The translations under genes were made by a program, and so were the position numbers. A stretch of 41,717 nt of DNA from Clostridiales bacterium Firm_07. GTDB lineage: Bacteria; Bacillota; Clostridia; Oscillospirales; CAG-272. Shown in pieces: positions 1 through 41,717 of the stretch (the first letter of the stretch is position 1; each line of letters opens with the position of its first letter). The notes under the pieces were generated by a model. That model saw nothing but the letters and a program-made list of their open reading frames with translations, ran no database searches and was not told the origin of the DNA. The DNA is taken from NCBI GenBank assembly GCA_001604005.1, contig LVAM01000005.1, positions 150,933-192,649 of the forward strand, written 5' to 3'.

Positions 1-43
1 GAGCCGCTTTGCGTGCGATATTTTGATCCCCAAAGGAGTTTTT

Positions 44-688
44 ATGGTCGTTGAACCTCAAAAAACCACAGTTGCCTTTCGTTGTCCGCATTGCGGTTGC
101 GGCGTGATGAGTGCCGTCAGTCTTTTTTCGGTAAAAGGCTCGATGGTGCGCCTCAAATGCGATTGCGGCAAAAGCGAAATGGACATTGTGCCGGATGGAA
201 ACGGCAAGGTGCGCCTGACGGTCCCGTGCATCATCTGCCCCAATCCGCACCATTTTACCGTGAGCGAAAAGATCCTTTTTGACAGCGAACTTTTCGTGCT
301 CCCTTGCCCCTATACCGATCTCAATATCGCGATGATGGGCGAGGTCAACCACGTGAAAGCGGAACTTTCCCGCACCGAACTGCAACTGCTTGATTTGATG
401 GAAGAGCACGGCATCGCCGATTTTTCGGCTTTGCACGACAGCGAGAAGCGTGCTATGCCCGATCCGCAGATCCTTGACATCGTGCTGTTTGTGATTCACG
501 ATCTCGACGCGGAAGGCAAGATCACCTGCAAGTGCCAAAACGCGGGAGAGGGCGAATACGACGCCGAGATCTTGCCCGAAGGCGTGCGCGTTTCCTGCCG
601 CAAATGCGGCGCCGCGACCACCATCGCCACCGACTCGTTTTTGAAAGCCAACGATTTTCTCAACTGCGAATCGCTCAAATTGACGTAA
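44..688 (+). CDS. Cysteine-rich zinc-ribbon-like hypothetical protein
   Basis: I do not recognise the family. The protein has 214 residues and several Cys pairs: C14/C17/C19 (CPHCGC), C39/C41 (CDC), C62/C65 (CIIC), and CKC and CRKC pairs near the C-terminus. This pattern suggests two zinc-ribbon-like knuckles flanking a helical middle, so metal binding is inferred rather than shown. There is no signal peptide or membrane segment. I chose the ATG at 44 because AAAGGAG lies 5-6 bases upstream; an in-frame TTG at 23 lies upstream of that site and is unlikely. The mrp gene follows after 12 bases, so the two are probably co-transcribed. A short open frame ending with TGA at 24-26 could be the tail of the previous gene, but too little is visible to call it. 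Confidence 0.75.
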   Translation: MVVEPQKTTVAFRCPHCGCGVMSAVSLFSVKGSMVRLKCDCGKSEMDIVPDGNGKVRLTVPCIICPNPHHFTVSEKILFDSELFVLPCPYTDLNIAMMGEVNHVKAELSRTELQLLDLMEEHGIADFSALHDSEKRAMPDPQILDIVLFVIHDLDAEGKITCKCQNAGEGEYDAEILPEGVRVSCRKCGAATTIATDSFLKANDFLNCESLKLT

Positions 689-700
689 CAAGGAGTTTCT

Positions 701-1498
701 ATGCCTTCCCCTATATCAGAAAAAAGCAAAGTGCAGAAGATCTCTCCGGGTGACCTTTCTTCCTTTCGCCGCGTGATCGCCGTGACGAGCGGCAAAGGCG
801 GCGTCGGAAAATCCATGGTCACTTGTCTGCTTGCCGTGCTTGCGCGTCGGCGGGGCTTGCGCGTCGGCATTCTGGACGCCGATCTTACGGGTCCGTCGAT
901 CCCGCGCGCGTTCGGCGTCAAAGAACCGCTGACCGAAAGCCAAGACGGCTTTTATCCCGCGACAAGCAAGACCGGCATTGAGATCGTTTCCGCCAATTTG
1001 ATGTTGCCGAGCGAAGACACGCCGCTGATCTGGCGCGGCTCGCTTCTCTCGGATCTTACCGAACGTTTCTTTTCGGGCACGGTGTATGACGACCTCGATC
1101 TGCTCCTCGTGGATTGCCCGCCCGGCACGGGAGACGTGCCGCTGACGGTGTTCACGCGTTTTCCGCTCTACGGAGCGGTGGCGGTCACCTCTCCGCAGGA
1201 GGCGGTCACGCCTACGGTGGAAAAATCACTGCGTATGGCGGAAAAAGTCGGCGTACCGATCCTCTCGCTTGTGGAAAACTTTTCGTATATCGAATGCCCG
1301 CGTTGTCACGGAAAACACGCGCTCTTCGGGGCGGGAAAACTTGACGAGACCGCCGCGAAACACCATATCCCCGTGACTGCCAAAATGCCGATCTCGCAAA
1401 AGCTTGCCGGCGCCGCCGACCGTGGAATGATCGAACTGTTTGAAGGCGATTTTCTTGACGCGGTGTGCGACGTTATATTGAAAGGACTGGAAGAATGA
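701..1498 (+). CDS. mrp: Mrp/NBP35-family P-loop ATPase (Fe-S cluster carrier)
   Basis: This is a cytoplasmic ATPase of the Mrp/ApbC/Nbp35 group, which binds and transfers [4Fe-4S] clusters to apo-proteins. Visible signatures are the deviant Walker A GKGGVGKS (residues 31-38), the DADLTGPS switch region, the VDCPPGTGD Walker B-like motif, and the C199-x-x-C202 pair (ECPRCHG) that bridges a cluster at the dimer interface in this family. At 265 residues it is the short form without the N-terminal DUF59 domain. AAGGAG precedes the ATG. The downstream gene overlaps by four bases (ATGA), so they are translationally coupled. Confidence 0.93.
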   Translation: MPSPISEKSKVQKISPGDLSSFRRVIAVTSGKGGVGKSMVTCLLAVLARRRGLRVGILDADLTGPSIPRAFGVKEPLTESQDGFYPATSKTGIEIVSANLMLPSEDTPLIWRGSLLSDLTERFFSGTVYDDLDLLLVDCPPGTGDVPLTVFTRFPLYGAVAVTSPQEAVTPTVEKSLRMAEKVGVPILSLVENFSYIECPRCHGKHALFGAGKLDETAAKHHIPVTAKMPISQKLAGAADRGMIELFEGDFLDAVCDVILKGLEE

Positions 1499-1950
1499 AC
1501 GAAAAAGATGTTGCGATCCGACTTTTTTTGGAAGGCGCAAATTGTGCGCAGGCGGTTTTTCTCGCCTTTGCGCCGCGTTGCGGGATCGACCGCGACACCG
1601 CGGTGCGCCTTGCCGCGCCGTTTGGCGGCGGAGTGGGCAGACAGCGTGAAGTGTGCGGCGCCGTTTCGGGTATGTGTATGGCGGCGGGATTGCTTTACGG
1701 CTATACCGATTTCACGGACACGGCGGCAAAGACCGAGCACTATCGCTTGATACAGGAACTCTGCGACGCTTTCCGAGCGCGTTTCGGCAGCATCGTCTGC
1801 CGCGATCTTTTGGGCAGTAAACAGGCGTTCACCTCGCCCGAGCCCGATCCGCGCAACGAAGAATATTACAAAACGCGCCCCTGCGCAAGGCAAGTCGGCG
1901 CGGCGGCAGAGATCCTTGCCGACTACATAGAGAAGCATCCGATCGTATGA
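1495..1950 (+). CDS. C_GCAxxG_C_C family redox-type protein
   Basis: The 151-residue protein fits the C_GCAxxG_C_C family (Pfam PF09719): early Cys in EGANCAQAV, the glycine-rich FGGGVGR followed by CGAVSGMCMAAG, then a Cys in SIVCRDLL and one in RPCARQV near the end. The family has conserved cysteines and is often assumed to bind a metal cluster or act in redox chemistry; its function is not established. The ATG at 1495 overlaps the mrp stop (ATGA) and has GAAAGGA about 8 bases upstream, so I prefer it to the in-frame start at 1465. Its tail overlaps the Mini-III start in the same way. Confidence 0.88.
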   Translation: MNEKDVAIRLFLEGANCAQAVFLAFAPRCGIDRDTAVRLAAPFGGGVGRQREVCGAVSGMCMAAGLLYGYTDFTDTAAKTEHYRLIQELCDAFRARFGSIVCRDLLGSKQAFTSPEPDPRNEEYYKTRPCARQVGAAAEILADYIEKHPIV

Positions 1951-2366
1951 AGACGAACGATATGGAGCGCGCCGCGCCCGATCTGCGTACCGTCAGCACC
2001 GCCGCGCTCGCCTACCTCGGCGACGCCGTGCTGGAAATTGCCGTGCGCCGGCGACTGCTGGAATGCGGTTACGCCTCTTCAAAATCGCTCAATGCCCACG
2101 CGCGCGACTTTGTCAGCGCGCCGGCGCAGTCGCGCGCCGTGGAGCGGCTTTTGCCGCATTTGACCGAAGAGGAGCGCGATCTTTTTCGGCGCGGGCGCAA
2201 CATCGGACACACAAACACCCCAAAGCACGCCACCGTGACCGAATATCGCCTGGCAACGGGGCTTGAAACGCTTTTCGGCGCGCTGTATTTGGAGAAAAAA
2301 GAAGACCGGATCGCCGCGCTCTTTGCGCTGGCATATCCGGCGGAAAATACAAAAGGAGAAGATTGA
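1947..2366 (+). CDS. mrnC: Mini-ribonuclease III
   Basis: Mini-III is an RNase III catalytic domain without the dsRNA-binding domain; in Bacillus it matures 23S rRNA. The 139-residue length fits. Motifs seen are AYLGDAVLEI (the RNase III signature with the catalytic acidic residues), RGRNIGHTNTPKHA and ATGLETLFGALYL, which carries the second acidic pair. The ATG at 1947 forms an ATGA overlap with the preceding stop; an internal ATG at 1962 is possible. The stop overlaps the start of the cyclophilin gene (TGATG), continuing a tightly packed operon. Confidence 0.93.
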   Translation: MKTNDMERAAPDLRTVSTAALAYLGDAVLEIAVRRRLLECGYASSKSLNAHARDFVSAPAQSRAVERLLPHLTEEERDLFRRGRNIGHTNTPKHATVTEYRLATGLETLFGALYLEKKEDRIAALFALAYPAENTKGED

Positions 2367-2875
2367 TGAAAAACCCCGTCATTGCGATCCGCGTCCGTGA
2401 CATCGGCACGATGACCGCCGAACTTTATCCCGAATACGCTCCCCGAACCGTGGAGAACTTTTTGCGTCTCGCGCGTGAAAAATTTTTTGACGGACTGATC
2501 TTTCACCGCGTGATCAGCGGTTTTATGCTGCAAGGGGGCGGATTTACCCCCGATATGCGGCAGAAAAACGCGCCCGCCATCAAAGGAGAGTTTGCCGCAA
2601 ACGGTTTTCGCCAAAACACCCTGCGCCACACGCGCGGCGTGCTTTCGATGGCGCGCACGGGAGACCCGAACTCGGCTTCCTCGCAATTTTTCATTATGCA
2701 CGCGCCCGCGCCCTATCTTGACGGACAGTATGCCGCTTTCGGCAAGGTGATCTCCGGCGACGAGTTCATCGACACGATCGCCAACGTGGAGACCGGCAGT
2801 TACGGATACTATATGCAGGACGTGCCGCTCTCGCCCGTGGTGATCGACACCATCGAAGTTTTGGAAAGCGAATAA
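2366..2875 (+). CDS. Peptidyl-prolyl cis-trans isomerase, cyclophilin type
   Basis: This is a 169-residue single-domain cyclophilin, a cytoplasmic folding catalyst that isomerises Xaa-Pro bonds. The core family motifs are present: FHRVISGFMLQGGG (catalytic Arg and substrate-binding Phe/Gln), LSMARTGDPNSASSQFFI, and YAAFGKVISG. No signal peptide is visible. AAAAGGAG lies 8 bases before the ATG at 2366; a TTG at 2363 is also in frame but less likely. It is the last gene of the run from position 44, followed at once by a bidirectional hairpin terminator. Confidence 0.93.
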   Translation: MKNPVIAIRVRDIGTMTAELYPEYAPRTVENFLRLAREKFFDGLIFHRVISGFMLQGGGFTPDMRQKNAPAIKGEFAANGFRQNTLRHTRGVLSMARTGDPNSASSQFFIMHAPAPYLDGQYAAFGKVISGDEFIDTIANVETGSYGYYMQDVPLSPVVIDTIEVLESE

Positions 2876-2903
2876 AAAAAGAACCCATATGGGTTCTTTT
2901 TTT
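2876..2903. terminator. Bidirectional intrinsic terminator
   Basis: A perfect AAAAAGAACCC / GGGTTCTTTTT palindrome around ATAT, flanked by A and T runs, sits between the convergent cyclophilin and gpsA genes and can serve both. Confidence 0.85.
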
Positions 2904-3912
2904 AAGTTTCGAGTTCGCTTTTGAGGGTGCGGTTCATCAGGCGGTGCATCGCGTCCGCGGGTTTACAACCGTTCTCGATAATGTCAAAGACCGCCTCCGT
3001 GATCGGCATTTCCACCCGATATTTGGCGGAGAGTTCCATCGCGGCGTGCAGGGCATAATAGCCTTCCACCACCATACCGATCTCACGCGCGGCTTCCTCA
3101 TACGTATAGCCTTTGCCGATCAGTTCTCCGCAACGGTTGTTGCGGCTGTGGACCGACGTGCAGGTCACGATCAGATCTCCGATGCCGGCAAGCCCCATAA
3201 AGGTGCGCCGCCGCGCGCCCATAGCGAGTCCCACGCGCGTGATCTCGGAGATGCCGCGCGTCATCAGCATTGCTTTTGCGTTGTCTCCAAAGCCCATTCC
3301 GCGCGTGATGCCCGCCGCCAGAGCGATGATGTTTTTCAGCGCGCCGCACAGTTCCACCCCCAAAATGTCGGTGTTGGTGTAGGCGCGCATCGCGGAAGAA
3401 GCAAAGATCTCCGCGATCTTTCTTGCCGCCGCCTCGTCCTCGCACGCCGACACGATGGAGGTCGGCTGTCCGATCGCCACCTCTTCGGCGTGGGTGGGAC
3501 CGGAGAGCGCCGCTACGGTGTAGGCAAGATCGGGGCGATTTTTCGCGATGACGTCTTCCATCACCTGCGTCATCGTCAAAAGCGTGCCGCTTTCAAGTCC
3601 TTTGGAGGCATTGACAAGCAGGGTGTTTTGCGGCAGAAAAGGAAGCACCCGCTCGGTCGTGGTGCGGATAAACTTGGAAGGTACGACGAAAAGCACAAGT
3701 TCGGTGTCCCGCACGCTCTCTCCAAGGTCAGCGGTATATACGATGCCCTCCGGCAACACAGCCCCCGGCAAATTGGGGTGTTTGCGCGTTGCTTGAAGCG
3801 CCTCGATCTCCTGTGGCAGAGCCGACCAGACCGTCACCTCGTGCCGGTTTTCCGCGAGCAAAATGGCAAGGGCGACCCCCCAGGTGCCCGCGCCCAGAAC
3901 CGTAATTTTCAA
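2902..3912 (-). CDS. gpsA: Glycerol-3-phosphate dehydrogenase [NAD(P)+]
   Basis: GpsA reduces dihydroxyacetone phosphate to sn-glycerol 3-phosphate for phospholipid synthesis in the cytoplasm. The 336-residue length is typical. The N-terminus carries the Rossmann GAGTWGVALA motif (residues 7-16); LSGPTHAEE and the catalytic-lysine region CGALKNIIALAAG, then GFGDNAKA, follow in the order expected. The start is TTG: revcomp AAAGGAGG lies 6-7 bases upstream, and the product begins MKITVLGAG as in homologues. A sigma-A promoter lies 55 bases upstream. The stop codon lies in the T run of the shared terminator. Confidence 0.95.
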   Translation of the reverse strand: MKITVLGAGTWGVALAILLAENRHEVTVWSALPQEIEALQATRKHPNLPGAVLPEGIVYTADLGESVRDTELVLFVVPSKFIRTTTERVLPFLPQNTLLVNASKGLESGTLLTMTQVMEDVIAKNRPDLAYTVAALSGPTHAEEVAIGQPTSIVSACEDEAAARKIAEIFASSAMRAYTNTDILGVELCGALKNIIALAAGITRGMGFGDNAKAMLMTRGISEITRVGLAMGARRRTFMGLAGIGDLIVTCTSVHSRNNRCGELIGKGYTYEEAAREIGMVVEGYYALHAAMELSAKYRVEMPITEAVFDIIENGCKPADAMHRLMNRTLKSELET

Positions 3913-3966
3913 AACGATTCCTCCTTTACGGTGTCCCGCCGTCTTTGCGGCGCTGTTCTTACCCTT

Positions 3967-3995
3967 ATTGTAACATAATTCGTCAAAAATAGCAA
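3967..3995 (-). promoter_or_regulatory. Sigma-A promoter of gpsA
   Basis: On the minus strand TTGCTA (-35) is followed after 17 bases by TACAAT (-10), about 55 bases before the gpsA TTG start. Confidence 0.65.
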
Positions 3996-3999
3996 GCCA

Positions 4000-4033
4000 A
4001 AAAGAAAAGAAGCCCCCGACGACAGTCGGGGGC
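4000..4033 (-). terminator. Terminator of the sipL-like gene
   Basis: A 9-bp stem GCCCCCGAC / GTCGGGGGC with a 4-base loop lies just past the stop codon. Reading on the minus strand it is followed by a T-rich tract. Confidence 0.8.
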
Positions 4034-4038
4034 TGCTT

Positions 4039-5544
4039 TTACGGGATCAGCAAGAATTTCACGCCTTCAAGCGACGCGCTCTCACCAGGCGCCTCGGCGG
4101 AGATACCGTTGGCGCCCGCAAGCGTTTCGGGGGAGAGCCCGTAGCGGCAGGAAACGCTCCACAGCGTATCCCCCGGCGCGGGGTAGCAGATCTCGATATC
4201 GGAGCGGGATCGCGGCTCGGCGGGCGTAAACGTCGCTTCGCGCAAGACGCGCACGGGCGTTGGCGTTGTGGAAACGAGAGAAAGCTGCACTTCCGCGTCG
4301 GCGCGAAGCCCGTCGTGTCCCGCGCTCACGCGGCAAAGCGGCACTTCCGCCGTGGCGTTGACGCGCTCAAATTCGCCTTTCGTTTCGCACCGGAAGGGGA
4401 AACGGATCTCCGCCACGCTGTATTCGCCGCCCTCGTCGCACAGCACGTGGCAGACGATGTCTCCCGCAAGCACCGTTTTGCCGTCTTCCGCCGTCTGTTC
4501 CCGCACCTGCGCTTCGGCAAAAGAATCCAGTATCCGCGCGTTTTTCGTCACGCCGGCTTTTTTATAGGGGGTATCGCCCGACACGCTGAACGTCTGATTG
4601 CAGCAAGCGCCGGCGCGCCATATCTTTTCTTCGCGGTAGCGGCGATCCGCCGTCATTCCGGGCAGGAAAATATCCTGCACCAGCGCCACGGGCCTTTCGC
4701 GTTCCCCGCGCGCCGACAGCGTCACGCGCCCGCCGAGCAGAATTTTCCCCTCCTCGATCTCGGCGCGAATATCCGAGAGACAGCCGCTTGCCGTCACGCG
4801 GCTGTCGGGTGTCATATCCTCCACCGGAACGTCGTTTTCAAAACGCACTTTCTGCACGATGGGGTATGGCTCCGCGTCTTTTTCACCCTCGGGTGAGAGC
4901 AGCAGATGAAAAATCGCCTCTCCCCGACAATGTGCCGCGCCCATACCGGCGCTTACGTCTTCGAGAAACACATCGCCGTGCGTGGAGATCAGGCGCAAGT
5001 CTCCCTCACATTCGGTGGAAATTACATCGCTCACTTCAAAACTCTCGCGCCCCGCGGGAAGCATTTCGCCGCTTTCGGCAAAATCGGAAAGGTATAAGAT
5101 TTCGTTGCCCCGCTCGCCCTCTCCCGTGGTCTTGACGGAGAGATCCTCCTTTGCGTACCCTTTGACGTCTGCGCGCATACGACACCGCAGTGACAGTTTT
5201 CGCGGCCCCAGCACACGGCTGACAAGGCTTTCCGGAGTGACGTTCGCAAAGATCTCCGCGCCCTCTTTTTCCATCGGCAACGAAAAGGCGTAACTGTCCT
5301 CCCGCGTCTCGCCGTAAAGGCACCCGTCGGGACCTACGTATAAAATATCGTAAAAGCAAGCGCCGGAAAAATCCGCTTTTCCGCCGCCGATAAACGAGGC
5401 GGGCGGCATCACGCGGGGGCGCACCCAAAGTAACCGACTGATCTCACTGCGATAATCCGGCAGTGTGATCTCGGTATTCGTTTCGATCGGCAGAACCTTT
5501 TCCATCCATTCGGTTTGCACGGTCTCCTGCTTGTTTTGTTCCAT
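4039..5544 (-). CDS. sipL: SipL-like spore morphogenetic protein (DUF3794 repeats + LysM)
   Basis: The 501-residue protein has the architecture of Clostridioides difficile SipL, which binds SpoIVA and is needed for coat localisation around the forespore: repeated DUF3794 (SPOCS) beta-rich modules through the first ~440 residues, then a C-terminal LysM (GDTLWSVSCRYGLSPETL, then GANGI). No signal peptide is present, as expected for a mother-cell cytosolic protein. The start is the ATG at 5544, with AAAAGGAG upstream; a longer in-frame reading to 5628 runs through a hairpin and is not credible. A candidate sigma-E promoter lies immediately upstream. A generic DUF3794 protein is the alternative, but length and LysM favour SipL. 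Confidence 0.85.
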   Translation of the reverse strand: MEQNKQETVQTEWMEKVLPIETNTEITLPDYRSEISRLLWVRPRVMPPASFIGGGKADFSGACFYDILYVGPDGCLYGETREDSYAFSLPMEKEGAEIFANVTPESLVSRVLGPRKLSLRCRMRADVKGYAKEDLSVKTTGEGERGNEILYLSDFAESGEMLPAGRESFEVSDVISTECEGDLRLISTHGDVFLEDVSAGMGAAHCRGEAIFHLLLSPEGEKDAEPYPIVQKVRFENDVPVEDMTPDSRVTASGCLSDIRAEIEEGKILLGGRVTLSARGERERPVALVQDIFLPGMTADRRYREEKIWRAGACCNQTFSVSGDTPYKKAGVTKNARILDSFAEAQVREQTAEDGKTVLAGDIVCHVLCDEGGEYSVAEIRFPFRCETKGEFERVNATAEVPLCRVSAGHDGLRADAEVQLSLVSTTPTPVRVLREATFTPAEPRSRSDIEICYPAPGDTLWSVSCRYGLSPETLAGANGISAEAPGESASLEGVKFLLIP

Positions 5545-5574
5545 AAACGCCTCTCCTTTTCGCAAAGTCAATTT

Positions 5575-5603
5575 ACTGTATGCGAAAGCCGCCCTGATTA
5601 TGA
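5575..5603 (-). promoter_or_regulatory. Candidate sigma-E promoter of the sipL-like gene
   Basis: On the minus strand TCATAAT is followed after 14 bases by CATACAGT, close to the Bacillus sigma-E pattern (kmATATT, 13-15 bases, CATACAnT). It sits 31 bases before the ATG, matching mother-cell expression of SipL. The -35 lies inside the hairpin that ends the upstream HAD gene. Confidence 0.5.
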
Positions 5604-5614
5604 ATCGGGGCGGC
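5588..5614 (-). terminator. Hairpin after the HAD gene
   Basis: A 12-bp stem (GCCGCCCTGATT / AATCGGGGCGGC, one G-U pair) with a 3-base loop lies 13 bases past the HAD stop. The following tract is only weakly T-rich on the minus strand, so termination may be partial. Confidence 0.55.
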
Positions 5615-5627
5615 CGGAGGGCGCGCA

Positions 5628-6230
5628 TTATCTTTTGCCGATTTCAAGGATCTCGCGCTCGGCGCGCTCCTTGCTTTCAAACAGGAGAGCGTGATAGCCG
5701 AACGAGCGCGCCGCGGCAATATTGTCGGCGTTATCGTCAAGGAAAATACACTCCGCGGGATCAAGGGCGTATTTTTCTTCCAGAGCGCGAAAGATGGCGC
5801 GGTCGGGTTTGAGTTCTCCCACTTCATAGGAGATCACGCCGCCGTCCACAGCGTCGAGAAAGTCCATTTTCGGGCGGTTTGCCTCAAAAGAAGTTTTACC
5901 GAAGTTGGAAAGCAGAAAGACACGGTAGCCGCGCGCGCGCAGATCCGGGATCCAATCGCGCGCGTAAGGATAGGTTTCGATCAGATATTCGGGATGCGCG
6001 AAAAGCGTGTAGACGTCGTTTGCGTATTCTCCCGCCAGCGCCGCACAGCGTGCGGCGATCTCGGCGTCGGAGAGCACGCTGCGGTCGTATTCGTTCCACC
6101 ACGGTCCTTTGACGGTCGCCGCGGTCAGCACGGCGCGTCGCTCACCCGTAAAGCCGAGTTTGTCAAACGCTTTTTGCCAACAAAACTCTGCCAAAACGTT
6201 TCCTATATCAAAAACAATATTGCGGATCAT
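5628..6230 (-). CDS. HAD-superfamily phosphatase (YihX-like subfamily IA)
   Basis: A 200-residue HAD-IA hydrolase, predicted to dephosphorylate a small sugar phosphate or related metabolite; the substrate cannot be read from sequence. Motif I is FDIGNVL, with Gly where most HAD enzymes have the second Asp, as in YihX-type members. Motif II is LLSNFG, the motif III lysine is in GELKPD, and motif IV is FLDDNADN. The ATG at 6230 was chosen because the protein begins MIRNIVFDIGN and GAAAGG lies 5 bases upstream. That ribosome site overlaps the stop of the preceding glycosidase-like gene, so the two form an operon. Confidence 0.85.
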   Translation of the reverse strand: MIRNIVFDIGNVLAEFCWQKAFDKLGFTGERRAVLTAATVKGPWWNEYDRSVLSDAEIAARCAALAGEYANDVYTLFAHPEYLIETYPYARDWIPDLRARGYRVFLLSNFGKTSFEANRPKMDFLDAVDGGVISYEVGELKPDRAIFRALEEKYALDPAECIFLDDNADNIAAARSFGYHALLFESKERAEREILEIGKR

Positions 6231-6240
6231 TTTTTGCCTT

Positions 6241-8109
6241 TCATTGGACCGCAACGCCTGTCTCGACCTTTTCAAGAGAGAGCGGAGCAAGCATCAGCGT
6301 TTTTTCAAAATCTCGCGCCACCACGCGGGCGCTTACGGTGGCGTCAAAATCGGTGTTGAGCAGATAGACCGTGCCGTCGGGATAGACGGTGTAGCGCACG
6401 GCGTCGGGGGCGGCGACTTTCACCCGGGCGTGCGCCGCGCCCGCGCGGCAGAGTTCGCGCACGAGAAAGCGATAAAGCGGGTAGATCGCGTCGGCGCCCG
6501 GGTATTCGGTCGTGGTCATCAGGATCGCCGTGCCCTTGCCGAGTTTATGCTCAATCAGGGCGGGCGTGCCGGGATGATCGAAGTCTCGGAAAGAGTCCTC
6601 CAACGTCGCGGTGACCGTGCCACCGCAGAGTTCGACCTCTGCGTAAGCGGCGTATCCCATCGCGTAAAGGGGATCGCCGAAATTGTACAGCGCGCGGGGA
6701 TAGAGCAGATCCTCAACCGCGCTGTCGGTGCGGAACTTGACGCCCAGAGCCGAGCGCGTGGTTTTGCCCGTGAGGCGACAGCCGAAAAGGCGGGAGAGAT
6801 CGCCGCCGTTCACCGGCGAGAACGCGCCGTTCCGTTTTGCGGCGGTCGAAAGGTGCGCCGCGCTCATCAGGAGCGTGCCGCCCCCTTCCACAAATTTTTC
6901 AAGGCGGGAGAGTTGATCCGCGGTCATCGTGTTCCAGCCGCAGTAAACGAGCGTGTCGTAGTGCGCCATCACGTCGGCGGGCGCCGCGGCGGGCAGGAGA
7001 TCGTAAGTGCCGTAAGGGGGGAGCGCCGAGAGATCAAGCCCCGCGGCGGCGTAACTGTCAAACTCCCACCACCCGCGCTTTTGCCCGATCTCGGAGAGGA
7101 TCGACCAACTCCATTCGGGGGTGTTGTAGCCCCACTCTTCGCCCTCGTATTGACAAAAGGAGACATCGCCGAGCGGCGCGCCGCTACGTCCTTTGCCCGC
7201 CCACGCGTCGAGATTTCCCTGTACGAACGCCGTTTTCACGATGGGATCGCACAAGGGGCGCTTGTCCTTTTTGATATATGCGCCGAAGTCGTTGATAAAG
7301 TTGCGGAATTCGGTGCAGATCTCGCTGTCGCGCTCATAGCGGCGACCGTGTGCGGTCACCAGTTCGTCGCCGCTCTCGTGGCAAAGCACGCGCGTGCCTT
7401 GCATATAGGCGTATTTATATGCCAATTCCGCGCGCGCCCGTTTGAGCGCGTCGTCGTGATAATGTCCCGCGAACCATTCGTGCGCGATATAGGAGCCCCA
7501 AAGCGGTGCGTGGTAGGCGCGCGCCGCGCCGCGCACGCTTGCCACCAGCGCGGCGGGATCGTAAACCATCAGTTCCGCCAAGGGGAAAGTGGTGCCGGCT
7601 TCCAGATTATAGTGTGACAGCGCGCTTGCTTCCACCACGCCGACGCCGATCTTGTCAAGACCAAGCTCGCGCTCGATCTTCATAAACTTGTCCACGGCGT
7701 TGATGTATTGCTCTTTTGCCGCCTGCATGTCGGGCATTTGCTGTTTCGGTATCTTGCCATCGGTAAAATATCCTACGAAACGGTTGCAAAACTGCGTGCC
7801 GAGTTCACCCAGCGAATCGCCGAGAAAGTATTCGCCCGCCGTCTCCCGCATCGCTTTTACGGTTTCGGGGGTGAGATAACTGCCTTTTTCGGGATCGCGG
7901 ATCGTATAGAGGAACAGAAAATAAATTTGATGCGCGGCAAGATAACGTGCCCACTCTATGAAATATGTCTGATCGACGGGCGTGTTGCCCGGGCGTATGG
8001 TCACAAAGTTCATACCGCGATCCACGCAGTTTTCTTTCAACTCGCGCGCGATGCTTTCGGGGTCAAAGCCGTGCTCGCCGATATGAAGACCGTATAACAT
8101 TTCTTTCAT
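6241..8109 (-). CDS. Putative glycoside-hydrolase-like protein (TIM barrel + amidotransferase-like domain)
   Basis: I cannot assign a family. The 622-residue protein has no signal peptide, so it acts in the cytoplasm. Residues ~1-300 look like an alpha/beta barrel rich in aromatic residues and acidic strand ends (GVGVVEAS, IAHEWFAGHYHDD, LCHESGDE), as in glycosidases that place Glu catalysts at strand ends. Residues ~390-560 contain an amidotransferase-fold-like segment (DTLVYCGWNTMTADQL, FVEGGGTLLMSA) resembling the beta-galactosidase trimerisation domain, and the tail is beta-rich. GAAGGAG precedes the ATG. The gene is divergent from fucO and co-transcribed with a HAD phosphatase, which suggests sugar catabolism, but this is inference. 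Confidence 0.6.
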   Translation of the reverse strand: MKEMLYGLHIGEHGFDPESIARELKENCVDRGMNFVTIRPGNTPVDQTYFIEWARYLAAHQIYFLFLYTIRDPEKGSYLTPETVKAMRETAGEYFLGDSLGELGTQFCNRFVGYFTDGKIPKQQMPDMQAAKEQYINAVDKFMKIERELGLDKIGVGVVEASALSHYNLEAGTTFPLAELMVYDPAALVASVRGAARAYHAPLWGSYIAHEWFAGHYHDDALKRARAELAYKYAYMQGTRVLCHESGDELVTAHGRRYERDSEICTEFRNFINDFGAYIKKDKRPLCDPIVKTAFVQGNLDAWAGKGRSGAPLGDVSFCQYEGEEWGYNTPEWSWSILSEIGQKRGWWEFDSYAAAGLDLSALPPYGTYDLLPAAAPADVMAHYDTLVYCGWNTMTADQLSRLEKFVEGGGTLLMSAAHLSTAAKRNGAFSPVNGGDLSRLFGCRLTGKTTRSALGVKFRTDSAVEDLLYPRALYNFGDPLYAMGYAAYAEVELCGGTVTATLEDSFRDFDHPGTPALIEHKLGKGTAILMTTTEYPGADAIYPLYRFLVRELCRAGAAHARVKVAAPDAVRYTVYPDGTVYLLNTDFDATVSARVVARDFEKTLMLAPLSLEKVETGVAVQ

Positions 8110-8148
8110 TTGTTGTTCTCCTTCAAAAGCGGGAATATGGATGTTATA

Positions 8149-8177
8149 ATTGTACCATATCGCGCAAAAAAGGTCAA
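8149..8177 (-). promoter_or_regulatory. Sigma-A promoter of the glycosidase-HAD operon
   Basis: On the minus strand TTGACC and TACAAT are separated by 17 bases, 40 bases before the start codon. Confidence 0.75.
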
Positions 8178-8180
8178 TAT

Positions 8181-8210
8181 TTTCGGTAAAAAATGCGTCT
8201 TTTTACGAAA
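8181..8210. promoter_or_regulatory. Possible operator between divergent promoters
   Basis: TTTCGGTAAAAA and TTTTTACGAAA form a near-perfect inverted repeat (one extra G in the left arm) separated by 7 bases. It lies exactly between the two divergent -35 boxes at 8177 and 8234, a natural place for a shared regulator of the glycosidase-like operon and fucO. No regulator gene is visible nearby. Confidence 0.4.
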
Positions 8211-8233
8211 GGGAAGACGGCGTTGAAAAACAC

Positions 8234-8262
8234 TTGCCAACGCGGCGTATATTTGGTACAAT
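8234..8262 (+). promoter_or_regulatory. Sigma-A promoter of fucO
   Basis: TTGCCA and TACAAT with a 17-base spacer, 45 bases before the fucO start. Confidence 0.75.
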
Positions 8263-8307
8263 AAAAGTGTACCGTAAGGTATAGAAAAAGAAAGGTGTGT
8301 AACGATT

Positions 8308-9453
8308 ATGAACAAGTTTATGCTCAACGAAACCTCCTATCACGGCGCGGGCGCCATTGCGGCGGTGCCGCAGGAAATGCAAGCGCGCGGCTTCAAAAAA
8401 GCCTTTGTCGCAAGCGACCCCGACCTTGTCCGCTTCGGCGTTACGGCAAAAGTGACCGATCTGCTTGCGGCGGCGGGCATTGCTTTTACGCTCTATTCCG
8501 ACATTAAACCCAACCCCACCATTGAGAACGTGCAAAACGGCGTGCGCGCTTTCAAAGAATCGGGCGCGGATTGCATCGTCGCCATCGGCGGCGGTTCCTC
8601 GATGGATACTTCCAAAGCCATCGGCATCATCATCACCAACCCGGAGTTTGCCGACGTCCGTTCTCTTGAAGGCGTCGCGCCCACCAAAAAGCCCTGCGTG
8701 CCGATCATCGCGGTTCCCACCACCGCCGGCACCGCCGCGGAAGTGACGATCAATTACGTCATCACCGACGTGGAGAAAAAGCGGAAATTCGTTTGCGTCG
8801 ACCCCCACGACATCCCCGTTGTGGCGGTGGTTGACCCCGAGATGATGTCCTCGATGCCCAAAGGGCTCACCGCGGCGACCGGTATGGACGCGCTGACGCA
8901 CGCCATCGAGGGCTATATCACCAAAGGCGCGTGGGAACTTTCGGATATGTTCCACCTCAAAGCAATCGAGATCATCGCGCGCTCGCTGCGCGACGCGGTT
9001 GCCAACAAGCCGCAAGGCCGCACCGATATGGCGCTTGGTCAATACGTGGCGGGTATGGGCTTTTCCAACGTGGGTCTCGGCGTTGACCATTCGATGGCAC
9101 ACACCCTCTCCGCGTATTACGATATGCCGCACGGCAAGGCTTGCGCCACGCTGCTGCCGACCGTGATGGAATTCAACGCGCCCGCCACCGGTGAGAAATA
9201 CCGCGAGATCGCCCGCGCAATGGGCGTCAAAGGCGTGGACGCGATGACGCAGGAAGAATACCGCGCGGCGGCGGTGAACGCCGTCAAACAGTTGGCGGAA
9301 GACGTGGGTATCCAATGCACGCTTGCGGGCGTGGTGAAAGAGGAAGACCTGCCGCAGTTGGCGCTGGACGCGTTCAACGACGCCTGCCGTCCCGGCAACC
9401 CGCGTGAGGTGAGCGTCGCCGAGATCGAGGCGCTTTACCGTAGTCTGATGTAA
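8308..9453 (+). CDS. fucO: Lactaldehyde reductase (iron-dependent group III alcohol dehydrogenase)
   Basis: FucO reduces L-lactaldehyde to 1,2-propanediol with NADH during fucose or rhamnose breakdown. The 381-residue protein follows the E. coli FucO sequence closely along its whole length, for example MLNETSYHG.GAI, NPEFADVRSLEG, PTTAGTAAEVTINYVITD, KFVCVDPHDIP, ALGQYVAGMGFSNVGLG. The NAD-binding GGGSSMDT and the metal-ligand regions GMDALTHAIEGY (Asp, His) and DHSMAHTL...MPHG (two His) are intact. The ATG has AAAGG 16-20 bases upstream, a weak ribosome site. It is monocistronic, with two hairpins after the stop. Confidence 0.92.
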   Translation: MNKFMLNETSYHGAGAIAAVPQEMQARGFKKAFVASDPDLVRFGVTAKVTDLLAAAGIAFTLYSDIKPNPTIENVQNGVRAFKESGADCIVAIGGGSSMDTSKAIGIIITNPEFADVRSLEGVAPTKKPCVPIIAVPTTAGTAAEVTINYVITDVEKKRKFVCVDPHDIPVVAVVDPEMMSSMPKGLTAATGMDALTHAIEGYITKGAWELSDMFHLKAIEIIARSLRDAVANKPQGRTDMALGQYVAGMGFSNVGLGVDHSMAHTLSAYYDMPHGKACATLLPTVMEFNAPATGEKYREIARAMGVKGVDAMTQEEYRAAAVNAVKQLAEDVGIQCTLAGVVKEEDLPQLALDAFNDACRPGNPREVSVAEIEALYRSLM

Positions 9454-9467
9454 ACGTAAATTCTGAC

Positions 9468-9514
9468 TTTCGGCGTAAAGCCGAAACAAAAAGAGCCGCG
9501 CGCGGCTCTTTTTG
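9468..9514 (+). terminator. Tandem hairpins and terminator after fucO
   Basis: TTTCGGC-GTAAA-GCCGAAA (9468-9486) is followed directly by AAAAAGAGCCGCG / CGCGGCTCTTTTT (9488-9513) and TTTGTTTT. The second is a strong intrinsic terminator; A and T runs on both sides mean it can work in both directions. Confidence 0.85.
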
Positions 9515-9556
9515 TTTTGGCGAGATGGGCGGAGCGGGATTTGCGCGTGTGCGCGA

Positions 9557-9624
9557 AAGGGCGGTTTCCACCGCCCTTGCCCCCTAACCCCCACTCTGCG
9601 GCAAGACTATCTTGCCGCAGAGTG
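9557..9624. repeat. Two further strong hairpins between convergent genes
   Basis: AAGGGCGGT / ACCGCCCTT (9557-9578) is followed by a 15-bp perfect inverted repeat (9592-9606 with 9610-9624, 3-base loop) and CTTTTG. No T run follows on the minus strand, so it is not a classic terminator for the LRR gene. It may be a dispersed palindromic element. Confidence 0.55.
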
Positions 9625-9638
9625 CTTTTGTGTTTGGC

Positions 9639-11750
9639 TTATTTGCGATACCAATAATAGTTGTAATAAGTCGATCTCAAATTGCTCGCGTTGGTGCTTG
9701 CGTTCGTCACCGTCATATTCGTGCCGCTTGTGGCATTGTATGTTTGTGTTACATACCAGCCCGTCGTGTTGGCAAATGTGACGCTCGTGAGATTGTAGCA
9801 ACGAAACGCATAATTGCCGATGCTCGTCACACCCGCGGGGATCGTGATGTTCGTGAGATTGCTGCAACAGGAGAACGCCCAATCGCCGATTTCCTCCACG
9901 CTCGCGGGGATCGTGATGCTTGAGAGATTGCTGCAATAGTAGAACGCATATTGATTGATTTCCGTGATACCTTCCGGCAAAGTAAGATCTGTTTCATTAC
10001 CCGTATAGCCGACCAAAATCTTATCTTCGCCATCGGTATAGATGATATATCCGTTTTCATCTGTCGAGAGTTTACTGCCGCCCTCTGTGGTATATATGTT
10101 CTTGGCATAATATCCCACTTCACCATTGCTCGAACCTCCTGCCGTGATCGTGAGAGCAGAACGGTTATACACTTCTACAAGTTTGTAGCAACCGGAGAAC
10201 GCAGAATCGCCGATGCTCGTCACGCTCGCGGGGATCGTGACGCTCGTGAGATTGCTGCAATCACGGAACGCACCACCGCCGATGCTCGTCAGTTGGCTGT
10301 TCTCTGCAAAGGTGACGCTCGAGAGACTGCTGCATTCAAAGAACGCACTAGCGCCGATGCTCGTCACGCCACCGGGAATCGTGATGCTCGTGAGATTGCT
10401 GCAACGCAAGAACGCAGAATTTCCGATGCTCTTCAGTTGGCTGTTCTCCGCAAAAGTGACACTCGTGAGATTGCTACAACAGTCGAACGCTAAATTGCCG
10501 ATGCTCGTTACGCTCTCGGGAATCGCAATGCTTGTCAAATTACTACAACTCCAAAACGCGGAATTACCAATACTTGTCAGTAGACTATTTTTTGCAAAAG
10601 AGATACTTTGTAAAGCCATTGGAATTGTACTATTATGACTCAAAAACGCAGAACCGCCGATGCTCGTCACACTTGCGGGGATTGCGATATTTGTCAAACA
10701 TATGCAATCACAGAACGAAAAATCGCCGATGCTCATCACACCCTCGGGAATCGTAATGTTTCTTAGTCCGCTACAACCGAAGAACGCATAATTGCCAATG
10801 CTCGTCACGCCCTCAGGGATCGTGATGCTCGTGAGATTGCTGCAACCGGAAAACGTAAAAGAACTGATACTTCTTAATTGGCTATTTGAGGCGAGATGAA
10901 TGCTTCTCAAATTGCTACAATTATAAAACGCGTAACTGCCTATAAACTTCACACTTTCAGGAATATCTATCCTATACGCTTGACATTTTTGAAATGCATA
11001 CTCGCCTATACTGCTTACCGCCTTTCCCTTATAAGTCGCAGGAATAATTACAGCGGTCAAATCATCAGAAAAACCTGCCACTTCGTAAGTGTCATTTTCC
11101 GTTTCTGCAAAAATCAAACCGACAACATCATTTTGATCTGTAAGTTCAGCGATTTGCGCTTCTAATGTCACCATTTTTGTTTCGTACTCGGTGCGAAGCG
11201 TGTTCAAAGCGGCAGTGTTGTCCGCGTCGGCTTTCTCCAACGCCGTTTTCGCCGCTTCGTATTCGGCGCGGAGCGTATTCAAAGCGGTGGTATTATCTGC
11301 GTCGGCTTGTTCAAGCGCTGTCTTTGCCGCTTCGTATTCGGCGCGGAGCGTGTTGAGCGCCTCTTGATTGGCGGTATCCGCAGCCAAGAGTTCCGCCGCT
11401 TTGGCGGTATATTCTTCCGTCAGCGCGGCAAGGTCGCCGTTTATACTCTCATCCGCCGCTTGCAGATTCTCCACATCTGTTTGATGTGTTTCATCTTGTT
11501 CGCCGTCTTTGGCTTGCAGGGCTTTGATCGCCTCTTGCGCCTCGGAGAGCGCTTTTTGCGTGTCGGCAAGAGCGGTCTTGGTATCGGCAAGGGAAGTTTG
11601 CGCGTCGGAGAGCGCGGTTTTCAGTTCTTCCAAGTCGGCGCTTCCCGCCGCGACCTCGCCTTCTTCACACCCCGCGAGAGGCAAGAGCATCGCCGCGCAA
11701 AGGCAGAGCGCAAGGCACGCGGCAAGGGTTTTCAGCAGTTTTCTCTTCAT
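9639..11750 (-). CDS. BspA-like leucine-rich-repeat surface lipoprotein
   Basis: A 703-residue secreted lipoprotein. The N-terminus is a lipoprotein signal (MKRKLLKTLA, hydrophobic core, lipobox LAGC with Cys28). Residues ~38-205 form a long coiled coil with heptad and longer repeats: a ~24-residue unit beginning NTLRAEYEAAKTALE occurs about three times. From ~225 to ~680 there are many LRR_5 (BspA-type) repeats of about 23 residues with the pattern CSNLTSITIPEGVTSIGxxAF. The last ~40 residues are Thr/Asn/Tyr-rich. Such proteins usually mediate adhesion or surface binding; the ligand is unknown. AAGGAG lies 8 bases before the ATG and directly abuts the terminator T run of an upstream structured RNA, so expression may depend on readthrough. 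Confidence 0.9.
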   Translation of the reverse strand: MKRKLLKTLAACLALCLCAAMLLPLAGCEEGEVAAGSADLEELKTALSDAQTSLADTKTALADTQKALSEAQEAIKALQAKDGEQDETHQTDVENLQAADESINGDLAALTEEYTAKAAELLAADTANQEALNTLRAEYEAAKTALEQADADNTTALNTLRAEYEAAKTALEKADADNTAALNTLRTEYETKMVTLEAQIAELTDQNDVVGLIFAETENDTYEVAGFSDDLTAVIIPATYKGKAVSSIGEYAFQKCQAYRIDIPESVKFIGSYAFYNCSNLRSIHLASNSQLRSISSFTFSGCSNLTSITIPEGVTSIGNYAFFGCSGLRNITIPEGVMSIGDFSFCDCICLTNIAIPASVTSIGGSAFLSHNSTIPMALQSISFAKNSLLTSIGNSAFWSCSNLTSIAIPESVTSIGNLAFDCCSNLTSVTFAENSQLKSIGNSAFLRCSNLTSITIPGGVTSIGASAFFECSSLSSVTFAENSQLTSIGGGAFRDCSNLTSVTIPASVTSIGDSAFSGCYKLVEVYNRSALTITAGGSSNGEVGYYAKNIYTTEGGSKLSTDENGYIIYTDGEDKILVGYTGNETDLTLPEGITEINQYAFYYCSNLSSITIPASVEEIGDWAFSCCSNLTNITIPAGVTSIGNYAFRCYNLTSVTFANTTGWYVTQTYNATSGTNMTVTNASTNASNLRSTYYNYYWYRK

Positions 11751-11764
11751 CGTCTTTTCTCCTT

Positions 11765-11799
11765 AAAATAAAAAAGTGCGCCAACCGAAGTCAGCGCAC
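11765..11799 (-). terminator. UUCG-loop intrinsic terminator of the structured RNA
   Basis: On the minus strand a 10-bp stem GTGCGCTGAC / GTTGGCGCAC closes a UUCG tetraloop, followed by TTTTTTATTTT. Two of the pairs are G-U and exist only on this strand. The T run ends one base before the AAGGAG of the LRR gene. Confidence 0.88.
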
Positions 11800-11982
11800 C
11801 GAAAAACGCAAACCCCGATTTGTCGCCAAACAAATTAAACAAGCGGAAGCAGAGCCTTTTATCCCTTACACCGCGTCGATGAGGTTTGCGTTTTTACCAA
11901 ACTCACGACGTCGCATACGGATAAAAGGCATATTGCACCCTTGGGCAAATGTCTGCTTTTGCTCTATTTAATTTGTTTGGCG
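11765..11982 (-). ncRNA. Large unclassified structured RNA or 5' leader
   Basis: About 218 nt from the predicted start to the terminator. The transcript begins within a base or two of a perfect 16-bp closing stem (11967-11982 with 11824-11839). Inside it are a 7-bp stem (11952-11958 with 11847-11853), a small hairpin, and an 11-bp perfect stem (11919-11929 with 11854-11864). The apical hairpin (around 11880-11905) holds AAAAACGCAAACC (11883-11895), fully complementary over 13 bases to 11802-11814 outside the closing stem. That makes a pseudoknot or an alternative fold just before the UUCG terminator. It has its own consensus promoter. I do not recognise 6S, tmRNA, RNase P, SRP RNA or any common riboswitch. 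It may be a free ncRNA or a terminating leader of the LRR gene. Confidence 0.8.
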
Positions 11983-11987
11983 CTTTC

Positions 11988-12016
11988 ATTATAGCAAAGT
12001 GCGCGGGGATTGTCAA
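11988..12016 (-). promoter_or_regulatory. Perfect-consensus sigma-A promoter of the structured RNA
   Basis: TTGACA and TATAAT, both exact consensus, are separated by 17 bases on the minus strand. The expected start, 6-7 bases on, coincides with the 5' strand of the 16-bp closing stem. Confidence 0.88.
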
Positions 12017-12071
12017 GCGTTTCGGTTTGCCGCAGTCTCCCGTTTTGTGCTCCGTAAAGTTATTTTTCACG

Positions 12072-12109
12072 CGCCTTTTCGCATAAAAAAAGGAAAAGGC
12101 GGCACAATA
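12072..12109 (+). promoter_or_regulatory. Candidate sigma-G/F promoter of spoVAD with inverted repeat
   Basis: GCATA (12081-12085), 17 bases, then CACAATA (12103-12109) resembles the forespore pattern gHATR - 17/18 - CATnhTA, with one mismatch in the -10. A 9-bp inverted repeat CGCCTTTTC / GAAAAGGCG (12072-12080, 12093-12101) overlaps the -35 and spacer and could be an operator or a weak terminator. Confidence 0.45.
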
Positions 12110-12140
12110 AGGGAGAAGACAAAAAAGGGGGCACAACGGT

Positions 12141-13142
12141 ATGCAAAACGCCTTGTTTTATACACGGTGCGGGGTGGAGAGCGCCGCCTCGGTGGTGGGG
12201 CAAATGGAGCGGAAAGGTCCGATCGGCGCGTGTTTCGATCTCTCCTCCGAGGACGACCTTTTCGGTCAGAAAACTTGGGAAAAAGCCGAATCGGAGATGC
12301 AGCGCTTGGCGCTCAACACGGCGCTTGCCAAAAAGGGACTTGCCGAGGACGCGCCGGAGATCATTTTTTCGGGCGATCTGCTCAATCAATGCATCGGCGC
12401 GGCGTACGGCCTCAAAGATTTTCCCGCGCCCTATTTCGGGCTTTACGGCGCGTGTTCCACCGCCGCCGAGGGGATCATTCTCGGCTCGCTCCTCGTAACG
12501 GGCGGCTTTTGCCACCGCGTGGCGGCGCTGGCTTCCTCACACAACTGCACGGCGGAGCGTCAATACCGTGCGCCCGTGGAATACGGCGGACAGCGCGCGC
12601 AAACCGCGCAATGGACGGTGACGGGCGCGGGCGCGTTTCTCCTTTCCGACGCGGAGTGCGCCGTGTCGGTGCGGGCGGTTATGCCCGGCAGCGTGGTGGA
12701 AAAAGGCGTCAAAGACGTGGGCAATATGGGTGCGGCGATGGCGCCCGCCGCCGCCGACACGCTTCTGCGGTTTTTCGCGGCAAGCGGCACGTCTCCGCAC
12801 GATTTCGATCTGATCGCCACAGGGGATCTCGGATACGAAGGCGGCGATATTTTGCGCGATCTGATGCGCCTTTCCGGCGTGGAGTTGGGTGACGTATACA
12901 ACGATTGCGGTATGATGATCTACAACCGTAAAACGCAGGATACCCACGCGGGCGGCTCGGGGTGCGGCTGTTCCGCCGCCGTGCTTGCCTCGTATCTGCT
13001 CCCCAAAATGGAGCGCGGGGAACTTCGCCGCGTCCTGATTCTCGGCACGGGCGCGATGATGAGTCCGCAGGCGATCCAGCAGGGCGAGGCGATCCCCGCG
13101 GTGGCGCATCTCGTGTATCTTGCGGGAAAGGGGGTAGAATGA
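12141..13142 (+). CDS. spoVAD: Stage V sporulation protein AD
   Basis: SpoVAD is part of the SpoVA channel in the spore inner membrane and binds dipicolinic acid during uptake and germination. The 333-residue protein has the thiolase-like fold sequence of the family: GLYGACSTAAEG, ASSHNCTAERQYRAPVEYGG, NMGAAMAPAAADT, TGDLGYEGGDI and HAGGSGCGCSA. It is soluble, with no signal peptide. AAGGGGG lies 11 bases before the ATG. The stop overlaps the start of spoVAE. Genomes often have spoVAC just before this gene; here it is absent and the upstream DNA holds the divergent structured RNA, so the C subunit must be elsewhere. Confidence 0.93.
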   Translation: MQNALFYTRCGVESAASVVGQMERKGPIGACFDLSSEDDLFGQKTWEKAESEMQRLALNTALAKKGLAEDAPEIIFSGDLLNQCIGAAYGLKDFPAPYFGLYGACSTAAEGIILGSLLVTGGFCHRVAALASSHNCTAERQYRAPVEYGGQRAQTAQWTVTGAGAFLLSDAECAVSVRAVMPGSVVEKGVKDVGNMGAAMAPAAADTLLRFFAASGTSPHDFDLIATGDLGYEGGDILRDLMRLSGVELGDVYNDCGMMIYNRKTQDTHAGGSGCGCSAAVLASYLLPKMERGELRRVLILGTGAMMSPQAIQQGEAIPAVAHLVYLAGKGVE

Positions 13143-13510
13143 TGCAAGTTTTCCTTAAATTGATCATCGCTTTTCTCGTGGGCGGGGCGCTTTCCGTCGT
13201 GGCGCAAGTACTGATCGACAAAACCAAACTGACGCCCGCGCGCATTTTGGTCGGTTTCGTGGTGCTGGGGGTGTTTCTCGGCGCGGTGGGGGTTTACGGA
13301 CCGTTTGCCGAGTTTGCGGGCGCGGGCGCGACCACGCCGCTTTCGGGTTTCGGGTATTTCATCTCGAAAGGCGTGCGCGAGGCGGTGGACGAGCGCGGGG
13401 CGCTGGGCATTTTCACCGGCGCGCTCAGCGCCGCCGCGCTCGGCACGACCGCGGCGCTTTTCTTCGGGCTCATCGCGGCGCTCTTTACACGCGGAAAGCC
13501 GCGCGGATAA
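13139..13510 (+). CDS. spoVAE: Stage V sporulation protein AE (SpoVAEb-type)
   Basis: A small hydrophobic protein of 123 residues with about three membrane helices (FLKLIIAFLVGGALSVVA; ILVGFVVLGVFLGAVGVYG; the C-terminal ALGTTAALFFGLIAALF) and the family segment LTPARILVGFVVLG. It is a membrane subunit of the SpoVA dipicolinate channel and directly follows spoVAD, overlapping by four bases. Two adjacent ATG codons (13139 and 13142) are both in frame; the first fits AAAGGGGG better. Confidence 0.88.
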   Translation: MMQVFLKLIIAFLVGGALSVVAQVLIDKTKLTPARILVGFVVLGVFLGAVGVYGPFAEFAGAGATTPLSGFGYFISKGVREAVDERGALGIFTGALSAAALGTTAALFFGLIAALFTRGKPRG

Positions 13511-13513
13511 TAA

Positions 13514-13546
13514 AAAAGCAGGCTTTCACAGCCTGCTTTTGTTTTT
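13514..13546. terminator. Bidirectional terminator
   Basis: AAAAGCAGGCT / AGCCTGCTTTT with a 5-base loop, followed by GTTTTTT, separates spoVAE from the convergent GNAT gene. The GNAT stop codon lies in its loop. Confidence 0.85.
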
Positions 13547-14119
13547 TCGCGCTTCCCAATCCTCTTTGGTGAGCGCGGCGTAACCGATGTCGCGGTAGGC
13601 GCCTTTTATCAGCATCGCGCCGCGGTGAATACCCTCTTTTTGCATACCGATTTTTTCCATCACGCGCACCGACGCGGCGTTTCCGCGTATATAGCGTGCT
13701 TCGATGCGGTGCAATCCGAGAGTTTCAAAACCGATTTGAAGCACCGCCGTCGCCGCTTCCGCGGCGAGCCCGCGCCCGCGGAACGCGGGGTTCAGCACGT
13801 AGCCGATCTCACCGACGTTGTGGGGGAGATCCAGCCGCGCAAAGCCGCAGGTACCGATCATTTTGCCGCTTGCGCGCTCCACCACCGCCCACTCGTGGCA
13901 AAGCCCCGTGCGGTAGCGCGCCGAGAGAAATTCGAGATAGCGGCGCGTGTAGCCGACGTCGGGGTGAGGGCTCCAAAGGAGAAACTCCGTCACGGCGCTG
14001 TTTTTGGCGTATTCAAACATATCCGCGGCGTCGTCGGCGCGTAAGGGACGCAAGAAAAGGCGCTCGGTCGTGAGCGTGGGCAAATGCGAGAAAAAATGCA
14101 GTTCGGTCTCTTTGCGCAT
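13526..14119 (-). CDS. GNAT-family N-acetyltransferase (RimJ/RimL-like)
   Basis: A 197-residue acetyltransferase that transfers an acetyl group from acetyl-CoA, probably to a protein N-terminus or small amine; the substrate is unknown. RimJ/RimL features are TLTTERLFLRPLRADDA at the N-terminus, GEIGYVLNPAFRGRGLAAEA with the acetyl-CoA pyrophosphate loop (RGRGLA), and HRIEARYIRGNAASVRVMEKIGM. AAAGGAG lies 7 bases upstream of the ATG. Its last codons form half of the terminator hairpin. Confidence 0.9.
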   Translation of the reverse strand: MRKETELHFFSHLPTLTTERLFLRPLRADDAADMFEYAKNSAVTEFLLWSPHPDVGYTRRYLEFLSARYRTGLCHEWAVVERASGKMIGTCGFARLDLPHNVGEIGYVLNPAFRGRGLAAEAATAVLQIGFETLGLHRIEARYIRGNAASVRVMEKIGMQKEGIHRGAMLIKGAYRDIGYAALTKEDWEARKNKSRL

Positions 14120-14163
14120 CGTGCTCTCCTTTCTCGCCGCGCGGCGGAATATTCGGTAATATC

Positions 14164-14192
14164 ATTATAGTCCGCGGGCGGGAGAATTGCAA
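14164..14192 (-). promoter_or_regulatory. Sigma-A promoter of the GNAT gene
   Basis: TTGCAA, 17 bases, TATAAT on the minus strand, 45 bases before the start. Confidence 0.72.
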
Positions 14193-14220
14193 GAGATTTT
14201 CGGGAAAACCCATATTTCGC

Positions 14221-14249
14221 TTGTTTTTTCGCGGTAAAACGCTTATAAT
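14221..14249 (+). promoter_or_regulatory. Sigma-A promoter of the pre-ATP-grasp / MurE-like pair
   Basis: TTGTTT, 17 bases, TATAAT, 30 bases before the start. Confidence 0.62.
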
Positions 14250-14278
14250 AAGAGCGAGTGGGAAAGGAGGAGAACGCG

Positions 14279-14647
14279 ATGGACGGATACCTTAAAAACT
14301 GCCTTTTTCCCGTGATGCTCGGCTCCAACGCGCTCTGTCACGCCTGCGTGCGGAAAATGCAGCGTTTTTACGGCAGCAAAAGTACGGTGCTGACCGGCGG
14401 CAGGGCGCTGACGTTGCGTTTTTTGCCTTTTGTGCGCGTGGTCGACGCGCCGCCCGACCTGCCCGATGATATTTTACTTGAAATTTTGAGCGAACTCGGC
14501 GATGCTTCCGCGGTTTATCTGCCGGTGCTGATCCTTTGCGATCCGGCGTATGGGGATTTCGTTTTTCGGAACCGCGACACACTGCAAGCGCGCTTCATTT
14601 TGCGCAACGGCGCGGAATTGACGGGGGAGAACTATGCTGTTTTCTGA
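14279..14647 (+). CDS. Stand-alone pre-ATP-grasp-like domain protein
   Basis: A 122-residue protein resembling only the N-terminal (pre-ATP-grasp) domain of Firmicutes carboxylate-amine ligases such as D-aspartate ligase: an opening strand FPVMLGSNALCHACVRKM, a YGSKSTVLTG turn, a strand with VRVVDAPP, and a late strand YLPVLILCDPAYGDFVFRNRDTL where those enzymes usually have a LLIPCGD-type strand. The ATP-binding and catalytic domains are missing, with no room for them, so it cannot be a ligase alone. The start is ATG 14279 with AAAGGAGG 8 bases upstream. It overlaps the next, MurE-like gene by 14 bases, suggesting a joint function. The assignment is by eye and moderate. Confidence 0.6.
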   Translation: MDGYLKNCLFPVMLGSNALCHACVRKMQRFYGSKSTVLTGGRALTLRFLPFVRVVDAPPDLPDDILLEILSELGDASAVYLPVLILCDPAYGDFVFRNRDTLQARFILRNGAELTGENYAVF

Positions 14648-16124
14648 ATTGATGCAAAATATCGCATACCGTTTGGCACCTGATTCCGCTTTTCCCGCGC
14701 CGTTTACCGTCACGGGCGTCTGTCGCGACGCGGACAATGCAAGTGCGGGAACGGTGTTCGTTTGCGCCGACAGCGATCTTTATCCGGCGCGTCTTGCCGC
14801 GCCGCGCGCTTATGCGCGCGGCTGTCGTGTCTTTATCGCCGCGCACGAGGTGCCGTTGCCCGCGGACGCCGCCGTTTTGCTGGTCGAGGACATAGAGACG
14901 CTTGCCGCCGAACTTGCCGTGCGGTTTTACGGTGAAACCGCACGAAATCTCACCGTTATCGGCGTTTGCGGCGGGCTTGGCAAAACTTCGGTCATCCTTT
15001 CTTTTCTTGATATGGCGCGCCGCGCGGGACGCTCGGCCGCGGCGATCTGCCGCGAGGGCGTTTTGAAAGGCGGCACGCTCACGCGCGGAAAGCGCCGCGC
15101 GCCGGACGCGTTTGATCTGCAAGCCTTTCTCACGGCTCTTGCGGAAGATAAAACCGAGATCGCCGTGGTGGAGATCTCAACGTATATGCTGTTACAAAAG
15201 AGCGCGTTTTCGATACCGTTTGCCGCCGTTTTGTGTACCAACACCGATTTTGCGCGAGAAGTCGACGGCGTTGCGGCAAGCGCGGCGGAGTGTACCCTCA
15301 CGCTCTTTTCCTTTTTGAAAGAAGCGGCGCGCCGCGGCGCGTATCTCTTTTTACCGGTCGAAACGCGCACCCGCGATACGTTTTCCGACACGTTTACGCC
15401 CGCCTCTGTTTTTTATGTGGGTGAAGAGGGCGATTTTTCGGTCACGGAGCGTCGGGAAATGTCGGATCGCGGCGCGGGCGCGGGCGTTTTTACGCTTACT
15501 ACCCCCGGAACGGTATTTGAAAACCTCGTTTTACCTTCGCTCTCGCCTCACGCGGCGGAGAACGCGCTTTTCGCCGCGGCGCTTGCGTTTTTCGCGGATT
15601 TTGACGACAAAGCGGTGCGCCGCTCGCTGGAAACGGCGGCGCCCGTCGGCACGATGGAAGTGCTTTCCTTTGCCGCGGATCGGCTGATCGTTGCCGACGC
15701 CGCTTATACGCCGCGTATGTTGGAGGGTGCGCTTCGTCACTTGCGCGGACGAACGCCGGGAAAACTCTCGGTGCTTTTCGGCTCCGTCGGCACGCGTGCA
15801 CGCGCTCGCCGCGCGGCGCTTGCGCACGTGGCGGAGGAGCACGCCGATTTTACGTATTTGACGGCAGACGACCCCGGGTACGAGCCTGTCGACGCGATAC
15901 TGTCGGAGATGGAACGCGCGTTTGAAGACCCCACGCGGTGCGTTTCGATCCACGACCGCGCCGCGGCGATCGCGCGGGCGGTCAGCGAACTGCGCCCCGG
16001 CGACACGCTACTCCTCGCGGGCAAAGCGCGCGAGACGTGGCAGGAGATAAACGGCGCGTTCGTGCAGTTTTCGGAGCGCGACGCCGTGCGTGCGGCTCTT
16101 GACAATTTTTATGCTCTATTGTAA
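14634..16124 (+). CDS. Degenerate MurE-like Mur ligase paralogue
   Basis: A 496-residue protein with the three-domain order of MurE (UDP-MurNAc-tripeptide synthetase). The N-terminal part (TGVCRDADNASAGTVFV) matches the substrate domain, residues 110-119 (GVCGGLGKTS) sit at the ATP loop, VEISTYML replaces the MEVSSHAL region, DAAYTP replaces DYAHTP, and AGKARETWQ replaces the GKGHExYQ region. Many signature residues differ: the loop is GGLGKTS rather than GTNGKTT, the GRMER box reads GTMEV, the DNPR amino-acid-recognition motif reads DDPG, and I do not find the carbamylated lysine context. It is therefore probably not the essential MurE. It overlaps the pre-ATP-grasp-like gene by 14 bases. 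Substrate and activity are unknown. Confidence 0.75.
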   Translation: MLFSELMQNIAYRLAPDSAFPAPFTVTGVCRDADNASAGTVFVCADSDLYPARLAAPRAYARGCRVFIAAHEVPLPADAAVLLVEDIETLAAELAVRFYGETARNLTVIGVCGGLGKTSVILSFLDMARRAGRSAAAICREGVLKGGTLTRGKRRAPDAFDLQAFLTALAEDKTEIAVVEISTYMLLQKSAFSIPFAAVLCTNTDFAREVDGVAASAAECTLTLFSFLKEAARRGAYLFLPVETRTRDTFSDTFTPASVFYVGEEGDFSVTERREMSDRGAGAGVFTLTTPGTVFENLVLPSLSPHAAENALFAAALAFFADFDDKAVRRSLETAAPVGTMEVLSFAADRLIVADAAYTPRMLEGALRHLRGRTPGKLSVLFGSVGTRARARRAALAHVAEEHADFTYLTADDPGYEPVDAILSEMERAFEDPTRCVSIHDRAAAIARAVSELRPGDTLLLAGKARETWQEINGAFVQFSERDAVRAALDNFYALL

Positions 16125-16127
16125 AAT
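16099..16127 (+). promoter_or_regulatory. Sigma-A promoter inside the end of the MurE-like gene
   Basis: TTGACA, 17 bases, TAAAAT, straddling the stop codon of the MurE-like gene and 28 bases before the next ATG. Confidence 0.68.
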
Positions 16128-16155
16128 AATAATAACTTAAAGTGGGGAGGGCATT

Positions 16156-17976
16156 ATGGCAGGACCTCAAAAAAAATCCGGTAATACCGGGAAAACCAAA
16201 CGCGGAAAAGCTTCCGAAAAAGCGGTTGAATTTACGCCGGAAGGCGACGTTGCCGCGCGCAATCACAGAAAGAAATCTACGGCGCTGGTGCCGGCCTCTC
16301 CGAAAAAGAAAGCGCCGGTGAAAACAGCGTCCGCAAAAGAAGCGGACCAAAAGAAAACGACCGCAAAACGCAAGAAAAACGAGGAGGAACCCCGTATCCC
16401 GCCCATCGTTTTGCCGGAAACCGTCAACGAAAACGTAAAGGGCAGTGAGGGTGGCAGGAAAAAATCCTCTTTGCCCGAGACGGGAACGGGAGACGCCGTT
16501 TCCGACAAAGTAAAGGTTGGCATTTCGCTTCCCGAAGAGGTGAAAAAGGCTTTTTTCCGCCGATTGCGTTTTTTTGGCGCGGCATTCTGCATTTTGCTTG
16601 CCGCTCTCGCCGTTTTTTTGCTTCGTCCGACGCCCTATACCGAACGGGCGCATTCGGTGTTGCTCATCGAAGCGACCGAAAACGAAACGACCGTTCTTTC
16701 GGACGGGCGCGTGCGTGCTACGCTTGCCGGTAAGCCGACGGGAGCCGTTTCATATGACAAAAACGGGCGCACCGCCGCCTTCGTGGTGGGCGACACGCTC
16801 TATCTCGCGCGCGGCAGAAAAGTGGTGCCCGTTTCCACCGACGTCACGGATTTTGCGCTGTGCGCGAAAGGCGGGGCTGTCGTCTATCGCGTGGGTGCGA
16901 GCCTTTACCGCGCCGAGTGGAAGGGCAAGGAGCCCTCGCTCATTTCCCCCTCCGTTCCGACGGCGGAATATTGCGTTTCCCCCGACGGCAATGAAGTTTT
17001 CTTCGTTTACGAAAAAACGGACGGCGCGCGTCAGGCGGATATTTATTCGCTTTCCAATTCCAAACCTTATCTGGAAAAAACAACGGACATTATGCCCGTG
17101 GCAATTGCCGACCGTTGCCGCCATATTTACTATCAAGCGGACGGCGCGCTGTATGTGGTGAGCAAAAAGAAAGACGCGCCGCTTTGTATTTCGCAGAACG
17201 CGGACCTCGGTCGCTTGATCTTCAACGCGGACTTCTCGCAGGCACTGGTGCAAACCGATGGCGAGGCGCATTTGTTTGCGGGAGAAGACGTGATCCTCTT
17301 TACCTCTACCGGCGCGGGAGACGGGTTTTCTTATCTCTCCAACGAGCGCGTCGCGGTGCGAGTGCTTGCGGTAGGCAGACAGTATATGCAAAAAACCTTT
17401 CTCGGCGGATATTATTTGCAGTATCGCGGCGGGGAGACGTTCCTGCAATTTCTCGATCGCAAAGGTCAGGTGCGGGAGATCTCGTCCGTCAACGAAAACG
17501 AGGTGTACGTGACCGATAAATCGGTCTTTTTCACGATGACGGAAAGCGACGGGCGCACGTTGCTTTATCGCGTTCGCACGGGCAAGACCGAGGCGGAGAT
17601 GCTGTTTGAGATCGGCACGTATTGCCCCAATACCGATGGCACTCGCGTGCTGTATACCAACGTGCACGGCGGGCTTTTCTCTTATCGCACGGGGAAAAAC
17701 TCGGTACAGATCGCGGATAATATCGATGCGGGTACGCTGTGCGTAACGGCGGACGACGTGTTTTATTACACGCGGGGCGGCGTTTTGTACGCCAGCGAAA
17801 ACGGTGCCACGCCGCGTGAGGCGGCAAAGGGCGTTTCGGCGCTTCTTGTGGACACGCACACGCTGTACTACCTTGTCGATCAAAGCGACGGGACGCAAGC
17901 CCTTTATACGAATTATCGCAATAAGGCAAAGAGCCTTTTTGCCGTGAAATATCCCGCAAAAGGAGAAGAAAATTGA
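16156..17976 (+). CDS. Membrane-anchored propeller-like protein of unknown function
   Basis: A 606-residue protein I do not recognise. Residues 1-~130 are Lys/Ala/Pro-rich, strongly basic and probably disordered in the cytoplasm. One hydrophobic helix (FFGAAFCILLAALAVFLL, ~135-152) follows, so it is a type II membrane protein. The remaining ~450 residues are predicted outside the cell and consist of short beta-rich repeats (AEYCVSPDGNEVFFVYE, DGALYVVS, GVLYASENG) like a TolB/DUF5050-type beta-propeller, a fold used for protein or ligand binding. GGGGAGG precedes the ATG. Its stop overlaps the metF TTG start, so it appears to lead the methionine operon, although no functional link is evident. 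Confidence 0.75.
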   Translation: MAGPQKKSGNTGKTKRGKASEKAVEFTPEGDVAARNHRKKSTALVPASPKKKAPVKTASAKEADQKKTTAKRKKNEEEPRIPPIVLPETVNENVKGSEGGRKKSSLPETGTGDAVSDKVKVGISLPEEVKKAFFRRLRFFGAAFCILLAALAVFLLRPTPYTERAHSVLLIEATENETTVLSDGRVRATLAGKPTGAVSYDKNGRTAAFVVGDTLYLARGRKVVPVSTDVTDFALCAKGGAVVYRVGASLYRAEWKGKEPSLISPSVPTAEYCVSPDGNEVFFVYEKTDGARQADIYSLSNSKPYLEKTTDIMPVAIADRCRHIYYQADGALYVVSKKKDAPLCISQNADLGRLIFNADFSQALVQTDGEAHLFAGEDVILFTSTGAGDGFSYLSNERVAVRVLAVGRQYMQKTFLGGYYLQYRGGETFLQFLDRKGQVREISSVNENEVYVTDKSVFFTMTESDGRTLLYRVRTGKTEAEMLFEIGTYCPNTDGTRVLYTNVHGGLFSYRTGKNSVQIADNIDAGTLCVTADDVFYYTRGGVLYASENGATPREAAKGVSALLVDTHTLYYLVDQSDGTQALYTNYRNKAKSLFAVKYPAKGEEN

Positions 17977-18833
17977 AAATCATCGAGATCATCGGCGGCG
18001 AGCGCCCCAGCCTTTCTTTCGAGGTGTTTCCGCCCAAAACCGACGATAAATTTGAGAGCGTGATGCGGGCGGCGACCGAGATCGCGGCGCTCTCCCCCTC
18101 GTATATGAGCGTGACCTACGGTGCGGGGGGCGGCACTTCCCGCTATACCGCCGCCATTTGCGCGTCGCTTTCGGAAAAAGGCGTCACGCCGCTTGCACAC
18201 CTGACGTGCGTCTCTTCGGACAAAGCGCATATTCGAGAGGAACTGACGCACCTGCGTGCGCTCGGTATTTGCAACGTTCTTGCCCTGCGCGGCGACTTGC
18301 CGCAAGGTTTCGTCGCGCGTGAGGGAGCTTATCGTCACGCGAGCGACCTGATGCGGGAGATCGCGGATTTCGGCGGTTTTTGCATCGGGGGCGCGTGCTA
18401 TCCCGAGGGTCACCCCGAAAGCGCGAATGACGCCGCCGATATCGAGGGACTGCGGCGCAAAGTGGAAAACGGGTGCGAGTTTTTGACCACACAGATGTTT
18501 TTCGACAACAATACGCTGTATAATTTTCTTTTTCGCCTTTACCGCGCGGGCATTCGCGTGCCCGTCGTCGCCGGCATTATGCCGGTCACCAACGCGGTGC
18601 AGATCAAGCGTATCGCCGCGCTTTCTTCCGCGGCGCTCCCGCAGAGCATCGTCCGTATCGTCGACCGTTACGGCGACAATCCCGCCGCGATGAAGCAGGC
18701 GGGCATCGCGTTCGCCACCGAGCAGGCGATCGATCTCTTTGCCAACGGCATCAACGCGGTACACATTTATTCGATGAACCACCCCGACGTGGCGGCGGCG
18801 ATCAAAGCCAACCTTTCGGAGATCATTCGATGA
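17973..18833 (+). CDS. metF: Methylenetetrahydrofolate reductase
   Basis: MetF reduces 5,10-methylene-THF to 5-methyl-THF, the methyl donor for MetH. The 286-residue TIM-barrel protein shows the family motifs SFEVFPPKT (with the catalytic Glu), MSVTYGAGGGTS, LAHLTCVSSD, NVLALRGDLPQG, CYPEGHPES and TQMFFDN (FAD and folate contacts). The start is TTG at 17973, placed 6 bases after AAAAGGAG and overlapping the previous stop. The stop overlaps the next ATG (ATGA). The neighbours complete the methyl-transfer pathway. Confidence 0.95.
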   Translation: MKIIEIIGGERPSLSFEVFPPKTDDKFESVMRAATEIAALSPSYMSVTYGAGGGTSRYTAAICASLSEKGVTPLAHLTCVSSDKAHIREELTHLRALGICNVLALRGDLPQGFVAREGAYRHASDLMREIADFGGFCIGGACYPEGHPESANDAADIEGLRRKVENGCEFLTTQMFFDNNTLYNFLFRLYRAGIRVPVVAGIMPVTNAVQIKRIAALSSAALPQSIVRIVDRYGDNPAAMKQAGIAFATEQAIDLFANGINAVHIYSMNHPDVAAAIKANLSEIIR

Positions 18834-19417
18834 ACGTTCTCGCATATTTCGACGGGGCGATACCCGTTCAGCATCTTTTTTTGGACGAGACCGAAAAAGC
18901 GGCGCGCCTTTCGGTGAAAAACGGGTTCGAAAATGCGGAGATTGCGGCGTGCGACGAAAAACTGCGCACCGTGATCGACGCCCGTTATACCGGCGTGCGC
19001 GTGGCGATCAAACACTATGAGGACGGCGTGGATCTCGGTTTTGGAAAAATCGAGAGTTGCGTATTGGTAAAAAATCTCGCACGGTGCCCGGAGGCCTTCG
19101 TTTTTGCCGTCACGCTGGGGCACGGCGTCGACCGATATCTTGCGCGTCTGGGCGCCGCCTCGCCCGCCGCGCATTTTATCACCGACGCGCTGGCGTCGGC
19201 TTATGCGGAAGCGGCGTGCGATCTCGTCAGCCGCAAGATCGCCGAGGGGTTTTCCGCCCGGCCGCGCGTCAGCCTCGGCTATGGCGATATGCCGCTTGCG
19301 GCACAGCCCGCGTTGCTTGCCTTTATCAAAGCGGACAAGCGGCTACATATCACGATTGGGGAATCTTTGTTGATGTCGCCCGCTAAATCCATTACGGCGA
19401 TTATGGGGGTATTGTAA
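18830..19417 (+). CDS. Vitamin B12-dependent methionine synthase activation protein
   Basis: A 195-residue protein matching the MetH activation (S-adenosylmethionine-binding) domain as a free-standing gene. In E. coli this domain is the C-terminus of MetH and helps reductively remethylate oxidised cobalamin. The C-terminal motif region PRVSLGYGDMPLAAQPALL and the end GESLLMSPAKSITAIMGV match small Clostridial activation proteins. It lies between metF and a metH that lacks the domain, overlapping metF by four bases and one base short of metH, which supports the assignment. Confidence 0.87.
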   Translation: MNVLAYFDGAIPVQHLFLDETEKAARLSVKNGFENAEIAACDEKLRTVIDARYTGVRVAIKHYEDGVDLGFGKIESCVLVKNLARCPEAFVFAVTLGHGVDRYLARLGAASPAAHFITDALASAYAEAACDLVSRKIAEGFSARPRVSLGYGDMPLAAQPALLAFIKADKRLHITIGESLLMSPAKSITAIMGVL

Positions 19418-19418
19418 T

Positions 19419-21782
19419 ATGGATTTTCGCACCGCGCTGTATCAAAAGCGACTGTATTTCGACGGCGGCTACGGCACTCTTTTCGAGGAGATGTCGGGCG
19501 TTTTTCTGCCGTCGGAACAGCAAAATCTGCGCGCTCCGGAAATGGTGCTGTCGGCACACCGCGCGTACCTTGCGGCGGGGTGCAATATCTTGACCGCCAA
19601 CACCTTCGGCATTAACCGCGACAAATATCCCGCGTATCGTGAAATGATCGCCGCGGCGCTTTCGCTGGCAAAAGAGGCGCGCGGAACGCGTGAAGACGTC
19701 TATATCGCGTATGATCTCGGCCCCACGGGCAGAATGCTCGCGCCGATGGGTGACCTTGCGTTTGAGGACGCTGTCGCGCTGTTTGCCGCCAACGTGAGAG
19801 AAGCGGCGGCGTGCGGCGCCGATCTTATCCTCATCGAAACGATGAACGATTGCAGTGAGACAAAGGCGGCGGTACTGGCGGCAAAGGAAAACAGCGATCT
19901 GCCGATCGTGGTGACCAACGCCTATGACGAGGGCGGCAAACTGATGACGGGTGCCGATCCTCTTGCGATGATCGTGATGCTCGAAGGGCTCGGCGTGGAC
20001 GCCATCGGTATGAACTGCTCCTTCGGACCCGACGCGATGCTCCGCCTTGTCGATACGTTTCTCACGTATAGCTCTCTTCCGATCGTCACCAATCCCAACG
20101 CGGGGTTGCCCGCGGTGCGGGAGGGAAAAACGGTGTATCTGATCGATCCCGACGAGTTTGCCGCCGATATGCGAAAACTCGCCGAAAAAGGCGTTGCGGT
20201 GCTGGGCGGCTGCTGCGGAACGACACCCGCGTATCTTGCGAAGACGGTGGAGGAAACACAGAATATCCCCCTTACCGTACCGCGAAAAAAGCAGTTTACG
20301 GCAGTTTCTTCCTATACCCACGCCGTGCTGTTTGCCGATCGCCCCGTGCGCATCGGAGAACGGATCAATCCGACCGGCAAGCCGAAACTGCGCGAGGCTC
20401 TGAAAACCGGAAATTTGGAATATATCTTGAACGAGGGTATTCGCCAAGCGGATGCCGGCGCGGATATACTCGATTGCAACGTCGGTTTGCCCGAGATCGA
20501 CGAAGGCGAAACAATGGAGAGGGTGGTGACGGCACTGCAAAGCGTTACCGATCTGCCCATTCAGATCGATTCGCCTTCGCCCGATGTGCTCGCGCGCGCA
20601 ATGCGCGTCTATTGCGGCAAGCCGCTCGTCAACTCCGTAAACGGCAAAAAAGAGAGTATGGAAGCCGTGTTCCCGCTTATTCGCAGGTACGGCGGCACCG
20701 TGATCGCGCTGACGATCGATGAGGAAGGGATCCCGGACAGCGCGGCGGGGCGTTTTGCCATTGCCGAAAAAATCGCCGCAAAAGCGGCGGAATACGGCAT
20801 CGAGAAAAAAGATCTCATCGTCGACCCCCTCTGCCTTGCCGTTTCCTCGGACGGGGAAAGCGGCAAAACCGTGCTGGAATCCATCAGACTTTTGCACGAG
20901 GGCGGTTATAAGACCTCGCTCGGCGTTTCCAACATATCGTTCGGATTACCGCAAAGAGATCTCGTCAACAGCGCGTTCTTCTCGGCGGCACTGCTTGCGG
21001 GGTTGGATTGCGCGATCCTCAACCCTTTCTCCGAACCGATGAAAAACGCGTATTTCGCCGCTACCGCGCTCTCGGGCAAAGACTCGGGATGCGCCGCGTA
21101 TATCGCGTACGCCGCGAACGCCGCGCCTGCCCCCGCGACACAAGCGCCAAGCGGCGGGCCCTCGCTCCGTGCGGCGATCGAGGCGGGACTGTCCGGTGAA
21201 GCGCGGCGCGGTGCGATTGAAGCACTGAAAAACGCGTCCCCGCTTCAAGTGATCGACAGCGAGATCGTGCCCGCGCTTGCCGCCGTCGGCGAGCAGTTTG
21301 AAAAAAAGACGCTGTTTTTGCCGCAGCTCTTAATGAGCGCGGAGGCCGCAAGCGCGGCGTTCGGCGTGGTGCGCGAGAAATTGCCGAAAGGGCAGAGCGA
21401 GAGCGAGCGAGGCGTGATTTTGGCTACCGTTCGGGGGGATATCCACGATATCGGCAAAAATATCGTGAAAGTTTTGCTGGAAAGTTACGGATATACCGTT
21501 TTCGATCTCGGCAAAAACGTCGAACCCGCGGCGGTGCTTGACGCCGTGCGGCGACACCATTGCCGTTTTGTCGGGCTCAGCGCTCTGATGACCACCACTG
21601 TGCCCGCAATGGAAGAAACCGTGCGCCTGTTGCACGAGAGCGAGCCGGAGACGCGCGTGATGGTGGGCGGCGCGGTGCTCAATCCCGAATACGCCGCCAT
21701 GATTCACGCCGACGCCTATGCGCCCGACGCTATGGGGGCCGTTCACCTTGCCGACGAGTTTTACGGCGTGCGGCGCGGGTAA
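19419..21782 (+). CDS. metH: Cobalamin-dependent methionine synthase (without activation domain)
   Basis: MetH transfers the methyl group of 5-methyl-THF to homocysteine through methylcobalamin. The 787 residues contain, in order, the homocysteine methyltransferase barrel (~1-290; zinc ligands in MNCSFGP and GGCCGTTP), the pterin-binding barrel (~305-560; GERINPTG, DILDCNVG, NPFSEPMKNA), the helical B12 cap (~580-665) and the B12-binding Rossmann domain (~670-787; DIHDIGKN with the cobalt-ligand His at ~676, then GLSALMTTT and VMVGGAVLN). The usual ~330-residue activation domain is absent, so the protein is much shorter than E. coli MetH (~1227); the preceding gene supplies that function. No cobalamin riboswitch is visible. 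Confidence 0.95.
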   Translation: MDFRTALYQKRLYFDGGYGTLFEEMSGVFLPSEQQNLRAPEMVLSAHRAYLAAGCNILTANTFGINRDKYPAYREMIAAALSLAKEARGTREDVYIAYDLGPTGRMLAPMGDLAFEDAVALFAANVREAAACGADLILIETMNDCSETKAAVLAAKENSDLPIVVTNAYDEGGKLMTGADPLAMIVMLEGLGVDAIGMNCSFGPDAMLRLVDTFLTYSSLPIVTNPNAGLPAVREGKTVYLIDPDEFAADMRKLAEKGVAVLGGCCGTTPAYLAKTVEETQNIPLTVPRKKQFTAVSSYTHAVLFADRPVRIGERINPTGKPKLREALKTGNLEYILNEGIRQADAGADILDCNVGLPEIDEGETMERVVTALQSVTDLPIQIDSPSPDVLARAMRVYCGKPLVNSVNGKKESMEAVFPLIRRYGGTVIALTIDEEGIPDSAAGRFAIAEKIAAKAAEYGIEKKDLIVDPLCLAVSSDGESGKTVLESIRLLHEGGYKTSLGVSNISFGLPQRDLVNSAFFSAALLAGLDCAILNPFSEPMKNAYFAATALSGKDSGCAAYIAYAANAAPAPATQAPSGGPSLRAAIEAGLSGEARRGAIEALKNASPLQVIDSEIVPALAAVGEQFEKKTLFLPQLLMSAEAASAAFGVVREKLPKGQSESERGVILATVRGDIHDIGKNIVKVLLESYGYTVFDLGKNVEPAAVLDAVRRHHCRFVGLSALMTTTVPAMEETVRLLHESEPETRVMVGGAVLNPEYAAMIHADAYAPDAMGAVHLADEFYGVRRG

Positions 21783-21791
21783 ATCCAATAC

Positions 21792-21825
21792 AAATGCCGA
21801 AACGCGACGCGTTTCGGCATTTTTA
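21792..21825 (+). terminator. Terminator of the metF-metH operon
   Basis: A 14-bp perfect stem AAATGCCGAAACGC / GCGTTTCGGCATTT with a 3-base loop and a short T run, 9 bases after the metH stop. Confidence 0.88.
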
Positions 21826-21836
21826 TGTTCACGCTC

Positions 21837-21865
21837 TTGCAAATGCGCGGCACTTATGATATACT
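21837..21865 (+). promoter_or_regulatory. Sigma-A promoter of the polysaccharide cluster
   Basis: TTGCAA, 17 bases, TATACT, 36 bases before the glycosyltransferase start. Confidence 0.72.
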
Positions 21866-21901
21866 AACTTTGTATGTAAATCTTTCGCGCGGAGGCGTAT
21901 A

Positions 21902-23086
21902 ATGAAAATTTTGCTTGTCAATTGTTATTATGCGCCCGATTTCGTGGGAGGGGCGGAAAAATGCACCGAGTTGCTTGCCGAAACGCTGGCAAAAAAGGGG
22001 CATACCGTCAAGGTTTTTTGCCTTTCTCACGCGCAAGAGACCAAAGTCGGGGCTGTGGAGGTATACCGCGCCGATCCCGGACGGTTCGACGTGGAAGCGC
22101 GCATCACGGTTTCCGGCAGTTTTGTCACGCGATTCAAAAACAAACTCGTGGAGATCAGCAATCGTGCCGTGGGGCGGCAGCTTGCGCGCGTGATCGAGGA
22201 GTTTTCTCCGGACATCGTGCATTGCCACAACCTTTACGGCCTTTCTTCGATCTGTTGGAAGATCTGCCGGAAAAAGGGTGTCAGGGTGGTGCAGACCTGC
22301 CACGATTTTTGGATGTTCAACGGGTACAGCCATCCGGGCGGCAATCCGATTTTTCGCGCCATACACCGCGCCGTTTATCGCAAGCGTTCCCGCTTTGTCG
22401 ATTTCGTTACCGCGCCTTCCGATTTTGCCCTTGCGCACGTGCGTACGTTCGGGTATTTTCCGCGGGCCGCGTTCCGCGCGGTGCAAAACGGTATTTTGAT
22501 GGACGCGGACGCGATACAAAACGCTATCGCGGACAAGCTGAAAAGGGAGAACGCAAAGCTGACGTTCTTGTTTGTCGGCGCGCTCGAAGAGATCAAAGGG
22601 ATCCGGCAATTATTGACGGCATTCCGCGCGCTTTCCGCGCCGCACACTTTGCTGATCTGCGGCAAGGGAAGTCTCGCGCCGTTGGTCGAAGAGGCGGCGC
22701 GGGAAGATGCACGCATCCGATATCTCGGCGTTTTGCAAGGCGAGGCGATCGAACAAGTTTATCGTCAGGCGGACGTGTGCGTGGTACCGAGCGGCGGGCT
22801 TGAAACTTTCGGACTTGTGGTGATCGAGGCGCTGAAAAACGGGTGCGACGTGATCGGCAACGCGCGCGGCGGCGTGGGAGAGATCCTCGCGCGCCTTGGC
22901 GTCGGTCGACCGATCGAGCCCGAAAAAGAGGGCGCTTTGCGCGCGGCGCTTGAAAATATAGACCGCGCCGCGATCCGCGATGACGCGGGCAAGATCTACC
23001 CCGCAATTTTGGAATATAACATCGACCGTTCCACGGAGCTTTATCTCGCGGTGTACCGGGAAGTGCTTGCCCACAGCGAAAAATAA
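21902..23086 (+). CDS. Glycosyltransferase family 4
   Basis: A 394-residue GT-B retaining glycosyltransferase, predicted to add a sugar from a nucleotide donor to a surface polysaccharide precursor at the inner face of the membrane. The N-terminus shows the acceptor-domain loop VNCYYAPDFVGGAEK and HCHNLYG; the C-terminal donor domain shows FVGALEEIKGI and the E-x7-E-type motif SGGLETFGLVVIEAL. No membrane segment is visible. GGAGG lies 7 bases before the ATG. It opens a cluster with a pyruvyl transferase, a flippase and an FrhB-like protein. Confidence 0.93.
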   Translation: MKILLVNCYYAPDFVGGAEKCTELLAETLAKKGHTVKVFCLSHAQETKVGAVEVYRADPGRFDVEARITVSGSFVTRFKNKLVEISNRAVGRQLARVIEEFSPDIVHCHNLYGLSSICWKICRKKGVRVVQTCHDFWMFNGYSHPGGNPIFRAIHRAVYRKRSRFVDFVTAPSDFALAHVRTFGYFPRAAFRAVQNGILMDADAIQNAIADKLKRENAKLTFLFVGALEEIKGIRQLLTAFRALSAPHTLLICGKGSLAPLVEEAAREDARIRYLGVLQGEAIEQVYRQADVCVVPSGGLETFGLVVIEALKNGCDVIGNARGGVGEILARLGVGRPIEPEKEGALRAALENIDRAAIRDDAGKIYPAILEYNIDRSTELYLAVYREVLAHSEK

Positions 23087-23113
23087 TAACAAAACATTTT
23101 GAAGAGGTGCCCT

Positions 23114-24340
23114 ATGAAAGTCGGGATTCTGACGCATTATTATAAGAGCCCAAACTATGGCGGCGTTTTGCAGGCCTATGCGCTGTCGCGCGTGCTCAAT
23201 GGTATGGAGGGCGTGGAGGGCGAGCAGATCTGCTACGATATGACCTCCCGCATCGAGAATCCCGACGTGCTGATCTCGCGCGGCGCCAAGCTACGGGAAT
23301 CCAAACCATCGGAAGTGTTGGCGAAACTTCCCGGTCTTTTTTCGCACGCGTCGCGCCTTTTATGGCGCAAAACGCCGTTTTATCGAAAAAAGAACGCCTG
23401 CGTGCAGGCGTCTCTTACCACGCGCGCCGCGCGCTTTGCACAGTTCCGTGAAAAAGTGATCCCCAACAGCGGCGACGTCTTTACCGCGCAAAATATCGGC
23501 GAGACGAACAAACGCTATGATTGTTTCATCACGGGCAGCGACCAGGTCTTCAATCCGCAAGGCTATGACGATGTGTTCTTTCTCGATTTCGTGCGCTCCG
23601 ACAAGTACAAGTTCTCCTATGCGGCAAGTGTGTGCGCCTCCAAACTATATAAAAGCCAAGAACGGGTATACCGCGAAAAACTCGCGTCGTTTGACGCCGT
23701 TTCGGTGCGTGAAACCAAGTCGCTCCCGTTGCTTTCTCCGCTCTCTCCGGTTTCCGTAGAGCAGACGGCGGATCCGACGCTGCTTCTTGACGCCGCCTCG
23801 TGGGACGAGATCGCGGCGCCGCAGATGTTCGATCGCCCCTATCTTTTCTGTTATTTTTTGGGCAACGACAAAAAAGAGCGCAAACTGGCGTGTCAGTTTG
23901 CAAGACTGCACGATCTTTTGTTGGTGACGATCCCGTATGTTTCGGGCGCATACGGCGCCTCGGACGCGAAATTCGGACAGCATCGCGTTCTTGACGCGGG
24001 TCCCGCGGAATTTTTGTCGCTCGTCAGGCACGCCGCGTACGTCTTTACGGACAGTTTTCACGGCGTGGCGTTTTCGCATATCTTCGGCAAACAATTCGTC
24101 GCGTTCGGCCGACAGGGCGCCGGCAATATGAGCGATCGCGTGGCGACGCTGACCTCGTTTTTCGGCACCGGTTCTCGGTTTTGCAACACGCGGGGAAAGC
24201 GGAAACTTTCTTACATTTGCGCTTTGCCGCAGACCATTTACGGTGAGCGCGAAGAGGCGTTTGCCAAACTGAAACGGCAGTCTTTGCGTTTTATCACGGA
24301 GAATCTTCAAAAAGCAAGAGAGAAAAAGTATGAAAGTTGA
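23114..24340 (+). CDS. Polysaccharide pyruvyl transferase family protein
   Basis: A 408-residue member of the CsaB/WcaK-type family, which transfers pyruvate from PEP to sugars as ketals. Supporting motifs are ILTHYYKSPNYGGVLQAYAL at the start, CFITGSDQVFNP, SYAASVCAS, VRETKSLPLL, QTADPTLLLD and the C-terminal TDSFHGVAFSHIFGKQFV, the conserved SxHG segment. The ATG at 23114 (with GAGGTG upstream) is preferred over an in-frame TTG at 23099. It overlaps the flippase gene by 11 bases. In related clusters this family often sits beside an FrhB-like protein, as here. Confidence 0.9.
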   Translation: MKVGILTHYYKSPNYGGVLQAYALSRVLNGMEGVEGEQICYDMTSRIENPDVLISRGAKLRESKPSEVLAKLPGLFSHASRLLWRKTPFYRKKNACVQASLTTRAARFAQFREKVIPNSGDVFTAQNIGETNKRYDCFITGSDQVFNPQGYDDVFFLDFVRSDKYKFSYAASVCASKLYKSQERVYREKLASFDAVSVRETKSLPLLSPLSPVSVEQTADPTLLLDAASWDEIAAPQMFDRPYLFCYFLGNDKKERKLACQFARLHDLLLVTIPYVSGAYGASDAKFGQHRVLDAGPAEFLSLVRHAAYVFTDSFHGVAFSHIFGKQFVAFGRQGAGNMSDRVATLTSFFGTGSRFCNTRGKRKLSYICALPQTIYGEREEAFAKLKRQSLRFITENLQKAREKKYES

Positions 24341-25898
24341 TCAGGTAAAAGCGGGCACCCTTCTTTCTTATGTGCAGAACGTTCTCACCCTGATCGTCAG
24401 CGTGATCTACACACCCGTTATGATCCGGTGCCTCGGACAGAGCGAATACGGGCTCTATCAGACCGCCGCATCGGTGATCTCGGTGCTCTCGCTTCTCAGT
24501 CTGGGTTTTAACAGCGGCTACATACGCTATTATTCCAAATACAAGAAGGACGGCGACGTGCTTTCGATCGAGAGATTGAACGGTCTTTTTCTGCTTCTTT
24601 TTTCGGTGATCGGTCTGATTTCTCTCGCTTGCGGCGCGGTCATCGTGCCGAATTTGTCGCTGATCTTCGACCAAGGGTTGACCGAAGCGGAATATCATAT
24701 CGCGCGCATTTTGCTGATCCTCCTGATCGCCAACTTGTCGATCTCTTTCCCGGCCGGCGTATTTTCCACCATCATTTCGGCACACGAGCGATTTGTTTTT
24801 TTGAAGTTGGTGGGCATGATCAAAACCGTGCTCGGTCCTCTTGTGACGTTGCCGGTTTTGCTGCTCGGTTATCGCTCCGTGGCGCTGGTCGTCGTGTCTC
24901 TCGTTTCCTCGCTTTTCGCCGATCTGCTGTATCTTTATTACGTGCTTTTCGTGCTCCGTTGCAAATTCCGCTTTTCGGGCTTTGAAAAAGGGCTCTTTGC
25001 CGGTCTTTTTGCCTATACCGGCTTTATTGCCATCAATATGATCGTCGATCAGGTCAACAATCATGTGGACAAGGTACTGCTCGGCAGATTTTGCGGCACC
25101 GCGGCGGTCTCGATCTACGCGGTTGGCTCTACTCTCTATACGTATTATCTTTCGATCTCCACTTCGGTTTCGAGCGCGTTCACGCCGCGCGTGCACCATC
25201 TCTATCAACGGTATCACGACACGGATCGTGCCGTTTTTCGCGAGGAGATCACCACATTGTTTATCAAAGTGGGGCGCATACAGTATCTGTTTCTCGCGCT
25301 TCTTGCCACGGGCTTTGTCTTTTTCGGCAAGCCCTTCATTCGTTACTGGGCAGGGGAAGAATACGCGCTTTCCTATTACATTACGTTGCTTTTGATGCTG
25401 CCCGTCACGGTGCCGCTGATACAAAACATCGGCATTGAAGTGCAGCGCGCGGAAAACCTGCACCGTTTCAGAAGCCTTGTTTATTTGCTGATGGCAACGC
25501 TCAACGTCGGCGTCAGCGTGTTGTTGATCCGCCGTTACGGCGCGATCGGCGCGCCGATCGGCACGGCGCTCTCGTTGCTTCTTGCCAACGGGCTGATTAT
25601 GAACGTATATTATCAAAAGAAATGCGATCTTGACGTTTTTCGCTTTTGGAAAAACATTTTGCGCCTGTCGTTGGGGCTATTGTTACCGGTCGCGTGCGCG
25701 TGCGTTTTCGTGCGTTTCGTGCCGATCGACAGCATCGTCAAACTGATCCTCTCCATCTGTGTATACACGGTGATTTTCGCGCTTTCGATGTGGTTCTTCG
25801 GAATGAACGCTTACGAGAAGGATCTGACGCGCCGCGTGATTGCCCGCGCGTTGGCGCTGATACGGAAAAACAAAGAAACGCCTGCCGAAAGGAGATGA
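24330..25898 (+). CDS. Oligosaccharide flippase (Wzx/MATE-like, MOP superfamily)
   Basis: A 522-residue polytopic membrane protein with about 12-14 hydrophobic segments, predicted to move lipid-linked repeat units across the membrane. The opening (GTLLSYVQNVLTLIVSVIYT, then PVMIRCLGQSEYGLYQTA) is typical of polysaccharide_synt/Wzx proteins, as is NMIVDQVNNHVDKVLLGRF in the middle. It overlaps the pyruvyl transferase gene by 11 bases, so it is translationally coupled. Confidence 0.92.
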   Translation: MKVDQVKAGTLLSYVQNVLTLIVSVIYTPVMIRCLGQSEYGLYQTAASVISVLSLLSLGFNSGYIRYYSKYKKDGDVLSIERLNGLFLLLFSVIGLISLACGAVIVPNLSLIFDQGLTEAEYHIARILLILLIANLSISFPAGVFSTIISAHERFVFLKLVGMIKTVLGPLVTLPVLLLGYRSVALVVVSLVSSLFADLLYLYYVLFVLRCKFRFSGFEKGLFAGLFAYTGFIAINMIVDQVNNHVDKVLLGRFCGTAAVSIYAVGSTLYTYYLSISTSVSSAFTPRVHHLYQRYHDTDRAVFREEITTLFIKVGRIQYLFLALLATGFVFFGKPFIRYWAGEEYALSYYITLLLMLPVTVPLIQNIGIEVQRAENLHRFRSLVYLLMATLNVGVSVLLIRRYGAIGAPIGTALSLLLANGLIMNVYYQKKCDLDVFRFWKNILRLSLGLLLPVACACVFVRFVPIDSIVKLILSICVYTVIFALSMWFFGMNAYEKDLTRRVIARALALIRKNKETPAERR

Positions 25899-25902
25899 GG
25901 AG

Positions 25903-27087
25903 ATGATCCGGATCACGGACTCCGGCGCTTGCACAGGCTGCGGCGCCTGCCGCGCGCTTTGCCCGCGTGAGGCGATCACAATGCGGCGGGACGAGAACGG
26001 ATTTTTCTATCCCGAGGTAAATCTCGATCTTTGCGCGGGGTGTTCTCTTTGCGAGAGAAGTTGCCCCGTGGACGCGGCACGCGCCCACCCGACGCCTGCC
26101 GCGCCGCGCGCGTACGCCGTGCAGAACGCCGACACCGACACAAGAGAGCGGTCTTCTTCGGGCGGCGTTTTCGCGCTTCTTGCCTCTGCCGTTCTCGACG
26201 CGGGCGGCGTGGTGTTCGGCGCCGCGTTTTCGGTGGATCACCGCGCTGTGCGCCACATAGCCGTGCGGCAGAAAAGCGAGCTTTTCCGTCTGCTGGGCTC
26301 AAAATACGTGCAGAGTGAAACGGGCGACGCGTATCGTCAGACGAAAAACTTTTTGGAAGAGGGCACGCCGGTACTTTTCGGCGGCACGCCTTGTCAGGTC
26401 GCCGGGCTTTACGCGTATTTGAAAAAAGAATATCCGCAACTGACCACATACGACGTCGTTTGTCACGGCGTGCCGTCGCCGCTGTTGTGGGAGAAATATC
26501 TTGCCTTTCGGGAAGAGTGCGCCGGCGCGCCCGCGCGCCGTGTGTCGTTTCGCGACAAAAAGTACGGTTGGCGGCGATATTCTCTCGTCATCGAGTTTAC
26601 AAACGGAAAGGTTTACCGCAAGAGACATTTGCTCGATCCCTTTATGCGCGCGTTTTTGAAAAACGTCACGCTGCGTTCTTCTTGCTTTTCCTGCGCTTTC
26701 AAGGGCGGAAAGAGCGGAGCGGATCTTACGCTGGCGGATTTTTGGGGGGCGGAGAATTTTGCCTCCGTGCCGGACGATGACAGCGGAACTTCGCTTGTTT
26801 TGACGCACAGTGAAAAAGGCGCGGAACTGTTTAGCCGCGTTTTCCCCGACGCGCGCGTACGCGAGGTGAACGTCGCAAAGGCGCTCTCGCACAACGGCGC
26901 TTTTGAACATTCGGCAGATCTTCCGCGAGAGCGGGAAGAATTTCTTTCCCTTGCGCGGGAAAGAGGAGTGGAGACGGCGGCGCGCCGCTTCTTTCCCGTT
27001 TCCTTTTCCGAAAAATGCAGGTCGGCGGCGCTTGACACGCGCGTCGGAACTATGCTCCAAAAACGGCGTCAAAAACGAAAACGATGA
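25903..27087 (+). CDS. FrhB/F420-dehydrogenase beta-like ferredoxin protein in a polysaccharide cluster
   Basis: A 394-residue protein. Residues ~8-58 hold two 4Fe-4S ferredoxin motifs (CTGCGACRALCP, CAGCSLCERSCP). Then comes a coenzyme F420 hydrogenase/dehydrogenase beta-subunit-like region: SSSGGVFALLASAVL, LLGSKYVQSE, FGGTPCQVAGL, DVVCHGVPSP and CFSCAFKGGKSGADLTLADFWG. Firmicutes do not usually make F420, so a flavin-linked redox role on a sugar is the common assumption for such polysaccharide-linked copies, but no activity can be read from sequence. GAGGAG overlaps the preceding stop region. It is the last gene of the cluster; no clear terminator follows. Confidence 0.88.
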   Translation: MIRITDSGACTGCGACRALCPREAITMRRDENGFFYPEVNLDLCAGCSLCERSCPVDAARAHPTPAAPRAYAVQNADTDTRERSSSGGVFALLASAVLDAGGVVFGAAFSVDHRAVRHIAVRQKSELFRLLGSKYVQSETGDAYRQTKNFLEEGTPVLFGGTPCQVAGLYAYLKKEYPQLTTYDVVCHGVPSPLLWEKYLAFREECAGAPARRVSFRDKKYGWRRYSLVIEFTNGKVYRKRHLLDPFMRAFLKNVTLRSSCFSCAFKGGKSGADLTLADFWGAENFASVPDDDSGTSLVLTHSEKGAELFSRVFPDARVREVNVAKALSHNGAFEHSADLPREREEFLSLARERGVETAARRFFPVSFSEKCRSAALDTRVGTMLQKRRQKRKR

Positions 27088-27122
27088 TTTTTCACCGTGC
27101 GCCGTTCCGTAAAATTTGGCAA

Positions 27123-27151
27123 TTATAAAATGCCGTTTGCCGTACACAATA
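27123..27151 (+). promoter_or_regulatory. Candidate forespore (sigma-G) promoter of the SASP gene
   Basis: TTATA, 17 bases, CACAATA. The -10 is identical to that proposed for spoVAD and the spacing is the same. It lies about 110 bases before the SASP start; a long leader is unusual, so confidence is modest. Confidence 0.38.
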
Positions 27152-27261
27152 ATACTCGGAGCGCGCAAAACGCTCTTGAAAAAATAGATCAAAGTCCGTT
27201 TGCCGCCGCGTGTGCGCAGCAGTGCAAAGCGATGGCGACACGCGGGCAAAGGAGTATCAAA

Positions 27262-27441
27262 ATGGCAAACAAGGCAGCAAAACAAGCCCTTGAACAATTC
27301 AAGATGGAAGCCGCCAGCGAAGTGGGCGTCAACCTTCAACAGGGCTATAACGGTGATCTGACTGCACGTCAAGCCGGCTCGATCGGTGGCCAGATGGTCA
27401 AAAAAATGATCGAGAGCTACGAGAACCGTGCCTCCAAGTAA
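27262..27441 (+). CDS. Alpha/beta-type small acid-soluble spore protein
   Basis: A 59-residue DNA-binding protein that coats and protects the spore chromosome and is later degraded by the GPR protease. The family signature is clear: a first helix, MEAASEVGVNL with the GPR cleavage region at the AAS-E step, then GYNGDLTARQAGSIGGQMVKK, the conserved second helix. The start is ATG 27262 with AAAGGAG 7 bases upstream; an upstream in-frame reading lacks a ribosome site and is not used. Confidence 0.95.
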   Translation: MANKAAKQALEQFKMEAASEVGVNLQQGYNGDLTARQAGSIGGQMVKKMIESYENRASK

Positions 27442-27461
27442 ACAATCGAGTTTTTGACCAA

Positions 27462-27497
27462 GGGACCGCGCTTTTGTGGCGCGGCCCCGTTTCTTTT
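27462..27497 (+). terminator. Terminator of the SASP gene
   Basis: GGGACCGCGC / GCGCGGCCCC (one mismatch) with a 7-base loop, followed by GTTTCTTTTT. Confidence 0.75.
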
Positions 27498-27551
27498 TGA
27501 AAATATTCGGAAAATTTTAGAAAAACATAAAATAAAAAATGGAAAATTTTG

Positions 27552-27580
27552 TTGACAAAATGAAAAACGCGTGTTACACT
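27552..27580 (+). promoter_or_regulatory. Sigma-A promoter of the HTH-ATPase regulator
   Basis: TTGACA, 17 bases, TACACT, 31 bases before the start. Confidence 0.75.
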
Positions 27581-27611
27581 GAATATATACGGCAAAAGGA
27601 GGCGGAAGGAT

Positions 27612-28631
27612 ATGAAAAAGGAAGAGAGACGGATCGCCGAAAACTTTTTGATGCGGCGCATTTTTGAAGAAGACGAAAAGTTTATTGATAAAACGATGGA
27701 GCGGTTTTCGCTTGCGCGCTCAACCGTTTATAATTATCTGACAGCCCTGTGCGACGCGGGCGAGGTGGAACGCGTGGGCGGCAGTATGCCGTATCGCGTG
27801 TGCTATCATACCGCGCGCGTGACGGTGGATACCTCACGCGAGGATTCGGAAGATCGCGTCTTTTCGCGAGATATCGCGCCGCTCCTTGCCGACCTGCCCG
27901 AAAATTTGCAAAAGATCTGGCGATACGCGTTTTCCGCTATGATGAGCAACGCCCTCACGCACGCCCGCGCTTCGGCGGTGGTGTGCGTTGTCAGCCGCAA
28001 TCGCCTTTTCACGATGATGGGCATTCTCGACAACGGCGTCGGCATTTTCCGCCGCATCGCGCAAGCGGAAAAAGAGCAGGGCGGCGAAATTTTGACGCCC
28101 GGCGAGGCGGCTTCCCGTCTTTTCGCGGGCAAATATACCACCGCGCCCGAAACTCACGCGGGAGAAGGGATCTTTTTCACCTCGCGCTTGATGGATCATT
28201 TTGCCATTCGATCGGACGCGTATCTTTTTACCGTCAACGCGGACACGATGGGGGCAACGGGCGAGCGCTTCCGCGGTACGGCGGTGCAGATGGGGCTTGC
28301 CAACGACAGCGATAAAGATTTGAACGGTATTCTTTCAAGATACATAGACGACGCGGGCGATTTTTCAAAGACCGACCTTCCGATCTTCTGCTTTTTCGGG
28401 GGCGATACGCCGCTCTCGCGCTCGGAAGCGCGCAGATTGCTTTCGGTTCTTGGCGATTTTCGCGCGGCGGATCTGGATTTTTCGGGCGTTACCGAAGTGG
28501 GCAGAGATTTTGCCCGTGAACTTTTCGCGCGGCGCGCCGAAGAGTATCCCACGCTTGTTTTGCGCGTGAAAAACGCCCTGCCGGAAGTTGAAAAGGCGCT
28601 TTGCCGCGCGGGGTATGTCGAAACAGAATAA
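27612..28631 (+). CDS. HTH - GHKL ATPase - STAS-like (DUF4325) regulator
   Basis: A 339-residue single-chain protein with three parts. Residues ~1-60 form a winged-helix DNA-binding domain (FSLARSTVYNYLTALCDAGE). Residues ~90-220 form a GHKL/HATPase_c domain (N-box MMSNALTHARA, G1-like DNGVGIF, a later HAGEGIFF). Residues ~245-335 match the STAS-like DUF4325 domain (LSRSEARRLLSVLGDF, LDFSGVTEVGRDFARELF). HATPase and STAS parts recall anti-sigma/anti-anti-sigma pairs fused in one protein and tied to DNA binding. The target is unknown. AGGAGG and AAGGA precede the ATG. Confidence 0.82.
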   Translation: MKKEERRIAENFLMRRIFEEDEKFIDKTMERFSLARSTVYNYLTALCDAGEVERVGGSMPYRVCYHTARVTVDTSREDSEDRVFSRDIAPLLADLPENLQKIWRYAFSAMMSNALTHARASAVVCVVSRNRLFTMMGILDNGVGIFRRIAQAEKEQGGEILTPGEAASRLFAGKYTTAPETHAGEGIFFTSRLMDHFAIRSDAYLFTVNADTMGATGERFRGTAVQMGLANDSDKDLNGILSRYIDDAGDFSKTDLPIFCFFGGDTPLSRSEARRLLSVLGDFRAADLDFSGVTEVGRDFARELFARRAEEYPTLVLRVKNALPEVEKALCRAGYVETE

Positions 28632-28655
28632 AAACGCGCTTTTTTCGTGAAAAAC

Positions 28656-28684
28656 TTGCTTCTCGGATCACGCGGTGATATAAT
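28656..28684 (+). promoter_or_regulatory. Sigma-A promoter of the phosphoesterase gene
   Basis: TTGCTT, 17 bases, TATAAT, 49 bases before the chosen start. It overlaps ATG codons that would otherwise extend the gene upstream, which argues for the start at 28734. Confidence 0.7.
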
Positions 28685-28733
28685 GAGAAAGAACGAAATT
28701 TTCGGCGATACCGCCGACAAAAAGGAGACGGAA

Positions 28734-29951
28734 ATGACCGGATCAATCAATGAAAAAAAGACTCCCGCCGAGGGCGCGGACGATTTTTACCAAACGGTAA
28801 AAAACTTTGAGCGCGTCCGCGTGGAGCGCGCGTTTATCCCATACAGCGTCGGCACGCCGAGTGACAAGATTTCTTTCGACAATCAGAGCGCGCGGTGCAA
28901 TCTGCTCTTTCTCTCGGATTCGCACATTGATTTCAACACGCGGTACAGTTTGATGAACGTAAAAGACACCGTGGAATTTGCCAACGGGGCGCCCTTTCAC
29001 CTTGACGCCGTACTGCACGGCGGCGACGCCATCACAAAATCGGGCGTCAACGAAAAAGCGCCGATCAAAGCGCTCTTTGCCGACTTTGCGAACCTGCTGA
29101 AAAAAAGCGATCTTCCGGTGCTTTTCGCCAAAGGCAATCACGATTTGAGCGACTGGAACAATATTCCCGAAAACGCCTTTGACGACGCGGATTGGTCGGA
29201 AATGTGGTACGATTTCGCCGAGGAAAAATGGGGGATCGTGCGGCAACGAAAAGCCAACGGCGAAAAATCGACCTGGCACTGCTATGATATCGAAAAACAA
29301 AAGGTGCGCGTCGTTTGCCTTGACGCGCAGGATACCGACAAGCGCGCCGCCGACGAGCGGGGGCTTGTGAAATATTACGGCGGCAAAGCGTGGTACGTTT
29401 CCAACGAGCAGATGAACTGGGTGGCGTCCGTCGCGCTCAATTTTGACGACAAAGAAGAAAAGGACTGGGGCGTGGTCGTGATGCTCCATCAGGACGAGCG
29501 CTACGGCTGCCGTCTGACGCCCGCTTTTGAAAACGGTATACAGAAACTTTTCGATCTTTGCGTGGCGTTCAATACGCAACAAAAATACGTTCACGATTAT
29601 ACGTTTGCCGAAGATCCTTTTTACGATCTTCACGTGGCGGCGGATTTCACGCGATATGCCGCGCTTGACAAGAAACCGCATATGATTTGCTGGTTATTGG
29701 GTCACGAGCACGTCGACGGGCACGCGGTGGTGAACGGTATCCATAAAATATGGATCGGCAACGGCTCTTGCTCCACGGCGTATTCCGATGCGCGGTTAGC
29801 GCGCGTTGCGGGCACGACCTCGCAAAACCTTTTCGATCTCATCAGCATCGACACGGCGCACCGCAAATTGCGTATCGTGCGCTACGGGGCGGGCGTTAAC
29901 TGTTACGGCGAGGGCGGCGACCGCTTCCTGCCCGACGGATTGGATTATTGA
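28734..29951 (+). CDS. Calcineurin-like metallophosphoesterase
   Basis: A 405-residue cytoplasmic protein with the metallophosphoesterase fold: LFLSDSHIDFNTRY (metal ligands Asp and His), HGGDAI, FAKGNHDLSDW (the GNHD motif), VVMLHQDE and LLGHEHVDGHAVV (GHxH). It binds two metals and hydrolyses phosphate esters; the substrate is unknown. The start is ATG 28734 with AAAGGAG 6 bases upstream. It is followed after 24 bases by a sugar-isomerase-like gene, probably in one operon. Confidence 0.88.
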   Translation: MTGSINEKKTPAEGADDFYQTVKNFERVRVERAFIPYSVGTPSDKISFDNQSARCNLLFLSDSHIDFNTRYSLMNVKDTVEFANGAPFHLDAVLHGGDAITKSGVNEKAPIKALFADFANLLKKSDLPVLFAKGNHDLSDWNNIPENAFDDADWSEMWYDFAEEKWGIVRQRKANGEKSTWHCYDIEKQKVRVVCLDAQDTDKRAADERGLVKYYGGKAWYVSNEQMNWVASVALNFDDKEEKDWGVVVMLHQDERYGCRLTPAFENGIQKLFDLCVAFNTQQKYVHDYTFAEDPFYDLHVAADFTRYAALDKKPHMICWLLGHEHVDGHAVVNGIHKIWIGNGSCSTAYSDARLARVAGTTSQNLFDLISIDTAHRKLRIVRYGAGVNCYGEGGDRFLPDGLDY

Positions 29952-29975
29952 TTATAATAAAATAAGGAGCATATT

Positions 29976-30887
29976 ATGATTACATCGACACAAACGGCAC
30001 ATTTGCAAAAGCGCTTCGGCTTTGAAAAGGCACTGGATATCATCGCCGACGCGGGCTTTGAGGGCGCGGACATTTCGCTTTTCGGAATGTGCAACCCGGA
30101 AGATATTTTCAACACGGATCGGTATCTTGCGCGCGCCGAGGAGATCCGCGATTACGCGAAAAAGATCGGGCTGTTGCTCACGCAATCGCACGCGCCCTTC
30201 GATTTTCACATTGAAAAGCCCGGCGAATACGAGGACCGCATCCTGCCCTTGACCGCGCGCGCCATTGAGATCGCGGGGGCGATGGGCATTAAAAACATCG
30301 TGGTGCACCCCTTGCACGGTCTGCCGTATTACGGCTATGAGGAAGACTGGTTTGAGAAAAATATGCGCTATTATCGCGCGCTGATCCCCGTGGCGCGGGC
30401 GTGCGGCGTGCGCGTTTGCGTGGAGAATATGTGGGAAGCCGACGCACGGCGGGGCTGTTTTATCGATTCGTCCTGCTCCCGTCCCGCGGAATTTGTGCGC
30501 TATATCGACGCGCTGAACGACGAACATATCGGCGCGTGCCTCGATATCGGGCATTGTGCCGTGGTGGGCGAAAACCCGGAAATTTACATTCGCGTGCTCG
30601 GCAAAGAACGCCTGGCGGCGCTCCACACGCACGATAACAATTTCAAAGGCGACTATCACACGATCCCCGGCAACGGCAAGATCAATTTCGAGGAAGTGAT
30701 GAAGGCGCTTGCCGAGATCGGGTACGAAGGTGATCTGACGCTGGAAAGCGACGTGTTCTTGCGCGGTTACCCGATGGAGTTCAAACCCCAAGTTTCCAAG
30801 TTTATGGCGTCCGTCGCGCATTATCTCGCAGGACGGTATGACTTTTACCGCCAAAACCCCGACGCGGATACCAAACTGCAATATTGA
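29976..30887 (+). CDS. Sugar phosphate isomerase/epimerase family TIM-barrel protein
   Basis: A 303-residue xylose-isomerase-like (AP endonuclease 2) TIM barrel. Metal and substrate positions expected for the family are visible: HAPFDFH, NIVVHPLHG, VCVENMWE (Glu), ACLDIGHCAV (Asp/His), LHTHDNN and DLTLESDV (Glu). Such enzymes isomerise or epimerise sugars or cyclitols; the substrate is unknown. AAGGAG is 7 bases before the ATG. It ends just before a strong bidirectional terminator. Confidence 0.88.
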   Translation: MITSTQTAHLQKRFGFEKALDIIADAGFEGADISLFGMCNPEDIFNTDRYLARAEEIRDYAKKIGLLLTQSHAPFDFHIEKPGEYEDRILPLTARAIEIAGAMGIKNIVVHPLHGLPYYGYEEDWFEKNMRYYRALIPVARACGVRVCVENMWEADARRGCFIDSSCSRPAEFVRYIDALNDEHIGACLDIGHCAVVGENPEIYIRVLGKERLAALHTHDNNFKGDYHTIPGNGKINFEEVMKALAEIGYEGDLTLESDVFLRGYPMEFKPQVSKFMASVAHYLAGRYDFYRQNPDADTKLQY

Positions 30888-30893
30888 TTTTCA

Positions 30894-30926
30894 AAAAGGA
30901 GTGAACCGAAGCGGTTCACTCCTTTT
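30894..30926. terminator. Bidirectional terminator
   Basis: A 15-bp perfect stem AAAAGGAGTGAACCG / CGGTTCACTCCTTTT with a 3-base loop between convergent genes. Confidence 0.9.
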
Positions 30927-30949
30927 GCAATATGGTCTTTGATGATTTG

Positions 30950-31429
30950 TTACGACCGCTCCAATCGTGCCAATTCCGCCGAGAGCGTTTCGGCGTGTGT
31001 GTTTTCGTCGCGTGAGGCGGAAAGCAAGAGTTCCGCGATCTCTCTTGCGGGCGCGCTCTCGGAGAGCGCGGCGTAAGTGTCCCTTGCCGACCGCTCCTCC
31101 TCGATATTCTGTTTTAGAAGCCGCGTCGCCACGGCGGTTGCGTTTTCGGCGTTCACCGTGATGGGCGGAATGCGGATCGCCGTGTTCGGCAGGGGATTTG
31201 CGCCGAGTTCGCGAAGTAGTACGCCCCAGTGTTCGTAATGGTGCATCTCGGTCTCGGCGATCTCCTGCCAGGTGCGCGCAACGCCCGGCAGAAAGGGCGA
31301 GAGCATCGTCGATTGGTAGGTATAAGCGAGAATGGCGTTCAGTTCGTCGATAAAGGCGTGCCCGATTTTGCGCGTGAAGCGGGTGTCGCGGTCGGCGTTT
31401 CGTTGTCTTCTCTGTGCGGGAAACTCCAT
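30950..31429 (-). CDS. Ferritin-like di-iron protein
   Basis: A 159-residue four-helix-bundle protein with the repeated Glu and ExxH ligand pattern of rubrerythrin-like ferritins: E29 (DELNAI), E61-M-H-H64, E110-E112 (IEEERSA) and E142-N-T-H145. No rubredoxin tail is present. Such proteins store iron or reduce peroxide; the activity is not determined. The ATG has GAAAGGAG upstream. It stands alone between two terminators. Confidence 0.8.
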   Translation of the reverse strand: MEFPAQRRQRNADRDTRFTRKIGHAFIDELNAILAYTYQSTMLSPFLPGVARTWQEIAETEMHHYEHWGVLLRELGANPLPNTAIRIPPITVNAENATAVATRLLKQNIEEERSARDTYAALSESAPAREIAELLLSASRDENTHAETLSAELARLERS

Positions 31430-31486
31430 ATGTTTTTCTCCTTTCGGTGTGTGTTATCAGCATATGTCCCCACACTTCTTTTCGTG

Positions 31487-31519
31487 AAAAAGCGGCGCGC
31501 TCCCACGGGAGCGCGCCGC
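31487..31519 (-). terminator. Terminator of typA
   Basis: A 13-bp perfect GC stem (31492-31504 with 31507-31519) followed on the minus strand by TTTTT, 8 bases past the typA stop. Confidence 0.87.
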
Positions 31520-31526
31520 CATTGTC

Positions 31527-33368
<1,842 letters not shown>

Positions 33369-33397
33369 AAGGACCTCACAAAAAAGCAATATACATC

Positions 33398-33426
33398 AGT
33401 ATACCACAGTTTTTGCGATTTGCCAA
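33398..33426 (-). promoter_or_regulatory. Sigma-A promoter of typA
   Basis: TTGGCA, 17 bases, TATACT on the minus strand, 29 bases before the start. Confidence 0.75.
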
Positions 33427-33541
33427 GAGAGGGCGCGACGATTTTTCGCGAAACAGAGGGGATTTTGTTGTGCTAAATGTCAAAAAGCGGCGCACGGGAC
33501 GAAATGGGCGCGGGCATTTTCGGCTTTTTTTCAAAAAAGGC

Positions 33542-33570
33542 TTGACAAGGCAAAAGGGATATGATATAAT
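33542..33570 (+). promoter_or_regulatory. Consensus sigma-A promoter of the tRNA pair
   Basis: TTGACA, 17 bases, TATAAT; the first tRNA begins 18 bases later. Confidence 0.85.
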
Positions 33571-33587
33571 TGCACCGTTCCGAAATC

Positions 33588-33662
33588 GCTGGTGTGGCTC
33601 AATGGCAGAGCAGCTGATTTGTAATCAGCAGGTTGATGGTTCGACTCCGTTCACCAGCTCCA
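33588..33662 (+). tRNA. tRNA-Thr (anticodon TGT), CCA encoded
   Basis: A full cloverleaf: acceptor GCTGGTG / CACCAGC, anticodon stem GCTGA / TCAGC with loop TTTGTAA, T-arm with GGTTCGACTCC, discriminator T and an encoded CCA. Confidence 0.95.
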
Positions 33663-33668
33663 GTGATG

Positions 33669-33690
33669 TTCGGCGGCTTTTGCCGCCGAA
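33669..33690 (+). other. Hairpin between the two tRNAs
   Basis: A perfect 9-bp stem TTCGGCGGC / GCCGCCGAA with a TTTT loop and no following T run; probably a processing spacer rather than a terminator. Confidence 0.55.
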
Positions 33691-33701
33691 TACCTCAATA
33701 T

Positions 33702-33786
33702 GGGAGCGTTCCCGAGTGGCCAAAGGGGACAGACTGTAAATCTGCTGGCACTGCCTTCGGTGGTCCGAATCCACCCGCTCCCACCA
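33702..33786 (+). tRNA. tRNA-Tyr (anticodon GTA), CCA encoded
   Basis: A class II tRNA: acceptor GGGAGCG / CGCTCCC, anticodon GTA in CAGACTGTAAATCTG, a long variable arm, T-arm with GGTCCGAATCC, discriminator A and an encoded CCA. Its last ~17 bases are repeated twice more downstream. Confidence 0.95.
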
Positions 33787-34200
33787 CAAAAACGGCACCC
33801 GAAAGGGTGCCGTTTTTGCGACGGGAGCGCCCCGCGGAGACGGACGCAAGACGCGAGAAAGCGCACGGGCTGAGCGGTTTGAGACGCCTGTTTTCGGCGG
33901 CGCAGAGCCGCGAGTACGTCTTGCCGTTGACGGGCGCAGACCGTCAACAACGAATAGGGCAGAGCCCGTCCACCCGCTCCCACCACAAAAACGGCACCCG
34001 AAAGGGTGCCGTTTTTGCGACGGGAGCGCCCCGTGGAGGCGGACGCAAGACGCGAGGAAGAGCACGGGCGGAGCGGTTTGAGACGCCTGTTTTCGGCGGC
34101 GCAGAGCCGCGAGTACGTCTTGCCGTTGACGGGCGCAGACCGTCAACAACGAATAGGGCAGAGCCCGTCCACCCGCTCCCACCACAAAAACGGCACCCGC
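33770..34200 (+). repeat. 199-bp tandem repeat derived from the tRNA-Tyr 3' end and terminator
   Basis: The 3' end of tRNA-Tyr (TCCACCCGCTCCCACCA) followed by its terminator left arm begins at 33770, about 33969 and about 34168, a fixed spacing of 199 bp. Two units are complete (about five differences counted by eye). The third stops at 34199-34200, in the middle of the terminator hairpin. Each complete unit carries the hairpin AAAAACGGCACCC-GAAA-GGGTGCCGTTTTT and a second hairpin GTTGACGG / CCGTCAAC. Open frames through it on both strands are compositional and have no ribosome sites; I see no gene from 33787 to 34264. Confidence 0.88.
33788..33817 (+). terminator. Terminator of the tRNA pair (GAAA tetraloop)
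   Basis: A 13-bp perfect stem with a GNRA-type GAAA loop and TTTTT, starting two bases after the CCA. An identical copy lies 199 bp downstream, and the left arm alone 398 bp downstream. Confidence 0.9.
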
Positions 34201-34264
34201 TACGATCTTCGGCAAGTACAAGGATGCCCAAACTTATTACAAACCATTTGGAGGACAAATAACT

Positions 34265-34360
34265 ATGATCCAAGAATATGACACGGTCAGAACACTTGTT
34301 GAAAAAGAAGGCTATCCTGCGGGAAGGGTGGGCGTTGTGGTTAGCGTGTATTCGTATTAG
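34265..34360 (+). pseudogene. Truncated DUF4926-like protein fragment
   Basis: A 31-codon frame, MIQEYDTVRTLVEKEG to VVSVYSY, with GGAGG 10 bases upstream. It resembles the first half of DUF4926 proteins (EYDTV... G..AGxVGxVVxVY), which are small and often act as immunity-type partners in toxin loci. The usual second half is missing: a TAG follows VYSY. The surrounding ~150 bases are clearly more AT-rich than the neighbours and abut the broken third tRNA-Tyr repeat, so this looks like the remnant of an acquired piece. A short functional peptide is possible. Confidence 0.45.
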
Positions 34361-34397
34361 AGGCTGTCAACGGCTTGAACAAATAAAACAATCATAT

Positions 34398-34429
34398 CCC
34401 GGCGAGATATTCTCGCCGGGTTTTGTTTT
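34398..34429 (+). terminator. Intrinsic terminator
   Basis: CCCGGCGAGA / TCTCGCCGGG with a 3-base loop followed by TTTTGTTTT, 37 bases past the DUF4926-like fragment. Confidence 0.85.
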
Positions 34430-34521
34430 GCTCCGTCTATGCCTGACAATCTTTTGCGCTTCTATCTGTCCTTCTCTTGGAATATCCTGTTTCGAGAAGT
34501 TTTTTGACGGGGGAGAGCACG

Positions 34522-35091
34522 ATGAAGGTACGCATTACGCCGGGGGCGATACTTCTTTTGGCGGTTTTGCTCGGCACGCGGAGCATTTTCTTTTCGGCGT
34601 CGATCGCGGCGGCGCTCTTGCACGAGACGGGGCATATCGCGGCGGCAAAGGCGCTCGGCATTAAATTGCGGTGCATCGAACTGGATATTACGGGGGCGCG
34701 CCTCTTTCCCGCACGCGCCATTCCTTCCTACAAAAAGGAATGGCTTCTCGCGGCGGCGGGACCGTTCGCTTCGCTCCTTTGCGGAGCGGCGATTCTTGCG
34801 GGAAACCGCTTTTTTGCCGCGTTCGGCACGGCTTCGCTCTCGCTTGCGCTCTTTAATTTACTGCCGATACGGGGATTTGACGGTGGGCGGATGCTGTACG
34901 CGCTCCTTGCCGCACGGCGAGGGGTGGAACGGGCGCGCGCCGTCCTTTTTGCGGGCACGTATCTTTCGCTTCTTTTTTTGTTTGCGCTGTCGGCGTGCCT
35001 GCTGCTTCGCTACGGGCAAAACGTCGCGCTTGCCGTTCTGTCGGCAACGCTTTTTGCCAAACTGTTTCTTTTTGCGGAAGGCGCTTCTTAA
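34522..35091 (+). CDS. Site-2 protease, M50 family (SpoIVFB-like)
   Basis: A 189-residue intramembrane zinc metalloprotease with about five hydrophobic segments. The active-site HETGH (HExxH) lies in the first part, and LPIRGFDGGRML is the second metal-binding (DG) motif. Small size and topology fit SpoIVFB, which cleaves pro-sigma-K in the mother-cell forespore membrane; a general M50 protease is the alternative. The start is ATG 34522 with GGGGGAG upstream; the in-frame ATG at 34477 lacks a site. No partner SpoIVFA is adjacent and I see no clear promoter. Confidence 0.83.
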   Translation: MKVRITPGAILLLAVLLGTRSIFFSASIAAALLHETGHIAAAKALGIKLRCIELDITGARLFPARAIPSYKKEWLLAAAGPFASLLCGAAILAGNRFFAAFGTASLSLALFNLLPIRGFDGGRMLYALLAARRGVERARAVLFAGTYLSLLFLFALSACLLLRYGQNVALAVLSATLFAKLFLFAEGAS

Positions 35092-35218
35092 AAACCGAGA
35101 AAAAACGAGCAATTCGGAGATTTTTCAAGGGATTTCGGAGAAAAATCGGAAAAATACACGATTTTTTCAGGGAGATTACGGCAGGTTTCGATTATTTGCG
35201 AAAATTTTGCGAAAGCTA

Positions 35219-35247
35219 TTGCATTTTGTCGGTATATCTGCTACAAT
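35219..35247 (+). promoter_or_regulatory. Sigma-A promoter of the potABCD operon
   Basis: TTGCAT, 17 bases, TACAAT, 78 bases before the potA ATG. Confidence 0.72.
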
Positions 35248-35262
35248 ATCGCTTGATAGTTT

Positions 35263-35286
35263 GAAACGCCGTCCGCGCGGCGTTTC
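35263..35286 (+). promoter_or_regulatory. Leader hairpin of the pot operon
   Basis: GAAACGCCG / CGGCGTTTC, a 9-bp perfect stem with a 6-base loop in the predicted leader. No T run follows, so it is not a terminator; it may stabilise the mRNA or act in control. Confidence 0.45.
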
Positions 35287-35318
35287 GGCGTCGGAATTTC
35301 AACAACAAAGGAGTATTT

Positions 35319-35372
35319 ATGCGGAATGAACAACACGCTGATCAAACTGTGCTCGATCGACAAGTCTTTTGA
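35319..35372 (+). CDS. Possible 17-codon upstream ORF overlapping the potA start
   Basis: An ATG sits 5 bases after AAAGGAG (35307-35313), the best-placed start codon here, but it opens a +1-shifted frame [17 protein letters not shown] ending with TGA at 35372. The potA ATG is 7 bases further on, 12 bases from the same ribosome site. It could be a regulatory ORF, a chance ATG, or a sign of a base-calling error. Confidence 0.3.
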
Positions 35373-36471
35373 CGGCGAGAGAGTGCTCTGCGGGATCGAT
35401 CTGGACATCCACGACAACGAATTTGTCACACTGCTTGGTCCCTCGGGTTGCGGCAAGACCACGACTTTGCGCATTATCGGAGGTTTCGAGACCCCCGATG
35501 AGGGAGAGGTGCTTTTTGAGGGAGAACGTATCAACGATCTGCCCCCGTATCGCCGTCCCATCAACACGGTTTTCCAAAAATACGCGCTTTTCCCCCATCT
35601 GAACGTTTATGATAACGTGGCGTTCGGATTGCGCCTGCATAAGGTGCCGGAAGAAGAGATCGCGACCCGTGTGCGCGAAATGCTGGAAATGACGGGGCTC
35701 AAAGGTTTTGAAAACCGACGCCCGGCAACGCTTTCCGGCGGTCAGCAACAGCGTGTAGCCATTGCGCGCGCTCTGATCAACAATCCCCGCGTTCTGCTGC
35801 TGGACGAGCCGCTCGGCGCGCTCGACCTCAAACTGCGCAAGGATATGCAAAACGAGCTCAAACGCATCCACAACGCCACCGGCATCACCTTTATCTACGT
35901 CACCCACGATCAGGAAGAGGCGCTTTCGATGTCGGATACGGTGGTGGTGATGGCGGACGGCAAGATCCAACAGATCGGTTCGCCCACCGACATTTACAAC
36001 GAGCCCGTCAACGCCTTTGTGGCGGATTTCATCGGTGAATCCAACATTCTCGACGGTGTGATGCAAAAAGACCGCAAGGCACGCTTCGCGGGACAGACTT
36101 TCGACTGCGTGGACGGCGGCTTTGCCAAAAACGAGCCGGTGGACATCGTGATCCGCCCCGAGGACGTCGACGTGGTGCCGGTGGAAAAAGGTATGCTTTC
36201 CGGCACGGTGACCGGCGTCACTTTCAAGGGCGACTATTACGAGATCATCGTGGACGTGGGCGGTTTCAAGTGGATGATCGAAACTTCCGATTACGTGGCG
36301 CCCGACGCCGAGATCGGACTGTACATCGAGCCGGACGCGATCCACGTGATGAAAAAATCCGAATATTCCGGAAAATTCGGCGATTACTCCACTTTCTCGG
36401 AGGAGATGGACTGGATCTCCGATCCCGATAAAGAGGTGAGCGAAGATGAAGAAACGACTCTCCTTTCTTGA
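35326..36471 (+). CDS. potA: Spermidine/putrescine ABC transporter ATP-binding protein
   Basis: The 381-residue ATPase of the polyamine importer. Walker [10 protein letters not shown] (38-46), Q-loop region [10 protein letters not shown], signature [15 protein letters not shown] (136-150), Walker B VLLLDEP (156-162), H-loop THDQEEAL (His194), then a C-terminal TOBE domain ([18 protein letters not shown]). The start at 35326 gives the normal N-terminus [15 protein letters not shown], but the ribosome site is 12 bases away with an out-of-frame ATG between. It overlaps potB by 26 bases. Confidence 0.94.
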
Positions 36472-37273
36472 GCGCGCCGCGGCGGTGCCGCACCTCGTTT
36501 GGACGTTGCTTTTCATCATCGGTCCGCTTCTTTTCGTGCTGTATTTTGCCTTTACCGACAACGACGGCGCGTTTACGTTTGCCAACATCGCGCACTTATC
36601 TTCCTATGCGCACATTTTCTTCGTGTCGATCTGCTTTTCGGTGGTGGCAACGGCGTTTTGCCTGCTCATCGGCTATCCTTTGGCGCTGGCTATGGCGCGT
36701 GCCAAGCCCTCCACGCAAAAACTTTTGCTCGTCCTTTTGATGTTGCCGATGTGGATCAGCCTACTCATTCGCACCTACTCGCTGATGACGCTCCTTGACA
36801 ACGGCGGGCTTGTCAACTCGCTTTTGCGCGCGATGGGGCTTGCCCCGTGGCATATGGTCGGCACCGGCGGCGCGGTGGTGCTGGGTATGATCTATGATTT
36901 TCTCCCGTATATGGTGCTGCCCATTTATACCTCGATGACCAAACTGGACAAGCGGTATCTCGAGGCGGCGGCGGATCTCGGGTGCAACCCGTGTCAAACG
37001 CTGTTCCGCGTCACGCTGCCGCTCACCGCCCCCGGCATTTTTTCGGGTATCACGATGGTTTTCGTGCCGTCTATTTCCACTTTCTACATCTCGCAAAAGC
37101 TCGGCGGCGGCAACTTCGATCTGATCGGCGATACCATTGAGCGTCAGTTCCAATACACCAGCACTTATCATATCGGCGCGGCTATCTCGCTTGTGATGAT
37201 GCTTCTGATCATTGCGTCGGTGGCGATCTTCGGTCGCTTTGCCGATAAAGAAGAGGAGGGGATGTTGGCGTGA
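36446..37273 (+). CDS. potB: Polyamine ABC transporter permease PotB
   Basis: A 275-residue inner-membrane permease with six hydrophobic segments and the binding-protein-dependent transport EAA loop ([20 protein letters not shown]), which contacts PotA. The start [20 protein letters not shown] is typical. The ATG lies inside the end of potA; the GTGA overlap with potC follows. Confidence 0.93.
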
Positions 37274-38085
37274 AAACACTTTCTCGTGTCTATATGTGGG
37301 TGATCTTTGCCCTGCTTTATGCCCCGATCCTTGTCCTTGTGATCTTTTCTTTCAACAAAGGCGGTTCTCTCGCCTCGTATACGGGCTTTTCTTTCAAATG
37401 GTACGGGGAACTGTTCCGCGACAGCGTGGCGCTCGATTCCTTGAAAAACTCGTTTCTGCTTGCCGTTTTTTCGGCACTGCTTGCCACGCTGATCGGCACG
37501 CTGGCGGCGCTGGGGCTTGATCGTATGCGCAACAAAATGCTCAAAAGCGCGGTGGAATCCGTCACCAATATCCCGATGATGAATCCCGACATCGTGACGG
37601 GCGTGTCGATGATGCTGCTTTTTGTGGCGTTCGGCGCGATTTTGGGGCTCCGCGATACGCTCGGCAAGGCGACGATGCTCATCGCGCATACCACGTTCAG
37701 CCTGCCCTACGTTATTTTGTCGGTGCTGCCGCGTTTCAAGCAGTTTGATAAAACCCTGCGCGAGGCGGCGCAGGATCTCGGCTGTACGCCGATGCAAAGC
37801 TTTCTCAAAGTGGAATTGCCCGCCATTTTGCCGGGCGTTCTTTCGGGATTGGTGATGGCGTTTACGCTGTCACTTGACGATTTCGTCATCAGCCACTTTG
37901 TCAGTTCTCCCGATTTTCAGACTTTGCCGCTTTACATCTACAATCAAACCGCGCACAATGTGAAATACAGTATGTATGCGCTTTGCACCTTGATCATCGT
38001 CACTATTTTGGCGCTTTTGCTGGTCATCAATTTTGCGGGCGATTTCGGCAAGGGTAAAAAACGGAAGGAGGGCGCGAAAAAATGA
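37270..38085 (+). CDS. potC: Polyamine ABC transporter permease PotC
   Basis: A 271-residue permease with six membrane segments: start VYMWVIFALLYAPILVLVIF, SFNKGGS, the EAA loop LREAAQDLGCTPMQSFLKVEL and the segment FTLSLDDFVISHFVSSP characteristic of PotC/PotI. The start is GTG at 37270, overlapping the potB stop (GTGA). It overlaps potD by four bases. Confidence 0.93.
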   Translation: MKTLSRVYMWVIFALLYAPILVLVIFSFNKGGSLASYTGFSFKWYGELFRDSVALDSLKNSFLLAVFSALLATLIGTLAALGLDRMRNKMLKSAVESVTNIPMMNPDIVTGVSMMLLFVAFGAILGLRDTLGKATMLIAHTTFSLPYVILSVLPRFKQFDKTLREAAQDLGCTPMQSFLKVELPAILPGVLSGLVMAFTLSLDDFVISHFVSSPDFQTLPLYIYNQTAHNVKYSMYALCTLIIVTILALLLVINFAGDFGKGKKRKEGAKK

Positions 38086-39317
38086 GAAGAATAACCGCGT
38101 TTTTGCTGTTGGTCGCGCTCTTTGCGCTTTTCCTGCCGCTCGTCGTTTCCGCAAAACCCGAAACCGTGACGCTTTACGTTTACAACTGGGGCGAATACAT
38201 TTCCGACGGTTCGGAAGGCTCGCTTGACGTCAACGAAGCGTTTGAAGAATGGTATTTTGAAACCTACGGCGTCAAGGTACAGGTCAACTATTCCACTTAT
38301 TCCTCTAACGAGGATATGTACGCCAAGATCTCTTCCGGCGCCGCCAGTTACGACGTCATTTTCCCCTCGGACTATATGGCGGCGCGCCTTATTTCGGAGA
38401 ACCGCGTGCGTCCGCTCAACTTTGATGAGATCCCCAACGTCGAATATATTGATTACAGCAAAATGTTCGGCGACGAAAAGCCGTATTACGATCCCGATAT
38501 GCGCTATACCGTGCCTTATACTTACGGCACCGTCGGCATTATCTACAACACCACGATGGTCGATGAAGAGGATATCGGATCGTGGGATCTGATGTGGAAC
38601 GAAAAATACGCCGGCAACATTCTGCAATTCAACAACTCGCGCGACGCTTTTGCCACCGCGCAGTTCAAACTCGGGTGCAGCCCCAACAGTCTTGACGAGA
38701 GCGAATGGCGGGCGGCGCTGGAAGAATTGAAAAAGCAAAAAGCCGTTTTGCAGGGTTATGTGATGGACGAGATCTACAACAAGATGGAAAACGGCTCGGC
38801 GGCAATTGCGGCCTACTACGCGGGCGATTTTCTCACGATGTATGAGAACAACGAGGATCTTGCCTTCTTCTATCCGGAGGAAGGGACTAACCTCTATACC
38901 GACGTGATGTGCATTCCCGCCGACAGCCGCCACCCCGAAGTGGCGGAGCGCTACATCAACTTTATGCTTTCGGAAGAGCCCGCCATCGCCAATGCGGAGG
39001 CAAATTATTACGCTTCTCCCAACCGTCTGGTTTACGAAAACGAGGACTATCAGGCGGATATGGCGGAAGTGCACGAAGACGCCATTGCCATTCTTTACGA
39101 CATCGACGGACTGAAAACCGAGATTTACGAAAATCTGCCGCCCGAGCAGTTGACGCTTCTCAACGAACTTTGGGAGAGCTTGAAGATCAAAAGCCCGATC
39201 AACGTTTCCATCGTCGTGATGGCGGGTGTGATCGTCGGCGGGTGCGCCGCGATCGCGATCTTTTTCGCGATCCGCAGGAAAAAGCGCCGCCGCATCGTCG
39301 CCGCTCTTTGGCAGTAA
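38082..39317 (+). CDS. potD: Polyamine-binding protein PotD with C-terminal membrane anchor
   Basis: A 411-residue extracellular substrate-binding protein with a type I signal peptide (MRRITAFLLLVALFALFLPL, cleavage near VSA-KP). Typical PotD segments follow: LYVYNWGEYIS, YDVIFPSDYM, PYTYGTVGIIYN, LQFNNSRDAF and AAYYAGDF. No lipobox Cys is present, unlike most Gram-positive binding proteins. Instead residues ~376-397 (SIVVMAGVIVGG...) form a hydrophobic helix followed by RRKKRRR, which would anchor the protein with its tail inside. AAGGAGG is upstream of the ATG. It is the last gene of the operon, followed by a terminator. Confidence 0.92.
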   Translation: MRRITAFLLLVALFALFLPLVVSAKPETVTLYVYNWGEYISDGSEGSLDVNEAFEEWYFETYGVKVQVNYSTYSSNEDMYAKISSGAASYDVIFPSDYMAARLISENRVRPLNFDEIPNVEYIDYSKMFGDEKPYYDPDMRYTVPYTYGTVGIIYNTTMVDEEDIGSWDLMWNEKYAGNILQFNNSRDAFATAQFKLGCSPNSLDESEWRAALEELKKQKAVLQGYVMDEIYNKMENGSAAIAAYYAGDFLTMYENNEDLAFFYPEEGTNLYTDVMCIPADSRHPEVAERYINFMLSEEPAIANAEANYYASPNRLVYENEDYQADMAEVHEDAIAILYDIDGLKTEIYENLPPEQLTLLNELWESLKIKSPINVSIVVMAGVIVGGCAAIAIFFAIRRKKRRRIVAALWQ

Positions 39318-39321
39318 CGAC

Positions 39322-39350
39322 ATCCGCCGCGTTTTGCGCGGCGGATTTTT
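39322..39350 (+). terminator. Terminator of the pot operon
   Basis: A 10-bp stem ATCCGCCGCG / CGCGGCGGAT with a 5-base loop and TTTT, four bases after the potD stop. Confidence 0.86.
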
Positions 39351-39365
39351 CACGGAGGTGACAGC

Positions 39366-40271
39366 GTGCAAGAGAAAAAACGCGATATATGTCGGGGTAT
39401 TTTGTGCCTTGCCCTTCTTTTCGCCCTTGTATTTGCCGCATTGTCGTTTTCCGCTTGCGCCCGCGGCCGGGATACGTTTACCGTGCGGGTGTTGGACGTG
39501 GGGCAGGGAGACGCGATCCTACTCTCCCGCGGCAAACATTTTATGCTCATCGACGCGGCGGACGCCGCCGAACACGATCATCTTTTCGGGCAACTGGCAA
39601 GTGCGGGCGTAAAGCGCTTGGATCGCTTTCTGATCACGCATCCGCATTCCGATCATTGCGGTTGTGCGCGCGCCGTGATCGAACGATATAAGCCCGACGT
39701 TTTGTCCATCTCACCGGTCTCCTCGGAAGATACGGTGTACAAGGAAACGCTTGCCGCCGCCGAAGACGCCGGAACGGTGTGCGAAATCCTGAAAACGGCG
39801 GATACGTTTGATTTTTGCGGCGTCGCTTTTGAAGTGCTGCATACCGGCGGAGAGGACGGAGTCAACAACGCCTGTATCGTTTTGCGCGCGGTATGGGGCG
39901 ATACGGTGTGGCTTTTTATGGGCGACGCCGAGTTTGAAGCCGAAAAAGAATTGTTGTCCCTTTATCCCGCGGAGTATCTCGATTGCGATTTTCTCAAAAT
40001 CGGACATCACGGCTCCGCCAGCAGTACCCGCGCGGAGTTTGTGGCGGCGACCACGCCGGCGTATGCCGCCATTTCCTGCGGAAAGGAAAACTCTTACGGT
40101 TTTCCCGCCGCCGAAGTGCTTGAAAATCTTGCCGCTGTGTCCGCCGAGGTCGGCAGGACCGACCTTGAAGGTTGCCTTGTTTATACGAGCGACGGCAAAT
40201 CCGTGGAACGACAGCAAAGCGAGCGGGTGCGCTATTTTTGGAAAAAGGAGGAAAGCGCCGATGCGAATTGA
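39366..40271 (+). CDS. ComEC/Rec2-like metallo-beta-lactamase lipoprotein
   Basis: A 301-residue exported protein: signal peptide with lipobox FSAC (Cys ~31), then the metallo-beta-lactamase domain seen at the C-terminus of ComEC (VLDVGQGDAILL, ITHPHSDHCG with the HxHxDH metal motif, FMGDAEFEAE, IGHHGSASSTRAEF). It lacks the ComEC membrane channel, so it is the stand-alone surface form, possibly a nuclease or phosphodiesterase; the substrate is unknown. The start is GTG at 39366, 7 bases after GGAGG. It overlaps gluQ by 11 bases. Confidence 0.88.
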   Translation: MQEKKRDICRGILCLALLFALVFAALSFSACARGRDTFTVRVLDVGQGDAILLSRGKHFMLIDAADAAEHDHLFGQLASAGVKRLDRFLITHPHSDHCGCARAVIERYKPDVLSISPVSSEDTVYKETLAAAEDAGTVCEILKTADTFDFCGVAFEVLHTGGEDGVNNACIVLRAVWGDTVWLFMGDAEFEAEKELLSLYPAEYLDCDFLKIGHHGSASSTRAEFVAATTPAYAAISCGKENSYGFPAAEVLENLAAVSAEVGRTDLEGCLVYTSDGKSVERQQSERVRYFWKKEESADAN

Positions 40272-41205
40272 GAAAAAAAGTGATACCGTTGTGGGACGTT
40301 TTGCGCCCACGCCCAGCGCGCGCTTGCACCTCGGCAACGTTCTCTCCGCGCTCCTCTCCTATCTTTCGGCGCGCGCGGCGGGCGGGAAATGGTTGCTTCG
40401 CGTAGAAGATCTGGATGCCGCGCGCTGTCCCTTTATGGGGGAGAATACCAAATGGCTCCTTGACGATCTTGCGTGGTTCGGTTTTTCCTTTGACGGCGAG
40501 GTGCTGTATCAATCCGAGCGCGCCGACGTTTACGAAACGTATTTCAATGTTTTGCGGGAAGAAGGGCTGATCTATCCTTGTTATTGCAGTCGCGCCGAAC
40601 TGCACGACGCCGCGCGTGCGCCGCACCGCGGGGACGGTGTTTTCCTTTATGATAGACGTTGCCTTTTGCGCGCAAGAGAAGGGATCGCGCCGCCGAGTGG
40701 CAAAAAACCCGCTTACCGGGTGTTGGTGCCGGATGCGATCGTATCCTTTACAGACGGTGTGCAGGGCGCGTACGCGGAAAATTTGGAGCGTGACTGCTCG
40801 GATTTCGTCGTGCGCCGCGCAGACGGCGTTTTTGCCTATCAGTTGGCGGTCGTCGTGGATGACGCGCTTTCCGGTGTAAACGAAGTGGTGCGGGGCAATG
40901 ATCTTTTATCCAGCACGCCGCGGCAGATCTTTTTGCAGAAGAGATTGGGTTTCGCCACGCCGCGCTATTTTCATATCCCGCTCTTGTTGGACGCCGCGGG
41001 GCGGCGTCTTTCCAAACGAGAGGGAGACGGCTGTATGGAGAGCGTGCGCGCGAAATATAAAACGCCGGGCTTGGTTTTGGGCGCGCTTGCGGCGGCGGTC
41101 GGTCTCTTGCCTTCTCCCGAGAGTTGCACGCCGGAAGACCTTATCGCACTTTTTTCGTGGGAAAAGATCCCGCGCGGCGACGTCTTGCTTCCGCAAGGAT
41201 TTTGA
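40261..41205 (+). CDS. gluQ: Glutamyl-Q tRNA(Asp) synthetase
   Basis: GluQ-RS attaches glutamate to queuosine 34 of tRNA-Asp. The 314-residue length fits, since there is no anticodon-binding domain. HIGH motif region APTPSARLHLGN (15-26), zinc site CYCSRAE...DRRC, and KMSKS-like RLSKR (249-253) are present; VEDLDAARC and the VRGNDLLSSTPRQ segment are also typical. The start is ATG 40261 with AGGAGG upstream. A much longer in-frame reading overlaps the preceding gene and is spurious. Confidence 0.92.
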   Translation: MRIEKKSDTVVGRFAPTPSARLHLGNVLSALLSYLSARAAGGKWLLRVEDLDAARCPFMGENTKWLLDDLAWFGFSFDGEVLYQSERADVYETYFNVLREEGLIYPCYCSRAELHDAARAPHRGDGVFLYDRRCLLRAREGIAPPSGKKPAYRVLVPDAIVSFTDGVQGAYAENLERDCSDFVVRRADGVFAYQLAVVVDDALSGVNEVVRGNDLLSSTPRQIFLQKRLGFATPRYFHIPLLLDAAGRRLSKREGDGCMESVRAKYKTPGLVLGALAAAVGLLPSPESCTPEDLIALFSWEKIPRGDVLLPQGF

Positions 41206-41238
41206 CGCGCTTTTTCAAAAAAAGTTTTGCGAAAAGAC

Positions 41239-41267
41239 TTGACAAGCGGGCGGGGATTGAGTATAAT
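41239..41267 (+). promoter_or_regulatory. Perfect-consensus sigma-A promoter of tRNA-Leu
   Basis: TTGACA, 17 bases, TATAAT; the tRNA begins 12 bases later. Confidence 0.88.
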
Positions 41268-41278
41268 AATACCGTCGC

Positions 41279-41363
41279 GCGAGAGTGGCGGAACTGGCAG
41301 ACGCGCACGTTTGAGGGGCGTGTGGTTTACACCGTACGGGTTCAAGTCCCGTTTCTCGCACCA
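41279..41363 (+). tRNA. tRNA-Leu (anticodon GAG), CCA encoded
   Basis: A class II tRNA: acceptor GCGAGAG / TTCTCGC (one G-U), D-arm GCG / CGC, anticodon stem CACGT / GCGTG with loop TTGAGGG (GAG), a variable arm, T-arm with GGTTCAAGTCC, discriminator A and CCA. Confidence 0.93.
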
Positions 41364-41717
41364 AAAAGACCCGTTTTTTCTTCTTTTTTTGCAGTTTTTC
41401 TCATTTTTTCGCGAAGAAAAAAGCATTTACCCCCAAATTACCCCCACAAAAAAAGCAAGCAAAAAACTGTTTCAAAAAGTCACCGTGAAAGCGGTGGCTT
41501 TTTTTTGCGGATTTTCCCCGATGGGGACATTAGACGAACCCTTGACTTTACGAGCGCCCGCCGCGCTGACGCGCGGCGGGCGGGTCAAGGGTGCCCCGCG
41601 GGGGCGCGCTATGCCGCTTGCGCCGCCCGCGGAGAATTTTGCACCCTTTTGAAATCACGCCCACAACGCCGAAAAGCCTATCCTCGGATAGGCTGAAAAA
41701 ATTCTCTATTCAATTCA
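41364..41717. other. Noncoding, hairpin-rich region after tRNA-Leu
   Basis: No gene with a ribosome site is seen. It holds a direct repeat TTACCCCC-AAA-TTACCCCC (41427-41445), a terminator-like hairpin GTCACCG / CGGTGGC with T7 (about 41480-41506), a nested inverted repeat (ACCCTTGAC 41538-41546 with 41584-41592, enclosing an 11-bp stem 41556-41566 with 41571-41581), a GC palindrome near 41594, and a 9-bp hairpin 41675-41694. Position next to a tRNA would suit an integration site, but no integrase is in view. Confidence 0.5.

Follow-up and report, generated by a model that had tools for sequence, protein, structure and literature searches.

What occupies positions 12016 to 11765 on the minus strand of a 41,717-nucleotide stretch of the Clostridiales bacterium Firm_07 genome (contig LVAM01000005.1; the whole stretch is called the window here), and does it serve the gene that follows as a leader or act as a free RNA? 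A preliminary description, made from the letters of the window, had left both readings standing. We find that the element is one member of a large RNA class. It is a mobile cassette that occurs widely, often in several copies per genome, in front of many unrelated genes. Judged from the compensatory changes among its homologs, which put it beyond chance, the element is a real structured RNA.

Structure of the window copy

The element and the gene behind it comprise the following features.

12011–12016, minus strand: −35 box TTGACA, read in the sequence
11988–11993, minus strand: −10 box TATAAT with TG before it (extended −10), read in the sequence
11770–11982, minus strand: structured RNA, predicted start at or adjoining 11981, end in the T run
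11964–11982, minus strand: 5′ strand of the closing stem P1 (covariation of P1 in the family)
11824–11842, minus strand: 3′ strand of P1 (covariation of P1 in the family)
11952–11958, minus strand: 5′ strand of an inner 7-bp stem, partner 11847–11853 (sequence and fold)
11919–11929, minus strand: 5′ strand of an inner 11-bp stem, partner 11854–11864 (sequence and fold)
11899–11904, minus strand: strand 1, which pairs locally with the apical strand in the P5 hairpin (double changes in P5)
11881–11895, minus strand: strand 2, the apical switch strand AAAAACGCAAACCTC (sequence and alignments)
11817–11823, minus strand: linker from P1 to strand 3, family form ACWAUC (family parse)
11802–11816, minus strand: strand 3, the 15-base pseudoknot partner GGGGTTTGCGTTTTT (paired cells in the alignments)
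11776–11799, minus strand: terminator hairpin, 10 bp with a UUCG loop (sequence; double changes in the family)
11765–11775, minus strand: T6-A-T4 run that bounds the cassette on its 3′ side (sequence; close copies usually cease to be homologous near this point)
11759–11764, minus strand: Shine-Dalgarno (SD) sequence AAGGAG of the downstream gene, read in the sequence
9639–11750, minus strand: downstream gene for a 703-aa BspA-type leucine-rich-repeat (LRR) protein (Pfam LRR_5, E = 2.9e-99)

The promoter boxes are separated by a 17-nt spacer and match the consensus at 12/12 positions. Because the other neighbor of the RNA is a divergent SpoVAD gene and this promoter is the sole promoter-like site between 11700 and 12200 (both strands scanned), the mRNA of the LRR gene, which has its ATG at 11750 and a lipobox-like N terminus, should come through the terminator. 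The closing stem P1 contains 16 perfect pairs (11982–11967 with 11839–11824), or 19 when three further inner pairs, two of them G-U, are counted; the inner 11-bp stem is the form that the variable inner helices take in the window copy. A 13-base complementarity between the apical region and 11802–11814 (11895–11883/11814–11802), noted in the preliminary description, proved to be longer, with 15 pairs (11895–11881/11816–11802), one of them G-U. The other elements of that description were found where it had placed them, namely the promoter TTGACA-N17-TATAAT, a predicted start on the 5′ arm of the perfect 16-bp closing stem, the perfect 7-bp and 11-bp inner stems, and the 10-bp UUCG terminator with its T6AT4 run and two G-U pairs. 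The predicted free energy of the minus-strand fold is −95.1 kcal/mol, as compared with −59.4 ± 4.5 kcal/mol for 200 shuffled sequences (z = −8.0, no shuffle as good).

Distribution of the RNA class

When 59 related genomes were searched at the DNA level (E ≤ 0.1, a threshold at which some matches are weak), matches were identified in 40/59 (24/40 among the high-quality ones), with up to 9 per genome and mostly covering the 3′ part of the element. Twenty-eight copies were extracted, the 3′ part of 26 was aligned, and the pseudoknot and terminator of these 26 sequences were used to build a covariance model, R1. In the order, 84 of 245 genomes had an R1 match (E ≤ 0.001), and in the class 64 of 293 (E ≤ 0.0001), in scans that scored just 13 or 11 candidates per genome. 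In a sample of the phylum (n = 299) the single match was the window's own genome, a result that mainly shows specificity, as the listing for this sample includes 10 other genomes of the class, none of them matched, and leaves out 278 genomes. Seven genomes scored in depth contained 1 (the window's), 13, 16, 16, 16, 17, and 22 matches (E ≤ 0.01). Scanning named genomes for an exact 17-mer identified at least 119 stretches; the 80 listed loci are mostly from gut Clostridia and Oscillospiraceae assemblies, many of them ruminant and rabbit, and R1 matched 72 of the 80. Seven of the eight R1-negative loci belong to other phyla or Syntrophomonadaceae, and one (L133) is in a Clostridiales assembly.

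The set of copies surveyed below retained 153 of 170 hits after removal of 10 duplicates and 7 without an anchor; a few retained copies have a mis-parsed closing stem (e.g., L004, L073, L075). Subsets of the 153 were used for folding (132), promoters (127), internal open reading frames (ORFs; 143), the tree (128), the linker (132), and tract lengths (130). The full-length alignment holds 65 of 76 non-redundant copies; six unlisted copies were left out, as were five removed by hand (L004 for its mis-parsed stem).

Covariation and the two apical pairings

Across the alignment of 65 full-length copies, 98.1% of the cells in P1, the pseudoknot, and the terminator are standard pairs. Building a covariance model from homologs and looking for covarying pairs had been suggested in the preliminary description, and compensatory changes are indeed present: 185 double-change cells were counted in these three helices, as compared with 48.3 ± 5.8 in shuffles that ignore the relatedness of the copies (0/500 as many), and sliding the helix partners gave at most 52. 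With P5 replacing the pseudoknot, 95.8% of cells are paired and 187 carry double changes. Most of the double-change cells in both totals fall in P1 (9/14 pairs) and the terminator (6/10 pairs). The pseudoknot alone contributes 7 double-change cells in 3/15 pairs (4/15 pairs in the 26-sequence set), and P5 alone 9 cells in 4/6 pairs (6/6 in the 26-sequence set). Strand 3 of the pseudoknot is paired in 98.6% of cells among the 65 sequences and 96.4% among the 26, and 3 of its 15 pairs are invariant and hence carry no covariation signal. Changes that tolerate G-U, such as CG to UG at a P1 pair and UG/CG at a pseudoknot pair, fix one strand, and the strand assigned earlier from the G-U pairs of the terminator is upheld.

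Across the 65 sequences, cognate strands pair with more favorable energy than non-cognate ones for P1, the terminator, the pseudoknot (p = 0.025), and P5 (p = 0.008). P5 and the pseudoknot use the same apical strand and are therefore mutually exclusive there; of the two, the pseudoknot is energetically favored in 65/65 sequences, so the two apical folds are not balanced. Single-sequence folds gave a P1-P2-P3-P4-P5 three-way layout in 126/132 copies under thresholds that we set ourselves, and RNAalifold applied to the full alignment recovered P1 and the terminator only, such that P2 to P5 come from the single-sequence folds. A compact subfamily of ~160–180 nt, which by eye has no P3 hairpin, retains P1, the apical strand with both of its partners, and the terminator. 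The terminator stem and its UUCG loop are conserved in sequence as part of the RNA. In 128/132 copies the identity of one linker base (A or U) follows that of a neighboring P1 base, a correlation that may reflect an alternative hairpin or a base triple; a tree test gave five supported pairs on a poorly resolved tree, and relatedness may explain the correlation.

Promoter and boundaries across copies

Enough upstream DNA was present in 127 of the 153 copies for a survey of promoters. The −35 box matches TTGACA at four or more of six positions in 96/127, the best spacing between the boxes is 17 nt in 113/127 (ties were settled in favor of 17), and the extended TG is present in 102/127. The first G of P1 falls 6 nt past the −10 box in 94/127 copies, which places the expected start of the transcript on the closing stem. 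Upstream of the promoter, from −120 to −60, the information content averages 0.07 bits (127 copies). At the other end, the spacer between pseudoknot and terminator, counting an unpaired U as spacer, is 1–2 nt in 105 of 130 parsed copies and absent in 7. The commonest tract combinations are 5 A with 6 U (47 copies), 5 A with 5 U plus CG (27), and 4 A with 5 U (12); 10 of the 130 copies have a 3-A tract and are probably mis-anchored.

Genomic position and downstream genes

The cassette usually lies close in front of a gene. Downstream DNA of 150 nt or more is available for 201 of the 205 unique copies, and by a loose test for an SD sequence plus an ORF, 153/201 have an SD-led ORF within 80 nt, as compared with 852/4000 random positions; within 40 nt the counts are 131/201 and 480/4000. 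The RNA thus has the position in the 5′ leader that is expected of a riboswitch. Reading outwards from the 5′ side of the cassette, an SD plus ORF lies within 80 nt in 52/197 copies. No SD-led ORF was identified within 80 nt in 48/201 copies. When the next ORF up to 300 nt away is considered, it shares the strand of the RNA in 133/199 copies and lies on the opposite strand in 15; 51 copies have none. In an earlier set, a gene was identified in 122/150 copies at a median distance of 22 nt after the T run, leaving hardly any space for a further promoter.

By crude sequence expressions, 110 downstream proteins, each 100 aa or longer, were compared with 697 other ORFs of the same loci: a lipobox-like signal is present in 37/110 and 36/697, respectively (odds ratio 9.3, p = 6e-16), and 61 of the 110 look secreted, versus 159 of the 697. 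Of 152 downstream proteins, the 136 that reach 60 aa were scanned with Pfam, and the counts, which have no background set, include 14 BspA LRR_5 proteins (the commonest family), 7 zinc ribbons, 4 AMP-binding, 4 MazE-like, 2 EcoRI-type methylases, and 2 dockerin proteins. The earlier proposal of a leader for the LRR gene holds as to position, as the window copy does precede a BspA-type gene, but did not foresee the range of genes involved: the cassette is not specific to LRR genes, LRR_5 accounting for just 14/136 downstream proteins.

Several downstream regions have features of their own. A small Cys-rich protein family with motifs like GVELTPG...CLGNG...ECCCDECDY is encoded directly behind many copies, with several paralogs in one genome (L003, L007, L010, L016, L140, L192, L209, L211, L214, L225, and L227). 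At three loci (L106, L123, and L069) a ribosome-binding site and start codon behind the cassette are followed by an early stop, and these are apparently decayed genes. Four others (L187, L190, L196, and L060) share a second stretch of similar sequence (GGGGTGC, often followed by GCGCAAA) between terminator and gene, for which there is no Rfam match at gathering scores and which in L187 could pair with the SD region. One locus (L011) carries tandem cassettes, at 1055–1268 and 1368–1579 (~310 nt apart), before one gene.

Mobility of the cassette

We compared the surroundings of close pairs of copies, defined by at least 80% identity over promoter plus RNA. By a crude test of neighboring genes, neither neighbor is homologous in 95/123 pairs; the ORF caller used for this test missed small genes, and one pair called non-homologous (L010/L016) is homologous on both sides by DNA comparison. 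The DNA comparison itself covered the 87 pairs for which each flank extends 700 nt (36 further pairs with short flanks were dropped). In 76 of these 87 the homology is confined to the cassette, from promoter to T run, and ends a median of 9 nt beyond the 3′ end of the RNA; in the other 11 it extends further. The proteins downstream in the 76 cassette-only pairs are non-homologous in 42, not comparable in 32, and homologous in 2. L037 and L193 have the upstream gene and the RNA in common, and their homology stops at the T run. As close copies usually share nothing outside it, the promoter-RNA-terminator unit moves or is exchanged as one, and by this pattern of homology the cassette is mobile.

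Within-genome duplication was considered as the sole source of copies and rejected: in six multi-copy genomes with 4–5 copies each in the pool, the nearest relative is in the same genome for just 3 of 29 copies. A viral origin was also rejected. The exact 17-mer gave seven hits in viral contigs, none of them matched by R1 (0/7), an 18-mer gave no hit in viral contigs, and no hit was obtained in plasmids, although two phage scaffolds do hold copies. These are unannotated fecal scaffolds labeled 'Bacteriophage sp.' (L204, MT835503; L205, MT835845) with one copy each; a lipoprotein-like ORF lies behind one copy and probably an EcoRI-type methylase behind the other. Phage carriage of the cassette is possible.

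Proposed mechanism and alternatives

Taking promoter, fold, both apical pairings, terminator, gene position, and mobility as they emerge from the comparison of copies, we read the element as a mobile, cis-acting attenuation leader cassette that responds to a putative signal, with a probability of about 0.58, and infer that the unit of pseudoknot and terminator is regulated. In the proposed sequence of events, the strong sigma-70-type promoter would make an RNA of ~210 nt that folds as P1-P2-(P3)-P4-P5. The existence of two apical pairings points to a sequence of folding as the RNA is transcribed: the apical strand would pair locally first, and the emerging 3′ segment would then capture it into the 15-bp pseudoknot, which usually ends 1–2 nt short of the terminator hairpin. 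Expression would then depend on whether polymerase terminates or continues into the adjacent gene. No upstream strand was found to co-evolve detectably with the terminator arms (cognate versus non-cognate, 65 sequences, p = 0.61 and 0.19), so that no classical antiterminator was identified; of the earlier idea of a switch between two exclusive folds, the two pairings stand, each with some compensatory changes, and the classical switch is not supported. For lack of an antiterminator we propose that readthrough is controlled by the pseudoknot helix itself, which, close to the terminator, may change its efficiency by stacking or timing, and that the putative signal (a ligand, a protein, or folding speed) would act on the pseudoknot. 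A leader-peptide attenuator was rejected, and ribosome-mediated attenuation is unlikely, because SD-led ORFs of at least 12 codons lie inside the RNA in just 16/143 copies. More tentatively, and with somewhat less than even odds, the copies may constitute a new riboswitch-like class for a probably general signal, a self-contained promoter-sensor-terminator cassette that joins unrelated surface-protein genes in one regulon, with a pseudoknot stacked against the terminator, and not an antiterminator, controlling readthrough.

The main rival to a leader is a free, trans-acting structured ncRNA running from P1 to the terminator, in which case the cassette would spread with its promoter and leaky readthrough would express the neighbor. 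Expression platforms mostly have no highly conserved terminator sequence, so the conservation of the terminator stem and UUCG loop as part of this RNA fits a free RNA, as do the failure to find an antiterminator and the 48 of 201 copies that have no close SD-led ORF, a few of them with a start codon and then an early stop. Against it, an SD plus ORF follows 153/201 copies and only about a fifth of random positions, the genes behind the RNA are a biased set, and up to 22 matches in one genome would be odd for an RNA acting in trans. It is the genomic position that favors the cis-acting leader, and we consider the free ncRNA unlikely, at between one chance in four and one in five.

A mobile strong-promoter element, in which the RNA would serve to protect or insulate the message at its 5′ end, with the terminator only tuning the level and nothing being sensed, is less probable again. 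The confinement of homology to the cassette in 76/87 close pairs and a promoter strongly conserved beside almost no information upstream of −60 are what such an element would predict, yet a fold of ~210 nt with two alternative covarying pairings exceeds the needs of an insulator. That the cassette is a repeat at the level of DNA, of the MITE or REP-like palindrome type and without function as RNA, is very improbable: it is multi-copy and mobile, and its closing stem is palindromic, but the changes that tolerate G-U fix one strand, the sigma-70-type promoter is conserved on the strand of the RNA, and the cassette is oriented towards an SD plus ORF. If the leader reading is true, a sizeable part of the gut Clostridia would regulate surface and accessory genes from a common pool by one RNA of no known family, with the control unit itself moving between genes. 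The cassette would then offer a testable handle on surface regulation in mostly uncultured gut bacteria, and a pseudoknot that abuts a terminator and sets readthrough without an antiterminator would pose a new problem.

Comparison with known RNAs and systems

The preliminary description recognized no known class, and the Rfam search that it had recommended bore this out. At Rfam 15 gathering scores no family matched the element, the matches in the window being two tRNAs only; at E ≤ 10, with 321 bases scanned, five hits fell on the element, all far below gathering scores. No listed match at gathering score overlaps the RNA in 35 homologous loci, and the T-box covariance model gave no match on the RNA in the window or these 35 loci. 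In the open literature, as covered by titles and the openings of abstracts, we found no description of the RNA; an earlier unnamed prediction in supplements or subscription papers is conceivable. Fremin and Bhatt (2021, PMC8040213) present 3161 candidate structured RNAs from human microbiomes, which in the main-text passages resemble the cassette RNA in lying close upstream of genes in gut bacteria; it is absent from those passages, and a fragment could be among the 3161. Passages of a further paper (PMC11109978) class multi-copy motifs near transposase-type genes as mobile or repeat candidates.

Several known systems share parts of this architecture. The fluoride, ZTP, and preQ1 riboswitches attenuate transcription with a pseudoknot, and like the cassette they combine a 5′ leader position, a pseudoknot, and an intrinsic terminator just before the gene with varied genes per class; unlike them, the cassette has no partner found for its terminator arms, has a conserved terminator sequence, and carries its own promoter along. 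The c-di-GMP riboswitches likewise occur in many copies per genome before surface-protein genes, and differ in fold and size from the cassette, which has no Rfam match at gathering score. Putative mobile promoters, the idea that promoter regions spread before unrelated genes, resemble it in homology confined to the promoter region with unrelated genes behind, to which the cassette adds the structured RNA and terminator. Type III toxin-antitoxin RNA (ToxI) has the same order of promoter, pseudoknotted RNA, terminator, and gene, whereas the genes downstream of the cassette are diverse; no toxin family is among the 25 listed of 65 Pfam families downstream, and a MazE-like antitoxin fold is present. 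Among the 35 loci scanned, one T-box lies in L009, away from the RNA, and Gut-1 RNA (RF01706) lies near two cassette copies, at 1839–1918 (minus strand) in L007 and 2331–2401 (minus strand) in L190.
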